DNA of 64,000 nucleotides from Catenovulum sediminis (GTDB lineage: Bacteria > Pseudomonadota > Gammaproteobacteria > Enterobacterales > Alteromonadaceae). Shown here in pieces: positions 1-64,000 of the stretch (positions within the stretch are counted from its first letter, which is position 1; each line of letters opens with the position of its first letter). The stretch covers positions 3,410,001 to 3,474,000 of the forward strand of contig NZ_CP041660.1 of NCBI RefSeq assembly GCF_007289895.1, in the 5' to 3' direction. Under the pieces are notes generated by a model, which made no database searches, was not told the DNA's origin, and saw only the letters and a list, made by a program, of their open reading frames with translations. The position numbers and the translations under genes were made by a program.

Positions 1-382
1 CAAAATCGACCGGTTTAGTGATATATGAAGCTGCGCCCAAATTGTATCCACGGAGCTTATCTTCTTCCTGTTTTGAGGTTGTTAGAATGACAACAGGGAT
101 AGATTTTAAATTTGGATCCGCCTTAATTTCTTTTAATGCCTCTCGCCCGTCTTTTCGAGGCATGTTTAAATCTAACAATATTAAGCCTGGACGAGGTGAA
201 AGTGTCTTATCTGAATATTTTCCTTCTCTGCGCAGGTATTCTAATAACTCGACACCATCTTCGACGCATTTTAGCTCATTCATGACACGACTTTCTCTTA
301 ATGCATCCTGCGTTAACAATCTATCATCTTCATCATCGTCAGCCATAAGGATGGTTATCGATCTTTTTTTTGTTAAACACAT
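1..382 (-). CDS. Single-domain response regulator (Rcp1-like), partial
   Basis: This is a CheY-like receiver protein cut by the left window edge, so its C-terminus is missing. About 127 residues are visible. They show the acidic pocket after beta-1 (ILMADDDEDDR), the phosphoacceptor aspartate in LLDLNMPRKDG, the conserved Thr in VVILTTSK and the Lys in YITKPVDF. This pattern is typical of the small Rcp1-type regulators that pair with phytochrome-like or CHASE3 kinases. It starts one base after the stop of the upstream kinase, so the two genes are almost certainly co-transcribed and probably form a cognate pair. The output is unknown; no effector domain is visible in the part seen, and regulators of this type usually act by protein-protein contact or as phosphorelay intermediates. 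Confidence 0.9.
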   Translation of the reverse strand, partial: MCLTKKRSITILMADDDEDDRLLTQDALRESRVMNELKCVEDGVELLEYLRREGKYSDKTLSPRPGLILLDLNMPRKDGREALKEIKADPNLKSIPVVILTTSKQEEDKLRGYNLGAASYITKPVDF

Positions 383-383
383 A

Positions 384-1859
384 TTATTCTCCGTCACTCA
401 TTGGTAGTTGATAATCTTCTGGTATTTTGATGGTGAATATTGCCCCTTCATTGGGTTGACTTTTTACATTGATACAGCCGCCGTGACGCTCAACAATTCG
501 TCGGCATACCGCCAGTCCAATGCCGGTACCTTTATATTCAGATCTTGAATGCAGGCGCTGAAACGGAATGAAAATTTTATCGGCGAACGCTTGTTCAAAG
601 CCGATACCATTATCAGCGATTGTTATGACGTGCCAATTTTCCGTACAGTCTAATAGTTCATTATTAATGGTTTCTGTGTGGTAATTTATTGTGATTAAGG
701 GCGATTGGTCAGAACGCCTAAACTTAATAGCATTTGAAATCAAGTTTTGAAAAAGCTGGCATATTTGGCTTTTGTCCGCTTGAATTGACGGCAATTCTGC
801 CACCTTTATGGTCGCGTTTGCTTCAACGATTGCAATTTCTAGATCATCCGTTACCGTGTCAACAACTTCTTGTAATGCGACCGCTTTAAATGATTTACCT
901 CTGGTTGAAATACGTGAATATTCTAGTAAATCATTAATCAGGTTGGACATCCGCTCTGCTGCATTTTTCATCCGTTTTATAAAGTCGGCGCCTCGTTCGT
1001 CCAATTTGTCCGCATAGTTGATTTCCAGTCGATCACCAAATGCTCTGATTTTTCGCAGTGGTTCTTGCAAATCGTGGGATGCGACAAACGCAAAGCTTTC
1101 CAGTTCTCTGTTACTTTGTTCTAATTCTTCTGCGTAAACCGTTAATTCCTGAGTTTTTGCATTAACTTCTTTTTGTAAAGTTTCATTTTGAGTTTCTAAC
1201 AGCGTCTGATTTTTTCTTTCTTGTTGAAGTAAGATACGGGCTAGAATCATCATGCCAAATAACAATAAAAAACTGGTGATGGCTGAGGTTGTAAAGGTGA
1301 ATTCAGCGTTTTTTTCAGCTTTTAATAACTGGGCAAACAAGTCATCTCGATATGTGGTTTCTATCGATTTGAGCATGTCAAAGTGTAGTTTAATCTCTTT
1401 ATACAAGTTTCGCCCTCTACCTGTCATGACTTGACGCAACGCGGATTTTTCTTTATCCGCTTGTGCCAGCTCAACGGTTGCCACTAACTCTCTCAGTTTC
1501 GCTTCTATTAAGTGAATGAGGGATGCAACCTTAGCAGGCTGTTCAGGTATTTCAGATTCGAGGGTTTTGATGGTTTCAATTTGTTGATAAACATTTTCAA
1601 GTGCATTGGTATAGGGCGTCAGATATTCTTCATTTGCGGTGAGTAGATAACCTCGTTGACCTGATTCGGCTTGCAACACTAATATATGCAATTCTTCCAG
1701 CTCACTAATTATTTCGCCGGTGTTATATAACGAGGTTTGCGCTTTGGATAGTTTTGAGGTGATGTTTATCGCAAGAAAAATGTTTGCTGAAATCACTAAA
1801 ATAACGATTAAAAAGATTAATATCCAACTATCTCTTTTTTTTTCAAGCAACATATCCAT
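384..1859 (-). CDS. CHASE3-type membrane sensor histidine kinase
   Basis: This is a sensor histidine kinase of about 491 residues. A transmembrane helix lies near the N-terminus (LIVILVISANIFLAI), followed by a helical periplasmic CHASE3-like region that includes the typical ESGQRGYLLT motif. A second transmembrane helix (LLLFGMMILARILL) leads into a coiled coil, a HisKA domain with the phosphoacceptor His in FVASHDLQEPLRK, and a HATPase domain. The N box (NLISNAIKF), G1 (ADNGIGF), F (FIPFQRL) and G2 (GTGIGLAVCR) motifs are all present. An upstream in-frame start at 1910 would overlap the preceding small gene by 46 bases, so I prefer the ATG at 1859, five bases after that gene's stop; no strong Shine-Dalgarno is seen. 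The signal sensed is unknown. Its likely partner is the receiver gene immediately downstream. Confidence 0.93.
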   Translation of the reverse strand: MDMLLEKKRDSWILIFLIVILVISANIFLAINITSKLSKAQTSLYNTGEIISELEELHILVLQAESGQRGYLLTANEEYLTPYTNALENVYQQIETIKTLESEIPEQPAKVASLIHLIEAKLRELVATVELAQADKEKSALRQVMTGRGRNLYKEIKLHFDMLKSIETTYRDDLFAQLLKAEKNAEFTFTTSAITSFLLLFGMMILARILLQQERKNQTLLETQNETLQKEVNAKTQELTVYAEELEQSNRELESFAFVASHDLQEPLRKIRAFGDRLEINYADKLDERGADFIKRMKNAAERMSNLINDLLEYSRISTRGKSFKAVALQEVVDTVTDDLEIAIVEANATIKVAELPSIQADKSQICQLFQNLISNAIKFRRSDQSPLITINYHTETINNELLDCTENWHVITIADNGIGFEQAFADKIFIPFQRLHSRSEYKGTGIGLAVCRRIVERHGGCINVKSQPNEGAIFTIKIPEDYQLPMSDGE

Positions 1860-1864
1860 AGCTA

Positions 1865-2080
1865 TCACTGTCGTAATGCTTCTGAAATTTGTTGTAAAGA
1901 GTGACTGCACTTTTGACAGTTATCGATTATTTTTTGGGCTGCCTCTGTTAATTTTTCGGCCGAGCCATTGGACTCAATCAGTATTTTGATCAGCTCTGCT
2001 TGCATTGAAATTTGGTTTAGTGGTGTACGCGCATCATGTACTTTTTTATTGAGATCGGGATGTTTATCTTTGTTTTGCAT
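1865..2080 (-). CDS. Small stand-alone HisKA/DHp-like protein
   Basis: This 71-residue protein looks like the dimerisation and histidine phosphotransfer half of a histidine kinase with nothing attached. The H-box-like segment KKVHDARTPLNQISMQAELI, with the candidate phosphoacceptor His15, is followed by a short turn and a second amphipathic helix ending in SLQQISEALRQ. That matches the two-helix hairpin of a HisKA domain. There is no ATPase domain, membrane segment or signal peptide. A perfect Shine-Dalgarno (GGAGGT, five bases before the ATG) argues that it is translated and is not a relic. It sits between the NtrC-type regulator and the CHASE3 kinase in one operon. It could be a phosphotransfer protein, a decoy or heterodimer partner for the kinase, or a decayed kinase; the sequence cannot decide between these. 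Confidence 0.8.
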   Translation of the reverse strand: MQNKDKHPDLNKKVHDARTPLNQISMQAELIKILIESNGSAEKLTEAAQKIIDNCQKCSHSLQQISEALRQ

Positions 2081-2085
2081 CTTTT

Positions 2086-2091
2086 ACCTCC
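2086..2091 (-). promoter_or_regulatory. Strong Shine-Dalgarno of the DHp-like gene
   Basis: GGAGGT lies five bases upstream of the ATG at 2080. It is a full six-base match to the anti-Shine-Dalgarno core and is the best ribosome binding site in this operon, which supports the short reading frame as a real gene. Confidence 0.8.
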
Positions 2092-2100
2092 ACTTACATT

Positions 2101-3435
2101 TTATAGTTCGCCATAGGCGTTGAGTCGGTTGTATAGCGTTTTTGTACTAATTCCTAACATTTCTGCGGCCAGTGTTTTATTGCCATCGACCTCAGACAAG
2201 GTCACTTTTATCAATTCTTTTTCAACGTCTTCAATTGTTTGTCCTGCGGATAGGTTTTTATTTAATAATAAATTTTTCTGATGAGAAAATGGTGATTGCA
2301 GGTTTTTGGGTAATACGATTAACTGTTTGTCTAGATCGGCCATGATAAAAGCACGGTGAATGACATGTTTTAACTCCCGTACATTACCGGGCCAATCATA
2401 TGTCTGTAACCTTGCCAACTGCTCTTCACTGACTTGGATGTTTTGCCCCGATTCTTCATTTAATCTATCTAAAAAATAACGAACCAAAGCTGCTATATCA
2501 CTTTTGCGTTCACGCAGGGGAGGGATTTCTATTGGAAATACCGCGAGGCGAAAATAAATATCTTCACGTAAAATATTGTTTTCTGCTATTTCCGATACCG
2601 TCCTGTTTGTTGCTGAAATAACGCGGCAATTTACTTTTACTTCTTTTGTACTACCGAGCGGAACAAGCGTTTTGTTTTCCAACACGCGCAATAAATTAGG
2701 TTGCATATCAATTGGCATTTCTGTTATTTCATCTAAAAATAAAATACCTTCATTTGCTTGTTCAAAGACGCCTTTTTTGCTGGCAACCGCGCCCGTAAAT
2801 GCGCCTTTTTCATGACCAAATAACTCGCTAGCGATGAGTTCTTTACTCAAAGCTCCGCAGTTGGTTGCAACTAACTGTTTTTTTATACCACTGGCAGTGT
2901 GTATTGCTTGTGCGACAACTTCTTTACCAACGCCGCTTTCACCAATTAACAAAACGTTGGCATTGGTTTTAGCCACTCTGTTAATCATTTGATAGAGCGT
3001 TTGCATTGGCTCTGACTCACCAATTAAGCAATCAAAATGTTTTTGGGGTTTGTTGTCCTGCTTAGCGACTTTGGTTTTGCTGACTTTTCTTTTGTTCAGT
3101 GCTTTTTCAAAGTCTTCGCGCTCGATAGGTTTGGTTATATAGTCAATGTTAGGGAGTGATAAATCGGCGATGATAGATTTAATCAAAGGGTGGCCAGTGA
3201 TTAGAGTTATATTGGGTTTGTGCTGTAGTTTGTTTGTATGCTCAATTAAATGTAACCCACTGCCATCGGGTAGCATAAAGTCTAGGAATATATGATTAAA
3301 GAATTCTACTTCCAAGCATTTTTTTGCCTCTTGTAAGCTATTTGAAACACATACATCGTAATCAAGAAACTCCAAAATTTGGCTGGCTACTTCTGTGAAT
3401 TCAATATCATCATCAACAATTAATACTTTAATCAC
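2101..3435 (-). CDS. NtrC-family sigma-54-dependent response regulator
   Basis: This is a three-domain transcriptional activator of about 444 residues. An N-terminal receiver (VLIVDDD, phosphoacceptor Asp in HIFLDFMLPDGSG, Lys in YITKPIE) precedes a sigma-54 AAA+ ATPase with Walker A GESGVGKE, the sigma-54 contact loop GAFTGA and Walker B ILFLDEITEMP. A Fis-type helix-turn-helix ends the protein (TLAAEMLGISTKTLYNRL). The start is set by AAGGGAA five bases before a GTG at 3435, which places VIKVLIVDDD at the N-terminus; a TTG at 3468 would add 11 unlikely residues. It is the first gene of the signalling operon. I did not find a convincing -24/-12 promoter upstream, so its targets probably lie outside this window. 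Confidence 0.93.
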   Translation of the reverse strand: MIKVLIVDDDIEFTEVASQILEFLDYDVCVSNSLQEAKKCLEVEFFNHIFLDFMLPDGSGLHLIEHTNKLQHKPNITLITGHPLIKSIIADLSLPNIDYITKPIEREDFEKALNKRKVSKTKVAKQDNKPQKHFDCLIGESEPMQTLYQMINRVAKTNANVLLIGESGVGKEVVAQAIHTASGIKKQLVATNCGALSKELIASELFGHEKGAFTGAVASKKGVFEQANEGILFLDEITEMPIDMQPNLLRVLENKTLVPLGSTKEVKVNCRVISATNRTVSEIAENNILREDIYFRLAVFPIEIPPLRERKSDIAALVRYFLDRLNEESGQNIQVSEEQLARLQTYDWPGNVRELKHVIHRAFIMADLDKQLIVLPKNLQSPFSHQKNLLLNKNLSAGQTIEDVEKELIKVTLSEVDGNKTLAAEMLGISTKTLYNRLNAYGEL

Positions 3436-3613
3436 TATTTTTCCCTTAGATCCCTTGCGAATTGTCAATGTTTATGTGGTCGTAATCCGTTTTTACAAGG
3501 TGTGTCATAGTAAGCTAACGTTAAAGGCGCAAATATCGGAGATATTTAATTAAATTTGTGAGTTAGATTTTATTTTAAGTGATTTGGCTGCTTAGTAAGC
3601 GTTCAATACTGTG

Positions 3614-3646
3614 AATGGGCACACAGTGAATAGGTTTGTGCCCATT
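3614..3646. other. Inverted repeat / hairpin downstream of uspE
   Basis: AATGGGCACA pairs with TGTGCCCATT across a 13-base loop, a perfect 10-bp stem. It lies between the uspE stop and the upstream region of the NtrC-type operon. Neither strand has a long T-tract next to the stem, so it may be a weak terminator or a protein-binding dyad; the sequence does not decide. Confidence 0.5.
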
Positions 3647-3666
3647 TATTTAGCATTTATTTACCG

Positions 3667-4602
3667 TTAATCGTCCAGTGTGATTGGAGATACGAAACCA
3701 TGCGGTTTTATAGCTAAAACATCGCAATTTACACCATCTAGTAAGTGCTCTGCTGTATTGCCTAGTAGTGCTGCAGATAAACCCGTGCGGCCTACTGTAC
3801 CCATTATAATCAATTCTGCATCTATTTCTTTAGCAACGTCACTTATCGAGTCTTCTGGCAAACCTTCTGCAATTATGCAGTTATCTTCTTCGATATTGTA
3901 TTGTTTGGCATATTCCAATACCGAACGCATGTGGTGGGCTCTGATAGCCTGACGATAACTGGTTGGATCAAATTCCGGAATTTCTACAGCCAGGTTAATG
4001 GGCGTGCCTGGATAACAGTTTAGTAATTTAGGGGTCGCGTTTAACAAATCGCTGATAAATAAACTGGTTTCTATGATGTTTTTATTCAAGTCAATATGAT
4101 GTTTCTCTTCGTTTGCTGCATTAATCGCTGCAAGAATTTTGCCTTGTGGTGGCCAATCATGTTCTTTTACTAATAACAAGGGGCAAGGGCACTTTCTAAT
4201 AAGGTGCCAATCTGTAGGGGTAAATATGACTGAGCGTAGAGTGTGATGTTCGTGCGTCGCTTTGACTACTAAATCATAGTTGTGTTTTAGAGTGTGCTGG
4301 ATAATGCTTTCAAACGGACGGTTATGCCACACAACTACAGGTCTAATTTGCACGACATGCTCGGCATAGGGTAATAACATCTCTTCTAGCCACTGCGTGC
4401 GCTCTTCAATCATACAGCGTCGCATTAACTCTCTCTCATCTTGTGAGAGCATCGTTGTCATTTCATAAGAAAAGTCATATACGACTAAAAATGCTGTGAT
4501 AGCGGCATCGGTTTTTTGAGAGAGTTCGATTGCGCGTTTCAGAGATTTTTGTTGATCAACGGTCGGGTCAATTACCGCTAATATACGATTTAATTTTTTC
4601 AT
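3667..4602 (-). CDS. uspE: Tandem universal stress protein UspE
   Basis: This is a 311-residue cytoplasmic protein made of two Usp domains in tandem, the usual UspE size. The second domain carries the nucleotide-binding-type signature GTVGRTGLSAALLGNTAE near residues 266-283. The first domain begins with ILAVIDPT and is degenerate in that motif, as is common in UspE. In Alteromonadales and Shewanella uspE usually follows fnr, and UspE belongs to the group of proteins associated with stress, motility and low-oxygen growth. Here it follows an fnr remnant, with about 80 bases between them. The ATG at 4602 fits the family N-terminus MKKLNRILAVIDPT. Confidence 0.93.
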   Translation of the reverse strand: MKKLNRILAVIDPTVDQQKSLKRAIELSQKTDAAITAFLVVYDFSYEMTTMLSQDERELMRRCMIEERTQWLEEMLLPYAEHVVQIRPVVVWHNRPFESIIQHTLKHNYDLVVKATHEHHTLRSVIFTPTDWHLIRKCPCPLLLVKEHDWPPQGKILAAINAANEEKHHIDLNKNIIETSLFISDLLNATPKLLNCYPGTPINLAVEIPEFDPTSYRQAIRAHHMRSVLEYAKQYNIEEDNCIIAEGLPEDSISDVAKEIDAELIIMGTVGRTGLSAALLGNTAEHLLDGVNCDVLAIKPHGFVSPITLDD

Positions 4603-4682
4603 AAATCACCCCCTGATTGTCTTTTAAATGAGTGTAGTCCAGAGTTGGGGTTTATGCTTATTTTTGTTGCAAATTAATTGCA

Positions 4683-4946
4683 CTAGGTGAGCAAGTTAGC
4701 GATATCAGTGAGTTTTTCTAAGTTTATGATTTTTATATATTTACCATTAATCTCTAACAGGTTAGCTTTTTTAAACCGATTCAGTAAACGACTAATTGTT
4801 TCAACTGTGAGCCCAAGATGATTACCAATTTCGCCTCGCGTCATACTTAATTTGAATTCAAATGCTGATAATCCTCGGGAGCGGAAACGATTAGATAAGT
4901 GGGTAATATCGTTATTTAATTTAGCAAACGCAAAATTTGTTGCGTT
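4683..4946 (-). pseudogene. fnr: 5'-deleted fnr remnant (C-terminal HTH only)
   Basis: The 87 codons before a TAG at 4683-4685 encode the C-terminal DNA-binding part of an FNR regulator. Recognisable pieces are LSNRFRSRG, the turn-helix segment [14 protein letters not shown] followed by [15 protein letters not shown], and the closing strand GKYIKI. This matches the end of E. coli FNR closely. The N-terminal iron-sulfur cysteines, the cyclic-nucleotide-binding-like beta roll and most of the dimerisation helix are absent. The remnant begins directly after the stop codon of the SafE-type gene, in the same frame, where a full fnr would be expected. No usable start lies before the ATG inside the helix-turn-helix. 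A deletion of roughly 500 bases of coding sequence is the simplest explanation; an assembly error is possible. Confidence 0.88.
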
Positions 4947-5603
4947 TTATAGGTTCGCAAACATTTGCATTATAGTCGTAAAAATTGAATATAGGCCAAA
5001 ACCTATCAAGGTAAAACCAAAAAAGCTGCGGACGTATTTATTTTGGGTGATTTCGGCTAGTTGCTGACTTAACATACCAGACAATAGCATTGCCGGACAG
5101 GTTCCTAGACCAAATGCCAGCATGATGCTTGCCGAGTGGATCGGAGATGCTTGCGTTGCAGCCCAAGTTAAAACGCTGTAGACCAGACCACAAGGTAACC
5201 AGCCCCAGAGTGTACCGGCGATAAATCGATTAAATTTACCCGGCTGAAAGATTTGTTTATTTGCTGCTGGTGCAATAATACGCCAAGCGCCGCTGAATAG
5301 TTGCTCAATTTTTGCCAGCCCCATGTACCATTGACTGATATACAAGCCTAAAAATATTAATAAAAATCCGGACAATAAACGTAATAAATTTAAGATAGGT
5401 TTAAAACTGTCTGTCAGCCAGTAGCCGAGTAATCCTATCATTAAGCCTAGTAAAGTATAGCTACTGATACGACCGATATTATAAAGTAGGGTATCTGCCA
5501 GGCTTTTTTGCATACCACTGGCCAGTGCTAAACCACCACACATGCCTATACAGTGGCCAGCACCCATTAAGCCTATAACAAAAGCTGAAAATAAATCTGT
5601 CAT
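4947..5603 (-). CDS. SafE/TauE-type membrane protein of the cbb3 cluster
   Basis: This is a 218-residue polytopic inner-membrane protein with about six hydrophobic helices. The N-terminal motif GAGHCIGMCGG is typical of the COG2836 group found next to ccoS in cbb3 oxidase clusters and thought to help copper handling or cytochrome assembly. A second conserved segment, WGWLPCGLVYS, lies in the middle. Its ATG overlaps the ccoS stop (ATGA), so it is translationally coupled to the maturation genes. The transported substrate is not shown by the sequence; the sulfite exporter label sometimes used for this family is weakly founded. Its stop codon is followed in frame by the fnr remnant, so a few C-terminal residues may have been lost in the same deletion. 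Confidence 0.88.
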   Translation of the reverse strand: MTDLFSAFVIGLMGAGHCIGMCGGLALASGMQKSLADTLLYNIGRISSYTLLGLMIGLLGYWLTDSFKPILNLLRLLSGFLLIFLGLYISQWYMGLAKIEQLFSGAWRIIAPAANKQIFQPGKFNRFIAGTLWGWLPCGLVYSVLTWAATQASPIHSASIMLAFGLGTCPAMLLSGMLSQQLAEITQNKYVRSFFGFTLIGFGLYSIFTTIMQMFANL

Positions 5604-5758
5604 TTTTTGGCGTCAGGTTTATCATCGTCAAATAAAATGCTATAGCCTTGCTTGTTTAAATCTTCAAACTGATTACGTTTTACCGCCCAAAAAAATAGAA
5701 CAATAGCCGCAATTAAAATGATGATAGCTAATGGAATTAGTACGTAGATTACATTCAT
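5600..5758 (-). CDS. ccoS: cbb3 oxidase maturation protein CcoS
   Basis: This is a 52-residue single-pass membrane protein. The N-terminal helix (IPLAIIILIAAIVLFFWAV) is followed by the CcoS hallmark of a basic-aromatic stretch (KRNQFEDL) and an acidic tail containing LFDDD. CcoS is needed for correct cofactor insertion into cbb3 cytochrome oxidase. Start and stop are both shared with neighbours: the ATG at 5758 overlaps the ccoI stop, and its TGA overlaps the start of the SafE-type gene, the tight packing expected for translational coupling. Confidence 0.93.
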   Translation of the reverse strand: MNVIYVLIPLAIIILIAAIVLFFWAVKRNQFEDLNKQGYSILFDDDKPDAKK

Positions 5759-8133
5759 TCTTTAAGAAGTCTCATTGAGTTTGTGACAACAATCAGTGAA
5801 CTTACAGACATGCCGATAACGGCCATCCAGGGTGTTAATATACCAAAAACAGCCAGTGGAAGCGCTAATAAATTATAAACGATTGACCAGCTAAAATTTT
5901 GATTTACGATTCTATTAAGTTTTTTTGAGGTCGCAATCAGAAGCGGAATTTTACTGAGATCAGAGCCCAATAATACGACATCGGTATTTTGTTTATTAAG
6001 CTCAGCTGCTTCATTCATTGCAACACTGATATCTGCCTGTGCCAAAACAAGCGCATCATTGATACCGTCTCCAACCATCATGATGCCGCCTTGCGAGTCT
6101 TTGAGATCCTTGAGTATCGATAATTTTTGCTTGGCAGTTAGGCTTGCATAATAACCTGTGTTTAATTGCATTGCAGTGTTTTTGACTTTAGTGTGCACAT
6201 CACCACTTAAGATATAAACGGGTGCATCTAGTGCAGTTAAGCTTTCTTTAACACGGTTTCGAATGTTATCTGTAACATTAATATGTGCGATTAATTGGCC
6301 ATCTATCAGGACATATATCTGCGTATCGTCTAAGTTTTTTAAATGTTCGCTTGCTGCCTTGTTAACGAGTCTAACGCTGCCGACTTGCCAAGTTTGCTTC
6401 GCAATTGTTGCTTGAATACCTACGCCTGCAAGCAATTGATAGTTTTCAATAGGGATATCAGCTTTAAAATCGGTAAAAGCACTGGCTATTGGATGCCCAC
6501 TTGGCTTTTCTAAAGCTGCAACATGGTTCAATAGTTCTTGTTGTGTCAAATTGCAGCTGGGGTAGAGGATAACCGATTCAATGCTGAACTTTCCATCAGT
6601 TAGGGTACCTGTTTTGTCAAATGCAAATCGATTGATCTTGCAAGCGTTTTCGAGTGCTGAGGTGTTACGTATTAAGATCCCTTGTTTTTTTAAGCGGGCA
6701 GATGCGGCTGACAATGCAGTGGGGAGTGCCAGCGATAATGCGCAAGGACAAGTCGCTACTAATACAGCGACAGCATACCATAAGGCATTTTCGCCTAACC
6801 ATGTCCAAACTATATAGGTCAGTAAAGATAATAAGATGACACCAATAGTTGCTTGGCGTGCTACTTTGTCGGCTAAATTTGCCAGTTTACTTTTTGACGT
6901 ACTGATGGTTTCTTGATGTTTGGCTATTTTGGCAAGTGTCGTGGCTGAACCGCAAGCACTGACTTTTATGTAGATACTTTGATCTATTGAGGTGCTTCCT
7001 GCATAAACTCGATCTCCTTTATTTTTGACTATCGGTAAGCTTTCGCCATTTAATAAAGCTTCTTCAACTTGGCAGGTTTTTGACAGTAAATAGCCATCAG
7101 CAGGGATGCTTTGTCCCGCCTTTACCAATATGCAGTCGCCTTTGTGTAAAGTGTCGGCATGTACCACGGTTGTTTTTGTTGAGTTTTCACCTTTCACTTT
7201 ATGCGCGACCATAGGTAACAGTTTAAGCATATTGGCAGATATGACTGTGGCTTTTGTTTTGGCCAGATGCTCTAAATATCGACTGGTTAGCAGTAATAAA
7301 ACAAACATACTGGCAGATTCAAAATACACTTCGCCTGCTTGTGTAAAGGTGGCGTATGCACTGGCAAAATAGGTGCCTAAAATCGCAAAGACGACCGGTA
7401 CATCCATATTTAAACTTCTATTTTTTAACGCGCGATAAGCTGAATGAATTAAAGGTAACCCGCTATAAAAAATAACAGGTGTAGAAAGTATTAAACTAAT
7501 CCAGCGAAAAAACTCGGCGAACCCTTGCTCAACAATGCCAAAATAGAGTGCAAATGCAAACATCATAACCTGCATGGTAAATAGACCGGCGACCGCAAGT
7601 TGTTTTTGAAAAGATTTGTTGATTTGATGATACTTGTTTTCCAGTTCGGATATTTTAAACGGACTGGGGAGATATCCGATTGTTCTTATTTGGTAAAATA
7701 ACTCGCTTACCTTTATCTGATCTTTAAGCCATCTAATATGAGCACGATTTTGTGTTAGATTGACGTTAATAGATATGATGTCGGGAAATTGTTGTTTCAA
7801 GTGTTTTTCTATGAGCCAAGCGCAGGCGGCACAATGTAAACCGTCGATAGCAATATCTGCGACTTCTTCGTTGCTCTCTTGCCAGACAAATTCTTTTTTA
7901 ATGCTGTCCGTATCATAAACTTTATCTTGTTGGATATCATCGTTAGATATTTCTGGTTTGTCTGCTGAGCTATCACGATAGCGATAATATTCACTCATTC
8001 CACCGCCAAGAATGGCGTTTGCAACAGCCTGACAACCAGCACAACAAACAGCTTGAGGTTGTTGGTTTACCTCAACTGTCAGTGCAACGTTATGCGGAAT
8101 CGGCTGGCTACAGTGAAAACAATTTTGAGCCAT
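5755..8133 (-). CDS. ccoI: Copper-transporting P1B-type ATPase CcoI
   Basis: This is a 792-residue P-type ATPase that exports copper for assembly of the cbb3 oxidase CuB centre. The N-terminus has a Cys-rich metal-binding region (CFHC, then CCAGC), as in CcoI/FixI, followed by a heavy-metal-associated domain with GLHCAACAW. Membrane helices lead to the transport-site CPC motif (VATCPCALSLALP), the phosphorylation site DKTGTLT and the hinge GDGINDA. The extra N-terminal cysteine cluster and the position between ccoH and ccoS separate it from general CopA-type pumps. Its TGA overlaps the ccoS start, and ccoH ends five bases upstream. Confidence 0.96.
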   Translation of the reverse strand: MAQNCFHCSQPIPHNVALTVEVNQQPQAVCCAGCQAVANAILGGGMSEYYRYRDSSADKPEISNDDIQQDKVYDTDSIKKEFVWQESNEEVADIAIDGLHCAACAWLIEKHLKQQFPDIISINVNLTQNRAHIRWLKDQIKVSELFYQIRTIGYLPSPFKISELENKYHQINKSFQKQLAVAGLFTMQVMMFAFALYFGIVEQGFAEFFRWISLILSTPVIFYSGLPLIHSAYRALKNRSLNMDVPVVFAILGTYFASAYATFTQAGEVYFESASMFVLLLLTSRYLEHLAKTKATVISANMLKLLPMVAHKVKGENSTKTTVVHADTLHKGDCILVKAGQSIPADGYLLSKTCQVEEALLNGESLPIVKNKGDRVYAGSTSIDQSIYIKVSACGSATTLAKIAKHQETISTSKSKLANLADKVARQATIGVILLSLLTYIVWTWLGENALWYAVAVLVATCPCALSLALPTALSAASARLKKQGILIRNTSALENACKINRFAFDKTGTLTDGKFSIESVILYPSCNLTQQELLNHVAALEKPSGHPIASAFTDFKADIPIENYQLLAGVGIQATIAKQTWQVGSVRLVNKAASEHLKNLDDTQIYVLIDGQLIAHINVTDNIRNRVKESLTALDAPVYILSGDVHTKVKNTAMQLNTGYYASLTAKQKLSILKDLKDSQGGIMMVGDGINDALVLAQADISVAMNEAAELNKQNTDVVLLGSDLSKIPLLIATSKKLNRIVNQNFSWSIVYNLLALPLAVFGILTPWMAVIGMSVSSLIVVTNSMRLLKE

Positions 8134-8137
8134 ATAT

Positions 8138-8635
8138 TTAATGCGGCGTGATTAAAATTTTGCCTTGATGCGGCAATTGCACGACTTTTTGGACTTTCCA
8201 AGATTTATCATGAGGTTCAATCGTTAATTGCCACTTGCCCTCTGTCGCTTTTAATAAATCAGCACTAAAAATGCCATCAGCGCGTGCTGTTGCCATAACC
8301 TGTTGGTCTTTATGTGATTGAGTTGAATGATAAAAAGAGACTATTAAACTGGCGATTTGCGGTGCTTTTTGATTTCTATTTACATCGAGTAATATTTGCT
8401 GGTCTGAAACTTCGGCAAAGATAGCAATGCCATAGTCTCTTGCAAGTGTTTCACGATCAAACTCTTGATTAATTGCTTTACCTTTTTTGTAATAGTCATC
8501 GACAACCATTTCTACTTGATATTCGCTGTAGATACTCATGCGCACCGCTGCAACCAACATAGGCAGCACGATGATTGCGATTAAAACCCAAGGCCAGGGT
8601 TCTTTATACCAAGGGCGAACATCTGTTTGATTCAT
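8138..8635 (-). CDS. ccoH: cbb3 oxidase assembly protein CcoH (FixH)
   Basis: This is a 165-residue protein with one N-terminal transmembrane helix (VLIAIIVLPMLVAAVRMSI) preceded by the short Trp/Pro-rich cytoplasmic end PWYKEPWPW, as in FixH/CcoH. The rest is periplasmic, with the family motif VVDDYYKKGKAINQ just after the membrane segment. FixH helps assembly of the cbb3 oxidase, probably near CcoN or CcoI. It is the first gene of the maturation group and is separated from ccoP by a terminator-like hairpin, so ccoHIS may be expressed at a different level from ccoNOQP. Confidence 0.93.
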   Translation of the reverse strand: MNQTDVRPWYKEPWPWVLIAIIVLPMLVAAVRMSIYSEYQVEMVVDDYYKKGKAINQEFDRETLARDYGIAIFAEVSDQQILLDVNRNQKAPQIASLIVSFYHSTQSHKDQQVMATARADGIFSADLLKATEGKWQLTIEPHDKSWKVQKVVQLPHQGKILITPH

Positions 8636-8706
8636 TTAAAACCACTTAAAAAACTTAACAAAAGGGGAGGGTGTTGGGCTGTATTTTACTGAAGTTATAA
8701 AAATTA

Positions 8707-8732
8707 AAAAGCCCTGAATCAGCAGGGCTTTT
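8707..8732 (-). terminator. Intrinsic terminator after ccoP
   Basis: AAAAGCCCTG pairs with CAGGGCTTTT across a six-base loop, and in the minus direction the stem is followed by TTTT and an AT-rich stretch. It lies directly after the ccoP stop and before ccoH. It probably ends or attenuates the structural-gene transcript before the maturation genes. Confidence 0.8.
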
Positions 8733-8741
8733 AGATGTTAC

Positions 8742-9707
8742 TTATTTATTATTAGACAGGCTGTATATGTAAGCTGTTACTAGATGAATTTTGTCTTCAC
8801 CCAGAATATCTTTCCATGCTGGCATAACACCATTACGACCGTGTCTTAGTGTTTCACTAATTGCGCGTTCAGAGCCGCCATATAACCAGATATCATCCGT
8901 TAAGTTCGGTGCACCCATAGGCAACCCATGCGCTATACTACCTTTACCATCTGCACCATGACAGGCCGCGCAGACACCAAATTTAGCTTCACCGGCTTTT
9001 GCTAAGGTCGCATCGACTTCACGTCCGCTTAAGCTGATGACGTAAGCGGTTAATTGTTTTATGCCTTGCTCACCCATTGAAGAGGACCAACCGGGCATAA
9101 CCGCATTTCTGCCGTGCATCAGAGTTTCTTTAATTTTTTCGGGTGAACCACCATATAACCAATCATTATCGGTTAAATTCGGGAAGCCAGTTCCGCCGCG
9201 AGCGTCGGACGCATGGCACTGAGAACAGTTCTGCAAATATAACCGTTTACCGATCTCTAATGCATCTTCGTCTTTGGCTAACGTTTTCACATCTTGAGAC
9301 GCATACTGCTCAAATATAGGTCCAAAAACTGCTTCAGCATCACGAAGTTCCGTATCGTACTGTACGCGATAACCTTCTTCTAATGCTTTAGCGCTTTTTT
9401 CTTTACCTTCAGCAATTGTTTGAATGCCTTGAATGGAACTTTTCCAGCCTAAAAAGCCTTCGTAGTTGCCCAGCCCTGGATATGCCAACAAGTAGTAAGC
9501 AGCCCATACAGCGGTCGCCCAAAACATTTTTGTCCACCAAGCTGGTAAAGGGTTATTTAATTCTTCAATGCCGTCGAACTCATGTCCCATGGACTTGCCT
9601 TCTTCAACACCCGCGTAATTTTTCATGTTCCAGTAGAGTAATGAAAATACCAGAACTAATGTCAAAATGGATAAAATTGCTACCCATAAGCTCCAAAAGG
9701 TACTCAT
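8742..9707 (-). CDS. ccoP: cbb3 cytochrome oxidase diheme subunit CcoP
   Basis: This is the 321-residue membrane-anchored diheme cytochrome c subunit of cbb3 oxidase. It has N-terminal transmembrane segments (the second contains FWATAVWAAYYLLAYPGLG), then two c-type heme sites, CSQCH and CAACH. Each is followed by a methionine-ligand motif (MPGW, MPAW). The conserved segment between the membrane helices includes DGIEELNNPLPAWW, the CcoP hallmark. CcoP passes electrons from the bc1 complex or soluble cytochromes to CcoO and CcoN. It is the last gene of ccoNOQP, ten bases after ccoQ. Confidence 0.97.
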   Translation of the reverse strand: MSTFWSLWVAILSILTLVLVFSLLYWNMKNYAGVEEGKSMGHEFDGIEELNNPLPAWWTKMFWATAVWAAYYLLAYPGLGNYEGFLGWKSSIQGIQTIAEGKEKSAKALEEGYRVQYDTELRDAEAVFGPIFEQYASQDVKTLAKDEDALEIGKRLYLQNCSQCHASDARGGTGFPNLTDNDWLYGGSPEKIKETLMHGRNAVMPGWSSSMGEQGIKQLTAYVISLSGREVDATLAKAGEAKFGVCAACHGADGKGSIAHGLPMGAPNLTDDIWLYGGSERAISETLRHGRNGVMPAWKDILGEDKIHLVTAYIYSLSNNK

Positions 9708-9717
9708 GTTGTATCCT

Positions 9718-9900
9718 CTAATCTTTGTGAGCTTGCTGCTCTTTTTTACGGCTGTCTTTCAGGTCTTTGTCGTCCAGAATAGAGTTTGCCGCATCATCAA
9801 ATCGTTTTTTACTGTGCTTACTGTAGGCCCACCAGATGATAGCCGCAAAAACGACCATCATAATTATGGTATATATGCCTCGATAAGTGCCGTAATCCAT
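9718..9900 (-). CDS. ccoQ: cbb3 oxidase small subunit CcoQ
   Basis: This is a 60-residue protein with a single transmembrane helix (GIYTIIMMVVFAAIIWWAY) and a short charged cytoplasmic tail, the usual CcoQ size and shape. CcoQ stabilises the cbb3 complex, especially the interaction of CcoP with the CcoNO core. The gene lies one base after ccoO and just before ccoP. Confidence 0.93.
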   Translation of the reverse strand: MDYGTYRGIYTIIMMVVFAAIIWWAYSKHSKKRFDDAANSILDDKDLKDSRKKEQQAHKD

Positions 9901-9901
9901 A

Positions 9902-10510
9902 TTATTTCAATGCCGTGCCAAGTGACTGTAGATAAGCAATAAGCGCTTCCATCTCGGTTTTACCCGCGACACTGGCTTTAGCATTTGCTATATCTTCATC
10001 AGTATAAGGAACGCCATAGTATTCTTTAAAAATGCTTAGTTTTTTCGCGGTTAATTCACCATCTAAAACATTTTCTTCCAACCATGGGAAGCCTGGCATA
10101 TTTGACTCTGGAACAACGAGCCTTGGATTAATTAAATGTACACGATGCCATTCATCTGAATAACGACCACCTACACGCGCTAAATCAGGACCTGTACGTT
10201 TGGAGCCCCATAGGAAAGGGTGCTCCCAAACAGACTCACCTGCTACTGAGTAATGGCCATATCTTTCGGTTTCTGAACGGAAAGGGCGGATCATTTGACT
10301 GTGACAGCCTACACATCCTTCACGGATGTAGATATCACGTCCTTCCATTTGTAGAGCGGTATAAGGTTTTAAACCTTTAACTGGCTCTGTTGTGTCTTTC
10401 ATAAACATCAGTGGTGTGATTTCCACTAAGGTACCAAAACTAATAGCAATGATGGCAAAAATTGCCAACAGGCCTATATTCTTTTCTACGATTTCATGTT
10501 TATTCGCCAT
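9902..10510 (-). CDS. ccoO: cbb3 oxidase monoheme subunit CcoO
   Basis: This is a 202-residue cytochrome c subunit with one N-terminal membrane anchor ([18 protein letters not shown]), the heme motif [10 protein letters not shown] and a downstream methionine-ligand region ([11 protein letters not shown]). These are the standard CcoO features. The conserved segments [10 protein letters not shown] and [18 protein letters not shown] are present. It relays electrons from CcoP to the catalytic subunit. It starts nine bases after the ccoN stop. Confidence 0.97.
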
Positions 10511-10519
10511 GATATCCTC

Positions 10520-11962
10520 CTACGCAGTCGCTTGAGCAGCGGGAGATGAAATGCTTTCATCCGCTGTTTTGTCAGAGCGAATTGTTCTGATTACGTTATA
10601 CAACATCAGAATCATACCTGTGACTACACACAAGCCACCAACCCAACGAATAATGTTAAATGGTTTTTTCTGTGCAACAATTTCAATAAAACTGTAGGTT
10701 AATGTGCCGTCAGCGTTAATTGCGCGCCACATCATGCCTTCCATCACCCCGGTGATCCACATTGCGACGATATATAACACCACGCCAGCAGTTGCTAACC
10801 AGAAATGCACGTTGATTAATTTAATGCTGTACATACGTTCGCGACCAAATACACGTGGAATTAGATGATATAGAGAACCGATAGAAATCATTGCAACCCA
10901 GCCCAATGCACCTGAGTGTACATGACCCACGGTCCAGTCAGTGTAGTGAGACAGTGCATTTACCGATTTAATTGCCATCATAGGGCCTTCAAATGTAGAC
11001 ATGCCGTAGAAAGATAATGAAACAATCATAAAGCGCAGAATGGGATCTGTTCTAAGTTTATGCCATGCGCCGGATAAAGTCATGATACCGTTTATCATAC
11101 CGCCCCAAGAAGGAACAAATAGTACAATTGACATCACCATACCTAATGATTGCGTCCAATCAGGTAGGGCAGTGTAGTGCAAATGGTGAGGGCCGGCCCA
11201 GATATATAATGAAATGAGTGACCAAAAGTGAACCACAGATAAACGATATGAATACACAGGGCGTTCTGCTTGTTTAGGTACAAAATAGTACATCATACCT
11301 AAGAAGCCTGCCGTTAAGAAAAAGCCTACCGCATTGTGACCGTACCACCATTGCATCATGGCATCAACTGCACCTGCGTAAATGGAATAGGATTTAGTAA
11401 AGCTGACCGGTATTGCCATGCTGTTACCAATATGCAGCACCGCTACGGTTAAGATAAACCCACCGTAGAACCAGTTAGCGACATAAATATGAGAAGTTGT
11501 TCTTTTTACAATTGTACCGAAAAATACGATTGCATAAGCAATCCATACAATTGCGATCAAAATGTCAATTGGCCACTCTAGCTCAGCATATTCTTTTGAA
11601 CTTGTCATCCCTAAAGGTAATGAAATAATTGCACAGACAATGACTGCCTGCCATCCCCAAAAGGTAAAGTTTGCAATTTTGTCGCTAAAGATGCGCGTTT
11701 GACAGGTCCTCTGAACAACATAATAAGAGGTTGCAAACAATGCACAGCCGCCAAAAGCAAATATTACTGCGTTGGTATGCAGTGGTCTAAGGCGTGAATA
11801 GGTAAACCAAGGTGTGTCGAAATTTAATTCCGGCCACACTAACTGAGCTGCAATCAGAACACCAGCAGACATTCCGATCAGCCCCCAGATTACAGCCATT
11901 ACGGCAAATTTTTTGACTATGTCAAAATTGTAGATAGGCGTTGCAGAACTTGTTGCGCTCAT
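10520..11962 (-). CDS. ccoN: cbb3 oxidase catalytic subunit CcoN
   Basis: This is a 480-residue heme-copper oxidase subunit I of the cbb3 (C) type with about twelve transmembrane helices. Heme and CuB ligands are visible: an early His in [25 protein letters not shown], the His-His pair in [13 protein letters not shown], and [15 protein letters not shown]. This subunit reduces oxygen with very high affinity and pumps protons. Being first in ccoNOQP, it should carry the operon promoter. An FNR-like box lies about 220 bases upstream, and a GGAAG ribosome binding site precedes the ATG. The gene has its expected length with no sign of decay. Confidence 0.98.
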
Positions 11963-12182
11963 TTTGTATCTTCCAAAGTTCTAAGGCATAAAACTAATAA
12001 AGTTTAACCGTCTCGTTAAATAAGGCGAAGCTTATGTGCGGCTAAAAATATAGATAATAGCCTCTTTTGCTCAAAAACCACCCGAATTGAACGGATTTTC
12101 AACAAAAAAGTAGTAAGCTGACTAAAATCGGGCAAATTGTATGGGTTTTACGATTAAAAATACAGTCGACTTTAAAAAAAAC

Positions 12183-12196
12183 ATGATTTGAGTCAA
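12183..12196 (-). promoter_or_regulatory. FNR/Anr-like box upstream of ccoN
   Basis: Read on the minus strand the site is TTGACTCAAATCAT, which matches eight of ten defined positions of the FNR consensus TTGAT-N4-ATCAA. About 30 bases downstream a TGTATTTTTAAT stretch could serve as an extended -10, the spacing expected of a class II FNR promoter. It would drive ccoNOQP. It is notable because the fnr gene normally found in this cluster is truncated here, so a different Crp/Fnr protein would have to use the site. Confidence 0.5.
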
Positions 12197-12238
12197 TATC
12201 ATGTTCAAGTTATCCTCCATTTTTGTAAGTTGGTTAAA

Positions 12239-12679
12239 TTGAATTTAATAAAATATTTAAAACTTGTTTTTATTTTCGCACTTTTGGTTTTACTGGTTGT
12301 CGTATCACAACTCAATACAGCCTTTGATGGAGTGTGCGATTTATCAGAGCGCCAACAATGTAGTGCAAAAATGACTAACGTGAATGTTTCTATTGTTAAG
12401 TTAAAAGAAATAATTGAATTGGAGTCAGTAAATTATTTTGATGTCGCGTCACCCTCTCAGTTAAACATCAACAGCGCCTGGCTAGAAGGTATCAATATGA
12501 ACATGGGTAAAATACCCTTGCAATACGATATTTTAGCGAAGGAAGATCAGTTTATTTATCGGTTTTACGTTATCCCTGTGATGTGTAGCGAACGAAACAT
12601 GCGTTGGCAAGTATCGATAAATATTCAAGATCAGCATAATCAATCACCTTTAAAATTCGAATTTTCAACCAGTTGGTGA
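12239..12679 (+). CDS. Small membrane-anchored protein, unknown function
   Basis: I do not recognise this gene. The frame runs from 12188 but has only TTG starts near the N-terminus. The TTG at 12239 gives a 146-residue protein beginning NLIKYLKLVFIF, with a short positive end followed by one long hydrophobic helix (res 8-24), so it is probably an inner-membrane protein with its bulk outside the cytoplasm. Three cysteines lie outside the membrane: two in GVCDLSERQQC just after the helix and one in VMCSERNM. It is divergent from ccoN, and small proteins of this kind often accompany cbb3 clusters, but I can assign no function. The earlier TTG at 12188 would overlap the FNR-like box. The start is uncertain, since no strong Shine-Dalgarno is seen. 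Confidence 0.6.
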   Translation: MNLIKYLKLVFIFALLVLLVVVSQLNTAFDGVCDLSERQQCSAKMTNVNVSIVKLKEIIELESVNYFDVASPSQLNINSAWLEGINMNMGKIPLQYDILAKEDQFIYRFYVIPVMCSERNMRWQVSINIQDQHNQSPLKFEFSTSW

Positions 12680-12742
12680 TCTTGCTATCGAAAACTCTCT
12701 GTTATGTTAAAGATTGATTTATATTCGATTTTTAAAAAGAAG

Positions 12743-12756
12743 GTAAAACGTTTTAC
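12743..12756. promoter_or_regulatory. Perfect palindromic LacI-family operator before galT
   Basis: GTAAAACGTTTTAC is a perfect 14-bp palindrome with the central CG typical of LacI/GalR-family operators. It lies just upstream of the -35 of the candidate galT promoter, and a LacI-family gene follows galK. I infer it is the binding site of that regulator. Confidence 0.65.
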
Positions 12757-12764
12757 TTTTTTCC

Positions 12765-12793
12765 TTGAAAGCGCTGGTTTTTATGGTTAGTAT
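12765..12793 (+). promoter_or_regulatory. Candidate sigma-70 promoter of galT-galK
   Basis: TTGAAA at 12765-12770 and TAGTAT at 12788-12793 are separated by 17 bases. The -35 matches five of six consensus positions and the -10 four of six. Transcription would begin near 12800, about 85 bases before galT, with an operator palindrome eight bases upstream of the -35. Confidence 0.5.
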
Positions 12794-12884
12794 TTAAAAA
12801 TATTTTTAGTGGGTGGCGCCCACCTAGACCATTTTGTCTGGTAGGTAGCCTGTTCAGCACATAAACAACTATTAGGTTAAACGT

Positions 12885-13928
12885 ATGACTTGCGAATTTG
12901 ATCCAACAGAACACCCTCATCGTCGTTACAATCCAATGATTGGTGAATGGGTATTGGTTTCACCTCATCGTGCTAAAAGGCCTTGGCAGGGGCAATCTGA
13001 AAAGCCTGATGAAACGGTTAAACCAAGTTACGACGAATCCTGTTATTTATGTGCTGGCAATAAACGTATAACGGGTGAAGTGAATCCAGATTATACCAGT
13101 ACATTTGTATTTAATAATGATTTCGCTGCACTGATGCCTGACACTGTAGAGTACCAAACAGATGATCCGCTATTTAAATCTGCCTCTGCCCAGGGCTGTA
13201 GTCGAGTGATATGTTTTTCTCCAGATCACAGTAAAACCCTGCCAGAGCTGACTCAAAACGAAATAATTCAAGTGATAGATACTTGGCAGTTACAATGCGA
13301 AGACTTGGCTAAAGATTATGCGTGGGTACAAGTATTTGAAAATAAAGGTGCGATGATGGGCTGTTCTAACCCGCATCCTCATGGGCAAATTTGGGCGCAT
13401 CACCACTTGCCAACATTGGCAGCTAAAAAACAAACGCATTTTAGTGACTACTGGCAACAAAACGATAGCAACATGTTGTTGGACTATGCATTAAGAGAAT
13501 CAAAAAGTGCAGAGCGTGTTGTATGTGAAAATGATGATTGGATCGTGGTCGTACCATACTGGGCTGGCTGGCCCTTTGAAACATTGTTATTGCCAAAATT
13601 TAAAGTCACCAGAATGGTGGAATTGAGTGCAGAGCAAAAAGCCAGTTTAGCCGATATGATGTCGCAAATAACCATTCGTTACGACAATTTATTTAATACC
13701 TCATTTCCGTATTCAATGGGCTGGCATGGCGCGCCTTATGATGGTGAAGAACACCCAGAGTGGACTTTGCATGCGCATTTTTTCCCACCCCTATTACGCT
13801 CTGCAAGTGTTAGGAAGTTTATGGTTGGCTATGAAATGATGGCCGAAGCGCAGCGCGATTTAACTCCAGAGCAGGCAGCAGATAGACTCCGTGGTTTGCC
13901 AACTGTTCATTACAAGCAAAATTCTTAA
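12885..13928 (+). CDS. galT: Galactose-1-phosphate uridylyltransferase
   Basis: This is a 347-residue GalT of normal length. It transfers UMP from UDP-glucose to galactose-1-phosphate in the Leloir pathway. The active-site motif HPHGQIW with the nucleophilic histidine is preceded by [10 protein letters not shown]. The N-terminal segment [17 protein letters not shown] and the zinc-site cysteines in CYLCAGN are also as expected. The C-terminal HxH motif is seen in [12 protein letters not shown]. It is followed 12 bases later by galK and is probably repressed through the palindrome upstream. There is no galE in the window, so UDP-galactose epimerase must be encoded elsewhere. Confidence 0.97.
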
Positions 13929-13940
13929 GAGGTTAATAAC

Positions 13941-15083
13941 ATGAGCCGTATTGCAAATTTACGTCAGCTATTTAAAGAACATTTTAGTGCTGAAGGTCAG
14001 TTGGAAATCCATGCGCCGGGCCGGGTAAACCTAATCGGAGAACATACCGATTATAATGGTGGCTTCGTGTTACCCGCAGCGATTAATTTTGGTACAGATA
14101 TTGTTGCGGCAATAAGAGATGATTTGATGGTCAAAGTCGTGGCTGCTGATTTGGGACAGAGCATTGTTGAGTTCTCGTTAGACGATATTCAATTTGATAA
14201 AGTGAATACGTGGAGTAATTACGTACGCGGAGTTTTGCTGGCACTACGTAAAGTTTTCCCTGATTTTAAGGGCGCAAACTTAGTGGTCTCTGGTAACGTA
14301 CCACAAGGAGCAGGCTTAAGCTCATCTGCTTCGTTTGAAGTGGCAATATTAAAATGTTTTGCGGCGCTCAATGAACTGCCTTTAGATGGTGTAAAAGCCG
14401 CGCTATTGGGGCAGGAAGCTGAAAACGAATTTGTTGGTTGCTCATGTGGCATCATGGATCAGCTTATTTCTGCAATGGGTAAGCAAGGCCATGCGATGTT
14501 ATTAGACTGTGAATCGCTAGAAATTTCGCACTCTACTATCCCTGAAGAATTAGATTTAATCATTATAAATTCGAATGTTAAGCGTGGCCTCGTGGACAGT
14601 GAATATAATACGCGTCGTCAACAATGTGAATCTGCCGCCAAAGCGATGGGATTAGAAACATTGCGAGGCGCTGATTTATCATTGCTGGAATCGCATCAAG
14701 ACAAGGTATCAAATGATGAATATCGCCGCGCGAAACACGTTATTACAGAAAATGAGCGTACATTAAAAATGTTTGATGCATTAAACGCATCTGACATGGG
14801 CAAGATGAGTCAATTAATGCGAGCGTCTCACATTTCTATGCGAGATGATTTTGAAGTAACAACACCTCAAATAGATTACCTAGTTGAAATTATCGATGAG
14901 CAATTAGGCGATAAGGGCGGTGTGCGTATGACAGGCGGAGGTTTCGGTGGGTGCGTTGTCGCGTTAGCGCCAAGTTCATTAACGGAATCGGTAAAATCTG
15001 TTGTCACTGCTAAGTATACCGACAAAACTGGGTTGGTTGCTGATGTCTTTGTCTGTTCAGCCGAGCAGGGCGCTTTTGCATAA
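13941..15083 (+). CDS. galK: Galactokinase
   Basis: This is a 380-residue GHMP-family kinase that phosphorylates galactose at C1. The galactokinase signature GRVNLIGEHTDYNGGFVLP lies near residue 26, the ATP-binding GHMP loop is PQGAGLSSSASFE, and the C-terminal glycine motif is MTGGGFGGCVVAL. CGIMDQLISAMG carries the catalytic aspartate region. The gene is 12 bases after galT and clearly in the same operon. It is convergent with the LacI-family regulator, whose stop is about 33 bases away. No transporter or mutarotase gene is adjacent. Confidence 0.97.
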   Translation: MSRIANLRQLFKEHFSAEGQLEIHAPGRVNLIGEHTDYNGGFVLPAAINFGTDIVAAIRDDLMVKVVAADLGQSIVEFSLDDIQFDKVNTWSNYVRGVLLALRKVFPDFKGANLVVSGNVPQGAGLSSSASFEVAILKCFAALNELPLDGVKAALLGQEAENEFVGCSCGIMDQLISAMGKQGHAMLLDCESLEISHSTIPEELDLIIINSNVKRGLVDSEYNTRRQQCESAAKAMGLETLRGADLSLLESHQDKVSNDEYRRAKHVITENERTLKMFDALNASDMGKMSQLMRASHISMRDDFEVTTPQIDYLVEIIDEQLGDKGGVRMTGGGFGGCVVALAPSSLTESVKSVVTAKYTDKTGLVADVFVCSAEQGAFA

Positions 15084-15116
15084 GCGCCTATATTATCATT
15101 TTTAACCTAGCTGTGG

Positions 15117-16136
15117 TTATTTGGAGTCGGCTGCATGAGTCACCGACTCCCTTTTTACGATAGTCGGTGTATATTTAAATGTGTCTTCTAACGATTTATT
15201 TTTTCCGTTTGTTCGCGCGCGATTTAACGCGACTTCCGCCGCTTTAACTGCCATCATCTCAATTGGATATCTTAAAGTCGTTAATTTAGGGCGACAGTAA
15301 CGAGATAACAAAACATCATCAAACCCCATAACCGATATTTGTTGTGGTATTTCTACGCCATGGTCTAACAACATTGACATTGCCCCTGCAGCCATTGCAT
15401 CGTTATATGAAAGCACAGCGGTAAAATCATGACCCTTAGCCAATAAATTTTGCATTGCAATTTCACCCCCTTCCTGATCGGGTGTGCTATATTCGATGGC
15501 GCTGTCAGGTAATTCAATTCCAGCATTCTTAAGCTCATCCTTGATGCCTCTTAAACGCTCACTGGGGTCATCGATTTGGTAATGACTACTAACCATTACG
15601 AATTTTTTGTGGCCTAAAGAGAGCAGGTGTCGAGCCATAGTGGCACCGCCAGAGTAATTGTCTAACCATACACACCGATCGGCAATCTGCTCTATATAGC
15701 GATTAATTAGAACAAAGCCTGGAACTTGTGAAGCAAAATCAATTAAGGTTTCATCATCTAGCGCTTTACTGTGTACTATCATTGCTTCACAACGATGCTC
15801 TAACAGTGTTTCTATCGCTTTAAGCTCAGTCTCTACTTGAATAGAACCTGAACTAAGTAAAACCTGAATATCTTTCTGTCTGGCGACTTTTTCAATACCA
15901 TAGGCAAGTGTCGCGAAAAACGGATCAGCTAATTCGGCAAGAACAACACCCAGCGACGGATTTCTTTGAGTTACTAATGCACGTGCATTCGCATTTGGAC
16001 GATAACCCATTTCTTTCATTATTTCTTTGATCCGGGCGCGTGTTTTATCGCCTACTTTAGGACCATTATTTATCACTCTGGATACGGTTGCCAGTGATAC
16101 GCCTGCTGCTTGTGCAATATCTTTTATTGTTGCCAT
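15117..16136 (-). CDS. LacI/GalR-family transcriptional repressor
   Basis: This is a 339-residue repressor with an N-terminal LacI helix-turn-helix (ATIKDIAQAAGVSLATVSRV), the hinge helix (RPNANARALVTQ) and a periplasmic-binding-protein-like effector domain that includes SLGVVLAELADPFF and the C-terminal SVMGFDDVLLSRY. It is convergent with galK. A perfect LacI-type palindrome precedes galT and a weaker related site precedes this gene. I infer that it represses galTK, with galactose or a derivative as inducer, in the manner of GalR or GalS. The effector cannot be read from the sequence. Confidence 0.9.
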   Translation of the reverse strand: MATIKDIAQAAGVSLATVSRVINNGPKVGDKTRARIKEIMKEMGYRPNANARALVTQRNPSLGVVLAELADPFFATLAYGIEKVARQKDIQVLLSSGSIQVETELKAIETLLEHRCEAMIVHSKALDDETLIDFASQVPGFVLINRYIEQIADRCVWLDNYSGGATMARHLLSLGHKKFVMVSSHYQIDDPSERLRGIKDELKNAGIELPDSAIEYSTPDQEGGEIAMQNLLAKGHDFTAVLSYNDAMAAGAMSMLLDHGVEIPQQISVMGFDDVLLSRYCRPKLTTLRYPIEMMAVKAAEVALNRARTNGKNKSLEDTFKYTPTIVKRESVTHAADSK

Positions 16137-16149
16137 TGGTTTCTCAAAG

Positions 16150-16163
16150 GGTGAACGTTTTCA
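16150..16163. promoter_or_regulatory. Possible autoregulatory operator of the LacI-family gene
   Basis: GGTGAACGTTTTCA has the same central ACGTTTT core as the galT palindrome but a degenerate left half. It sits 13 bases upstream of the repressor start, where a repressor could block its own transcription. The match is imperfect. Confidence 0.35.
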
Positions 16164-16295
16164 TAGGTGGTTGTGTAAATGTTACTAAAATTCTCTAGAT
16201 GACGATAGCATTTTGCGAAGTAGCGCCTTAAATTTCTTGAAAATATGAGTCTTTAACTCTAAGCTGAAACATATATTTAACAAAAGGCTTTAGCA

Positions 16296-16826
16296 ATGCA
16301 ATTTGATTTACCAGTTATAATCGATATTGAAGCTTCAGGTTTTGGACGCGGAAGTTATCCTATTGAAATAGGGCTGGCATTGCCAAATCAAGTAAGGTAC
16401 TGCCGATTAATTAAACCACTTGAGCATTGGACGCACTGGGATAAAAACGCTGAATCTGTTCATCATATCTCCAAGAATTTACTGTTTTGTAAAGGGGGTG
16501 AAGTACAACAAGTGGCATTAGAGCTTAATCAATTATTGCAGGGGAAAACGGTTTATTCTGATGCTTGGGGGCATGATTCAAGCTGGTTAGGATTGCTATT
16601 TGAAGAGGCGGGTATGGTCGCTCAGTTTAAATTAGAAAGTATTGTTTGCTTGTTGTCTGATGCTCAGCAAGCCATCTGGCATACCAGTAAACTAGAAATT
16701 TTGAAACGTAATCCAGAGCCTCGACATCGGGCCAGTAATGACGCTGCTTTAATTCAGAAGACGTTTGAAGAAACTTTATATATCACAGATCCTTCTCAGG
16801 CGGCTAAAATGATCCGTGTGGCTTAA
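16296..16826 (+). CDS. DnaQ-like 3'-5' exonuclease domain protein
   Basis: This is a 176-residue stand-alone DEDDh exonuclease-like protein. The Exo I motif is DIEASGFGRGSYPIEIG, where the two catalytic acids are D and E. The Exo II-like region is in YSDAWGHDSSWLGLLF, and the Exo III motif is HRASNDA. This is the standard layout of the ribonuclease T / DnaQ fold. The substrate, DNA or RNA, is not evident. Homologues occur as small hypothetical exonucleases in Alteromonadales. It is monocistronic, convergent with dapD and closed by a bidirectional terminator. Confidence 0.8.
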   Translation: MQFDLPVIIDIEASGFGRGSYPIEIGLALPNQVRYCRLIKPLEHWTHWDKNAESVHHISKNLLFCKGGEVQQVALELNQLLQGKTVYSDAWGHDSSWLGLLFEEAGMVAQFKLESIVCLLSDAQQAIWHTSKLEILKRNPEPRHRASNDAALIQKTFEETLYITDPSQAAKMIRVA

Positions 16827-16863
16827 AAGTATATCTTCTTTATATTAAATGAAATAAAACTAA

Positions 16864-16886
16864 AAAGCCCTGAAAAACAGGGCTTT
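16864..16886. terminator. Bidirectional terminator between the exonuclease gene and dapD
   Basis: AAAGCCCTG pairs with CAGGGCTTT across a five-base loop (AAAAA), with A-rich and T-rich flanks. It lies between two convergent genes and can serve both strands. Confidence 0.8.
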
Positions 16887-16917
16887 ATCTAAGATAATCT
16901 GTACGGACAACGACTGA

Positions 16918-17742
16918 TTAATCAATACTTCTTAATAAACCATTGATACCCACTTTAGAAAGGGTCTTAGCATCAACTTTTTTCACGATAACAGCTGCAT
17001 ATAAGCTGTATTTTCCACATTTAGAAGGTAAAGAGCCAGATACTACTACTGAGCCGGCAGGGACGCGTCCGTAGTGGATCTCTCCAGTTTCACGATCGTA
17101 AATACGAGTGCTTTGACCAATGTATACACCCATCGAGATAACAGAACCTTCTTCAACCACAACACCTTCAACAATTTCAGAGCGTGCGCCGATAAAACAA
17201 TTATCTTCAATGATTGTTGGGTTTGCTTGTAATGGCTCTAAAACACCACCGATCCCAACACCACCAGATAAATGAACATTTTTACCAATTTGTGCGCATG
17301 AACCTACAGTTGCCCATGTATCAACCATTGAGCCTTCATCCACAAATGCACCAATGTTTACATAAGAAGGCATTAATACCGTGTTCTTTGCAATGCAAGA
17401 ACCGCGACGAACTGTTGCAGGCGGGACAACACGAACACCTTCAGCTTTGAATTGCTCAGCTGTATAGTTGGTATATTTTAATGGTACTTTATCGTAATAC
17501 TGAGTTTCACCGCCATCAATAGGTGCGTTGTCATTAATACGGAAAGATAATAATACTGCTTTTTTAAGCCACTGATGAACAACCCATTCACCTGAGATTT
17601 TTTCCGCTACACGCGCTTTACCACTATCGAGTAAGTTTATAGCTTCTTCGATTGCTGAACGAACATCGTCAGCAACATTGGAGGGAGTGATATCCGCGCG
17701 ATTTTCAAACGCAGTTTCGATAATATTTTTAATATCAGACAT
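16918..17742 (-). CDS. dapD: Tetrahydrodipicolinate N-succinyltransferase
   Basis: This is a 274-residue enzyme of the succinylase branch of lysine and diaminopimelate synthesis. It converts tetrahydrodipicolinate and succinyl-CoA to the N-succinyl product. The C-terminal half is a left-handed beta helix of hexapeptide repeats (for example [20 protein letters not shown]), and the family segment [16 protein letters not shown] precedes it. Length is normal. It starts three bases after the glnD stop, the conserved map-glnD-dapD order of gammaproteobacteria. Confidence 0.97.
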
Positions 17743-17745
17743 AAT

Positions 17746-20376
17746 TTATCTCTTATTTGAAGGGTTAATTTTTAATGCAGCAACCAACTGAGTCGTGACT
17801 TCAGATTTTTCTTCGTCAGTTAGCGACTCACCAGAATTATTTGTTAACACAAAAAAATCTTCTGCTCGTTCACCAATTGTTGTGACTTTAGCTGCATGTA
17901 TCGTAATATTGTTGTCAAAAAATACTCGGCCAATTTTAACCAGTAAACCTGGGGTATCAAGCGCTTCTAGTTCCATCATGCTGCGTTTGTCGTTTTTATG
18001 CTCAACCCAGGTGATTTTAGTGGGTACATGAAACTGTTTTATTTGCCTTGGGATGCGATTAGGTACGCTGGGTTCACCGTGCTGCGCAACCGCTTCATTT
18101 ATCGCATCGTATATATCTTTAAAGCGTTTTTTACCGGCTTGATTGCCTTCTTCTTCCAAAACGATCAAGGTATCCAGTGCAAAACCATTTTTAGTATTCA
18201 TGATATTGGCATCATGGATATTGAAATTTTTTCGATCTAACGCAGAGCAGATCGAGGCAAACAAATAGTCTCTGTCTTTGACATAAACAAATACCGCTGT
18301 GCCACCAACATGTGCTTGATTAGACACAGCTACAGCAAAATTATCATGACCATTGGTTAATATTGTTTGAGTGTGCCAAGCAATTTGCTGCGCATTGTAC
18401 CTTAAAAAGTATTCACTTGGCATATTTTGCCACAATTTGACAAGCTGATTGGGATCTAGCTTTTTATTCACCAAAATTTCCAAAGCATTGTCACGCTTTT
18501 CTTTTTCCTGTAACGCGTTTGCAACCGGTTTTTCCAAGCCACTACGAAGTGCGTTGAGTGTCGCGGTGTAGAGCTGTTTTAGTAAAGACGCTTTCCAATC
18601 ATTTAATAAATTGGCATTTGTTGCACGTATGTCCGCCAGCGTTAAAGCATAGAGCAGATTTAGATGGGTTTCATCTTGTACTCGATCACAAAATTCATAA
18701 ATAACTTGCGGGTCGTTGATATCTTTACGCTGCGCTACAACAGACATCAGCAAATGGTTTTCCACGAGCCACGCGACTAAGTCTGCATCGGTTGCAGAAA
18801 TATTATGTAATTTACAAAAATTACGAGCTGCGACGGCACCTAATTCTGAGTGATCGCCACCTTTGCCTTTACAAATATCATGATAAATAGCGGCTATATA
18901 TAACAGCTCCATTTTTGGATAATTGTTACAGATAGCGGAACAGCGAGGAAATTCGTCTTTATAATCTTTTTGAGTGTAACGGTATATGTTACGTATTAAG
19001 CGATGCGTATGTTCATCAACTGTATAGCTGTGAAATAGATCAAACTGCATTAAACCCACAATGTGAGCCCAATCGTGACAATATACAGCCATCACACCAT
19101 GCTTGTGCATCAAATTCCAGCTGACGCCAAAAAAATCTGGATGTTTTATCAACTTGATAAAGCGTTCACGGCATGCTTCTAATTGACATAACTCGAGTGT
19201 TTCATATTTGCGTCTGGCATTTCTCAGTAATCTAAGTGTCAGCGAGTGTAACCCTTCAATTTTACGATTTTCGGTTATCAACATAAACATATCTAAAATA
19301 CCGGCAGGCGTTTCAAATACGTCTTCATTTCGCGCTTTAATCAGGCCGTTGGTAATTTCAAAATCAGTGTTGAGGCGTTTGCGTTTCCATGGACGAAAGC
19401 GGGTGACAAACTCATCTGCAAAGTATTGCAACAAAACCTGATTTAACTCACCAACGCGCCGCACGATGACAAAGAAGCGTTTCATCATAGTTTCAACCGC
19501 TGCTTTGTCATCTCCGTAACCTAATAAATTAGCAACCGCAGGTTGATGTTCGAATAACAAGCGATTTTCGCTGCGACCGGCAACCATGTGTAAAGCAAAT
19601 CTCATATGCCATAAAAATTCACGGCAGTCTTGTAGCTCACGCAGTTCTTCGGTGGTCATAAAATCATGGTTAACCAGTTGGTTGCCATCAAACACTTTGT
19701 AGTGCTTTTTGGCAATCCAGCCAATGTTTTGAATATCGCGTAAACAACCAGGATTTTCTTTGATGTTAGGTTCTAAATTATAGCTGGTGTCATTGAACTT
19801 TTTGTGTCTTAAATTTTGCTCCTCAGATTTTGCCTTGAAAAACTTAACACTGGGCCAAAAGGCTTTAGAATTCACTTTTTTAGTTAATTCGTTAAAGAGT
19901 TTTTCATCACCTGCAAGTAGGCGAGCTTCCAATAAATTGGTCGCAATGGTTATGTCTTCTTGCCCTAAAGTTATTGTTTCTTTTAAGGTTCTGACGCTTT
20001 GTCCAATATCTAGGCCTAAGTCCCAAAGCGCCGTAATAAGTTGGCTGACTTTCTGCTGGCAATCTTTATCTATTTCATTCTTTGATAAAATCAACAAATC
20101 AATATCTGAGTGCAGATTAAGGTGGCCTCGTCCATAACCTCCAACAGCTGCCAAGGTGATTTCTTGTGTTTTATCAAGTTCGAGAATTCTCCATAATTTT
20201 CGTACCAAATTGTCGATAAAAAATGCCCGCCCCAGAACCAATTTTGCAATAGGCTTGTTAGTGAACTCTTCTTGTAACCAAAGGTGATATTCGTCTACTT
20301 TTTTGCGCAGCTCGCTGATATCGGCTAAAGAAGTCACATTTTTTATCTGCTCAAGGTAATACTGTTGATTGCTCAC
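17746..20376 (-). CDS. glnD: PII uridylyltransferase / uridylyl-removing enzyme
   Basis: This 876-residue bifunctional nitrogen sensor adds UMP to PII proteins when glutamine is low and removes it when glutamine is high. The N-terminal nucleotidyltransferase site is GGYGRGHLNLHSDIDLLIL (residues about 78-96). The central HD hydrolase site is IYHDICKGKGGDHSELG. Two C-terminal ACT domains bind glutamine; the second contains LEALDTPGLLVKIGRVFF. Its length and domain order are those of typical GlnD. It lies between map and dapD with very short spacers, so all three may be co-transcribed. Confidence 0.97.
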   Translation of the reverse strand: MSNQQYYLEQIKNVTSLADISELRKKVDEYHLWLQEEFTNKPIAKLVLGRAFFIDNLVRKLWRILELDKTQEITLAAVGGYGRGHLNLHSDIDLLILSKNEIDKDCQQKVSQLITALWDLGLDIGQSVRTLKETITLGQEDITIATNLLEARLLAGDEKLFNELTKKVNSKAFWPSVKFFKAKSEEQNLRHKKFNDTSYNLEPNIKENPGCLRDIQNIGWIAKKHYKVFDGNQLVNHDFMTTEELRELQDCREFLWHMRFALHMVAGRSENRLLFEHQPAVANLLGYGDDKAAVETMMKRFFVIVRRVGELNQVLLQYFADEFVTRFRPWKRKRLNTDFEITNGLIKARNEDVFETPAGILDMFMLITENRKIEGLHSLTLRLLRNARRKYETLELCQLEACRERFIKLIKHPDFFGVSWNLMHKHGVMAVYCHDWAHIVGLMQFDLFHSYTVDEHTHRLIRNIYRYTQKDYKDEFPRCSAICNNYPKMELLYIAAIYHDICKGKGGDHSELGAVAARNFCKLHNISATDADLVAWLVENHLLMSVVAQRKDINDPQVIYEFCDRVQDETHLNLLYALTLADIRATNANLLNDWKASLLKQLYTATLNALRSGLEKPVANALQEKEKRDNALEILVNKKLDPNQLVKLWQNMPSEYFLRYNAQQIAWHTQTILTNGHDNFAVAVSNQAHVGGTAVFVYVKDRDYLFASICSALDRKNFNIHDANIMNTKNGFALDTLIVLEEEGNQAGKKRFKDIYDAINEAVAQHGEPSVPNRIPRQIKQFHVPTKITWVEHKNDKRSMMELEALDTPGLLVKIGRVFFDNNITIHAAKVTTIGERAEDFFVLTNNSGESLTDEEKSEVTTQLVAALKINPSNKR

Positions 20377-20388
20377 AAATTGTCCCGT

Positions 20389-21207
20389 TTATCTTATACG
20401 CTCAATGGTCTCGTCACTGCGTAAAGTTAAAATTTCACAGCCTGTTTCTGTTACTAGTAAAGTATGCTCCCATTGTGCGCTTAAGCTTCGGTCTCGCGTG
20501 ACGACCGTCCAATCGTCTTTTAAGACTTTGGTATTGCGCTTGCCGGCATTAATCATAGGTTCAATGGTGAGGCACATACCCGCTTGTAACACTTCACCTG
20601 TACCGGGTTTGCCATAATGCAATACTTGCGGCTCTTCATGGAACTCTCTACCGATACCATGGCCACAATATTCCCTAACCACTGAAAAACCTTCCGCTTC
20701 AGCATGTTTGGCAATAGCATAACCGATATCCCCTAAACGTGTTCCCGGTTTGACCATTTCAATACCAATATATAAACACTCTTGCGTGGTTTGCATGAGT
20801 CTTTCCGCTAATCGGGTTTTTAAACTGGATTCGCCAACCAAAAACATTTTACTGGTGTCACCGTGATATCCATTAGGGTGCATATTATCCGCTGAATCCT
20901 CATCAAACCTGACGGTTACGTCAATATTGATAATGTCACCATCTTTAAGTTGTTTGTCGTTGGGAATGCCATGACACACAACATGGTTTACCGAAGTACA
21001 AATTGATTTTGGGAAACCGTGATAATTTAACGGCGCAGGATATGCCTTCTGCACATTGACTATGTAATCATGACAAATTTGATTCAATTCGTCCGTCGTG
21101 ATGCCTTTTTGGACATGTGGACCAATCATTTCTAACACTTCAGCAGCCATCTTGCCGGCAACTCGCATTTTTTCAATTTCTTCTGGGGTTTTAATTTTTA
21201 CACTCAA
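20389..21207 (-). CDS. map: Type I methionine aminopeptidase
   Basis: This enzyme removes the initiator methionine from nascent proteins. Metal ligands and the catalytic His are visible in NIDVTVRFDED, HGDTSKMF, YCGHGIGREFHEEPQVLHY and TIEPMINAG. The start is a TTG at 21207, seven bases after AGAGG, giving 272 residues beginning SVKIKTPEEIEKMRVAG as in E. coli Map; the longer open frame to 21300 has no better start. Compared with E. coli, about ten extra residues (FDEDSADNMHP region) sit between the first metal-ligand strand and HGDTSK. It is divergent from rpsB, the classic map/rpsB arrangement. Confidence 0.95.
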   Translation of the reverse strand: MSVKIKTPEEIEKMRVAGKMAAEVLEMIGPHVQKGITTDELNQICHDYIVNVQKAYPAPLNYHGFPKSICTSVNHVVCHGIPNDKQLKDGDIINIDVTVRFDEDSADNMHPNGYHGDTSKMFLVGESSLKTRLAERLMQTTQECLYIGIEMVKPGTRLGDIGYAIAKHAEAEGFSVVREYCGHGIGREFHEEPQVLHYGKPGTGEVLQAGMCLTIEPMINAGKRNTKVLKDDWTVVTRDRSLSAQWEHTLLVTETGCEILTLRSDETIERIR

Positions 21208-21311
21208 GCTGATGCCTCTAACATGTTTTTTAAGGACAAACTTATTTATAAATTGTCGTTTTAGGCCTTCTATGGTATAAAGCGCGCCGACAATTCGCAA
21301 ATGAATTGTTA

Positions 21312-21424
21312 TATTGATTAACTAAATAACACACACATACTGCAACGTTGTCCGGGGTGCCAATTAAATTTGGTCGGTCACAGCGTGTATGTGGAGGCTC
21401 AACCCCAACTAAATGAGGAAAATT
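21312..21424 (+). ncRNA. rpsB 5' leader (S2 autoregulatory / t44-type RNA)
   Basis: The stretch between map and rpsB has paired segments consistent with a structured leader, including GGAGGCTCAACCCC shortly before the ribosome binding site. In gammaproteobacteria this interval encodes the t44-type leader RNA through which ribosomal protein S2 represses rpsB-tsf. I infer the same here from position and the conserved GAGGCTCAACCCCAACT stretch. The upstream boundary is approximate. Confidence 0.55.
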
Positions 21425-22153
21425 ATGCCAAACGTATCTATGCGCGACATGCTTAAAGCAGGTGTTCATTTCGGTCACCAAACCCGTTACTGGGAACCAA
21501 AAATGAAACCTTACATTTTTGGTGCGCGCAATAAAATTCACATCATCAACTTAGAAAAAACTGTACCTTTATTCAACAGCGCTTTAAATGAATTATCTAA
21601 AGTTGCTCAGCGCAAAGGTAAAATTTTGTTTGTTGGTACTAAGCGTGCTGCTGGCGAAGCAGTTAAAGAAGCCGCTTTAAAATGTGACCAGTATTATGTA
21701 AACCACCGTTGGTTAGGTGGCATGCTAACCAACTGGAAAACTGTGCGTCAGTCTATTAAACGTTTAAAAGATCTTGAAACACAAAGTCAAGACGGTACTT
21801 TCGACAAGTTAACCAAAAAAGAAGCTTTAATGTTAACTCGCGAAATGGAAAAATTAGAGTTGAGCTTAGGCGGTATCAAAAACATGGGTGGTTTACCAGA
21901 CGCTCTGTTTATTATTGATGCTGATCACGAGCACATTGCTATCAAAGAAGCAAATAACTTAGGTATCCCAGTTATTTCTGTTGTTGATACTAACTCTAGA
22001 CCTGACGGTGTTGATTTTGTAATTCCGGGTAATGATGATGCTATCCGTGCAATTCAATTATATTTAAACGCTGCAGCTGATGCGGTTAACGAAGGCCGTG
22101 AAAGCAATTTAGAAGTTCAAGCAGAAAAAGACGGTTTTGTAGAAGCTGAATAA
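21425..22153 (+). CDS. rpsB: 30S ribosomal protein S2
   Basis: This is ribosomal protein S2, 242 residues. It begins [20 protein letters not shown] and contains the conserved segments NPKM-like [30 protein letters not shown] and [12 protein letters not shown]. The ATG at 21425 is used: it has GAGG eight bases upstream, whereas a start at 21413 would put that Shine-Dalgarno inside the gene. It is followed by a strong hairpin and tsf. Expression is probably autoregulated through the leader. Confidence 0.98.
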
Positions 22154-22182
22154 TTCTGCTGTAACAACTGCTATTTACTGTT

Positions 22183-22207
22183 AAACGGGGGCTGATTGCC
22201 CCCGTTT
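22183..22207 (+). terminator. rpsB-tsf intergenic terminator/attenuator
   Basis: AAACGGGGGC pairs perfectly with GCCCCCGTTT across a five-base loop, followed by ATTAAA. It lies between rpsB and tsf and probably sets the S2 to EF-Ts ratio by partial termination. Confidence 0.8.
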
Positions 22208-22242
22208 ATTAAAGGCGATTATATAAACGAGGATAAATTAAG

Positions 22243-23094
22243 ATGGCAATTACTGCTGCTCTAGTTAAAGAACTTCGTGAGCGCACTGGCGCTGGCATGA
22301 TGGATTGTAAAAAAGCTTTGGTAGAAACAAATGGTGATATCGAAGTTGCAATTGAAAATATGCGAAAATCTGGCCAAGCGAAAGCGGCCAAAAAAGCAGG
22401 TAACATTGCTGCTGAAGGTACCATTATCATTAAGCAAAATGATGGTGTCGCTGTATTAGTAGAAGTTAACTGTCAAACAGATTTCGTAGCTAAAGATAAA
22501 AATTTCTTGGCTTTTGCAAATGAAGCAGCTGACGCTGCAATTGCTTCAAAAGTAACAATTGAAGAATTGCAAGCTAAATTTGAAGAAGCTCGTGTTGCAT
22601 TAGTGACTAAAATTGGTGAAAACATCAATATTCGTCGCGTAGAATATGTTGAAGGTGCAAATCTTGCGCATTATACGCATGGCGATCGCATTGGTGTTGT
22701 AGTTGCTGGTGAAGGTGATGCTGAAACACTTAAGCACATTGCAATGCACGTTGCTGCAAGCAAGCCTGAATACGTCAACCCTGAAGATGTTCCAGCTGAC
22801 GTAGTTGAGAAAGAGAAAGCGATTCAAATCGATATCGCGATGAATGAAGGCAAGCCTGCTGAAATCGCTGAAAAAATGGTTATTGGTCGTATGAAGAAGT
22901 TTACTGGTGAGGTTTCTCTAACTGGTCAAGCATTCATCATGGAACCAAAGAAAACTGTTGGCGACTTTCTTAAAGAGAAAGGCGTAAGCGTTTCTACTTT
23001 CGTTCGATTAGAAGTTGGCGAAGGTATCGAGAAAAAAGAAGAAGATTTTGCTGCTGAAGTTGAAGCGCAAATGGCTGCTGCGAAAGGCCAATAA
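22243..23094 (+). CDS. tsf: Translation elongation factor Ts
   Basis: This 283-residue EF-Ts is the nucleotide exchange factor of EF-Tu. The N-terminal UBA-like segment [19 protein letters not shown] contains the family signature. The second signature, [15 protein letters not shown], is present, as are the C-terminal dimerisation regions. Its length equals that of E. coli EF-Ts. It follows rpsB in the conserved rpsB-tsf-pyrH-frr order and is closed by a terminator before pyrH. Confidence 0.98.
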
Positions 23095-23104
23095 TTATCC
23101 AATT

Positions 23105-23131
23105 AAGCCGCGCTTGTCGCGGCTTCTTTTT
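23105..23131 (+). terminator. Intrinsic terminator after tsf
   Basis: AAGCCGCG pairs with CGCGGCTT across a CTTGT loop and is followed by CTTTTTG, a typical T-tract. It separates rpsB-tsf from pyrH-frr. Confidence 0.85.
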
Positions 23132-23151
23132 GTTATTAAATGGAAAACGCT

Positions 23152-23898
23152 ATGAATCCTAAACCTGAATATCGACGTGTACTGTTAAAATTAAGTGGTG
23201 AAGCATTAATGGGTGATGAAGGCTTTGGCATCGACCCTAAAGTATTAGATAGAATGGCTCAAGAAATCAAAGAGCTGGTTGAGCTTGGCGTACAGGTTGG
23301 CATCGTAATAGGTGGTGGAAACTTATTTAGAGGTTCTGGCTTAGCTAAAGCGGGAATGAATCGAGTAGTCGGCGATCACATGGGTATGTTGGCAACAACC
23401 ATGAACGGCTTAGCAATGCGTGATGCGCTGCACCGTGCCTATGTGAATGCGCGTCTAATGTCAGCCATCGAATTAACAGGTGTATGTGATACCTATAATT
23501 GGGCTGAAGCGATTAGTTTGTTAAAAGCGGGTAAAGTCGTCATATTTGCTGCCGGGACGGGGAACCCATTTTTTACAACGGATTCTGCGGCTTGTTTACG
23601 TGGTATTGAAATAGAAGCTGATGCAGTTTTAAAAGCAACTAAAGTAGATGGCGTATTTTCAGATGATCCTGTAACCAATCCAGATGCAGTATTACTTGAT
23701 AAATTGACTTATCAAGAAGTGCTTGAAAAAGAACTAAAAGTGATGGACTTAGCTGCATTTACACTTGCGCGCGATCACAGTTTACCAATTCGTGTATTTA
23801 ACATGAATAAAGCAGGTGCGTTAAAAAATGTTATCATGGGCGAAGAAGAAGGCACGCTGATAGATCACGCTGAAAATTTAAATCCACCCAGTTTATAA
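23152..23898 (+). CDS. pyrH: UMP kinase
   Basis: This 248-residue bacterial UMP kinase makes UDP from UMP. The segments [38 protein letters not shown] and [15 protein letters not shown] are the conserved nucleotide-binding loops of the family. Two in-frame ATGs exist, at 23140 and 23152. The second has GGAAAA at a suitable distance and gives a family-like N-terminus ([15 protein letters not shown]), so I chose it. It is co-oriented and close to frr. Confidence 0.95.
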
Positions 23899-23915
23899 AA
23901 ATAGGAATTGAAACC

Positions 23916-24473
23916 ATGATAAACGATATAATTAAAGACGCTGGCGAGCGTATGGGTAAAAGCTTAGAGGCTTTAAAAAGCCAATTAGCAAAAATTAGAA
24001 CAGGCCGAGCACATCCAAGTCTATTGGACACAATTGTTGTTCCTTATTATGGCGTTGATACACCGCTCAATCAGGTTGCTAACGTGACAGTTGAAGATTC
24101 TCGTACATTAGCGTTAAGTGTCTTTGATAAGTCATTAATTCAACCTGTAGAAAAAGCCATTATGATGTCAGATCTGGGTCTTAACCCTTCATCAGCTGGC
24201 ACTATGATTCGAATTCCATTACCACCATTAACTGAAGAGCGTCGTAAAGATCTCGTTAAAATTGTGCGTGCAGAAGCTGAAGGTGGTCGTGTTGCAATCC
24301 GCAATATTCGCCGCGATGCAAATTCTGATATCAAAGGCTTATTAAAAGATAAAGACATCAGTGAAGATGAAGCTAAAAAAGCAGAAGATGATATTCAGAA
24401 GGTGACCAACGAGAACATTAAAGAAGTTGACACCATATTAGCTGCCAAAGAAAAAGAATTAATGGAAATTTAA
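23916..24473 (+). CDS. frr: Ribosome recycling factor
   Basis: This 185-residue RRF, with EF-G, splits the post-termination ribosome. The conserved segments are [32 protein letters not shown] and [13 protein letters not shown], with the long coiled-coil arms of domain I. Length is the same as in E. coli. It starts 17 bases after pyrH. A short GCCTCC/GGAGGC hairpin after the stop lacks a T-tract and is probably not a full terminator. Confidence 0.98.
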
Positions 24474-24505
24474 TTAACGCCTCCTCGGAGGCGCCTTGGT
24501 TATAC

Positions 24506-25252
24506 ATGACTACAGTTTTAGATACGATAAAAAAAATACACCCTGAGGCGTTTCCTAAACATGTTGGTATCATTATGGATGGCAACGGACGTTGGGCTAA
24601 GCAACAGGGCAAGCCTCGCACATTTGGTCACAAAGCTGGAGTAGAGTCAGTTCGTACTGCAGTACGCTTTGCTCAACAGCATCATATTGAAGTATTGACA
24701 CTTTTTGCTTTTAGCAGCGAGAACTGGAAACGACCCGAGCAGGAAGTTTCAGTTTTAATGGAATTGTTTATGTATGTCTTAACAAAAGAAGTTAAGCGTT
24801 TGCATAAGAACAATGTTCGTCTGAAGGTGATAGGTGACTTATCTCGTTTTAATGAACGTTTACAAAAAAAGATTGCAGAGTCTCAAGCATTAACTGCCGA
24901 CAATGATGGACTGGTACTTTCTGTCGCAGCGAATTATGGTGGGCGTTGGGATATCGCACAATCCGTTAATCAATATTTACAGCAATCTGGTAAAAATTTT
25001 ATTGATGAAAAAGACATAGATAAGTTCATCAGTCTATCTGAATTCGCGCCTTTGGATTTAATCATTAGAACCGGTGGCGAACAGCGCATCAGTAATTTTT
25101 TATTATGGCAAGCCGCATACGCGGAGTTTTATTTTACGCACGAGCTTTGGCCGGATTTTAGAGAAGAAAGTTTTGCAAAAGCTGTGCATTGTTTTGCAAA
25201 CCGTCAAAGACGTTTCGGGCTGACAGGAGATCAGGTTGAAAGCACTGAATAA
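24506..25252 (+). CDS. uppS: Undecaprenyl diphosphate synthase
   Basis: This 248-residue cis-prenyltransferase makes the C55 undecaprenyl diphosphate lipid carrier for cell-wall synthesis. The catalytic region [17 protein letters not shown], then [11 protein letters not shown] and the C-terminal [20 protein letters not shown] signature are present. Its 3' end overlaps cdsA by 17 bases, which suggests translational coupling. It belongs to the uppS-cdsA-dxr-rseP-bamA-skp-lpx run. Confidence 0.97.
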
Positions 25253-26135
25253 TAATAAGGTAGAAAAGTCGAGTACATTAAAAAAACGTATATTGACTGC
25301 ATTGATTCTTCTTCCTTTGGCATTGGTTGCCATCTTTGAATTAAATTTAACTTGGTTTGCCGTTTTTACCGCCATTGTATTATCTATTGGGGCGTGGGAG
25401 TGGGGGCCTTTTATCGGTTTTTGCAATAAAAGGCGCAGAATTGGCTTAATGGTTGTACTGTTAGGTTCAATGTTTGCGTTTGCCTATTCAACCGGATTAG
25501 TTACCAGCGGTAAATTTGATTTGTATCATCAGGCGATTGAAGCCGCTTTATGGATAGCGCTGATTTGGTGGCTTATAGCCCTAGTTTTAGTCTTGAGTTA
25601 TCCAAAATCAGCACGACATTGGCGAAGCGAACGTTGGGTCAAAGGTGGATTCGGTTTATTAACCTTGTTGCCTACATGGTTAGCGATCAACCTAATTCGA
25701 GGCTACGAATATCACAATGATAGCCAATATGGTGCTTGGTTACTGTTATATGTAATGGCATTAGTTTGGGCGGCGGATATCGGTGCTTATTTCGCTGGCA
25801 AAGCATTTGGTAAACGTAAATTAATGCCAAACGTTAGTCCGGGTAAAACCATTGAAGGTATGTTTGGCGGTGTTGTTGCTAGTTCAACACTGATATTTTT
25901 AGTATTACAGACGCCTTTATTTATCGGTCACAATGGCTTACATGTTGTTTTGGTTTCATTAGCTGTGGTCTTTAGCTCTGTATTAGGAGATTTGTTAGAG
26001 AGCATGTTAAAACGTCAGGCTGGAATAAAAGACAGTGGCACTATATTACCTGGGCATGGCGGTATTTTAGACAGAGTTGATAGTTTAACTGCTGCGCTAC
26101 CCGTTTTTAGTTGTTTATTTTTCTATGCATTTTAA
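25236..26135 (+). CDS. cdsA: Phosphatidate cytidylyltransferase
   Basis: This 299-residue integral membrane enzyme makes CDP-diacylglycerol from phosphatidate and CTP. It has about eight hydrophobic helices and the C-terminal CdsA signature [20 protein letters not shown]. The start is a TTG at 25236, with AGGAG six bases upstream, inside the end of uppS; no ATG is available before the first membrane helix. The stop is directly followed by the dxr start. Confidence 0.95.
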
Positions 26136-27320
26136 ATGAATTCACTCACTATTTTAGGTTCTACAGGCTCTATAGGCTTAAGCACGTTAGAGGTTGTTCG
26201 TAATAACCCTGGAAAATTATCTGTCTTTGCTTTAGCAGCAAATACAAATGTAGATTTAATGCTAGAGCAATGCATTGAGTTTAAACCAGAGTTTGCGCTG
26301 ATGGTTGATCCTCAAGCTGCGAGTTTATTGCAAGCAAAGTTAAAACCCCTTCAATTAGATACCGAAGTGTTAACGGGCTCCGATAATATGTGTGTCTTGG
26401 CGAGCGACGATAAAACACATACATTGGTCGCCGCCATCGTTGGAGCGGCAGGGTTATCGTCTACTTTAGCGGCCGCCCAAGCGGGTAAAAAAATCTTATT
26501 GGCAAACAAAGAAGCTTTGGTGATGTCGGGTCAAATCTTTCTTGATCAAGTTAAAGCGCACGGTGCTGAATTGCTGCCTGTAGACAGCGAGCATAATGCT
26601 ATCTATCAAAGTCTGCCTCTTGATTATCAGCAAGGCTATTTACACAAAAATATTCGAGACTATGGTGTTGACGCTTTAATTTTAACAGGCTCCGGTGGTC
26701 CGTTTTTAAAAACGCCATTAGTCGAACTCACCGAAAAAACACCAGAGCAAGCATGTAACCATCCAAACTGGTCAATGGGACAAAAAATTTCTGTTGATTC
26801 GGCGACAATGATGAATAAAGGTTTGGAGTTAATAGAAGCTTGTTGGCTTTTTGGGGTACAACCTGACTTTATTGAAGTATTAATACACCCCCAGTCGGTT
26901 ATACATTCTATGGTAAGGTACTGCGACGGGTCGATCTTAGCTCAATTGGGTGCGCCTGATATGAAAACGCCCATAGCGCATTGTTTAGGCTTTCCTCAAC
27001 GAATTCATTCGGGTAGTGCCCATTATGATTTTATTAACGGACCTGCTTTTGAGTTTACCGCACCAGATTATCAAAGGTTTCCAAATTTGAAATTAGCCAG
27101 TGAAGCATTTGCTTACGGTCAGGAAGCAACGACCGTTTTAAGCGCTGCGAACGAAGTGCACGTCGCAGCATTTTTACGAAAGCAAATTCAGTTTACGGCT
27201 ATTGCAGAATTAAATGCGAAAATACTTGAAAAATATCAGCCTTCCGCAGTTTCTGATATTGACAGTATTTTGCAAATTGATCAGTATGCACGCGTTTTAG
27301 CAACCGAGGGTTTAAGTTAA
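26136..27320 (+). CDS. dxr: 1-deoxy-D-xylulose-5-phosphate reductoisomerase
   Basis: This 394-residue NADPH-dependent enzyme makes methylerythritol 4-phosphate, the first committed step of the non-mevalonate isoprenoid pathway. The NADPH loop is ILGSTGSIGLSTLEVV, and substrate and metal sites lie in LPVDSEHNAIYQ, LTGSGGPF and SVDSATMMNKGLELIEA. Length is normal. The ATG begins immediately after the cdsA stop, and its stop shares a base with the rseP start. The gene is intact. Confidence 0.97.
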   Translation: MNSLTILGSTGSIGLSTLEVVRNNPGKLSVFALAANTNVDLMLEQCIEFKPEFALMVDPQAASLLQAKLKPLQLDTEVLTGSDNMCVLASDDKTHTLVAAIVGAAGLSSTLAAAQAGKKILLANKEALVMSGQIFLDQVKAHGAELLPVDSEHNAIYQSLPLDYQQGYLHKNIRDYGVDALILTGSGGPFLKTPLVELTEKTPEQACNHPNWSMGQKISVDSATMMNKGLELIEACWLFGVQPDFIEVLIHPQSVIHSMVRYCDGSILAQLGAPDMKTPIAHCLGFPQRIHSGSAHYDFINGPAFEFTAPDYQRFPNLKLASEAFAYGQEATTVLSAANEVHVAAFLRKQIQFTAIAELNAKILEKYQPSAVSDIDSILQIDQYARVLATEGLS

Positions 27321-28669
27321 TGGGTGCATTGTGGAATATTTTTTCCTTCATTATTGCAATCGGCATCTTAGTCACCATTCACGAGTACGGGCATTACAAG
27401 GTTGCTCGGTGGTGTGGCGTAAAGGTGTTAAAGTTTTCGATCGGGTTTGGTAAGCCATTATACAAATGGCTGAATAAAGAAGGTACCGAGTTTGTTATTG
27501 CCGCCATCCCATTGGGTGGCTATGTGCGTATGTTAGATGCGCGTTTAGACGACGTACCTGAGCATGAAAAGTCGCAAGCATTTAATTATAAAACGGTACA
27601 ACAACGTATTGCAGTGGTTGCCGCTGGTCCATTAGCGAATTTATTATTTGCGATTGTTGCTTTGTGGGGGATGTATCTAATTGGAGTGCCGGAAGTTCGC
27701 CCGGTAATAAAAGAAACGGTTGCACAATCGCCAGCTGCGCAAGCAGGTTTACATAACGAAGCTGAAATAGTCTCGATTAATGGTCATCCAGTCACAACCT
27801 GGCAGCAGGTGAATATTGAACTAATGGATGCGCTTGGCGAGTCTTCTTTGCAATTGGCAGTCCTACCTCAGAATCAATCATATCAAAAAAACTATACTAT
27901 CGACCTAAAAGACTGGACGGTCGATCCTGAGAAAGGCAATTTGATTTCTGAATTGGGGATCGTGCCTTTTAGACCTGAAATTTTACCTGAATTGGCGCAT
28001 GTAGCAGAACAGAGCCCAGCGGCAAGCGCAGGTTTGCAAAAAGGCGATAAAATTTTGTCTTATAATCAGGGGCGCGCCTTTGATTGGCAGGAAATGTCAT
28101 CCTGGATCCGTGAAAACCCGGGTCAAACGGTTAATCTGGAGATTGAGCGCAATGGCGTACCATTGGAACTTTCCGTCACAATAGGCGTCAGAGAACGCAA
28201 TAACCAGCAAGAAGGTTATTTAGGTGTTGCTCCAACTTTGGCTGAATGGCCGCAAGCCTATCGTTTTCATATGCAATTTGGCATATTAGATGGATTAGTT
28301 GAAGCGACACAAAAAACATGGCGATTAATCACTTTGAGCTTTTCGATGATAGAGAAGCTATTAACAGGGGATGTATCATACAAGTCATTAAGCGGACCTA
28401 TTTCTATTGCACAGGGAGCAGGGCAATCTGCAGGGCTTGGTGTTGTATACTTTTTAAGCTTTTTAGCGTTAATCAGTGTCAATTTGGGGATTATTAACCT
28501 ATTACCGCTTCCAGTACTTGATGGTGGCCACTTAGTTTATTACCTTATAGAGTTTGTAAGTGGTAAGCCAGTGCCAGAGCGGGTACAGGAGATAGGTTTC
28601 AGAATTGGGGCTGTCATCATTTTTTGTATGATGAGCGTAGCCATTTTAAACGATTTATCTCGTTGGTAA
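27320..28669 (+). CDS. rseP: RIP zinc protease RseP
   Basis: This 449-residue site-2 protease performs the intramembrane cut in the sigma-E envelope stress cascade. The zinc motif HEYGH lies in the first membrane helix (residues 21-25). Two PDZ domains follow in the periplasm (the first includes SPAAQAGLHNEAEIVSINGHP, the second QSPAASAGLQKGDKILS). The second active-site motif NLLPLPVLDGGHL carries the third zinc ligand. It shares one base with dxr and is followed by bamA, its usual neighbour. Confidence 0.97.
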   Translation: MGALWNIFSFIIAIGILVTIHEYGHYKVARWCGVKVLKFSIGFGKPLYKWLNKEGTEFVIAAIPLGGYVRMLDARLDDVPEHEKSQAFNYKTVQQRIAVVAAGPLANLLFAIVALWGMYLIGVPEVRPVIKETVAQSPAAQAGLHNEAEIVSINGHPVTTWQQVNIELMDALGESSLQLAVLPQNQSYQKNYTIDLKDWTVDPEKGNLISELGIVPFRPEILPELAHVAEQSPAASAGLQKGDKILSYNQGRAFDWQEMSSWIRENPGQTVNLEIERNGVPLELSVTIGVRERNNQQEGYLGVAPTLAEWPQAYRFHMQFGILDGLVEATQKTWRLITLSFSMIEKLLTGDVSYKSLSGPISIAQGAGQSAGLGVVYFLSFLALISVNLGIINLLPLPVLDGGHLVYYLIEFVSGKPVPERVQEIGFRIGAVIIFCMMSVAILNDLSRW

Positions 28670-28690
28670 GATATAAACTTGAGTTTTCGA

Positions 28691-31192
28691 ATGACAATAA
28701 AAAAATCAATTATAGCGTCTGCTGTCGCTTTGGTATTTTCAGGTAAAGCTTTTGCTATCCAAGAATTTATCATCGAAGACATTCAGGTAAATGGTTTACA
28801 ACGTGTAGCATTAGGTGCTTCGTTGACTTATATACCGGTACAAATCGGCGATAAACTAAATGACTTTAGGTTAACTCAAACAATTAAGTCTCTTTATGCA
28901 TCGGGCCACTTTGATAATATTGAAGCGTATCGTGAAGGAGGTGCTTTAATAATCAAAGTATCTGAGCGTCCGACCATCGCAGAAATAGAATTTGATGGTA
29001 ACAAAGATGTTAAAGAAGAGCAGTTGCAAGAAAACTTGCAAGATCAAAACATTCGTATTGGCGAACCTTTAGATAAAACCACCTTGACTCTACTGGAAAA
29101 GGGCTTGGAGGATTTTTATCAAAGTATCGGTAAATATAATGCGTCAGTGAGTGCAAAGATAAGCCATCTGCCACGTAACCGAGTCAAGTTAACGTTTGAG
29201 TTTAGTGAAGGCAAAGCCGCTAAAGTTAAACAAATTAATATTGTTGGTAATGAATTATATTCTGATGAAAAGCTACTGAGTTTATTTGAATCAAAATACG
29301 ATTTGCCGTGGTGGCAATTTCTGGCCAATGATAGGTATCAAAAGCAAACCTTCTCAGGCGATATTGAAAAGCTAGAATCTTTCTACAAAGATCAGGGCTA
29401 TGTGCGCTTTGCTGTGGATACCACTCAAGTATCTTTAACGCCCGATAAAGAACAAGTTTACGTTACTCTAAACGTAAAAGAGGGTGAAAAGTATAAAATT
29501 AAAGAAGTTAACTTTATTGGTGATATGGTCGGCTTAGATAGAGCAATTCAAGCCATGGTGCCTATTCGTGAAGGTAGTTATTACAATGCAGCGGCAATCA
29601 CTTATAGTGAAGAAACGATTACCAATTACCTAGGTGCTTTTGGTTATGCTTACCCTGAAGTAAAAACCATTCCAGATATTGATGATGAAAACAAAGAAGT
29701 TTCATTAACTATGTCTGTAACGCCGGGTAATCGTATTAACGTAAGAAGAATTGATTTTGTTGGTAATTCAATTACTGACGACGAGGTTTTGAGGCGTGAG
29801 TTGCGCCAGTTTGAAGGTAGTTGGTTATCCAACCGCTCTTTAGAAGCCTCGAAAGCGCGGATTGCACGTTTGCCGTATGTGGAACAGATTGAATTTGAAA
29901 CCATTAAAATACCGGGTGAAAGTGATTTGGTCGATGTGGTTTTCACGGTTAAAGAGCGTCCGTCCGGATCATTCACCGCAGGTGTCGGTTACGGCGATTT
30001 AACCGGTTTAAGTTTACAATTGGGTGTCCAACAAGAAAACTTCCTTGGCACAGGTAACAGTGTTGGTGTCAACGTAAATACTTATAGTTATTCCAAACAA
30101 ATTAGTTTCAGTTACACCGACCCTTACTTTACGGTAGATGGGGTCAGTTTAGGGGGCTCGTTAAGTTACAGTGAACTGAATTATGGTAACAGTTTTTCTA
30201 ACTCAGAAGACTATGAGTTAGAGCGCATATCGTCACGTTTAACTTTAGGTTATCCGCTTAATGAAATCAGTCGGATCAGTTATGGAATAGGATATTTGCA
30301 CAATGAAATGTCGAATATTTCACAGCCATCCGAGCAGATGCGTAATTTCTACTCAATTTATACCGACTCTGATAATAAACAAAATCAGTTGGTGTTCGAT
30401 AATTACGAATTTAATATCAACTGGTTACAATCTACCTTAAACAGAGGTTTGTTCCCTTCAGCGGGTTCTAGTCAATCAGTTGGTTTTAAAGTTGCGATCC
30501 CAGGTTCTGATTCACAGTTCTTTAAATTTACAGCCGAAGATCGTCATTATTTCCCACTTTCACGTGACCAGCGTTGGGTTTTCATGACCAAAGCATCTTT
30601 TGGTTATGCAAATGGCTATGGTTCAACAGGTATTCATGATCATGTATTGCCAATTTGGGAGATGTTCCGAGCAGGTGGTTCATCGACAATGCGTGGTTTT
30701 GAAAATAACGTAGTGGGCCCAAAACTGTTTTATCGTACAACACAAGAGAAAGCTGGCGTACCCGATATAACAGGCGAAACAGGCAGTATATTATTGGGTC
30801 CAGAAAATGACATTATTCAAAAATATACACGAAACGGCAGTGCTGCTATATCAAACGGTGGTAATGCTCAGGCTTTAGCGACTTTAGAATTAATTTTCCC
30901 AATCCCATTTACCGAAGAGCAATCAAACTCAGTTCGTCCAAGTTTATTTATGGACATTGGTAATGTATGGGATACCGAATTTGATTTAGATCGTTATAGC
31001 AACTTATCCAGAACTGAATTAGAAAAATTAGATGACTATTCTGATGCAACACGTTATCGTGCATCAGCAGGTATGTCTATTCAATGGATATCGCCTATGG
31101 GGCCTATCGTATTCAGCTTCGCTAAACCACTTAAGAAGTTTGACGACGACGATACCAAATTTTTCAGTTTTAACATTGGCCAGACATTCTAA
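28691..31192 (+). CDS. bamA: Outer membrane protein assembly factor BamA
   Basis: This is an outer-membrane beta-barrel protein of about 833 residues that folds and inserts other barrels. A signal peptide (KKSIIASAVALVFSGKAFA) is followed by five POTRA domains and a C-terminal 16-stranded barrel. The conserved loop-6 motif appears as MRGFENNVVGPK, with the VRGF-type core as MRGF. The protein ends in phenylalanine (FNIGQTF), as outer-membrane proteins do. The ATG at 28691 starts a normal signal peptide; a TTG four codons earlier is less likely. It lies between rseP and skp. Confidence 0.97.
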   Translation: MTIKKSIIASAVALVFSGKAFAIQEFIIEDIQVNGLQRVALGASLTYIPVQIGDKLNDFRLTQTIKSLYASGHFDNIEAYREGGALIIKVSERPTIAEIEFDGNKDVKEEQLQENLQDQNIRIGEPLDKTTLTLLEKGLEDFYQSIGKYNASVSAKISHLPRNRVKLTFEFSEGKAAKVKQINIVGNELYSDEKLLSLFESKYDLPWWQFLANDRYQKQTFSGDIEKLESFYKDQGYVRFAVDTTQVSLTPDKEQVYVTLNVKEGEKYKIKEVNFIGDMVGLDRAIQAMVPIREGSYYNAAAITYSEETITNYLGAFGYAYPEVKTIPDIDDENKEVSLTMSVTPGNRINVRRIDFVGNSITDDEVLRRELRQFEGSWLSNRSLEASKARIARLPYVEQIEFETIKIPGESDLVDVVFTVKERPSGSFTAGVGYGDLTGLSLQLGVQQENFLGTGNSVGVNVNTYSYSKQISFSYTDPYFTVDGVSLGGSLSYSELNYGNSFSNSEDYELERISSRLTLGYPLNEISRISYGIGYLHNEMSNISQPSEQMRNFYSIYTDSDNKQNQLVFDNYEFNINWLQSTLNRGLFPSAGSSQSVGFKVAIPGSDSQFFKFTAEDRHYFPLSRDQRWVFMTKASFGYANGYGSTGIHDHVLPIWEMFRAGGSSTMRGFENNVVGPKLFYRTTQEKAGVPDITGETGSILLGPENDIIQKYTRNGSAAISNGGNAQALATLELIFPIPFTEEQSNSVRPSLFMDIGNVWDTEFDLDRYSNLSRTELEKLDDYSDATRYRASAGMSIQWISPMGPIVFSFAKPLKKFDDDDTKFFSFNIGQTF

Positions 31193-31209
31193 CTTTGAGG
31201 AGTACTAAG

Positions 31210-31728
31210 ATGACAAAATATAATAAGGCCGCAGCACTACTACTAACTCTAGCTTCAGGTATGTTTTGCATGCAGGCAAATGCGGCACAAAAAATCGGTG
31301 TAATTGATGTACAAGCGGTTTTTCAGCAATTGCCACAAGCTGCTGCAATTGAATCAAGCATTAATGCTGAGTTTAAAGACCGAATTGAAGAAATTCAGCG
31401 CTTGCAAACAGATATCAAATATTACATGGATAAAAAGCAACGCGAAGCGGCAACATTAAGCGAAGCGCAAAAACAAGAATTAGACGACAAAATCCGCACC
31501 TTAGGTGCAGAATATCAAGAAAAAGCAAAACCACTTGATAATGATTTACGTCGTCGTAAAGCTGAAGAGCAAAATCGTTTATTAAGTATGATTAAGCAGT
31601 CAGTGGACAAAATTGGTGCAAGTGAAAAATATGACCTGATTTTACAAAATACGGCTGTTGTATATTTAGGTAACGAAAGTGACAACCTGTCACAGAAAGT
31701 TGTTGAAGCTGTGAGCAAAATGAAATAA
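31210..31728 (+). CDS. skp: Periplasmic chaperone Skp (OmpH family)
   Basis: This 172-residue periplasmic chaperone carries unfolded outer-membrane proteins to BamA. A signal peptide ends in MQANAA, followed by KIGVIDVQAVFQQLPQ and long helical arms rich in Glu, Lys and Gln that form the jellyfish-like trimer. The ATG at 31210 is preceded by GAGGAG, so the TTG at 31195 is not used. Its stop overlaps the lpxD start. Confidence 0.94.
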   Translation: MTKYNKAAALLLTLASGMFCMQANAAQKIGVIDVQAVFQQLPQAAAIESSINAEFKDRIEEIQRLQTDIKYYMDKKQREAATLSEAQKQELDDKIRTLGAEYQEKAKPLDNDLRRRKAEEQNRLLSMIKQSVDKIGASEKYDLILQNTAVVYLGNESDNLSQKVVEAVSKMK

Positions 31729-32753
31729 TGACGGCGTTCACTATCGCTGAACTGGCTGAACAAGTTTCAGCCGAGTTGATCGGCAATAAAAATGAAGTTA
31801 TCAGCTCAACTGCGAGTATTGATGATGCACAGCCTAATCAAGTCACGTTTTTTAACGACAAAAATTATGCTGCAGGACTGGCCAAGTGCCAAGCAGGTCT
31901 GGTGATTTTAAAAGCTGAAGATCAAGCCTTGTTTGCTGGTAACAAGCTGATTTCTGACAACCCATATTTAACCTATGCTAAGGTTGCGCAGATATTAGAT
32001 TCAACACCCGCGGTTGCGAGTACGACCCATCCCAGTGCACAGATAGATGCTAGCGCAGTGGTTTCACCTGATGCTTATATTGGAGCGCATGCAGTAATTA
32101 GCGCCAATGCTGTTATTGAGAAAGGTTGTCAAATCGGACCCGGTGTCTTTATTGGTCAAAATTCCGTGCTGGGTGCTGGCAGTAAAATATATCCAAACGC
32201 AGTGATTTATCACAATGTTAAAATCGGCGAAAATTGTATTATTCATGCCAACGCCGTGATTGGTTCAGATGGTTTCGGCTTTGCAAATGACCAAGGCAAT
32301 TGGATAAAGATACCACAGGTTGGTGGTGTTACGATTGGTAATCACGTTGAAATTGGCGCAAATACCAGTATTGATCGTGGTGCATTGCACGATACCATTA
32401 TTCATAATGGCGTCAAACTAGATAACCAAATACACATTGCACACAATGTTGAAATAGGTGAAAACTCAGCATTAGCCGCACGAACTGCAATTGCTGGAAG
32501 CACTAAAATTGGCAAGCGCTGTACCTTTGCCGGTTGTGTTGCAGTTAACGGGCATATAGAGATTGGGGATGACGTACACTTTACCGGTACCAGTATGGTC
32601 ACTCAATCTTTTAAAGACGCCGGTGTTTATTCGTCGGGCATGCCAGCTGTAAACAATAAAGAGTGGCGCAAAAATACAGCTCGATTGAGAAAAATTGAGT
32701 CTTTGTATGACAAAGTGAAAATGTTAGAAGGCCAACTTAAATCTTTAAAATAA
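31728..32753 (+). CDS. lpxD: UDP-3-O-acylglucosamine N-acyltransferase LpxD
   Basis: This 341-residue enzyme adds the N-linked hydroxyacyl chain in lipid A synthesis. An N-terminal uridine-binding domain is followed by a left-handed beta helix of hexapeptide repeats (for example IGENCIIHANAVIGSDGFGF) and a C-terminal helix. The catalytic histidine lies in the region HIAHNVEIGEN. The ATG shares its first base with the skp stop. An 81-base gap with an AT-rich TATAAT stretch separates it from fabZ. Confidence 0.97.
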   Translation: MTAFTIAELAEQVSAELIGNKNEVISSTASIDDAQPNQVTFFNDKNYAAGLAKCQAGLVILKAEDQALFAGNKLISDNPYLTYAKVAQILDSTPAVASTTHPSAQIDASAVVSPDAYIGAHAVISANAVIEKGCQIGPGVFIGQNSVLGAGSKIYPNAVIYHNVKIGENCIIHANAVIGSDGFGFANDQGNWIKIPQVGGVTIGNHVEIGANTSIDRGALHDTIIHNGVKLDNQIHIAHNVEIGENSALAARTAIAGSTKIGKRCTFAGCVAVNGHIEIGDDVHFTGTSMVTQSFKDAGVYSSGMPAVNNKEWRKNTARLRKIESLYDKVKMLEGQLKSLK

Positions 32754-32834
32754 GATGGCTTTTAAACATGCATATATACACAATGCCATATATAATGCCG
32801 ACACTAGAACAATGATTAAACAGGAAGACTCGTT

Positions 32835-33302
32835 TTGACAACCGAATTAAACGCGATAGATATTCAGGAAATCTTTACTTTATTGCCACATAGATATCCA
32901 TTTTTATTAATTGATAGAGTTATTGATTATAAACCTTTAGATTATTTACACGGTTATAAAAATGTAACAGTAAATGAGCCTATTTTTACTGGACATTTCC
33001 CTGATAAACCTATTTTCCCGGGTGTTTTGATTGTAGAAGCATTAGCTCAAGCAACGGGTGTTTTAGGCTTTAAATCTATGCAAGCAGATACGGATAAGGA
33101 TCCTTCACAGGAAGAATTATACTTATTGGCCGGTATTGATAATGTTCGGTTTAAGCAGCCTGTCACGCCAGGCGACCAGTTACATTTGCATGCGAAGTTT
33201 GTAAAAGAACGAAAAGGCATTTGGAAATTCGATTGTCATGCTGAGGTCGCCGGCAAGATTGTGTGTGCCGCAGATATTATGTGTGCTAGGAGAGTAATGT
33301 AA
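32835..33302 (+). CDS. fabZ: 3-hydroxyacyl-ACP dehydratase FabZ
   Basis: This 155-residue hot-dog-fold enzyme dehydrates beta-hydroxyacyl-ACP in fatty acid synthesis. The catalytic histidine lies in [13 protein letters not shown] and the glutamate in [22 protein letters not shown] is the family N-terminal motif. The start is a TTG at 32835, with AGGAAG seven bases upstream. It is one base before lpxA in the usual lpxD-fabZ-lpxA-lpxB order, where it balances phospholipid and lipid A synthesis. Confidence 0.97.
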
Positions 33303-33303
33303 C

Positions 33304-34074
33304 GTGATTCATCAAACGGCAATTATAGATCCATCAGCCAAAATTGCGTCAGGTGTTGAGATAGGGCCTTGGTGTTGGATAGGTGCGGATGTAGAAATTG
33401 GCGAAGGATGTGTTATTGGTTCACATGTTGTTGTGAAAGGGCCGACTAAAATTGGTGCGAATAATAAAATATTTCAATTTGCATCAATTGGTGAAGAGTG
33501 CCAAGACAAAAAATACAAAGGTGAGCCAACTCGACTGGAAATTGGTGACAACAACGTAATAAGAGAGTCAGTTACAATACATCGCGGTACAGTCCAAGAT
33601 AATAGCCTGACTAGAATTGGCAGTGGTAACTTGCTGATGGCTTATGTTCATGTAGCACATGATTGTATTGTTGGAAACAATAATATTTTAGCCAATAACG
33701 CGACACTTGCAGGCCATGTTCAAGTAGGTGATTTCTCTATATTAGGTGGTTTTACTGGCGTTCATCAATTTTGTAAAATTGGCAGCTTCTCTTTTTGTGG
33801 TGTTGGTTCAGTCGTCGTTAAAGATGTTATACCGTATTTAATGGCTGCTGGGCAAAATGCAGTTCCACATGGTATGAATACCGAAGGTTTAAAACGCAAA
33901 GGCTATACTGCTGATAGTATCTCAGCACTCAAGAAAGCTTATAAAATCATTTACCGCAATGGTTTAACGCTGGCGGATGCAAAAATTCAACTGGCTGAAC
34001 TCGCAAAACAAGAAAAAGCCGTTCAGCTGATCGTTGACTTCTTAAATAATTCAGACAGAGGCATTATTCGTTAG
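33304..34074 (+). CDS. lpxA: UDP-N-acetylglucosamine O-acyltransferase LpxA
   Basis: This 256-residue enzyme catalyses the first lipid A step, moving a hydroxyacyl chain to UDP-GlcNAc. It is a left-handed beta helix (starting [20 protein letters not shown]) with the catalytic histidine in [13 protein letters not shown] and a C-terminal helical domain that includes GLKRKGY. The start is a GTG at 33304, just after the fabZ stop, and gives the exact family N-terminus. Confidence 0.97.
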
Positions 34075-34077
34075 GTT

Positions 34078-35238
34078 ATGCGACCCAATACCTTACGAGT
34101 TGCTTTAGTCGCTGGAGAACGCTCCGGCGACATTCTCGCTGCAAACTTCATGCAATCCTTCACTGAAAAAATGTCTCAACAGGGCATTGATGTAGAATAT
34201 GAAGGTGTAGCAGGTCCGATGATGGAAGCCCTTGGCTTTAACAAATTCTATGACATGGAAGAATTAGCTGTGATGGGGCTTGTTGAAGTGCTGGGTAGAT
34301 TACCCCGTTTGTTAAAAATTCGTCGAGACCTCATTAAATACTGGAAACAAAACCCACCAGATATCATGATGGGTATTGATGCACCAGACTTTAATTTAAC
34401 ACTAGAGGCCAAACTAAAAGCACATGGCATAAAGACTGTTCATTATGTCAGTCCTTCAATTTGGGCATGGCGACAAAAACGTGTTTTTAAAGTTAAGAAA
34501 GCCGTTGATCTGGTATTAGCATTATTGCCCTTTGAAAAAGCGTTTTATGATAAATACCAGGTGCCCTGTAAATTTGTCGGCCATACACTGGCTGATCAAA
34601 TCCCGATGTACAGTGATAAACATGAAGCAAAACAGAGATTAGGATTAGACGACGGTCGCTTTATCGCGATACTTCCGGGTAGTCGTGCGAGTGAAGTGGG
34701 GTTATTAGCGGAAAAATTTGCCCAAGCTAGCGCTATTTTGCATGCTAAATACGATGATTTGAAATTTGTTGCAGCGGCGGTTAACGAACAACGAAAACAA
34801 GATATTTACAATGCTTTTGCACAGCATGCTAAAAATGTCGAGATAACCATAGTCAATGGCCAATCTAGAGATGTAATGGCTGCTAGTGAGGCAATTATGA
34901 TCGCATCCGGTACAGCCACGCTGGAAGCCGCGCTGATTAAACGCCCTATGGTTGTTTGTTATCGTTTTAAAGCGCTTTCGTATCAAATATTTAAACGCTT
35001 AGTCAAAGTGAAATTCTTTTCCCTGCCGAATCTAATATGTGGTAAAGCGGTCGTACCTGAATTGTTACAAGATGAAGTAACAGCAGATAAAATTGCGACT
35101 TTAATTGAAAGTGCATTGAATGCTCCAGACAATCAACAAGTTAATGATTTTAATAAAATACATAAACTACTTAAACTCAATGCAGGTGAACTGGCCGCAG
35201 ATGCGGTTAGTGAGATATTAAATGACCAAGCTATTTGA
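34078..35238 (+). CDS. lpxB: Lipid-A-disaccharide synthase LpxB
   Basis: This 386-residue GT19 glycosyltransferase condenses UDP-diacylglucosamine and lipid X into the tetra-acyl disaccharide of lipid A. Recognisable segments are [15 protein letters not shown], the [10 protein letters not shown]-type motif [27 protein letters not shown]-type [14 protein letters not shown] and LPGSRASEV. It is three bases after lpxA, and its 3' end overlaps rnhB by 17 bases. Confidence 0.97.
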
Positions 35239-35833
35239 CGAAAATATATTAAAACAATATCAACTTATTGCAGGTGTTGATGAAGTTGGCCGAGGCCCGT
35301 TAGTCGGCAGTGTAGTTGCAGCTGCGGTGATCTTAGATCCAGAAAAACCCATTTTAGGCTTACGTGACTCTAAAAAACTATCTGAGAAAAAACGCGCAGC
35401 TTTTGAAATTGAAATAAAAGAAAATGCGATAGCCTGGTGTATCGGTAAAGCAACCCCCTTAGAAATTGATCAGATTAATATTCTGCAAGCTAGCTTTTTA
35501 GCAATGCAAAGAGCAGTTGAAGGCTTAAAAACTGCACCCGAATTCGTTTTGGTGGATGGTAATAAATTACCAAAAATAAATTATCCCGCACTTGCCGTCG
35601 TAAAAGGTGATGATTTGGTGCCAGCTATAAGCGCCGCTTCTATTTTGGCCAAAGAAGAGCGAGATCGTGAAATGAAAAAGTTGGCATTAGAGTATCCATT
35701 GTATCAATTTGACAAGCACAAGGGCTATCCGACCAAACAGCATCTGGAAAATATTCAGAAGTTGGGTATATTGCCCCAATATCGCAAAAGTTTTAAACCT
35801 GTGCAAAAAATTTTGGAGTTAGATAAAGCATGA
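35222..35833 (+). CDS. rnhB: Ribonuclease HII
   Basis: This 203-residue type 2 RNase H cuts RNA in DNA-RNA hybrids and excises misincorporated ribonucleotides. The catalytic carboxylates lie in the signature [14 protein letters not shown] (DEVGRG motif) and in VDGNKLP; the third lies in [13 protein letters not shown]. The gene overlaps the lpxB end and the dnaE start (ATGA), consistent with translational coupling. Confidence 0.96.
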
Positions 35834-38800
35834 CAGATCCAAAGTTTGTTCACTTAAGAGTGCATTCTGATTTCTCTATGGTCGATGGATTGGCGAAAAC
35901 TAAGCCAATCGTCTCCAAAATTGCTGAAATGGGGATGCCTGCCGTTGCAATTACCGATCAGAATAACTTTTGTGGTTTAGTGCGTTTTTACACGGCAGCA
36001 AACGGCAGTGGTATTAAACCGATAATAGGTGCCGATTTGTGGGTGAAGGGTGAAGAATTTGGTGATGAGTTGTTCAGGCTGGTTATACTGGCTTCAAATA
36101 ATGACGGTTATAAAAATTTAACAGAATTAATTTCAAGAGCCTATCTTCGCGGTGCAATCCAAGATAAAGCTGTAATCGATAAAGCGTGGCTGGCAGAGCT
36201 TAAAGAAGGGCTTATTTTGTTGTCTGGCGCTCGCGAGGGAGATTTAGGTTTAGCGCTGATTAAAGGTAATTATAAGCTGGCGCAACAAATTACAGATTTT
36301 TACAAGCTTCATTTTGCAGATAACTATTATGTTGAGCTAATAAGAACAGGTCGTAAAGACGAAGAGACTTATCTCCACCATGCTGTAAAATGGGCCGATG
36401 AACAAGCATTACCCGTTGTCGCAACAAATGAAGTTGTTTTTCTTAAAAAAGAAGATTTTGATGCACATGAAATTCGTGTCGCCATTCATGATGGATATAC
36501 GTTAGACGACAAAAAACGCCCTAAACGCTATTCAGAACAGCAATATCTTCGTAGCGAAGCAGAAATGTGTGAGCTGTTTGAAGATGTTCCTGAAGCTCTA
36601 CAAAACTCAGTTGAAATTGCAAAACGCTGTAATGTTACGGTTTTATTGGGTAAGTATTTCCTACCCAAATGTCCAACAGGTGGAATGAGTGAAGAAGACT
36701 TTTTAGTTAAAGTTTCTGAAGACGGGTTAGAAGAACGGTTACAGTTTTTATTTCCAGATGAGCAGGATAGAGCAGAAAAGCGCAAGGAATACGATGAACG
36801 TTTGAGAATAGAACTTGAATGTATCAATCAAATGGGCTTTCCCGGCTACTTCCTGATAGTTATGGAATTCATCCAGTGGAGTAAAGATAACAATATTCCA
36901 GTGGGCCCAGGACGAGGTTCAGGTGCCGGTTCACTGGTTGCCTATGCGTTAAAAATTACAGATCTCGACCCGCTCGAATTTGACTTACTTTTCGAACGAT
37001 TCCTAAACCCTGAACGCGTATCGATGCCTGACTTTGACGTCGATTTCTGCATGGATAGGCGTGATGAGGTTATCGATCACGTTGCTGAATTATACGGCCG
37101 TGAGGCAGTCTCACAGATTATTACATTCGGAACTATGGCTGCTAAAGCGGTTGTACGCGATGTGGGGCGAGTATTGGGTCACCCGTTTGGGTTTGTCGAT
37201 CGCATTTCAAAGTTGATTCCTGGTGATCCAGGAATGACGCTCGCCAAAGCTTTTGAAGTTGAGCCTAGATTAGGTGAATTATACGATGTCGATGAAGAAG
37301 TTAGAGCACTTATTGATATGGCGCGTATTCTTGAAGGGACAACAAGAAATGCTGGTAAACACGCGGGGGGCGTTGTAATTTCGCCCACTAAAATTACTGA
37401 TTTTGCACCTTTGTACTGTGACTCCGAAGGGAAGCAGCCAGTCACCCAGTTTGACAAAAATGATGTAGAAACCGCTGGGTTAGTAAAGTTTGATTTCTTG
37501 GGTTTACGAACGCTTACTATTATGCAGTGGGCAATCGATATGGCAAATGAAAAACTTGCCAAAGCCAATAAACCAGTAATCGATATAACTGCAATACCAC
37601 TCGATGATAAACCCAGTTTTGTCACACTGAAGAACTACGAAACAACAGCTGTCTTTCAGCTCGAATCACGCGGGATGAAAGATCTGATAAAGCGTCTGCA
37701 GCCCGACTGTTTCGAAGATATGATAGCGTTAGTCGCACTTTTCCGACCCGGCCCTTTACAATCAGGTATGGTAGACAACTTTATTGATCGTAAACGGGGT
37801 CGTGAAGAAATCTCATACCCAGATGCACAATATCAACACGAATGTCTGCAGCCAATATTAGAACCGACATACGGTATTATCTTGTACCAAGAGCAGGTGA
37901 TGCAGATAGCTCAGGTTATGGCTGGGTACTCACTCGGCGGTGCAGATTTGTTGCGTCGAGCAATGGGTAAGAAAAAACCTGAAGAGATGGCGAAGCAGCG
38001 TAGCACTTTCCAAGACGGCGCTAAAGATAATGGTATAGATCCTGATCTGGCGATGAAAATTTTCGACTTAGTAGAAAAATTTGCCGGATATGGTTTTAAT
38101 AAGTCGCATTCAGCAGCTTATGCCCTTGTTTCTTATCAAACTTTATGGATGAAAACACATTATCCATCAGAGTTTATGGCGGCTGTAATGTCTGCCGATA
38201 TGGACAATACCGATAAGGTTGTCACTTTAGTGGATGAGTGCGAGCGTATGAAGCTCAAGCTAATTCCACCTGATGTGAATCAAGGGCAATACAAATTTAG
38301 TGTCAACGAGGAAGGTGCAATTGTTTACGGCATCGGGGCGATAAAAGGCGTTGGCGAAGGGCCGATAGAAGCTATAATTGAAGCGCGGCAAAAAGACGGC
38401 CCGTTTAAAGACTTATTTGATTTTTGCGCACGTGTTGATTTAAAACGCATTAACAAGCGTGTGTTAGAAAAACTTGTGCAAGCAGGCGCTATGGATAGTT
38501 TAGGGCCTCATCGCGCCTCTATTATGGCAACCTTACCTGATGCAATACGCGCCGCAGAACAACATGCTAAAGACGAATTAGCGGGACAAACCGATTTGTT
38601 TGGTTTATTAACCACAGAGCCGGAAGAAGTAGAGCAAGCTTTCGTAAAAATAGCTAAATGGCCTGAAGAAATTTGGTTGGAAGGTGAACGTGAAACATTA
38701 GGCCTATATTTAACAGGTCATCCGATAAATAGATATCGTGAAGAACTAAAGCATTATGCTAGAAATCGCATTAATGAATTGGTGCCGACTAGAAGAGATG

Positions 38801-39309
38801 AAGAAGTTACAACATCAGGATTAATTATTGGTGTAAAATCTATGGTTAACAAGCGCAGCGGACGTCGTTGGGCCATTGTTACTTTGGATGATAAAAGTGG
38901 TCGTATTGATGTGCGCTTTTTTGCCGATATGTTTGAACAATTTGAAGAGCAACTGGTAAAAGATCAAATTATAGTTGTTTCCGGTCCCGTTGAGCCGGAT
39001 GATTTTACCGGTGGTTTTTGCATGACAGCCAAAAATGTACAAAATTTAGTCTCTTTACGCGAAAAATATGTTAAATCATTGACGATTTCGCTGACTCAAG
39101 AAAGTTTAAACGAAAATACCGTACAACAGCTTAAAGACAAAATTGAAAAGTATAAAGAAGGGGTAACACCGCTTGTTTTTGATTACCAATGTGATAAAGC
39201 GCAAGCAGAAATTAAAGCTGGATTACAATGGTATGTGACACCGGACGATGGTTTGCTGTATGATTTGCGCCATATTGTTGGTGAAGAACAAATTGCATTA
39301 AGATTTTAA
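35830..39309 (+). CDS. dnaE: DNA polymerase III alpha subunit
   Basis: This 1159-residue catalytic subunit of the replicative polymerase is full-length. It has the N-terminal PHP domain ([19 protein letters not shown]), the catalytic aspartates in [15 protein letters not shown], and the conserved finger region [14 protein letters not shown]. The conserved [14 protein letters not shown] segment, the helix-hairpin-helix region and a C-terminal OB-fold also occur. The lpxB-rnhB-dnaE-accA order is typical of gammaproteobacteria. Nothing odd is seen. Confidence 0.98.
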
Positions 39310-39368
39310 TCATTTATATGGCCGGTTTTACCGGACGGATATTCATTTAAAAGGGCAGATATAGATCC

Positions 39369-40328
39369 ATGAGTTTAAGTTTTCTGGAATTTGAACAGCC
39401 AATTGCCGAGCTGGAATCTAAAATAGAAGAGCTGAAAAGCGTAGCCAAGAACAGTGGCGAACTCAATATAGATATCGAAGAAGAAATTAATCGATTAAAG
39501 CAGAAGAGCAAAGACTTATCAGAAAAAATATTTTCTGATTTAGGTGCTTGGCAAATTGCACAATTGGCGCGTCATCCTCAGCGGCCATATACTCAAGATT
39601 ACATAAATCGTGTATTCACTGAGTTTGATGAAATGGCAGGCGACCGATCGTTTGCCAACGACCCAGCAATTATTTGTGGTACTGCTCGATTTGAAGGTCA
39701 ACCTGTGGTTGTCATTGGACACCAAAAGGGACGTGATACAGCAGAAAAAATTAAACGTAACTTCGGTATGCCAAGACCTGAAGGCTATCGCAAAGCGCTA
39801 CGTCTAATGGAATTTGCAGAGCGCTTTAAAATGCCTGTGATTACATTTATCGATACACCGGGTGCATATCCTGGGGTGGGGGCAGAAGAGCGTGGTCAGA
39901 GTGAAGCGATTGCCAAAAACTTGAAAGTAATGGCCCGTTTAAAGGTACCTGTTATATGTACCGTGATCGGTGAAGGTGGTTCAGGTGGTGCATTAGCCAT
40001 TGGTGTGGGTGACCGTGTTAATATGTTGCAATACAGCACATACTCAGTCATTTCTCCAGAAGGTTGTGCTTCGATTTTATGGAAATCAGCTGCTAAGGCC
40101 GAACAAGCTGCCGATGCGATGGGAATTACAGCACAACGCTTGTTAGAATTAAAACTTATAGACCATATTGTCGAAGAGCCATTAGGTGGTGCACATAGGG
40201 ATTTCGATTTAATGGCGCATAATCTAAAAGCCACGCTTAAAAAGCAGCTTGGTGAATTAGACAATGCAGGACAAGAGCAGTTATTGGATAGCCGATATCA
40301 AAAATTAATGTCTTTTGGTTATTGTTAA
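39369..40328 (+). CDS. accA: Acetyl-CoA carboxylase carboxyltransferase alpha subunit
   Basis: This 319-residue alpha subunit of the carboxyltransferase makes malonyl-CoA with AccD. Expected motifs are [34 protein letters not shown] and [16 protein letters not shown] (the carboxybiotin and CoA site region). Length equals that of E. coli AccA. An AGGG ribosome binding site precedes the ATG. The tilS frame begins inside or just after its 3' end. Confidence 0.97.
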
Positions 40329-40339
40329 GGGCTGAATTC

Positions 40340-41674
40340 TTGTTGTTAGACTCTGCTTGGTGTGAAAAGTTAACCGATTTATCTAATACAGATAAAACGC
40401 TAACCCTAGCATTAAGCGGAGGCTTAGATTCTTGTGTTTTACTTCATCAATTAGTTGAACTTCGACGAAAAATCTCATTTAAGCTGGCGGCCATCCACGT
40501 AAACCATAACCTAAGCGATAATGCTGCGCATTGGCAACAGTTTTGCGAAGAGATTTGTCATCAATATCAAGTTAGCTTTCAATCGATAAATGTCTCATTA
40601 AAGTTAAAGTCGCGCCAATCTCTTGAAGAGGTTGCAAGAGATGCCAGATATCAAGCTTTGATGGAACATAGTTCAAAACAGGCTATCTTAGCCACTGCAC
40701 AACATCAAGATGATCAGGTAGAAACTTTTTTAATTCGTTTAAAAAGAGGAAGTGGCGTAAAAGGTCTAGCGGCGATGCAAGACGTTAGTCATCTCCCAAA
40801 CGGTCAGATTTTATGGCGACCTTTATTAAAGTGTAGCCGCAACGAGATAGAACAATACGCTAAACAACATCAACTCACCTGGGTTGAAGATGAAAGTAAT
40901 CAAGATGATCAGTTCGATCGTAATTTTTTACGCAATCAAGTGTTACCCTTATTAAATATACGCTGGCTAAAATTTAATGATTGTGTTGCACGAACCACTG
41001 CTTTATGCAATGAAAGTAACTTGCTGGCAGACGATATTGCACAGATTGATGCCAATCAGTGTATAACCGCACAAAAGCTGAAACTTGTAGAATTTTTGCA
41101 GCTTGCGCCACATCGTCAAAATAACCTACTCAGATATTGGTTGGCCGAGTTTAATATTAACTTACCCAGTCAAAAACTAACTGAAGAGATTATTCAAATG
41201 TGTAGCGCCAAAGCAGATGCGCAGCCCAAAGTCTGTTTGCATGGTGGTGAAATTAGGCGTTATCGAAGTGAGTTATATTTTCTTTCTGCTCGTTATTTAC
41301 ATTTTTTAGCGACATTTAATACGCATATAGTAAATGGGCTACCGAATTATATTCCCTTAGCGGATGGGAGAAAGCTCGAGTTTATCAATGTTGAAACACA
41401 TGCGGATGTGCGCCATCCCGAAGAACATGAAGCCGTTTCTATTCGTTACCAAATCCCATCATCTTTTGAATGTCAGCCCGTATTTAGACGGCATAAACGC
41501 AGTTTAAAAAAACTGTGGCAAGAACAGAACATCCCGCCTTGGTTAAGGGACAAAATTCCATATCTTTTTTATGGTGATGAAATGATTGCGGCACTTGGTT
41601 ATTGGGTCAATCAAAACGGCGCTGCATCAAAAGAGACAAAAGGATTGTTGTTGAAAACTTGTGCAAAACTTTAA
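40340..41674 (+). CDS. tilS: tRNA(Ile)-lysidine synthase TilS
   Basis: This ATP-dependent enzyme modifies C34 of tRNA-Ile2 to lysidine so that it reads AUA. The PP-loop motif LALSGGLDSCVLLHQL lies near the N-terminus, followed by HVNHNLSDNA, ATAQHQDDQVETFLIRL and the C-terminal TilS domain (RRHKRSLKKLWQEQNIPPW). No ATG is available. A TTG at 40340 lies eight bases after AAGGG and gives 444 residues; a TTG at 40322 inside accA would add six. The start is therefore uncertain by six codons. Confidence 0.93.
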   Translation: MLLDSAWCEKLTDLSNTDKTLTLALSGGLDSCVLLHQLVELRRKISFKLAAIHVNHNLSDNAAHWQQFCEEICHQYQVSFQSINVSLKLKSRQSLEEVARDARYQALMEHSSKQAILATAQHQDDQVETFLIRLKRGSGVKGLAAMQDVSHLPNGQILWRPLLKCSRNEIEQYAKQHQLTWVEDESNQDDQFDRNFLRNQVLPLLNIRWLKFNDCVARTTALCNESNLLADDIAQIDANQCITAQKLKLVEFLQLAPHRQNNLLRYWLAEFNINLPSQKLTEEIIQMCSAKADAQPKVCLHGGEIRRYRSELYFLSARYLHFLATFNTHIVNGLPNYIPLADGRKLEFINVETHADVRHPEEHEAVSIRYQIPSSFECQPVFRRHKRSLKKLWQEQNIPPWLRDKIPYLFYGDEMIAALGYWVNQNGAASKETKGLLLKTCAKL

Positions 41675-41718
41675 AATTATTAAATAAATACTTTAATAAC
41701 CTGGGCTCTGTAGGCTAA

Positions 41719-41749
41719 CCTTATGATTAAACTTTGTTTAATCATAAGG
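41719..41749 (+). promoter_or_regulatory. Perfect 13-bp hairpin covering the ribosome binding site
   Basis: CCTTATGATTAAA pairs perfectly with TTTAATCATAAGG across a five-base loop (CTTTG). The 3' arm contains AAGG, the only plausible Shine-Dalgarno for the glutamate dehydrogenase ATG, eight bases downstream. There is no T-tract after the stem, so it is not a standard terminator. I infer that the fold can block translation initiation; it could equally be a DNA-binding dyad. Confidence 0.65.
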
Positions 41750-41757
41750 TCTGAACC

Positions 41758-44700
41758 ATGACATACAATAAAAATAACCAGTCTGTGCTTCTTGAGAATG
41801 TTGGTGAACTCATTAGATCAAAAATGCCAGCTGAACAAGCGCAAGTTATTCGCCGATTCGCACAACTTATTTTTCGCGACATCGCTACAGAAGATCTGGT
41901 TAATCGAAATGACAGCGATCTGTATGGCGCAGCTGTTAGCTTATGGCATACCTTCCAAAGCCATTATAATAAACTGCCGGGCATTCGAGTATTTAACCCA
42001 GATTTAAGTCAACATGGCTGGCAAAGCAATCACACCATAGTTGAGATAATTGCACCAGACCAACCTTTTCTAGTTGGCTCGGTGCGTATGGCACTTAATC
42101 GGATTGGCATTACGGCTCACTGGCTTTTATATCAATCAATTACGGTTGAATTAAATGAACAACAAAAAATTACAGATGTGAGTCAAGGGAATCACGAAAC
42201 AGATGACCATCAACGTACCGTATTTTTAATAGAAATAGACCGGCAATCAGATCCCCAAACGTTAAATCAAATACAAGCGGAAATAGAGCAAGTTTTAAAA
42301 CAAGTTCATTTAAGTGTATCTGATTGGCAAGCAATGCAGGAAAAGTGTGAAAGTATTGCCAAAGAATTAAAGTTAACGCCGCAAGTTATTGAAGAGCATC
42401 AAGTCTCAGAAGCAATTGAGTTTTTAAACTGGTTGCAGAACAATAAGTTTACTTTTATGGGATATCGTGAATATACCTTAAAAGCAATAAAAGGGGATTA
42501 TTGTTTATCACGAATTGAAGATTCCAGTTTGGGTTTGATGAGACAAAGCAAAGGTGAAAGCACTCGATTATTTTCTACCTTGCCCAATTCAGCCGAAAAC
42601 GAGGCGCTATCATCCACTTTAATGGTATTAACCAAAACAAATTCAAAATCTCAGGTACACCGGCCTGCTTACATGGATTATGTCGGTATTAAAAAGTTTA
42701 ATGAGCAAGGTCAGGTGATTGGCGAACACAGATTTATTGGTTTGTTTTCATCAGACTTTTATAACGATAGTGCTTTTGACATCCCACTGGTCAGCCATAA
42801 GGTCAAACGTGTCATACAAGCAACGGGGTTTCAGGAAGGCTCGCACTCATATAAAGCGATTCAAAATATACTGGAAACTTATCCCAGAGAAGAAATCTTA
42901 CATGCTAAAGAGTCAGAAATACAACGCATTGCATTAGGCGTGATGCAAATGCAAGAGCGTGGGATGTCTCGCTTATTTACACGTAAAGATATTTTTGGAC
43001 GTTATTTTTCATGTATGGCATTTGTGCCCAGGGACAGATACACCACACAACTGCGTAAAGCTACGCAAAAGCTATTTCAGGATTATTTTGGCAGCCACAG
43101 AGATGTCGAATTTAACACCTATTTATCTGAATCTACATTAGCACGTACACATTATATGGTACGAGTAGAGAATAATAACTTTGATATAAATGAGCATGAG
43201 TTGCAAAATAACATGATTGAGTTAACAAAATCATGGGAAGATAAACTAGAGCGCAGCTTGTTGTCTCAGTATGGCGAAGAAAAAGGGAAAACAATAGCAA
43301 AAAAATACGAACATGCTTTTTCACGTAGCTATAAAGAAAACGAATTGCCCAATACTGCACTCGTTGACATCGACAAGCTAGAGGCGCTTAACGACAACAA
43401 TACCTTTGAAATGTTGCTCTATCGCCCACAAGAAGATGATCAAAACCCACATTTTGTCCGCTTGAAATTGTTTCACCGTGATAAACCAATACATCTGTCT
43501 GATGTGTTGCCTATGTTAGAAAACTTTGGCTTGCGTGTCATAGATGAAAGACCTTACAAAATAAATTGTGGTGACGGGCATATCAATTGGATATTAGATT
43601 TTTCAATGTCGACGGGCGAGGTCTTTGAACTTGACTTAGAGCGTTGCCGAGATATTTTTCAAGACGCATTTCAAGATGTTTGGTTTGGTCAACTAGAGGA
43701 TGATGGATTTAATCGGTTAGTATTACAAGCTACTTTAACTGGGCGGGAAGTCGCAATTATTCGAACATATGCTAAGTATATGCGGCAAATAGGCAGCAGT
43801 TTTAGCCAATCCTACATTGAAAATACCTTTGCTGAATATCCGTCTATTGCCAGAAAGTTAGTTGAGTTATTCCATGTTCGGTTTGATCCCACATCAGAGT
43901 TTGATACACAAAAACAAGTGAGTTTAATTGAAGATATTGAAACGTCGCTCGATCAGGTCGCAAATTTAGATGATGATCGAATTATTCGCCGTTTTGTAGA
44001 TATGATGATGGCGACTCTGCGAACTAATTATTACCAGGTTGAGCATGATTCAACGCCCAAACCCTATATTTCGATCAAGCTCATTCCTAAGAACATACCC
44101 GAAATACCAAAACCGGTTCCTCATTTTGAAATATTTGTCTATTCACCGAAAGTTGAAGGTGTCCATTTAAGAGGTGGCAAAGTTGCGCGAGGCGGTTTAC
44201 GTTGGTCTGACCGACGTGAAGATTTTAGAACTGAAGTTTTAGGTTTGGTTAAAGCACAACAAGTTAAAAATACCGTAATAGTACCGGTGGGCGCAAAGGG
44301 CGGATTTGTCTGTAAAACCCCAATCAAAGCCGGTGACCGAGCGGCATTTTTAGCGGAAGGTAAAGCATGTTACCAAACGTTTATTCGGGCTTTATTAGAC
44401 GTGACCGACAATATAGTACATGGCGAGGTTGTTAGTCCCGATAATGTCATTAAACATGATGAAGATGACCCCTATTTAGTTGTCGCAGCAGATAAAGGTA
44501 CGGCGACTTTTTCAGATATCGCAAACGCAATTTCGCAAGAATATAACTTTTGGTTAGGAGATGCATTTGCTTCAGGTGGCAGTGTTGGTTATGACCATAA
44601 AAAAATGGGGATTACCGCAAGAGGTGCTTGGGAGTCGGTTAAGCGTCATTTTCGTGAAATTGGTATTGATTGCCAAACAACAGATTTTACCTGCGTTGCA

Positions 44701-46608
44701 GTAGGCGATATGGCGGGAGATGTGTTTGGCAATGGTATGTTGTTATCTGAACACACGCGATTGCAAGCAGCATTTAATCATATGCATATATTTATCGATC
44801 CCGAGCCAGATGCGGCAAAAACATATGCTGAACGAAAACGACTGTTTGATGGTGTAATGGGGTGGTCTGAATACAACAAAAAATTGATATCTAAAGGTGG
44901 CGGCATTTTTGAACGCTCTGCCAAATCGATAAAGTTAACGCCCCAAATGCAAAAAATGCTTGAAGTTCAAGACAGTGCCTTATCGCCTAATGAACTGATT
45001 CGAAAAACTTTACAAATGAAAGCAGACTTGTTTTGGAACGGTGGGATTGGTACTTACATTAAATCCAGCAAAGAAAGCAATACAGATGTGGGTGACAGAG
45101 CAAATGATGCCGTTCGAATTAATGGTAAACAGGTGCGCTTTAAAATAATTGGAGAAGGTGGCAACTTAGGTTGCACACAATTAGGGCGCGTGGAGGCTGC
45201 ACACAAAGGTGTTCGTGTTAATACAGACTTTATTGATAACGTCGGTGGTGTCGATTGCTCAGATAAAGAAGTAAACATTAAAGTATTGCTCAACACATTA
45301 GTTGTCGATGGAGAGCTGACACTAAAACAGCGTAATAACTTGCTCTATAAAATGACAGACGATGTTGCAGAAATCGTTTTAAGAGATTGCTATCGTCAAA
45401 CACACTCATTGTCTATTACAGAGTTTAAAATTAAAACGCAGCTAAAAGAACAAATTAGATTTTTGCACGCTTTAGAAAAAGAAGGGTACCTCGATCGAGA
45501 GCTGGAGTTTTTGCCATCAGATGATGAGCTTGCCGAGCGACAGGCCGCTGGCATCGGATTAACTCGCCCGGAGCTTTCGGTATTGTTGGCTTATGCAAAA
45601 ATGGGGTTAAAAGAAAAACTTAATATTCCAGAAATAACTGAAAACGAGTATCTGGCGGATGCCTTAGTTTCATATTTTCCAAAAGCACTGCAGAAAAAAT
45701 ACAAATCAGCGATGCAAAATCATCCGTTAAAGGGAGAGATAATCGCAACCGAGATCACCAATCAGATAGTCAATGATATGGGTATGAATTTTGTTCATCG
45801 CATGGGAGAAGAAACAGGCGCGACAGTTGGCGAAGTCGCTATTTGTTTTACTATCGCGCGCGCCATTTTTGGTTTGTCTGATTTATGGCACGAAATCGAA
45901 AAGTGGGACAATAAAGTATCCGCTCAGTTGCAGCTTGAAGCTTTGTTTCAGCTGCGAAGAACGGTCAGACGTGCTACTCGATGGTTTTTAAGGCATAGAA
46001 GTAATATCACAACCATTGAAGATAATATTAAACGTTATCAACCCGTGTATGCTGAGCTAAGTGAAAACTTAGATAAATATTTGGTCGCAGATGAGCTTGA
46101 AAAGCTTAAATTAAATGCAGAGCGATTGGCTGCCGGTGGTGTGGATATTAATTTTGCCAACAAGCTTTCATTTACCAGTACATTATTTTCGGTTATGGAT
46201 ATTGCGGAAGTCGTTGAAGAAACTCAAAGACCTGTTCATTTGGTTGCAGATGTTTATTATAAGCTGGGCGCAAAAATGGACTTGCATTGGTTTTTGGAAC
46301 AAATTAATAAACAGCCTGTCGCCAATCATTGGCAAGCACTTGCCAGAGCAGCCTATCGTGAAGAGTTAGATTGGCAACAAAGAGCGTTAGCGTCGGTTGT
46401 ATTGCGTGGCTGCACTGATCAATGTGTAACAGAAGATATGTTAGGAGACTGGTGCGAGCGTCATTCAGAGGTGTTAGCACGCTGGCGCCATATGCTAGCT
46501 GATTTTAAAGCAACTCAAAGCCATGAGTTCGCTAAATTTTCAGTTGTCTTACGTGAATTGATGCTGTTAAGCCATCATTGCGATACAATGCATGTAAATA
46601 ACAATTAA
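41758..46608 (+). CDS. Large NAD-specific glutamate dehydrogenase
   Basis: This 1616-residue cytoplasmic enzyme belongs to the 180-kDa NAD-dependent glutamate dehydrogenase class (GDH-180, PF05088) and oxidises glutamate to 2-oxoglutarate and ammonia. ACT-like regulatory segments occupy the N-terminal half. The catalytic core includes RGGLRWSDRREDFRTEVLGL, VPVGAKGGFVCK and the dinucleotide-fold stretch GDMAGDVFGNGMLLS, with GEGGNLGCTQLGRVE further on. Length is typical. In Alteromonadales and Shewanella it commonly precedes pyrD. It is preceded by a hairpin that contains the ribosome binding site and followed by a candidate terminator. Confidence 0.96.
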   Translation: MTYNKNNQSVLLENVGELIRSKMPAEQAQVIRRFAQLIFRDIATEDLVNRNDSDLYGAAVSLWHTFQSHYNKLPGIRVFNPDLSQHGWQSNHTIVEIIAPDQPFLVGSVRMALNRIGITAHWLLYQSITVELNEQQKITDVSQGNHETDDHQRTVFLIEIDRQSDPQTLNQIQAEIEQVLKQVHLSVSDWQAMQEKCESIAKELKLTPQVIEEHQVSEAIEFLNWLQNNKFTFMGYREYTLKAIKGDYCLSRIEDSSLGLMRQSKGESTRLFSTLPNSAENEALSSTLMVLTKTNSKSQVHRPAYMDYVGIKKFNEQGQVIGEHRFIGLFSSDFYNDSAFDIPLVSHKVKRVIQATGFQEGSHSYKAIQNILETYPREEILHAKESEIQRIALGVMQMQERGMSRLFTRKDIFGRYFSCMAFVPRDRYTTQLRKATQKLFQDYFGSHRDVEFNTYLSESTLARTHYMVRVENNNFDINEHELQNNMIELTKSWEDKLERSLLSQYGEEKGKTIAKKYEHAFSRSYKENELPNTALVDIDKLEALNDNNTFEMLLYRPQEDDQNPHFVRLKLFHRDKPIHLSDVLPMLENFGLRVIDERPYKINCGDGHINWILDFSMSTGEVFELDLERCRDIFQDAFQDVWFGQLEDDGFNRLVLQATLTGREVAIIRTYAKYMRQIGSSFSQSYIENTFAEYPSIARKLVELFHVRFDPTSEFDTQKQVSLIEDIETSLDQVANLDDDRIIRRFVDMMMATLRTNYYQVEHDSTPKPYISIKLIPKNIPEIPKPVPHFEIFVYSPKVEGVHLRGGKVARGGLRWSDRREDFRTEVLGLVKAQQVKNTVIVPVGAKGGFVCKTPIKAGDRAAFLAEGKACYQTFIRALLDVTDNIVHGEVVSPDNVIKHDEDDPYLVVAADKGTATFSDIANAISQEYNFWLGDAFASGGSVGYDHKKMGITARGAWESVKRHFREIGIDCQTTDFTCVAVGDMAGDVFGNGMLLSEHTRLQAAFNHMHIFIDPEPDAAKTYAERKRLFDGVMGWSEYNKKLISKGGGIFERSAKSIKLTPQMQKMLEVQDSALSPNELIRKTLQMKADLFWNGGIGTYIKSSKESNTDVGDRANDAVRINGKQVRFKIIGEGGNLGCTQLGRVEAAHKGVRVNTDFIDNVGGVDCSDKEVNIKVLLNTLVVDGELTLKQRNNLLYKMTDDVAEIVLRDCYRQTHSLSITEFKIKTQLKEQIRFLHALEKEGYLDRELEFLPSDDELAERQAAGIGLTRPELSVLLAYAKMGLKEKLNIPEITENEYLADALVSYFPKALQKKYKSAMQNHPLKGEIIATEITNQIVNDMGMNFVHRMGEETGATVGEVAICFTIARAIFGLSDLWHEIEKWDNKVSAQLQLEALFQLRRTVRRATRWFLRHRSNITTIEDNIKRYQPVYAELSENLDKYLVADELEKLKLNAERLAAGGVDINFANKLSFTSTLFSVMDIAEVVEETQRPVHLVADVYYKLGAKMDLHWFLEQINKQPVANHWQALARAAYREELDWQQRALASVVLRGCTDQCVTEDMLGDWCERHSEVLARWRHMLADFKATQSHEFAKFSVVLRELMLLSHHCDTMHVNNN

Positions 46609-46614
46609 ATTAGT

Positions 46615-46650
46615 CAGCGCATCTAATATTTAAACTAGCTGCGCTGTTTT
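46615..46650 (+). terminator. Candidate terminator after the glutamate dehydrogenase gene
   Basis: CAGCGCA pairs with TGCGCTG, with an additional inner CTA/TAG pairing, and the stem is followed by TTTT. It lies in the 51-base gap before pyrD and could end the long transcript, though the loop is large and pyrD starts only ten bases later. Confidence 0.45.
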
Positions 46651-46659
46651 GAGGGAAAA

Positions 46660-47679
46660 ATGTATCAGTTAATACGTTCTTTTTTATTCACTCAAGATGC
46701 TGAGTGGTCGCACGACGTCACCATAAAAACCTTAAAGCAGACGGGTGGCACATCTTTGGATTGTTTGTACGGTCAAAAAATAGAAAATAAACCGGTTGAG
46801 TTATTTGGTTTAACTTTCCCAAACCCAGTCGGTTTGGCTGCAGGGTTAGATAAAAATGGTGAATGTATCGATGCTTTTGCGGCCATGGGATTTGGCTTCA
46901 TTGAAGTGGGCACTGTTACACCCAGACCTCAGCCGGGTAATGATAAACCACGCCTATTTCGATTACCCGAAGCGCAGGCTATTATTAACCGAATGGGGTT
47001 TAATAACAAAGGGGTCGATTACCTGGTTGAACAAGTTAAGCAGTCTAAATACCAAGGAATATTAGGTATAAATATCGGAAAAAATAAAGATACGCCCAAT
47101 GAAGAAGGAAAAAACGATTATTTAGTTTGTTTAGAAAAAGTTTATCCGTATGCATCCTATGTTACGATTAATATATCTTCACCGAACACCCCAGGTTTGC
47201 GCAGTCTGCAATATGGTGAAGCTTTAGATGATCTACTCGGCAGTATTAAAGCGAAGCAAAAAGAGCTCGCTGAACAGCAAGGCCAATACAAACCCGTTCT
47301 CGTTAAAATTGCACCCGATATGACAGATGAAGAAGTCGCTCAAGTTGCTGCGTCCTTAATTAAAAATGAAATTGATGGTGTGATTGCAACTAATACGACT
47401 TTAGAGCGTGATAAAGTAGAGCATTTAAAACATGGTAAAGAAGCGGGTGGACTCAGTGGTGTGCCCGTGCGACGACAAAGCACACACGTAATTGCACAAC
47501 TCAAAAAAGAATTAAACGGAAAAATGCCGATTATCGGGGTTGGCGGAATTAATTCGTCCAACGCAGCCAATGAAAAACTGGCTGCAGGTGCTCAGTTATT
47601 GCAAGTTTATACTGGCTTTATCTATCGAGGGCCTGAGTTAATCAAAGAAATTGTTCAGGGGCTTGATAAAAAAGAATAA
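46660..47679 (+). CDS. pyrD: Dihydroorotate dehydrogenase (quinone)
   Basis: This 339-residue class 2, membrane-associated DHODH passes electrons to quinone in pyrimidine synthesis. The N-terminal helix ([19 protein letters not shown]) is the membrane-binding hairpin typical of class 2. FMN and substrate sites are seen in [36 protein letters not shown] and [11 protein letters not shown]. The catalytic serine lies in NISSPNTP. It is followed by zapC, its usual neighbour. Confidence 0.97.
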
Positions 47680-47724
47680 ATTTGTCATCTTGATGTTTCA
47701 CTACAAGCAGGAACAAGAATAAAT

Positions 47725-48261
47725 ATGCTACAGGCAAAAGCTGATTGGTATTGGTTTTACGATCTAGACTCGCACACAATGCGTTTGAACATGACAGATT
47801 TTGTGTTCGTTACTGCATGTAAGGCGAGTAAGTTGATCCCATCTGCCAAGCAGACAGTTGCATTTAGTGTTGCTGATAATCAAAGTTATACTGAATTTTA
47901 TTCGATTGTAGAAGAACAATTGGCTGTTTCAGAGGCTATTTGTGCGCAAATCGCGTTGAATGCCGTCGCACAGAAAAAGTTTATGCGGCCAGAGCAGCCC
48001 AAAAGTTGGTATTTTCTTGAACAACACAAACTAAAACGCAATTTGTTTGATCAGGTCGTGATGCTAAAGTCAGAAATGCAACAAGGCATTTTTCTGATTA
48101 TTGATGAAAATAATGAGTTTGCATCTGTGATGTTGTTATCCGCCAATATGAAATTAGATGAACGAAAAACGCTAAAACAGTTTGAGTGTATTAAAGTGTT
48201 GCAAAATCGTATTGCCCCGTTGCAACAACCTCACAGTGTGCAAAGTCGAAACCACGCATAA
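47725..48261 (+). CDS. zapC: Cell division protein ZapC
   Basis: This 178-residue cytoplasmic protein stabilises FtsZ bundles at the Z-ring. The N-terminus ADWYWFYDLDSHTMRLNM resembles E. coli ZapC (WRWYYDEEHDRMMLDL), and the central FMRPEQPKSWYF matches the conserved LKPQMPKSWHF. Position directly after pyrD is the same as in E. coli and relatives, which supports the call because overall conservation is low. Confidence 0.88.
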   Translation: MLQAKADWYWFYDLDSHTMRLNMTDFVFVTACKASKLIPSAKQTVAFSVADNQSYTEFYSIVEEQLAVSEAICAQIALNAVAQKKFMRPEQPKSWYFLEQHKLKRNLFDQVVMLKSEMQQGIFLIIDENNEFASVMLLSANMKLDERKTLKQFECIKVLQNRIAPLQQPHSVQSRNHA

Positions 48262-48264
48262 AAT

Positions 48265-49020
48265 ATGAAAATTAAAGAATTAGAAGCCCAATTAAATCAA
48301 CTGTTAAGTGCCGAGTTGATCAAAGATTATTGTCCAAATGGTTTGCAAATAGAAGGTGATAGGGCAGTTAAAAAGCTTGTTACGGGTGTAACCGCAACAC
48401 AAGCCCTAATCGACAAAGCAGTATCTCTAGAAGCCGATGCGATATTGGTTCACCATGGATTTTTTTGGAAAAATGAATCTGCCTGTATCACGGGTATGAA
48501 GAGAAAACGCATTGCTGCGTTATTAAATAATGGCATCAGCCTGTTTGCTTACCATCTACCATTGGATGTGCACCTGTCTCTGGGCAATAATGCGCAATTG
48601 GCTCAGGTTTTAGAAATCGCCGATGTTGAAACAATAGAACATGTTAAGCCGGCTGGAGTATTGCAAAAAGGTCGATTCACTTCACCTATTTCTTTATCAA
48701 AGCTCGCGCAAAAGGTGGAAACAAAGTTGGCGCGTAAGCCCTTGGTCGAGAGTGGTGGCGAGTTCGACGTGCAGACCATCGCCTGGTGTACTGGGGGAGG
48801 ACAGTCATTTATTGAACAAGCTGTCGCTGAGGGGGTAGACGCCTTTATTACCGGTGAAGTCAGTGAACAAACGATTCACGTTGCGCGTGAAATGGGGATT
48901 CATTTTATCGCCGCAGGGCACCATGCAACCGAGCGATATGGGGTAAAAGCGCTGGGAGAGTATTTAGCAAAGGAATATCATTTAGATGTTGAGTTTGTTG
49001 ATATTAACAATCCAGCGTAA
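48265..49020 (+). CDS. Nif3-like dinuclear metal centre protein
   Basis: This 251-residue protein belongs to the Nif3/YbgI family, which forms hexameric toroids with a two-metal site. Metal ligands are visible in ILVHHGFFW, FAYHLPLDVH and AAGHHATERYG, with KDYCPNGLQIEGD near the N-terminus as in YbgI. The biochemical role remains unclear; a GTP cyclohydrolase-type label is often propagated without proof. It begins three bases after zapC. Confidence 0.92.
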   Translation: MKIKELEAQLNQLLSAELIKDYCPNGLQIEGDRAVKKLVTGVTATQALIDKAVSLEADAILVHHGFFWKNESACITGMKRKRIAALLNNGISLFAYHLPLDVHLSLGNNAQLAQVLEIADVETIEHVKPAGVLQKGRFTSPISLSKLAQKVETKLARKPLVESGGEFDVQTIAWCTGGGQSFIEQAVAEGVDAFITGEVSEQTIHVAREMGIHFIAAGHHATERYGVKALGEYLAKEYHLDVEFVDINNPA

Positions 49021-49046
49021 TTACTTATTAAAGCTTGAGCAAATTA

Positions 49047-50372
49047 ATGAAAAGACGAAGTAAAAAGTCACCCCACCCACAACTCAACTTAGTGGTGGCT
49101 AAAAAGCAACTGTGGCAGGAATGGCTTAGCCAATCTAAATTTAAACCGCTAGACAGGTGGTTAAAACAAAGTTTCAAAAAATATCCAAATTTAACGCGCG
49201 AAGACAAGTTGAAAGTCAGTAATGATATGTTTTCAGCAATGCGCTATATGCAAGCCGCCTGTTATTTGGAATCTTGTTATCAAGCTCAATCTTTATTAAA
49301 TGCCTTGCTTTGGGATAAAGAATGGAAGCAGGATTGTATCCACGAGATACCGACAAAAGAGTTTTGGCAGTGGGTTTATTTACTCGCAGACAAATCTGGA
49401 CCTGGCACAAAAAGTGAAAATGATCGACAAAACTGGTTTTTAAAAAATAGAGTACAAATCAACGATAATATAGAGACGTATGCCTTGGTTAATGGTTTTC
49501 GCCCGCAGTGGCTGAACTTATTAAAACAGCGAAGTTTGTTGCAAGCGTGGAGTGCAGAGCAAAGTCGTCAATTTATCAAACAACAGAATATTCACCTGCC
49601 GATTTACCTGCGAATTAATCAGGAATACCAGCAGGCTGATTGTTTACACCATATTTTGCACCATATAAAGCAACAAGGCGTTCATGCAGATTTATATAAG
49701 AATGTGATCAGTGTTGACGGTGGCACGGATGTTCAAAGAACAGAACTCTACAATAAAGGTGCATTTGAAATTCAGGATTTAGCCAGCCAACAAATTGCTG
49801 AAGCTTTATCATTAAAACCAGGGTTTAAAGTTTGGGATGCGTGTGCTGGCGCTGGCGGCAAAACTTTAGCTATCGCTCAGTTATTAGCGGGTAAAGGGAG
49901 TGTTACAGCGACAGACTTACATCAATATAAATTAGATGAGCTGAAAAAACGAGCCAAGCGTGGACAGTATCATAATGTTCGAAGTTTTGTTTGGGATGGG
50001 CAATCAAAATTAAGGCTGCCAAATGATGTTAAACAACAGGCAGGGTTTGACCGGGTTTTAATTGATGCACCCTGTACCTCAGCCGGCACCTGGCGTCGTA
50101 ATCCAGATGCGCGTTGGCGATTTTCGTTGGAGGATACGGCTGAACAATTATCGATTCAAAAGCAAATATTGGAAAATGCCTGCCTTTCAGTTCGACTGGG
50201 TGGATATTTAGTTTATGCAACCTGTAGTTGGCAGGTGAGTGAAAATGAAGCGCAAGTCGCTGAGTTTTTAGCACATCATGAAAACTTTAGGTTACAGTCG
50301 CAAACTTTATTAGGTGGTATCGCGCAACAATCTGATACTATGTTTGTCGCTGTGATGGAACGTGTAAAGTAA
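49047..50372 (+). CDS. RsmB/NOP-family RNA cytosine-5 methyltransferase
   Basis: This SAM-dependent RNA m5C methyltransferase of about 441 residues has a basic N-terminus and a Rossmann-type C-terminal half. The SAM site is VWDACAGAGGKTLAIAQLL. The two catalytic-type cysteines lie in the family motifs DAPCTSAGTWRRNPD and YATCSW. It resembles RsmB (16S m5C967) and NOP2/NSUN proteins, but whether the target is rRNA or tRNA is not shown. Starts at TTG 49035 and ATG 49047 are both possible; I chose the ATG. Its 3' end abuts the repeat array. Confidence 0.9.
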   Translation: MKRRSKKSPHPQLNLVVAKKQLWQEWLSQSKFKPLDRWLKQSFKKYPNLTREDKLKVSNDMFSAMRYMQAACYLESCYQAQSLLNALLWDKEWKQDCIHEIPTKEFWQWVYLLADKSGPGTKSENDRQNWFLKNRVQINDNIETYALVNGFRPQWLNLLKQRSLLQAWSAEQSRQFIKQQNIHLPIYLRINQEYQQADCLHHILHHIKQQGVHADLYKNVISVDGGTDVQRTELYNKGAFEIQDLASQQIAEALSLKPGFKVWDACAGAGGKTLAIAQLLAGKGSVTATDLHQYKLDELKKRAKRGQYHNVRSFVWDGQSKLRLPNDVKQQAGFDRVLIDAPCTSAGTWRRNPDARWRFSLEDTAEQLSIQKQILENACLSVRLGGYLVYATCSWQVSENEAQVAEFLAHHENFRLQSQTLLGGIAQQSDTMFVAVMERVK

Positions 50373-50414
50373 GCTACGAGCTACGAGCTACGAGCTACGA
50401 GCTTAGAGCTTAGA
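50373..50414. repeat. 7-bp microsatellite, gctacga x4 then gcttaga x2
   Basis: Four perfect head-to-tail copies of GCTACGA are followed by two copies of GCTTAGA, starting immediately after the methyltransferase stop codon. Copy number is likely to vary through replication slippage. Confidence 0.95.
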
Positions 50415-50416
50415 GC

Positions 50417-50902
50417 TAATGTAGGTCGCGGCTTCAGCCCGACAAAGGCATAACGCACAATTGCGGAATCGGAATTAAGATTGTCGCCCTAAAGGGACGA
50501 CCCAGCTCGCGGCTTAAAGCTCGTAGCTTAAAATTTGTCGCCCTAAAGGGACGACCTACACAGCTCGTCACTTAAAACTATAATGTAGGTCGCGGCTTTA
50601 GTCCGACAAAGGCATAACGCACAATTGCGGAATCGGAATTAAGATTGTCGCCCTAAAGGGACGACCCAGCTCGCGGCTTAAAGCTCGTAGCTTAAAATTT
50701 GTCGCCCTAAAGGAACGACCCACACAGCTCGTTACTTAAAACTATAATGTAGGTCGCGGCTTCAGCCCGACAAAGGCATAACGCACAATTGCGGAATCGG
50801 AATTAAGATTGTCGCCCTAAAGGGACGACACAGCTCGTAGCTCGAGGCTTAAAGCTCGTAGCTTAAAATTTGTCGCCCTAAAGGGACGACCTACACAGCT
50901 CA
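50417..50902. repeat. Triplicated 164-bp unit of REP-like palindromes
   Basis: Units start at 50417, 50581 and 50745, exactly 164 bases apart. Units 1 and 2 differ at only about five positions, and unit 3 has a short variant segment in the middle. Each unit holds three imperfect palindromes: one of the type GTCGCGGC...GCCCGAC and two of the type GTCGCCCTAAAGGGACGAC. These resemble the repetitive extragenic palindromes of gammaproteobacteria. The array occupies the space between two convergent genes, which is where REP-type clusters usually sit, and may help end transcription or stabilise mRNA. No reading frame of substance is present. Confidence 0.92.
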
Positions 50903-50904
50903 TC

Positions 50905-50932
50905 GCTCGTCGCTCGAAGCTCGAAGCTCGAA
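50905..50932. repeat. Second 7-bp microsatellite, gctcgtc then gctcgaa x3
   Basis: GCTCGTC is followed by three perfect GCTCGAA copies. It has the same 7-base period and GCT start as the microsatellite at the other end of the array, so the two probably share an origin. Confidence 0.9.
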
Positions 50933-50954
50933 GCTTATAGCTCGTCGCCAAAAA

Positions 50955-52256
50955 TCAATTATTCGATTTAAACACCTCTTCATCTAGCGCTTTTTCAGAA
51001 CGGGCAACAACACAAGATACAGTCGCATCACCCGTAACGTTAACCGCAGTACGTGTCATATCTAATAACCTGTCAACACCTAAAATTAATGCAATGCCTT
51101 CAACCGGTAAACCTACCTGTTGAAATACCATCGCCAACAAAATCAGCCCGACACCGGGGACACCAGCAGTGCCAACCGACGCAAGTGTGGCTGTTAATAG
51201 CACCGCAACATAATCAGAAAAGGCTAAATCAATGCCATATACTTGAGCAATAAACACAGTTGCAACACCTTGCATAATCGCTGTGCCGTCCATATTAATA
51301 GTCGCGCCTAAAGGCACTGTAAAAGAGGCGACAGAATTTCCGGCGCCTAACTTTTGAGTAACGGTATTTAAAGTAATAGGCATAGTGGCGTTGCTACTGG
51401 CTGTGCTAAAAGCAAACATCAGTGTATCTTTCATTTTTTTAAAGAAGATAATAGGGTTGAGACGAGCGAGTAGTTTTAAAATCAATGGATAGGTAATTAA
51501 TGCATGAGCAAACAAAACAATCAGTACAGTAAAAAAGTACTTACCCAGTTTTAAAACTTCAGACAACTCAATATAAGTAAAAAGCTTTGCCATCAAACAA
51601 AACACACCATAGGGTGCAAGGCTCATCAAGATCCCCACCATTTTCATTACAACGTCATTTAAGTCATTAAATACGGACGCTAAACGTTGCCCCGGCTTGC
51701 CGGCTAATGCCATTGCGATGCCAAATAAAATCGAAAAAACAATAATCTGTAGCATATTCCCTTTTGCCATAGCATCTATCGGATTAGGTGGAAACATACC
51801 TATTATGACGTCTGCAAAACCTGGCGCTGTTTTTGACGCAAAGTTAGCATCTGTTGGCAAACTGGTACCTTCTCCCGGGCTTACAAAGATCGCGATTGTC
51901 AGTGCAAGCGTAATCGCAATAGCTGTGGTTATTAGATACAAAACAATAGACTTGATGCCCAGTCGGCCGATTTTTGCTGAATCATTCAGTGAGCAGGTAC
52001 CACAAACAAGGGACACAAAAACTAAAGGGACAACCAGCATTTTTAAACTGGTGATAAAAATTTCTCCCCCTATATTAAACAATCCTTCTACTAAAAAGTC
52101 TTTAAGAGACAGGGTGAAAACAAATAAATTGATTGTTATATCTTCGTTTTCAGAAACACCAAAACTTAATAAACGACCCACTAACACGCCAGCAATCATG
52201 GCAATTAAGATCTGAAAAGTAAGGTTTTTATTCGTATTTTGCAAAGTTAGCTCCAT
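50955..52256 (-). CDS. Dicarboxylate/amino-acid:cation symporter (DAACS)
   Basis: This 433-residue inner-membrane transporter of the glutamate/aspartate and C4-dicarboxylate symporter family has about eight transmembrane helices and two re-entrant loops. The serine-rich loop motif appears as AFSTASSNATMPITL, and the cation and substrate region as VPLGATINMDGTAIMQG. The C-terminal DRLLDMTRTAVNVTGD segment carries the conserved Asp, Arg and Asn residues of the substrate site. The exact substrate (glutamate, aspartate, serine or succinate) is not clear. It is convergent with the methyltransferase across the repeat array and divergent from the lipoprotein gene. Confidence 0.93.
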   Translation of the reverse strand: MELTLQNTNKNLTFQILIAMIAGVLVGRLLSFGVSENEDITINLFVFTLSLKDFLVEGLFNIGGEIFITSLKMLVVPLVFVSLVCGTCSLNDSAKIGRLGIKSIVLYLITTAIAITLALTIAIFVSPGEGTSLPTDANFASKTAPGFADVIIGMFPPNPIDAMAKGNMLQIIVFSILFGIAMALAGKPGQRLASVFNDLNDVVMKMVGILMSLAPYGVFCLMAKLFTYIELSEVLKLGKYFFTVLIVLFAHALITYPLILKLLARLNPIIFFKKMKDTLMFAFSTASSNATMPITLNTVTQKLGAGNSVASFTVPLGATINMDGTAIMQGVATVFIAQVYGIDLAFSDYVAVLLTATLASVGTAGVPGVGLILLAMVFQQVGLPVEGIALILGVDRLLDMTRTAVNVTGDATVSCVVARSEKALDEEVFKSNN

Positions 52257-52382
52257 CTTTTTATCATTTTGTAAAAAATTATACCCTAAATCACAAGCAA
52301 AGATTGTGAGAAGTCAATTTTTTGGGCTAAGATTAGCGAGGTTAAAACAATTTAAAACTTAAAGACCATGGAGTGCAAAATA

Positions 52383-55300
52383 ATGCTAAAGCTGTATCGC
52401 TACTGGTTCGCTGCTGTACTGACTTTGTTTTTAGTCGCGTGCGGCGGTGGTGGCAACCTGGATAATGGCAATGGAACAACTAACGATTCAGAATACCAAC
52501 TTACTTTATCTGCGGTTAATTCTGCCGGAACAAGCGCAAATATTACTTCTAATGCTGATCCGCTAACAGTGTCTGCAACACTTATGAGTGAAGGGCAACC
52601 AGCTGAATCTCAGATTATCACTTTTGCAACAACCAATGGGGTGTTAGTGCCGGCAAGTGGTATTGTTGTTACTGATTCGCAAGGGGTAGCACAAGTCACC
52701 CTCAAACCCGGTACTGAGCTAACAGGCGATACCTTGGTTGCAACGTTTTCGAGTGAAAATGGCGACATCACCAAAACACTGAATTACACCAGTAAAGGTG
52801 ATGGACAGGATGTTACACAAGATCCTTACACTATCACCACATCAACATATTTGTGTAACTCAAGCAATCTAACAACCGTAGCGGATATAACCGCGCAATG
52901 TACGCAGAGCAATTTAATTAGCCAAGCGATGCCGTTATATGTTGTTGTTAATGTTTTTTCTAATACCACTCAAGCCGTAGTCACTGACCAATTGGTTTCT
53001 GCGACAGTTGGGACTGGGGTTTTACTACCGGAAAATGGTAACGCAATATTAGATGCGCAAGGAAATGCTATTTTTAAGTTGTTTAGCGACGGTGGCACAG
53101 GTTCGGATCAATTAACGGTCACTTATGATCAACAAACCCATAATCAAGTTTATCAAATTACAACAACTGAAGTGACACCTACACACGGCTACCGCTTAAC
53201 CGCTGATTTAACCAATGTTAATGGCACTACAATCACAAATATAGCAAAAGATACTCCCGGAGTTGTGCAAGCAACCCTTACGCTTGATGGTAATCCGGTC
53301 GCCAGAGAAATTATTCAAATTACCACTGATGTAGGTGTACTGCGACCGGCCACTGGCTCAGTTTTAACTGATGTAAACGGCGTTGCCCAATTAGTTATAG
53401 GTGCTGGCAATATCGAGAGTAGTGGTACGTTAACGATTTCCTCAGATATTCAAAATGGTTCGCAAACTATCGAATTGGAAGAAACCTTAAACTTTGCAAC
53501 AGCTGGTGATGACATTGAACAAGCACCTTCCAGCTTTACCTTATCAGTGAATTTATTTGCATCGGATGAAGTTACACAAACGACTCATATTAGCGAAGCG
53601 AATTCAGGGGTGTTGGAGGCAACATTATTAGGCTCTGACGGTACAGGTTTGGCTAATCAAGTCGTTTCTTTTGAAAGTACGCTAGGTCAAGTTTTTCCAA
53701 ACTTAGGTACCGCGTTAACAGATGCCGACGGCAAAGCAAAAGTAGAGTTAACTGCGGGTGAAGTAAAAGGGGCAGGCACCGCAACTGTCACATATCAGGA
53801 CGCCACTGCACAGGTTTCATTTACCAGTGAAGGGGACGCAAACATTGAAAATGAAGAATTTGATATAAGCATTCAACTGTTTAATTGTAATGGTATTGAC
53901 TCACCCGTACCGCCTTTCAATAACTGTACAGAAAATCGCAACCTGTCATTAACCAATCCAGCAAAAGCTTTGGTTAGAGTAACGCGTCAGGGCAGTAACG
54001 ATCCGATAGTCAATACCTTGATAACCGCGTCTGTAGATGCAGGTTCGTTGAGCCCGAGTAATGGACGAGTCATAACCGATGAGAACGGTTATGCGGTATT
54101 AACTTTATTAGCAGGTGAAGATGATGGCGCGGGTCAACTAACGATAGAAAGTGTCAATAGCAGTAAATCAACTGTCTTTACCATTAATACAGTTAACATT
54201 GCAATGGGTAATGGCGAAGGCGAAAATTTTGTTGAAGGTGTTATTAAATCTGATTTAAACGGTGGTGAACTGGCAGTTGGGAATACCACGATATTAATGT
54301 TAAATATTGTTGATCAAGATAATAATAACGCTTTATATACAGATTCGGTCGATATTACGCTGACCTCAGCCTGTGCCAGTGAAACACCTGCAAAAGCCTT
54401 TATTGACCAGAGTGTCACTGCAATAAATGGTATGGCGACGGCGATATATAGAGCGGATGGTTGCCGCGGTACAGACAGAATAAATGCAACTGCATCAGCG
54501 GGTACCAGTTCGTTAAGCTCTACTTTATCGATTAAAATAGCTGAAGTACCCACTTCTTATATTAAATTTGTCAGTGCTGCCGTTGACGGTGATACCGAAG
54601 CCAGAATTATCACGTATCCGGGCACAGGTAGAACCGAGCAGGCGGATGTGGTATTTCAGGTTTTAGATGAAAATAATAATCCGAAAGCGTCAGAAAATAT
54701 GAAATTTTCTGTTACTGCAGAGGGAGCGGGTATTAAAGTAACACCAACAACCGCGAAAACAGATTCAAATGGTTTAGTAACTTTAGCTGTTTCAGCTGGG
54801 CGCACGCCGACACCTGTGCGTGTTATTGCAGAAGCTGTGGATGAAAATGGCAATTCATACCAACCAAAAATTCAAGCGACGTCAGATTTATTAACGGTCT
54901 CGACCGGTTTGCCGGATCAAAACAGCTTTAGTTTAGCGGCAACTGAATACAATATTGAAGCTTGGGATTATATTGGTGATACAGTCGATATTACGACTTA
55001 TCTATCCGATCATTTTAATAACCCGGTACCTAACGGGACAGCTGTCAGTTTTATAACTTCACACGGACAAATACAGGATTCTTGTATCACGACAAATGGT
55101 CAATGTTCAGTAGAATATACGGTAACTCAGGCTAAACCGGGTAAAGAGACTGACCCTGATAAAATGTCCAGAGTCGATGCAATCAGTGTTGGTTTAGCCA
55201 ATGGCATGTGCGATGTTGGCAATGATAATGACCCAGCAAATGATACAGACGCAGCTGCTGGTTTGCCTTGTTTTGGTGTCGTCCAAAAAGGTGATACGGA

Positions 55301-56222
55301 TGATTTGAACCCAGATAATGATGAAGACATTTTGGGACCACTCCAATTAACGGGTTATAAAAAAGGCCGATTAAGCATTTTAGCATACGCTGTCGGGGAA
55401 GAGAGTTTTGTAGATGCAAACGCTAATGGTAAATATGATGGAGAAACGTATACTGATGAAAATCTGAACGATGTTTACGATCTTGGTGAGAGCTTTGTAG
55501 ATACAAACGGCAATGGAAAATTCGATGGAAAAGAATATTTCGGCGATATGGCTGAAGCATTTTTAGATTGGAATGAAGATAATTTATTCTGTGGCCGCTT
55601 GGCAGATGGCTCTGCATCTCCAGGGGCTGAAGCAACGGTTAATCCGGTTACACCTGAAGCAGACGCAACACCTGATGGCCCTTGTTTACCCGGTGGTGAT
55701 GATGAAGAGTTTATCGACTTTGGTGGTACAGCGAACGGCACTTTAGATGTTGCTAATCAAACTTATGATAAAGGTGATGGCAAATTTAACGGAATTTTAT
55801 GTGAACTGGATGATGACAGTTGCAACCAAAACTTTATTCACGTCAGACGTGATATCACAATGATATTGTCGGGCAGTAATGCTGTCTTTCGTGTAATAGA
55901 TAGAGCAACGGAATCTGATTTAACGTTAATTGACTTGGTTAATAATGCCAGCGTTACTTTTACAGCTTATATCACTGATATTAATGGTAATCCAATGCCG
56001 GTGGGTACCTCTGTCAGTATTACAACGGATAATGGGACAATTCAAGGTACTTCTGGCTATGAATTTGTAAATTCAACCAGTTCAATACCAACGGGATTCT
56101 CCTTTACTTTAGGACAAGAAACACAAGTTAATTCGGTATCTGAAGGTATTGCAACTATTACGGTAACCACACCTAAAGGGATATCTCAATCTATCTCTAT
56201 ACCAGTTGTTGATGCTGGTTAA
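52383..56222 (+). CDS. Large Ig-repeat (Big_1/invasin-like) lipoprotein
   Basis: This is a surface or periplasmic lipoprotein of about 1279 residues. The signal peptide ends in the lipobox LFLVACGGGG, with the lipidated Cys around residue 20. GGAG nine bases before the ATG at 52383 fixes the start. The rest is at least eight beta-sandwich repeats of roughly 100-130 residues built on the pattern VxFxTxxGxLxPxxGxxxTDxxGxAxVxL, as in Big_1 / invasin domains. Between repeats, around residues 1005-1060, lies an acidic stretch with DANANGKYDG and DTNGNGKFDG, typical of calcium-binding loops. No catalytic domain is seen. A role in adhesion or surface structure is inferred. Its stop codon shares TTAA with the stop of the convergent astB. 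Confidence 0.9.
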   Translation: MLKLYRYWFAAVLTLFLVACGGGGNLDNGNGTTNDSEYQLTLSAVNSAGTSANITSNADPLTVSATLMSEGQPAESQIITFATTNGVLVPASGIVVTDSQGVAQVTLKPGTELTGDTLVATFSSENGDITKTLNYTSKGDGQDVTQDPYTITTSTYLCNSSNLTTVADITAQCTQSNLISQAMPLYVVVNVFSNTTQAVVTDQLVSATVGTGVLLPENGNAILDAQGNAIFKLFSDGGTGSDQLTVTYDQQTHNQVYQITTTEVTPTHGYRLTADLTNVNGTTITNIAKDTPGVVQATLTLDGNPVAREIIQITTDVGVLRPATGSVLTDVNGVAQLVIGAGNIESSGTLTISSDIQNGSQTIELEETLNFATAGDDIEQAPSSFTLSVNLFASDEVTQTTHISEANSGVLEATLLGSDGTGLANQVVSFESTLGQVFPNLGTALTDADGKAKVELTAGEVKGAGTATVTYQDATAQVSFTSEGDANIENEEFDISIQLFNCNGIDSPVPPFNNCTENRNLSLTNPAKALVRVTRQGSNDPIVNTLITASVDAGSLSPSNGRVITDENGYAVLTLLAGEDDGAGQLTIESVNSSKSTVFTINTVNIAMGNGEGENFVEGVIKSDLNGGELAVGNTTILMLNIVDQDNNNALYTDSVDITLTSACASETPAKAFIDQSVTAINGMATAIYRADGCRGTDRINATASAGTSSLSSTLSIKIAEVPTSYIKFVSAAVDGDTEARIITYPGTGRTEQADVVFQVLDENNNPKASENMKFSVTAEGAGIKVTPTTAKTDSNGLVTLAVSAGRTPTPVRVIAEAVDENGNSYQPKIQATSDLLTVSTGLPDQNSFSLAATEYNIEAWDYIGDTVDITTYLSDHFNNPVPNGTAVSFITSHGQIQDSCITTNGQCSVEYTVTQAKPGKETDPDKMSRVDAISVGLANGMCDVGNDNDPANDTDAAAGLPCFGVVQKGDTDDLNPDNDEDILGPLQLTGYKKGRLSILAYAVGEESFVDANANGKYDGETYTDENLNDVYDLGESFVDTNGNGKFDGKEYFGDMAEAFLDWNEDNLFCGRLADGSASPGAEATVNPVTPEADATPDGPCLPGGDDEEFIDFGGTANGTLDVANQTYDKGDGKFNGILCELDDDSCNQNFIHVRRDITMILSGSNAVFRVIDRATESDLTLIDLVNNASVTFTAYITDINGNPMPVGTSVSITTDNGTIQGTSGYEFVNSTSSIPTGFSFTLGQETQVNSVSEGIATITVTTPKGISQSISIPVVDAG

Positions 56223-57433
56223 TCCGGCAGATTAAGCGAAGCTAATTCAGCTTCGCTTAAAACCATCCTTAAACGCAAGCAGGCGGGGCCACCGCCATTT
56301 GCCATGCTCTGGCTCAAATTTACATATTCAACGCGTTTTATCGGGTTGTGCTGCGCCAGAATGCGATCAATAACCGCTTGAACCGCCATATTTTGTTTAC
56401 ATTGAATCGGGCACAGCAGCAACATACTTTTATCTGCAAGAGTTAATAACTGTGAATTAAACAAATAACTTTGCACAGCCGCAGCTAGGCTAAGTTCGCG
56501 ATTGGTTATTTTTATTAAAAATAAACAACTCGTGAGGTAATGAGATTGATACAAGGCTTTTATGCGGTCAATTGTTTTTTCAGGCTCTACAAACGCCAGC
56601 TCGTGATATAAAAATACGTTTTCATTAGCAACAGATATAACATCATTATGAAATACACCGGCATCAATCGCTTGAGGATGTTGTTGTACAAAAAGTGTCA
56701 TGTCCGGATCTAACTGATGTAGCCTTGCAATTGCCATGCTGGCCTGTAGTGATTGTCTGGCTGGATATTTTGTAGGGGTTTCTGAGGTATTTAACGCTTG
56801 TTCAGTCACTGCATGTTGAAAGGATAAGTAAAACGGATCAAATCCATACACAAATATATTAATCGCTTTAGCTGAGTGTTGTGGGCAAATGCGTAAATGA
56901 TTGGCTGAGCCTTCATCGGCAAACCAGTTGTGATTTGGCAAAGGCATATGATGTGTAAAATACTGGCTATTGCTAAAAAGTGTTTGTAAATTTTGTGCAG
57001 TGTCTTCTGTCTCTATTTGACGATGGAAAAAAGTGTTTAAGTTTGCCGGTGTAATATGCACTTTCCCATCTGCTGTATCGGGTGAGGGGGAGACGGTCGC
57101 CGCGTTGGCCGCCCACATCGCAGAAGCTGATAAACAAGCAGAATAGAGCTCATTTGAGCACTGTTTTAGTTGTTTTAATTGTGTCTGTATATCGCCGTTA
57201 AAACCTAATTGTGTCATTAGCTTTAGTGAGGGACGATTTACCATGGGTAGTTCGAATTGTGGTATTCCAAGAGACTTGAGTCGTTCTTGTTTCTGTCTGC
57301 ATTCAGAGCGCGCTGCATTAACGTCTGAGGCTTTGTCTTTATTTTTTGCCGACGCAAGATTACCAGCAGATAAACCTGAAAAACGGTGTGTCTTTGCTAT
57401 TTGTCCATCAAAGTTAACTTCGTAATATTTCAT
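56219..57433 (-). CDS. astB: N-succinylarginine dihydrolase, C-terminally short
   Basis: This 404-residue protein is clearly AstB, which hydrolyses succinylarginine in the arginine succinyltransferase pathway. The N-terminus YYEVNFDG, the segment MWAANAATVSPSPDTADGKV and the catalytic triad are retained: Glu in ADEGSANH, His in VFHNDVI and Cys in GGGPACLRLR. The protein stops about 20 residues after that cysteine, whereas E. coli AstB continues for about 65 more, so the C-terminal helices are missing. The stop is shared with the end of the convergent lipoprotein gene. Neither astA, astD nor astE is nearby. AAGGG six bases before the ATG at 57433 fixes the start. It may be inactive or unstable. 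Confidence 0.88.
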   Translation of the reverse strand: MKYYEVNFDGQIAKTHRFSGLSAGNLASAKNKDKASDVNAARSECRQKQERLKSLGIPQFELPMVNRPSLKLMTQLGFNGDIQTQLKQLKQCSNELYSACLSASAMWAANAATVSPSPDTADGKVHITPANLNTFFHRQIETEDTAQNLQTLFSNSQYFTHHMPLPNHNWFADEGSANHLRICPQHSAKAINIFVYGFDPFYLSFQHAVTEQALNTSETPTKYPARQSLQASMAIARLHQLDPDMTLFVQQHPQAIDAGVFHNDVISVANENVFLYHELAFVEPEKTIDRIKALYQSHYLTSCLFLIKITNRELSLAAAVQSYLFNSQLLTLADKSMLLLCPIQCKQNMAVQAVIDRILAQHNPIKRVEYVNLSQSMANGGGPACLRLRMVLSEAELASLNLPD

Positions 57434-57626
57434 ACCGCGCCCTTTTAAAATCAAAAAAAAGCACTATAGTCACGATTATAGTTGAAAAAGCGTTCAATTG
57501 AGCGGCGATAAACAAATTGTCGATAAAATTACTTGCTACTGCGCCATTTTGTCGATATACCTAAAAAGAAATCGTGCTACATAATGTGGCAATCCTTAAA
57601 AAACAACGAATAGTTACTGATATCTA

Positions 57627-60257
57627 ATGGGAAAATCACTTGTAATTGTAGAATCTCCAGCCAAGGCCAAAACGATCAATAAGTATCTTGGTGAAGATTA
57701 TGTAGTAAAATCGAGCGTTGGTCATATTCGCGATTTACCAACTTCCTCCAAAGGGAAAACAGCGAGTAAACCGGGTGTTACTAAAAATATGACACCAGAA
57801 GAGAAAGCCGCTTATAAAAAACAAAAAGAAAAAGCTGCACTTGTCGCCCGCATGGGGGTTGATCCTGAGCACAACTGGCAGGCTGAATACGAAATATTGC
57901 CCGGTAAGGAAAAAGTCGTTGCTGAGCTGCAAAAGCTGGCCGAAAAAGCAGATACTGTTTATCTCGCAACGGATTTGGATAGAGAAGGAGAGGCGATTGC
58001 TTGGCACCTGCGTGAAGTCATTGGCGGCGAAGATACAAAATATAAACGCGTTGTCTTTAACGAAATTACCAAAAAGGCGATTCAAGCCGCGTTTTCAACA
58101 CCTGATGATTTAAACATAGACAGGGTGAATGCGCAGCAGGCTAGACGTTTTTTAGATCGTGTTGTTGGTTTTATGGTTTCTCCACTGTTGTGGAAAAAAA
58201 TCGCCCGCGGTTTATCTGCAGGTCGGGTGCAATCTGTGGCAGTGCGCTTAGTTGTTGACAGAGAGCATGATATTAAAGCGTTTGTACCTGAAGAATATTG
58301 GGAAGTTAAAGCGGATACGCAAACGTCTGATGCAACCGCGCTAAAATTAGATGTTAATAAACATCTCGGCAAAACATTTAGGCCAACGAATAAAACAGAG
58401 ACAGACAAAGCGTTAGCCGAAATGAAACAGGCTGACTTTGTGGTAAGCGACTGTGAAACAAGGCCTACTTCTAGCAAAGCGAGCGCGCCTTTTATTACAT
58501 CAACTTTGCAGCAGTCTGCCAGTACCCGTTTAGGGTTTGGCGTTAAAAAGACCATGATGCTCGCGCAGCGTTTGTATGAGGCGGGCCATATTACTTATAT
58601 GCGTACCGACTCGACCAATCTAAGTGCAGAAGCTGTAGATGCTTGCCGCCAGTATATAGAATCTGAACTGGGCGAAAAATACTTACCTGATGCACCGGTT
58701 AAATATGGTAGTAAAGACAATGCACAAGAAGCGCACGAGGCAATTCGCCCATCAGTGGTAACAGTGACAGCCGATAGTTTAGATGGCGTTGAAGCGGAAG
58801 CTAAGCGATTATATGATTTAATTTGGCGACAGTTTGTCGCCTGTCAAATGACGCCTGCTAAATATAAAGCCAGTACTATCACGGTCAAAGTGAATGATTA
58901 TGAATTGCGGGCGAAAGGCCGCGTCTTGGTTTTTGACGGGTGGACTCGTATTCAGCCGCCTGCGGGGAAAAAAGGTCAGGAAGATCAATTGTTACCCGAA
59001 GTGTCGGTAGGGGATCAGCTTAACTTAATTAAGTTAGATCCTAAACAAAACTTTACCAAGCCACCTGCCCGTTACAGCGAAGCTGCATTGGTTAAAGAAC
59101 TTGAAAAACGAGGAATTGGCCGGCCATCAACGTATGCAGCCATCATAAGTACCATTCAAGATCGGGGCTACGTCAGGCTTGAAAATAAGCGTTTTTATGC
59201 CGAAAAAATGGGTGAAATCGTAACCGGTCGATTGTTGGATAATTTTAACGATTTGATGAGTTTTGATTTTACCGCGAATATGGAAAAGCATCTGGATGAT
59301 ATTGCTAACGGTGATTTACGTTGGCATGCGGTATTAGATCAGTTTTACGACGGCTTTAAAAAGAAATTAGAGCTGGCTGAAAAAGATCCGGATGAGGGTG
59401 GCATGAAACCCAATCAACCGATACCGGTTGATATTGATTGCCCTGAGTGTAGTCGCCATATGACGATCAGAACTGCGTCCACCGGTGTGTTTTTAGGTTG
59501 TTCTGGTTACGCTTTGCCACCAAAAGAGCGGTGCACCAAAACCATGAATTTGACTTCGGGCGAAGAAGCGGTGGATGCCAATGATGAAGAGGCAGAAACC
59601 AATGCGCTGCGTGCAAAACGGCGTTGTCAAAAATGTGGTACAGCGATGGATAGCTACTTAATTGACACTGAGCGAAAACTGCACGTTTGCGGTAATAATC
59701 CAAGTTGTGATGGCTACGAAATTGAAAAAGGTCAGTTTAAAATAAAAGGATATGACGGACCTGTTATTGAATGTGATAAGTGCGGCGCAGAAATGCAGCT
59801 CAAAAATGGACGTTTTGGTAAATATTTCGGCTGTACGGCAGAAGAATGTAAAAACACGCGTAAATTGTTAAGAAATGGCCAGCCTGCGCCACCAAAAGAA
59901 GATCCAATTCCGCTACCCGAATTAGAGTGTGAAAAATCTGATGCTTATTTTGTTTTAAGAGATGGCGCTTCAGGTATCTTTTTAGCAGCGCATAATTTCC
60001 CTAAATCAAGGGAAACCAGAGCACCTAAGGTAAGCGAATTAAAACGTTTTAAAGATAGATTGCACGACAAATTTAAATACCTAGCTGATGCACCTGAAAA
60101 AGACCCGCACGGCAATCCGGCAATTATTAAATTTAGCCGGAAAAACAAAGAGCAATATGTCGCCTCCGAAATGGACGGTAAAGCCTCAGGATGGATTGCG
60201 CATTATATTGATGGTAAATGGGTTGAAGATGCGTCTAAACTAAAAAAAGCAAAATAG
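57627..60257 (+). CDS. topA: DNA topoisomerase I
   Basis: This 876-residue type IA topoisomerase relaxes negative supercoils. The Toprim domain begins [18 protein letters not shown], with the metal site [13 protein letters not shown]. The active-site tyrosine lies in [12 protein letters not shown]. The C-terminal part carries zinc-ribbon cysteines (CPECSRH, CQKCG, CDKCG) and a final basic tail. Length is normal for gammaproteobacteria. It is transcribed alone and ends in a strong terminator. Confidence 0.98.
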
Positions 60258-60346
60258 CTTAGAATCCGTTGACCTTTGGTGTACAAAAATGGTTTCCAAA
60301 AGATCAACAGACCATAGCTACTTAAATTAGAAAATTCACAGATAAT

Positions 60347-60380
60347 AAAAGCCAGTGCATTATGTCACTGGCTTTTTTTA
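60347..60380 (+). terminator. Intrinsic terminator after topA
   Basis: AAAAGCCAGTG pairs with CACTGGCTTTT, followed by a run of Ts, about 90 bases after the topA stop. It is a classic rho-independent terminator. The rest of the 302-base gap between topA and the sulfatase gene holds only a candidate promoter. Confidence 0.9.
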
Positions 60381-60498
60381 TTTGACGATAAGAAAAATTC
60401 GAGAATTGATTCGTAGAACAATTGTTTGGTCTGTAATTATTGCTCCTTTGCGGTAGTACTAATCGCTAAAGGTATGCGTGGTTGTAAATATTTTTCTA

Positions 60499-60526
60499 TT
60501 GACTATGAATTAATGTTGGTTAGTAT
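60499..60526 (+). promoter_or_regulatory. Candidate promoter of the sulfatase gene
   Basis: TTGACT (60499-60504) and TAGTAT (60521-60526) are separated by 16 bases, about 35 bases before the sulfatase ATG. The -35 matches five of six and the -10 four of six consensus positions. Confidence 0.4.
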
Positions 60527-60559
60527 GTGAATAATTGAATTTAAGTGTGAAAATTATTT

Positions 60560-62218
60560 ATGCGTTTTTTGAACGGGTTATACAAGTATTCATTGGTTTT
60601 ACTGGTGAGTTCGGCAATCGGCTATTTGGTTGCATGTACTAGCCAAACTAAGGTTGAAAACGCGGCAGTTAGAGGACAACAATCAGCATCACGAATCAAC
60701 AAACCAAATGTGATTTTGATTTTTGCTGATGATATCAGTGCGCGTGAATTTGAAATATATAAATCATCGAAATGGTCTGGTTTTAGAGGGAAGACAGTCA
60801 ATGATCCTGACAAGCTGGCAAAAACACCTGTTCTAAATCAAATTGCTGAGCAGGGGGTGTACATTGAAAATGCTTGGGCTGCAACCGTCTGTTCGTCCAG
60901 TCGCGCGATGATGATGACGGGTCAATATGCATCAGAGCATAAATGGTGGCACAATAAAGATTATGGGCAGATAAAAGAGGGCAATAAAATGCGCTCTGTC
61001 CGTTTATACGAAACTTCTCCTCTACAAATTGGACACATAGCAAAAAAGGCCGGCTATAAAAGTATTTGGGTCGGGAAAACGCAAATGGGGCATTCTACTG
61101 ATCATGCTCTGTATGGATTCGATGAAGGGGTATTTACACCCGGTATCAATTACCCTGAGTTATCGCCGCATACCAGTTTTGGTGTGTTGGCGAAAAAAAT
61201 CAATGGTAAACGTGTTCTATATAACAATGATTCAGGTGATGCATTGAAAGAGTGGGGGTATGTGCAGCAGCCTTGGTACTGGATGCCTAACGTACAATTG
61301 ATGAATCATCCTAACGCAAAAAGCAGTTTAGAGTATTGGCCGAATACCAAAGAAAGCATTAAAAACTTTGGTGTAAACAGTTATGGGCCAGATATCGAGC
61401 TGGATTTTATTTTCGACTTTATGGAACGACAACATAAAGCCAATACACCATTTTTTGTTTACCACACAACACATTTAGGACACGATGCATTTGACTATTT
61501 AAACCCTGAATCTAAAGATAAATGGCCTGGCACACCTAAAATAAAATGGGATGGTAAGCAGTATCATAGGACTGAACCTAATATCACAGGCTCTAAAGGA
61601 AACTACGAGCTAAACGGTAGCGTAACAGAAAGCGGCATTGATACGCATATTGAATACCTCGACTATCAAATTTGGCAGTACTTAAATAAACTCAAAGAAA
61701 TGGGCATTGAAAATGATACCATTTTAATTTTCACCGCCGACAACGGAACAAGTGGGTATGGTAAACACGTCCATCATAAGCAGCGGGGTACCCATGTTCC
61801 ACTGGTTATTTATGCTCCGGGTGCAAAAATGACAAAACAAGGTAAACAGCCTATTATTGCGTCAATTGCCGACATAATGCCTACTTTAGCGGATATCGCT
61901 GGGGTCAGTATCCCTGACGATTACCCTGTTGATGGCGTCTCTTTATGGCCATACTTAACGACCAATAAAAACAAACACAGAGATTGGATTTATGCTTACA
62001 AAAAAGATTTAACATTAATACGTGGTCATAAAGTCATGAAAGATGGTGATGATGTTTGGTGGGACGTAAGCCAAACGCCTGATGATTTAGATAGTTTCAG
62101 CAAAATAATGGACTGGTCTGCAGTCTCCGAAGCTCACCGAGCTGAGCGTGATAAATTGAAATCTGTTTTACCTAAGTATGATATTTATCATACGGAACAT
62201 GATCCGGTCATTAAATAA
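60560..62218 (+). CDS. Family S1-type sulfatase lipoprotein
   Basis: This is a 552-residue arylsulfatase-like enzyme exported as a lipoprotein (lipobox YLVACTS, Cys26). The N-terminal metal site is LIFADDIS (Asp57, Asp58). The active-site motif is CSSSRAMMMTG, where Cys111 would become formylglycine. The canonical sequence is C-x-P-S-R, so serine replaces the usual proline. The C-terminal metal site is TADNGTSGYGKH (Asp394, Asn395). Marine bacteria use such enzymes to desulfate algal polysaccharides such as carrageenan, agar-type porphyran or ulvan; the substrate here is not known. It is convergent with a glycoside hydrolase lipoprotein, which suggests a shared catabolic task. No formylglycine-generating enzyme gene is in the window. 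Confidence 0.9.
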   Translation: MRFLNGLYKYSLVLLVSSAIGYLVACTSQTKVENAAVRGQQSASRINKPNVILIFADDISAREFEIYKSSKWSGFRGKTVNDPDKLAKTPVLNQIAEQGVYIENAWAATVCSSSRAMMMTGQYASEHKWWHNKDYGQIKEGNKMRSVRLYETSPLQIGHIAKKAGYKSIWVGKTQMGHSTDHALYGFDEGVFTPGINYPELSPHTSFGVLAKKINGKRVLYNNDSGDALKEWGYVQQPWYWMPNVQLMNHPNAKSSLEYWPNTKESIKNFGVNSYGPDIELDFIFDFMERQHKANTPFFVYHTTHLGHDAFDYLNPESKDKWPGTPKIKWDGKQYHRTEPNITGSKGNYELNGSVTESGIDTHIEYLDYQIWQYLNKLKEMGIENDTILIFTADNGTSGYGKHVHHKQRGTHVPLVIYAPGAKMTKQGKQPIIASIADIMPTLADIAGVSIPDDYPVDGVSLWPYLTTNKNKHRDWIYAYKKDLTLIRGHKVMKDGDDVWWDVSQTPDDLDSFSKIMDWSAVSEAHRAERDKLKSVLPKYDIYHTEHDPVIK

Positions 62219-62255
62219 GCTAAAATTTTTTCGGCTGGAGCCACCTTTTGAAGCA

Positions 62256-62283
62256 CCGCTTATTATCTGTTGCTAATAAGCGG
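62256..62283. terminator. Hairpin between the sulfatase and glycoside hydrolase genes
   Basis: CCGCTTATTA pairs perfectly with TAATAAGCGG across an eight-base loop. It lies between two convergent stop codons and may act as a bidirectional terminator, but the T-tracts on both sides are weak. Confidence 0.5.
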
Positions 62284-62320
62284 GTTTGCCAATTAATAGA
62301 TCAAGCTATTAGAAAAATTT

Positions 62321-63700
62321 TTATTTTACGTAAAACGGAAAGTTGGCGTTTCCAACTTTACCGCGTCCATCATACACGTATGCGTAGAGTCGGTAATCAC
62401 CTTTTTCAGCCGGCGTTTTAAATTGAATCTCATTACCTCTATTTTCCCTTATATCCAACTTTAAGGTTTCAGGCTCTTGCTCAAACGCACCACCTTGACT
62501 GCGCACGTCCACTTCTTTTTGTAAAACCCATTTATACTGCAGCTCGTCACCATTTGGATCTTCAACCTCAATTTTTGCCGTATATGTGTCTTCAGTAGAT
62601 AAATAGACGCTGTCACTAGCAGGTAAACCGTTCAGGGTGATGGATTTTACAAGTGGTGCGCGATTGTCTGGGTATTCACCTGCCCAATATAAGGTCATTT
62701 CATCTACGCGCGCGGTAGCTGACCCATCTTTATTAAACAGACCATACCAGGTAGGCGTGCGTTCTTGTTTTTGTCCCCATAAAAACACAAACGAGCCTAT
62801 TTGTTGACCACTGTTTTCTTGTGTTATACCCAATTTTATACGCTGTGCTAAACCGCTTGCTTTAGGTCCACTGGGTTGCTCTATTTCTCTTCCCCATTCA
62901 GTTGATGGCATTTCCCAATGACCGACCGCTCCATACTCAGTGATCATGTAAGGCTTATCAACTTTAATCGCGTTGATAAGTTCAGGCATCTTTTGCAAAT
63001 CCTGGTATACCTGGACCGAAATGAAATCTACTTGAGGTGTGTATTTAAGTGCAGTATGAATGTGAGAAGGTTCAACGCCTGCAAAAGTGTAGGTAACCGG
63101 GTGATTTTGATCAACGGCATGAATGTAATCGATAATATCACTGACTGCCTGATAGACTTTAGGGTTTACATGGCCCATAGAGCCATCTTCTTCAATCAAT
63201 AAGTTTAGCTCGTTGCCCGCGACCCAAGCGAGGATATTCGGATGGTTTTTATATTTATCTATGATTGTTGTAACTTTTTCAAATTGGGCTTTTACCGATT
63301 TTTCGTTATTGTAATCAAAACCATGTAACTCTTTTTCGATATCCAGACCAACCAGCATCATTAAACTATATTTTTCCGCATATTTTAGCTGCTTTTCAAT
63401 ATCATCTGTATTCCACGTTCTAAATGTATTGCCACCTGCTTGAGCTAAGGTTTTAAAATACATTTCATTGCTTGAGCCTATGCCAGCACCTTTAATTTCG
63501 TATGGCTTGTTATTTACATACAATTGGTATTTATTACTCTGCTTTTTGATTTTAACCTTAGCAGGTTGCCAAAATTGCGCAGCATTTTTATCTGAATCAA
63601 TTTCGTCTAAATTTAAGTGGGATTGCTGGTTTTTTTCACTGCAAGCTAACAAAGTAAAAATAAAAAATGTAGTAGCGGTAATTTTTATCAAAGGTTTCAC
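62321..63700 (-). CDS. Glycoside hydrolase lipoprotein, GH2-like TIM barrel
   Basis: This 459-residue lipoprotein (lipobox TLLAC, Cys20) has a TIM-barrel domain of the clan GH-A type. The probable acid/base lies in AWVAGNELN (Glu164) and the nucleophile in YMITEYGAVG (Glu255), spaced as in GH2-related barrels; GNTFRTWNT is the early conserved strand. After residue 330 a beta-sandwich follows (APLVKSITLNGLPASD, then KVGNANFPFYVK at the end). The start is a GTG at 63700, with AGAGGA about seven bases upstream. The substrate is unknown; pairing with a sulfatase suggests a sulfated algal glycan. A LacI-like dyad lies about 60 bases upstream. Confidence 0.85.
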   Translation of the reverse strand: MKPLIKITATTFFIFTLLACSEKNQQSHLNLDEIDSDKNAAQFWQPAKVKIKKQSNKYQLYVNNKPYEIKGAGIGSSNEMYFKTLAQAGGNTFRTWNTDDIEKQLKYAEKYSLMMLVGLDIEKELHGFDYNNEKSVKAQFEKVTTIIDKYKNHPNILAWVAGNELNLLIEEDGSMGHVNPKVYQAVSDIIDYIHAVDQNHPVTYTFAGVEPSHIHTALKYTPQVDFISVQVYQDLQKMPELINAIKVDKPYMITEYGAVGHWEMPSTEWGREIEQPSGPKASGLAQRIKLGITQENSGQQIGSFVFLWGQKQERTPTWYGLFNKDGSATARVDEMTLYWAGEYPDNRAPLVKSITLNGLPASDSVYLSTEDTYTAKIEVEDPNGDELQYKWVLQKEVDVRSQGGAFEQEPETLKLDIRENRGNEIQFKTPAEKGDYRLYAYVYDGRGKVGNANFPFYVK

Positions 63701-63760
63701 AACTGGTCCTCTTATTTTGGTTTAACCATGCAATTTCTCTATAGCGAAACAGGAATGAGA

Positions 63761-63774
63761 TGTAAGCGCTATCA
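63761..63774. promoter_or_regulatory. LacI-family-like operator before the glycoside hydrolase gene
   Basis: TGTAAGCGCTATCA is a near-palindrome, one short swap away from the common LacI-family operator TGTAAGCGCTTACA. It lies 61 bases upstream of the hydrolase GTG. Sugar-responsive repression is a reasonable inference. The rest of the upstream stretch holds only an A-rich direct repeat of GAAGTGAAAAA type near 63850-63880. Confidence 0.4.
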
Positions 63775-63888
63775 TTCTGCCATTATAAACATAGCACACT
63801 TTGAATCATCTTGTTGTTTAGCCGTGCGAGAGTCAGAAAAAATAAAAAGTGAAGTGAAAAAAAATGAAGTGAAAAATGAAGTTTAAAA

Positions 63889-63917
63889 AACAAAGCCGGA
63901 ACAATACCGGCTTTGTT
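63889..63917 (-). terminator. Intrinsic terminator of the gene at the right edge
   Basis: AACAAAGCCGG pairs perfectly with CCGGCTTTGTT across a seven-base loop. On the minus strand the stem is followed by a T-run, as expected after the stop codon at 63930. Confidence 0.85.
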
Positions 63918-63929
63918 ATCGTTTACTGA

Positions 63930-64000
63930 TTATTTTGCGTGACGTTCTTTTAGTTTATTAATGACGTCATTTAATTCAAGATCCATGGATTGCAACAATA
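63930..64000 (-). CDS. C-terminal end of an unidentified gene, partial
   Basis: Only the last 22 codons are in the window, ending SMDLELNDVINKLKERHAK. They are helical and charged. The reading frame is supported by an intrinsic terminator directly downstream, but the fragment is too short to identify the protein. Confidence 0.5.
   Translation of the reverse strand, partial: LLQSMDLELNDVINKLKERHAK

Follow-up and report, generated by a model that had tools for sequence, protein, structure and literature searches.

FNR is the textbook oxygen switch, and in the bacteria considered here its gene normally shares one conserved cluster with the oxidase that it is thought to control. What happens when such a cluster is deprived of its regulator has been described for the etrA (fnr) deletion mutant of Shewanella oneidensis, EtrA7-1. 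Excerpts of that study report that under anaerobic conditions ccoP, ccoN and ccoQ were up 2.3-, 2.8- and 3.4-fold, respectively; its Table 2 gives a predicted EtrA site at ccoN, although a sentence of its text credits only the nqr clusters of that group with such a site (PMC3078092). The same excerpts state that the mutant grew much more slowly on nitrate, so that the loss of Fnr is not harmless in S. oneidensis. In the available parts of two further papers, cco of Shewanella is described as directly controlled by cAMP-Crp (PMC4830989), and ArcA and Crp are described as critical in aerobic and indispensable in anaerobic respiration, respectively (PMC3011009). The Shewanella cco data thus imply that loss of FNR need not silence the cbb3 genes.

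Here we describe a locus of Catenovulum sediminis in a window of 64,000 nucleotides, the whole stretch of DNA that was analysed. Its likeness to EtrA7-1 is that Fnr appears to be removed and the cbb3 genes are kept; in the mutant, as far as the excerpts of PMC3078092 go, these are also transcribed, whereas here the likeness concerns the genes only. Moreover, EtrA7-1 is a laboratory mutant of a versatile anaerobe whose anaerobic growth on nitrate is clearly slowed, whereas the window would present a natural loss.

The fnr slot of the window

The frame found between the SafE-type gene and uspE (Table 1), which we call the tail, matched positions 168-244 of the 250 in the NCBIfam FNR model NF008365 with 101.4 bits (E 4.9e-29), a score far above chance that falls below the curated cut-off of 228 bits, and it matched the Pfam models HTH_Crp_2 (54.8 bits) and Crp (46 bits) above their cut-offs. 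It shares with FNR/EtrA (NF008365, PRK11161) the slot, the C-terminal helix-turn-helix and the recognition helix ETISR of E. coli FNR (VETISR in the tail, the same as in E. coli); homology to FNR is not clear for its first ~13 codons. Unlike FNR/EtrA, the tail has no cysteine in its 87 codons, so that the N-terminal [4Fe-4S] cysteines are absent (CxxC was seen in 6/6 full-length FNR rows of the alignment with the tail), no match to the cNMP-type sensor domain (PF00027) and no dimerisation helix, the alignment to full FNR beginning where that helix ends. It also differs in having no start at its head: neither ATG, GTG nor TTG occurs before codon 35, which is the first ATG and lies inside the helix-turn-helix. 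The TAA of the SafE-type gene directly precedes the tail, which runs on in the same frame with that one TAA between and is free of internal stops. The preliminary description had recognised in these 87 codons an FNR helix-turn-helix end, devoid of iron-sulfur cysteines, sensor domain and start codon and placed directly after the SafE-type stop, and in all of this it was borne out.

Table 1. Features around the fnr slot and the cbb3 cluster, in positions of the window
Feature	Position	Strand	Remark
uspE	3667..4602	-	intact; above family cut-off
fnr remnant	4683..4946	-	C-terminal FNR helix-turn-helix only, 87-codon open frame
8-bp perfect inverted repeat, 6-nt loop	4926..4947	-	overlaps last base of SafE-type stop
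SafE-type (DsbD_2) membrane protein	4947..5603	-	intact; end about as in homologues
ccoI-type metal P-type ATPase	5755..8133	-	general models above cut-off; ccoI name from position
ccoH-type gene	8138..8635	-	name from position; no family model above cut-off
ccoP	8742..9707	-	intact; above family cut-off
ccoQ-like short frame	9718..9900	-	by position and length
ccoO	9902..10510	-	intact; above family cut-off
ccoN	10520..11962	-	intact; above family cut-off
FNR-type box TTGACTCAAATCAT (predicted)	12183..12196	-	234 nt upstream of ccoN start

The host genome (4,868,003 bases in 2 contigs, estimated completeness 100%) was compared with seven congeners, with one genome per species and thus across species only. 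In each of the seven, the SafE-type gene and uspE flank a full fnr, and none has a short version of it; in a search of the genus with NF008365, 7/8 genomes were above the FNR cut-off, the exception being that of the window. From the SafE-type stop to the MTR codons, the window is ~495 nt shorter than congener G001 by arithmetic on the coordinates, and the cysteine, sensor and dimerisation parts are gone. These results agree with the earlier statements that fnr normally sits between the two genes and that about 500 bases were deleted. The claim that the cbb3 genes are intact also held, with CcoN, CcoO and CcoP above their cut-offs and CcoQ and the CcoH-type protein assigned by position only. 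CcoN shares 88-93% identity with its counterparts in the seven congeners, and UspE is 74% identical to that of Gayadomonas joobiniege and 68-73% to those of the named Catenovulum species. Two minor features of spacing were seen: in congener G007 (locus L068), ~1.2 kb separates fnr from uspE, and in the window no ccoG (rdxA) was found between ccoP and the ccoH-type gene (8636-8741), where the gap looks similarly small in congeners.

The perfect inverted repeat of Table 1 sits at the junction of the deletion, on its 5' side. No U-run follows it, and its folding gave a z-score of -2.17, with 8/200 shuffles folding equally well; it is possibly a trace of the deletion.

Genome-wide searches with HTH_Crp_2, Crp, cNMP_binding and the FNR model found no second FNR, and the only other full Crp/Fnr protein they returned was CRP (336.8 bits against a cut-off of 266). 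Six further HTH_Crp_2 matches belong to proteins whose best Pfam matches are of GntR, Rrf2, FadR_C, FCD, Fic and AsnC types; the Fic-type protein scored 22.8 bits in one search and 19.2 in another against the 21-bit Crp cut-off. ArcA is full-length in 8/8 genus genomes, and that of the window's genome is 71% identical to E. coli ArcA. Apart from CRP, the cNMP domain occurs in the genome only in a 183-aa protein without helix-turn-helix (L010, 1375-1926; no DNA-binding domain match). In three congeners, short frames that the FNR model matched weakly over the same part may be relatives of this protein.

Recurrent loss of fnr in the family

Loss of fnr beside an intact ccoN is recurrent in the family, which is what is new here, and is not peculiar to the window's genome. 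Among 295 family genomes, 255 were above the FNR cut-off and 40 below. From these 40 we looked at the window's genome, G016 and 14 others, namely G183 and 13 whose best match, if any, was weaker than 1e-20; the remaining 24 have best FNR matches of ~1e-47 to 1e-61. A ccoN above cut-off is present in 12/14 (G063 has none and G103 fragments only), and the slot downstream of ccoN was read in these 12 and in G016, 13 genomes altogether.

Two of them, G195 and G071, from two genera, carry remnants of fnr in the slot flanked by the SafE-type gene and uspE, consisting of N-terminal cysteine-region pieces and a tail from ~codon 164-166 in different frames, and congeners of theirs (G032, G099, G130, G158, G177 and G110) have FNR above cut-off. 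Both share with the window the slot, a ccoN above cut-off, the deletion of the sensor part and the tail left from about that codon, but they keep the N-terminal cysteine piece (in G195 by eye) and are frameshifted, whereas the remnant in the window lacks such a piece and is in frame. At the G195 junction, the alignment with congeners suggested an imperfect repeat, by eye only.

In seven other genomes (G011, G119, G220, G255, G257, G262 and G302), the SafE-type gene is followed by uspE within ~60-210 nt and the slot holds no fnr match; in the stretch read of G227 no fnr match was found, nor was uspE. These eight clean-loss genomes represent five genera, and none of them has, in the whole genome, a hit to the FNR model stronger than 5e-9. 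The slot of G016 is likewise without fnr, but a divergent FNR-like sequence matched elsewhere in that genome (5.8e-40), and the stretches of G183 and G146 are cut by contig ends. The total is three remnants in three genera, the window counted, and eight clean losses, all beside a full ccoN. The loss in the window is therefore one of several in the family, and the window an ordinary but instructive case of regulator loss. Such repeated breakage or absence of fnr beside intact ccoN amounts to a series of natural deletion experiments, with full fnr, fresh remnant and clean loss.

Among the matches listed in the open-licence literature, subscription journals being outside its scope, titles and abstract openings contained no report of the fnr loss described here. 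As a marker of anaerobic life, anaerobic ribonucleotide reductase was uninformative, since 105/295 genomes matched and only 3 were above cut-off; the window's genome had no match.

The FNR-type box upstream of ccoN

The predicted FNR-type box lies in a block of ~85 nt upstream of ccoN that is common to 8/8 genus genomes, and its half-sites are identical in the window and in G001, G002, G005 and G007. We scored 40 ccoN promoters, out of 10 and within 400 nt, with the pattern WTGAYN4RTCAW, which is degenerate and was picked post hoc after the genus promoters had been seen. FNR-bearing family genomes reached 10/10 in 12/15 cases and 9 or 10 in 15/15, whereas 0/8 clean-loss genomes reached 9/10 (Fisher p=0.0003 for 10/10, FNR-bearing against clean loss, genomes of one genus not being independent). 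The three FNR-bearing genomes with a score of 9 share it with 23-35% of their shuffles. As for the remnants, the window scored 10 (reached by 0.7% of shuffles), G071 10 (3%) and G195 9 (29%, near chance).

The Fisher test took in G001 and left out G007, both of which scored 10/10. Also left out were G015 (FNR-bearing, 212 nt upstream only, score 8), G146 (122 nt only, 8), G016 (no fnr in the slot, 9), G183 (slot cut by a contig end, 9), the three remnants and nine genomes of other families (G036, G038, G040, G041 and G043-G047). Six of these nine scored 10; G044, G045 and G046 scored only 8 and have a full-length Crp/Fnr-type frame within ~8 kb of ccoN, so that a genome probably bearing fnr can lack the box. 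When the upstream region was widened to 900 nt, 3/8 clean-loss genomes (G011, G257 and G262) reached 9 and none 10. Against the strict consensus, the seven scored genus promoters (the window included, G007 outside) reached 8-9/10, and the clean-loss genome G011, with 8, was hardly worse.

Judging from the box only, ccoN in the genus would depend on FNR. The box is seemingly kept with the remnant and missing in the clean losses read, and an order is suggested, though not proven, in which the gene breaks first and the ccoN box outlives it and then fades; 'regulator first, binding site later' thus becomes directly testable.

Counts over larger stretches were dropped. The exact box TTGATN4ATCAA occurs at 29 sites in the window's genome and at 21-59 in the 7 congeners, against 4-18 for the read-backwards control in the 8 genomes; these counts say little because most sites lie inside frames (27/29 here, 19/24 in G003 and 34/36 fetched of 59 in G007). 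Matches with up to 2 mismatches across the window (106 against a shuffle mean of 64) pooled promoters and genes and were set aside. In two congeners (L065 and L067), FNR-type box sequences were seen by eye just upstream of fnr, in the gap that follows the SafE-type gene, which suggests that fnr controls itself there.

Signs of decay in the tail and possible control of the cbb3 genes

Scanning 54 loci gave 52 FNR rows, in which five genomes stand twice (as named contig and under a G handle) and L053 is represented by a fragment of 98 aa. At the 29 tail columns conserved in at least 95% of these rows, the tail deviates four times (A11N, F13D, Y43H and V66I), against a mean of 0.15 and a maximum of 2 in the rows themselves; columns 11 and 13 are close to the junction and possibly lack homology. 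A codon model (own script; 70 tail codons, 8 species), in which synonymous sites were saturated, gave an omega on the window branch that was not raised (0.060 vs 0.049, p=0.79), and under the same saturation omega=1 over the whole branch was rejected (p=0.004). The model still leaves room for a neutral final part of the branch with up to ~0.35 substitutions per codon, so that a recent loss fits. We read this as a loss of fnr late on the window branch; a retained function of the tail is likewise compatible with the result, and a point against the pseudogene reading is that the frame, in contrast to the two other remnants, contains no stop.

The account that we favour, and hold to be very probably right, is that the frame is a pseudogene remnant of fnr, that FNR oxygen control has been lost and that cbb3 has been kept under other inputs. 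Comparison with full fnr shows that a deletion of ~495 nt took out the region of the fnr start, the cysteines for the iron-sulfur cluster, the sensor domain and the greater part of the dimerisation helix, and brought the final ~70 codons of FNR up against the end of the SafE-type gene. Because there is no start at its head and no dimerisation helix, and because invariant FNR residues are substituted, the tail probably makes no functional protein. FNR oxygen control would be lost in this genome, since it holds no other FNR, and cbb3 would still be expressed from the conserved promoter, most likely with ArcA and/or CRP or basal activity as inputs. The loss looks recent because the tail frame is uninterrupted and the ccoN box is kept.

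Polymerases and assemblies can slip at places such as inverted repeats, and the junction stands at one of 8 bp in a species represented by one genome; a full fnr might therefore really be present and ~500 nt have been lost in assembly or sequencing. We consider such an error very unlikely for a genome in 2 contigs with 100% estimated completeness, the more so as lesions of the same kind occur in two other genera. The tail, besides, has its own changes at invariant FNR positions (Y43H and V66I) and, at the junction, ~39 nt whose homology to FNR is not clear, and a collapsed assembly should instead have left the ancestral codons. That the tail works as a protein reduced to the helix-turn-helix, made by coupling or read-through from the SafE-type gene and binding FNR boxes without oxygen sensing, is a highly improbable reading, even with 87 open codons in the SafE-type frame behind a single TAA, recognition-helix residues that match E. 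coli FNR, a ccoN box that is kept and no excess of amino-acid change over the branch. Against it stand the head without start codon, the lost dimerisation helix, the changed invariant columns, the frameshifts in both other remnants with tail sequence and the short version in 0/7 congeners. Since G071 is frameshifted yet has a 10/10 box, tail and box can persist without the protein. Still less credible is that a new regulator arose, and none was destroyed, when the sensor was deleted: a sensor-less tail translated by coupling to the SafE-type gene and binding, blind to oxygen, at the retained FNR boxes.

The preliminary description went too far in concluding that a rewiring of oxygen control, or its takeover by another Crp/Fnr protein, must have occurred: CRP is the only other full one, no rewiring is visible because the ccoN promoter block with its FNR-type half-sites is conserved, and 'must' is too strong in view of the Shewanella cco data. 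What is seen requires no more than the loss of a single layer of control. A true rewiring, in which CRP or ArcA newly acts at the ccoN promoter in place of FNR, is compatible with the pseudogene account and, in our view, unlikely. Both proteins are full-length, and cco of Shewanella is said to be under cAMP-Crp in the available part of PMC4830989. However, no CRP-like match better than 8/10, a score that 14% of shuffles reached, occurs within 400 nt upstream of ccoN, no new site is visible in a block conserved with the FNR-bearing sisters, and an input from CRP or ArcA may be ancestral, not new.

The two loci that gave no FNR row (L054, Alteromonas lipotrueiana, and L059, Candidatus Photodesmus blepharus) had neither an FNR-type frame nor a tblastn match around uspE. 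A frameshift near codon 163 divides the fnr of Candidatus Pantoea haifensis (L053, 4131-4879), not far from the point at which the tails of the three remnants start; an A-rich codon run noticed there by eye is possibly a hot spot for mutation, and the frameshift may also be a sequencing error.
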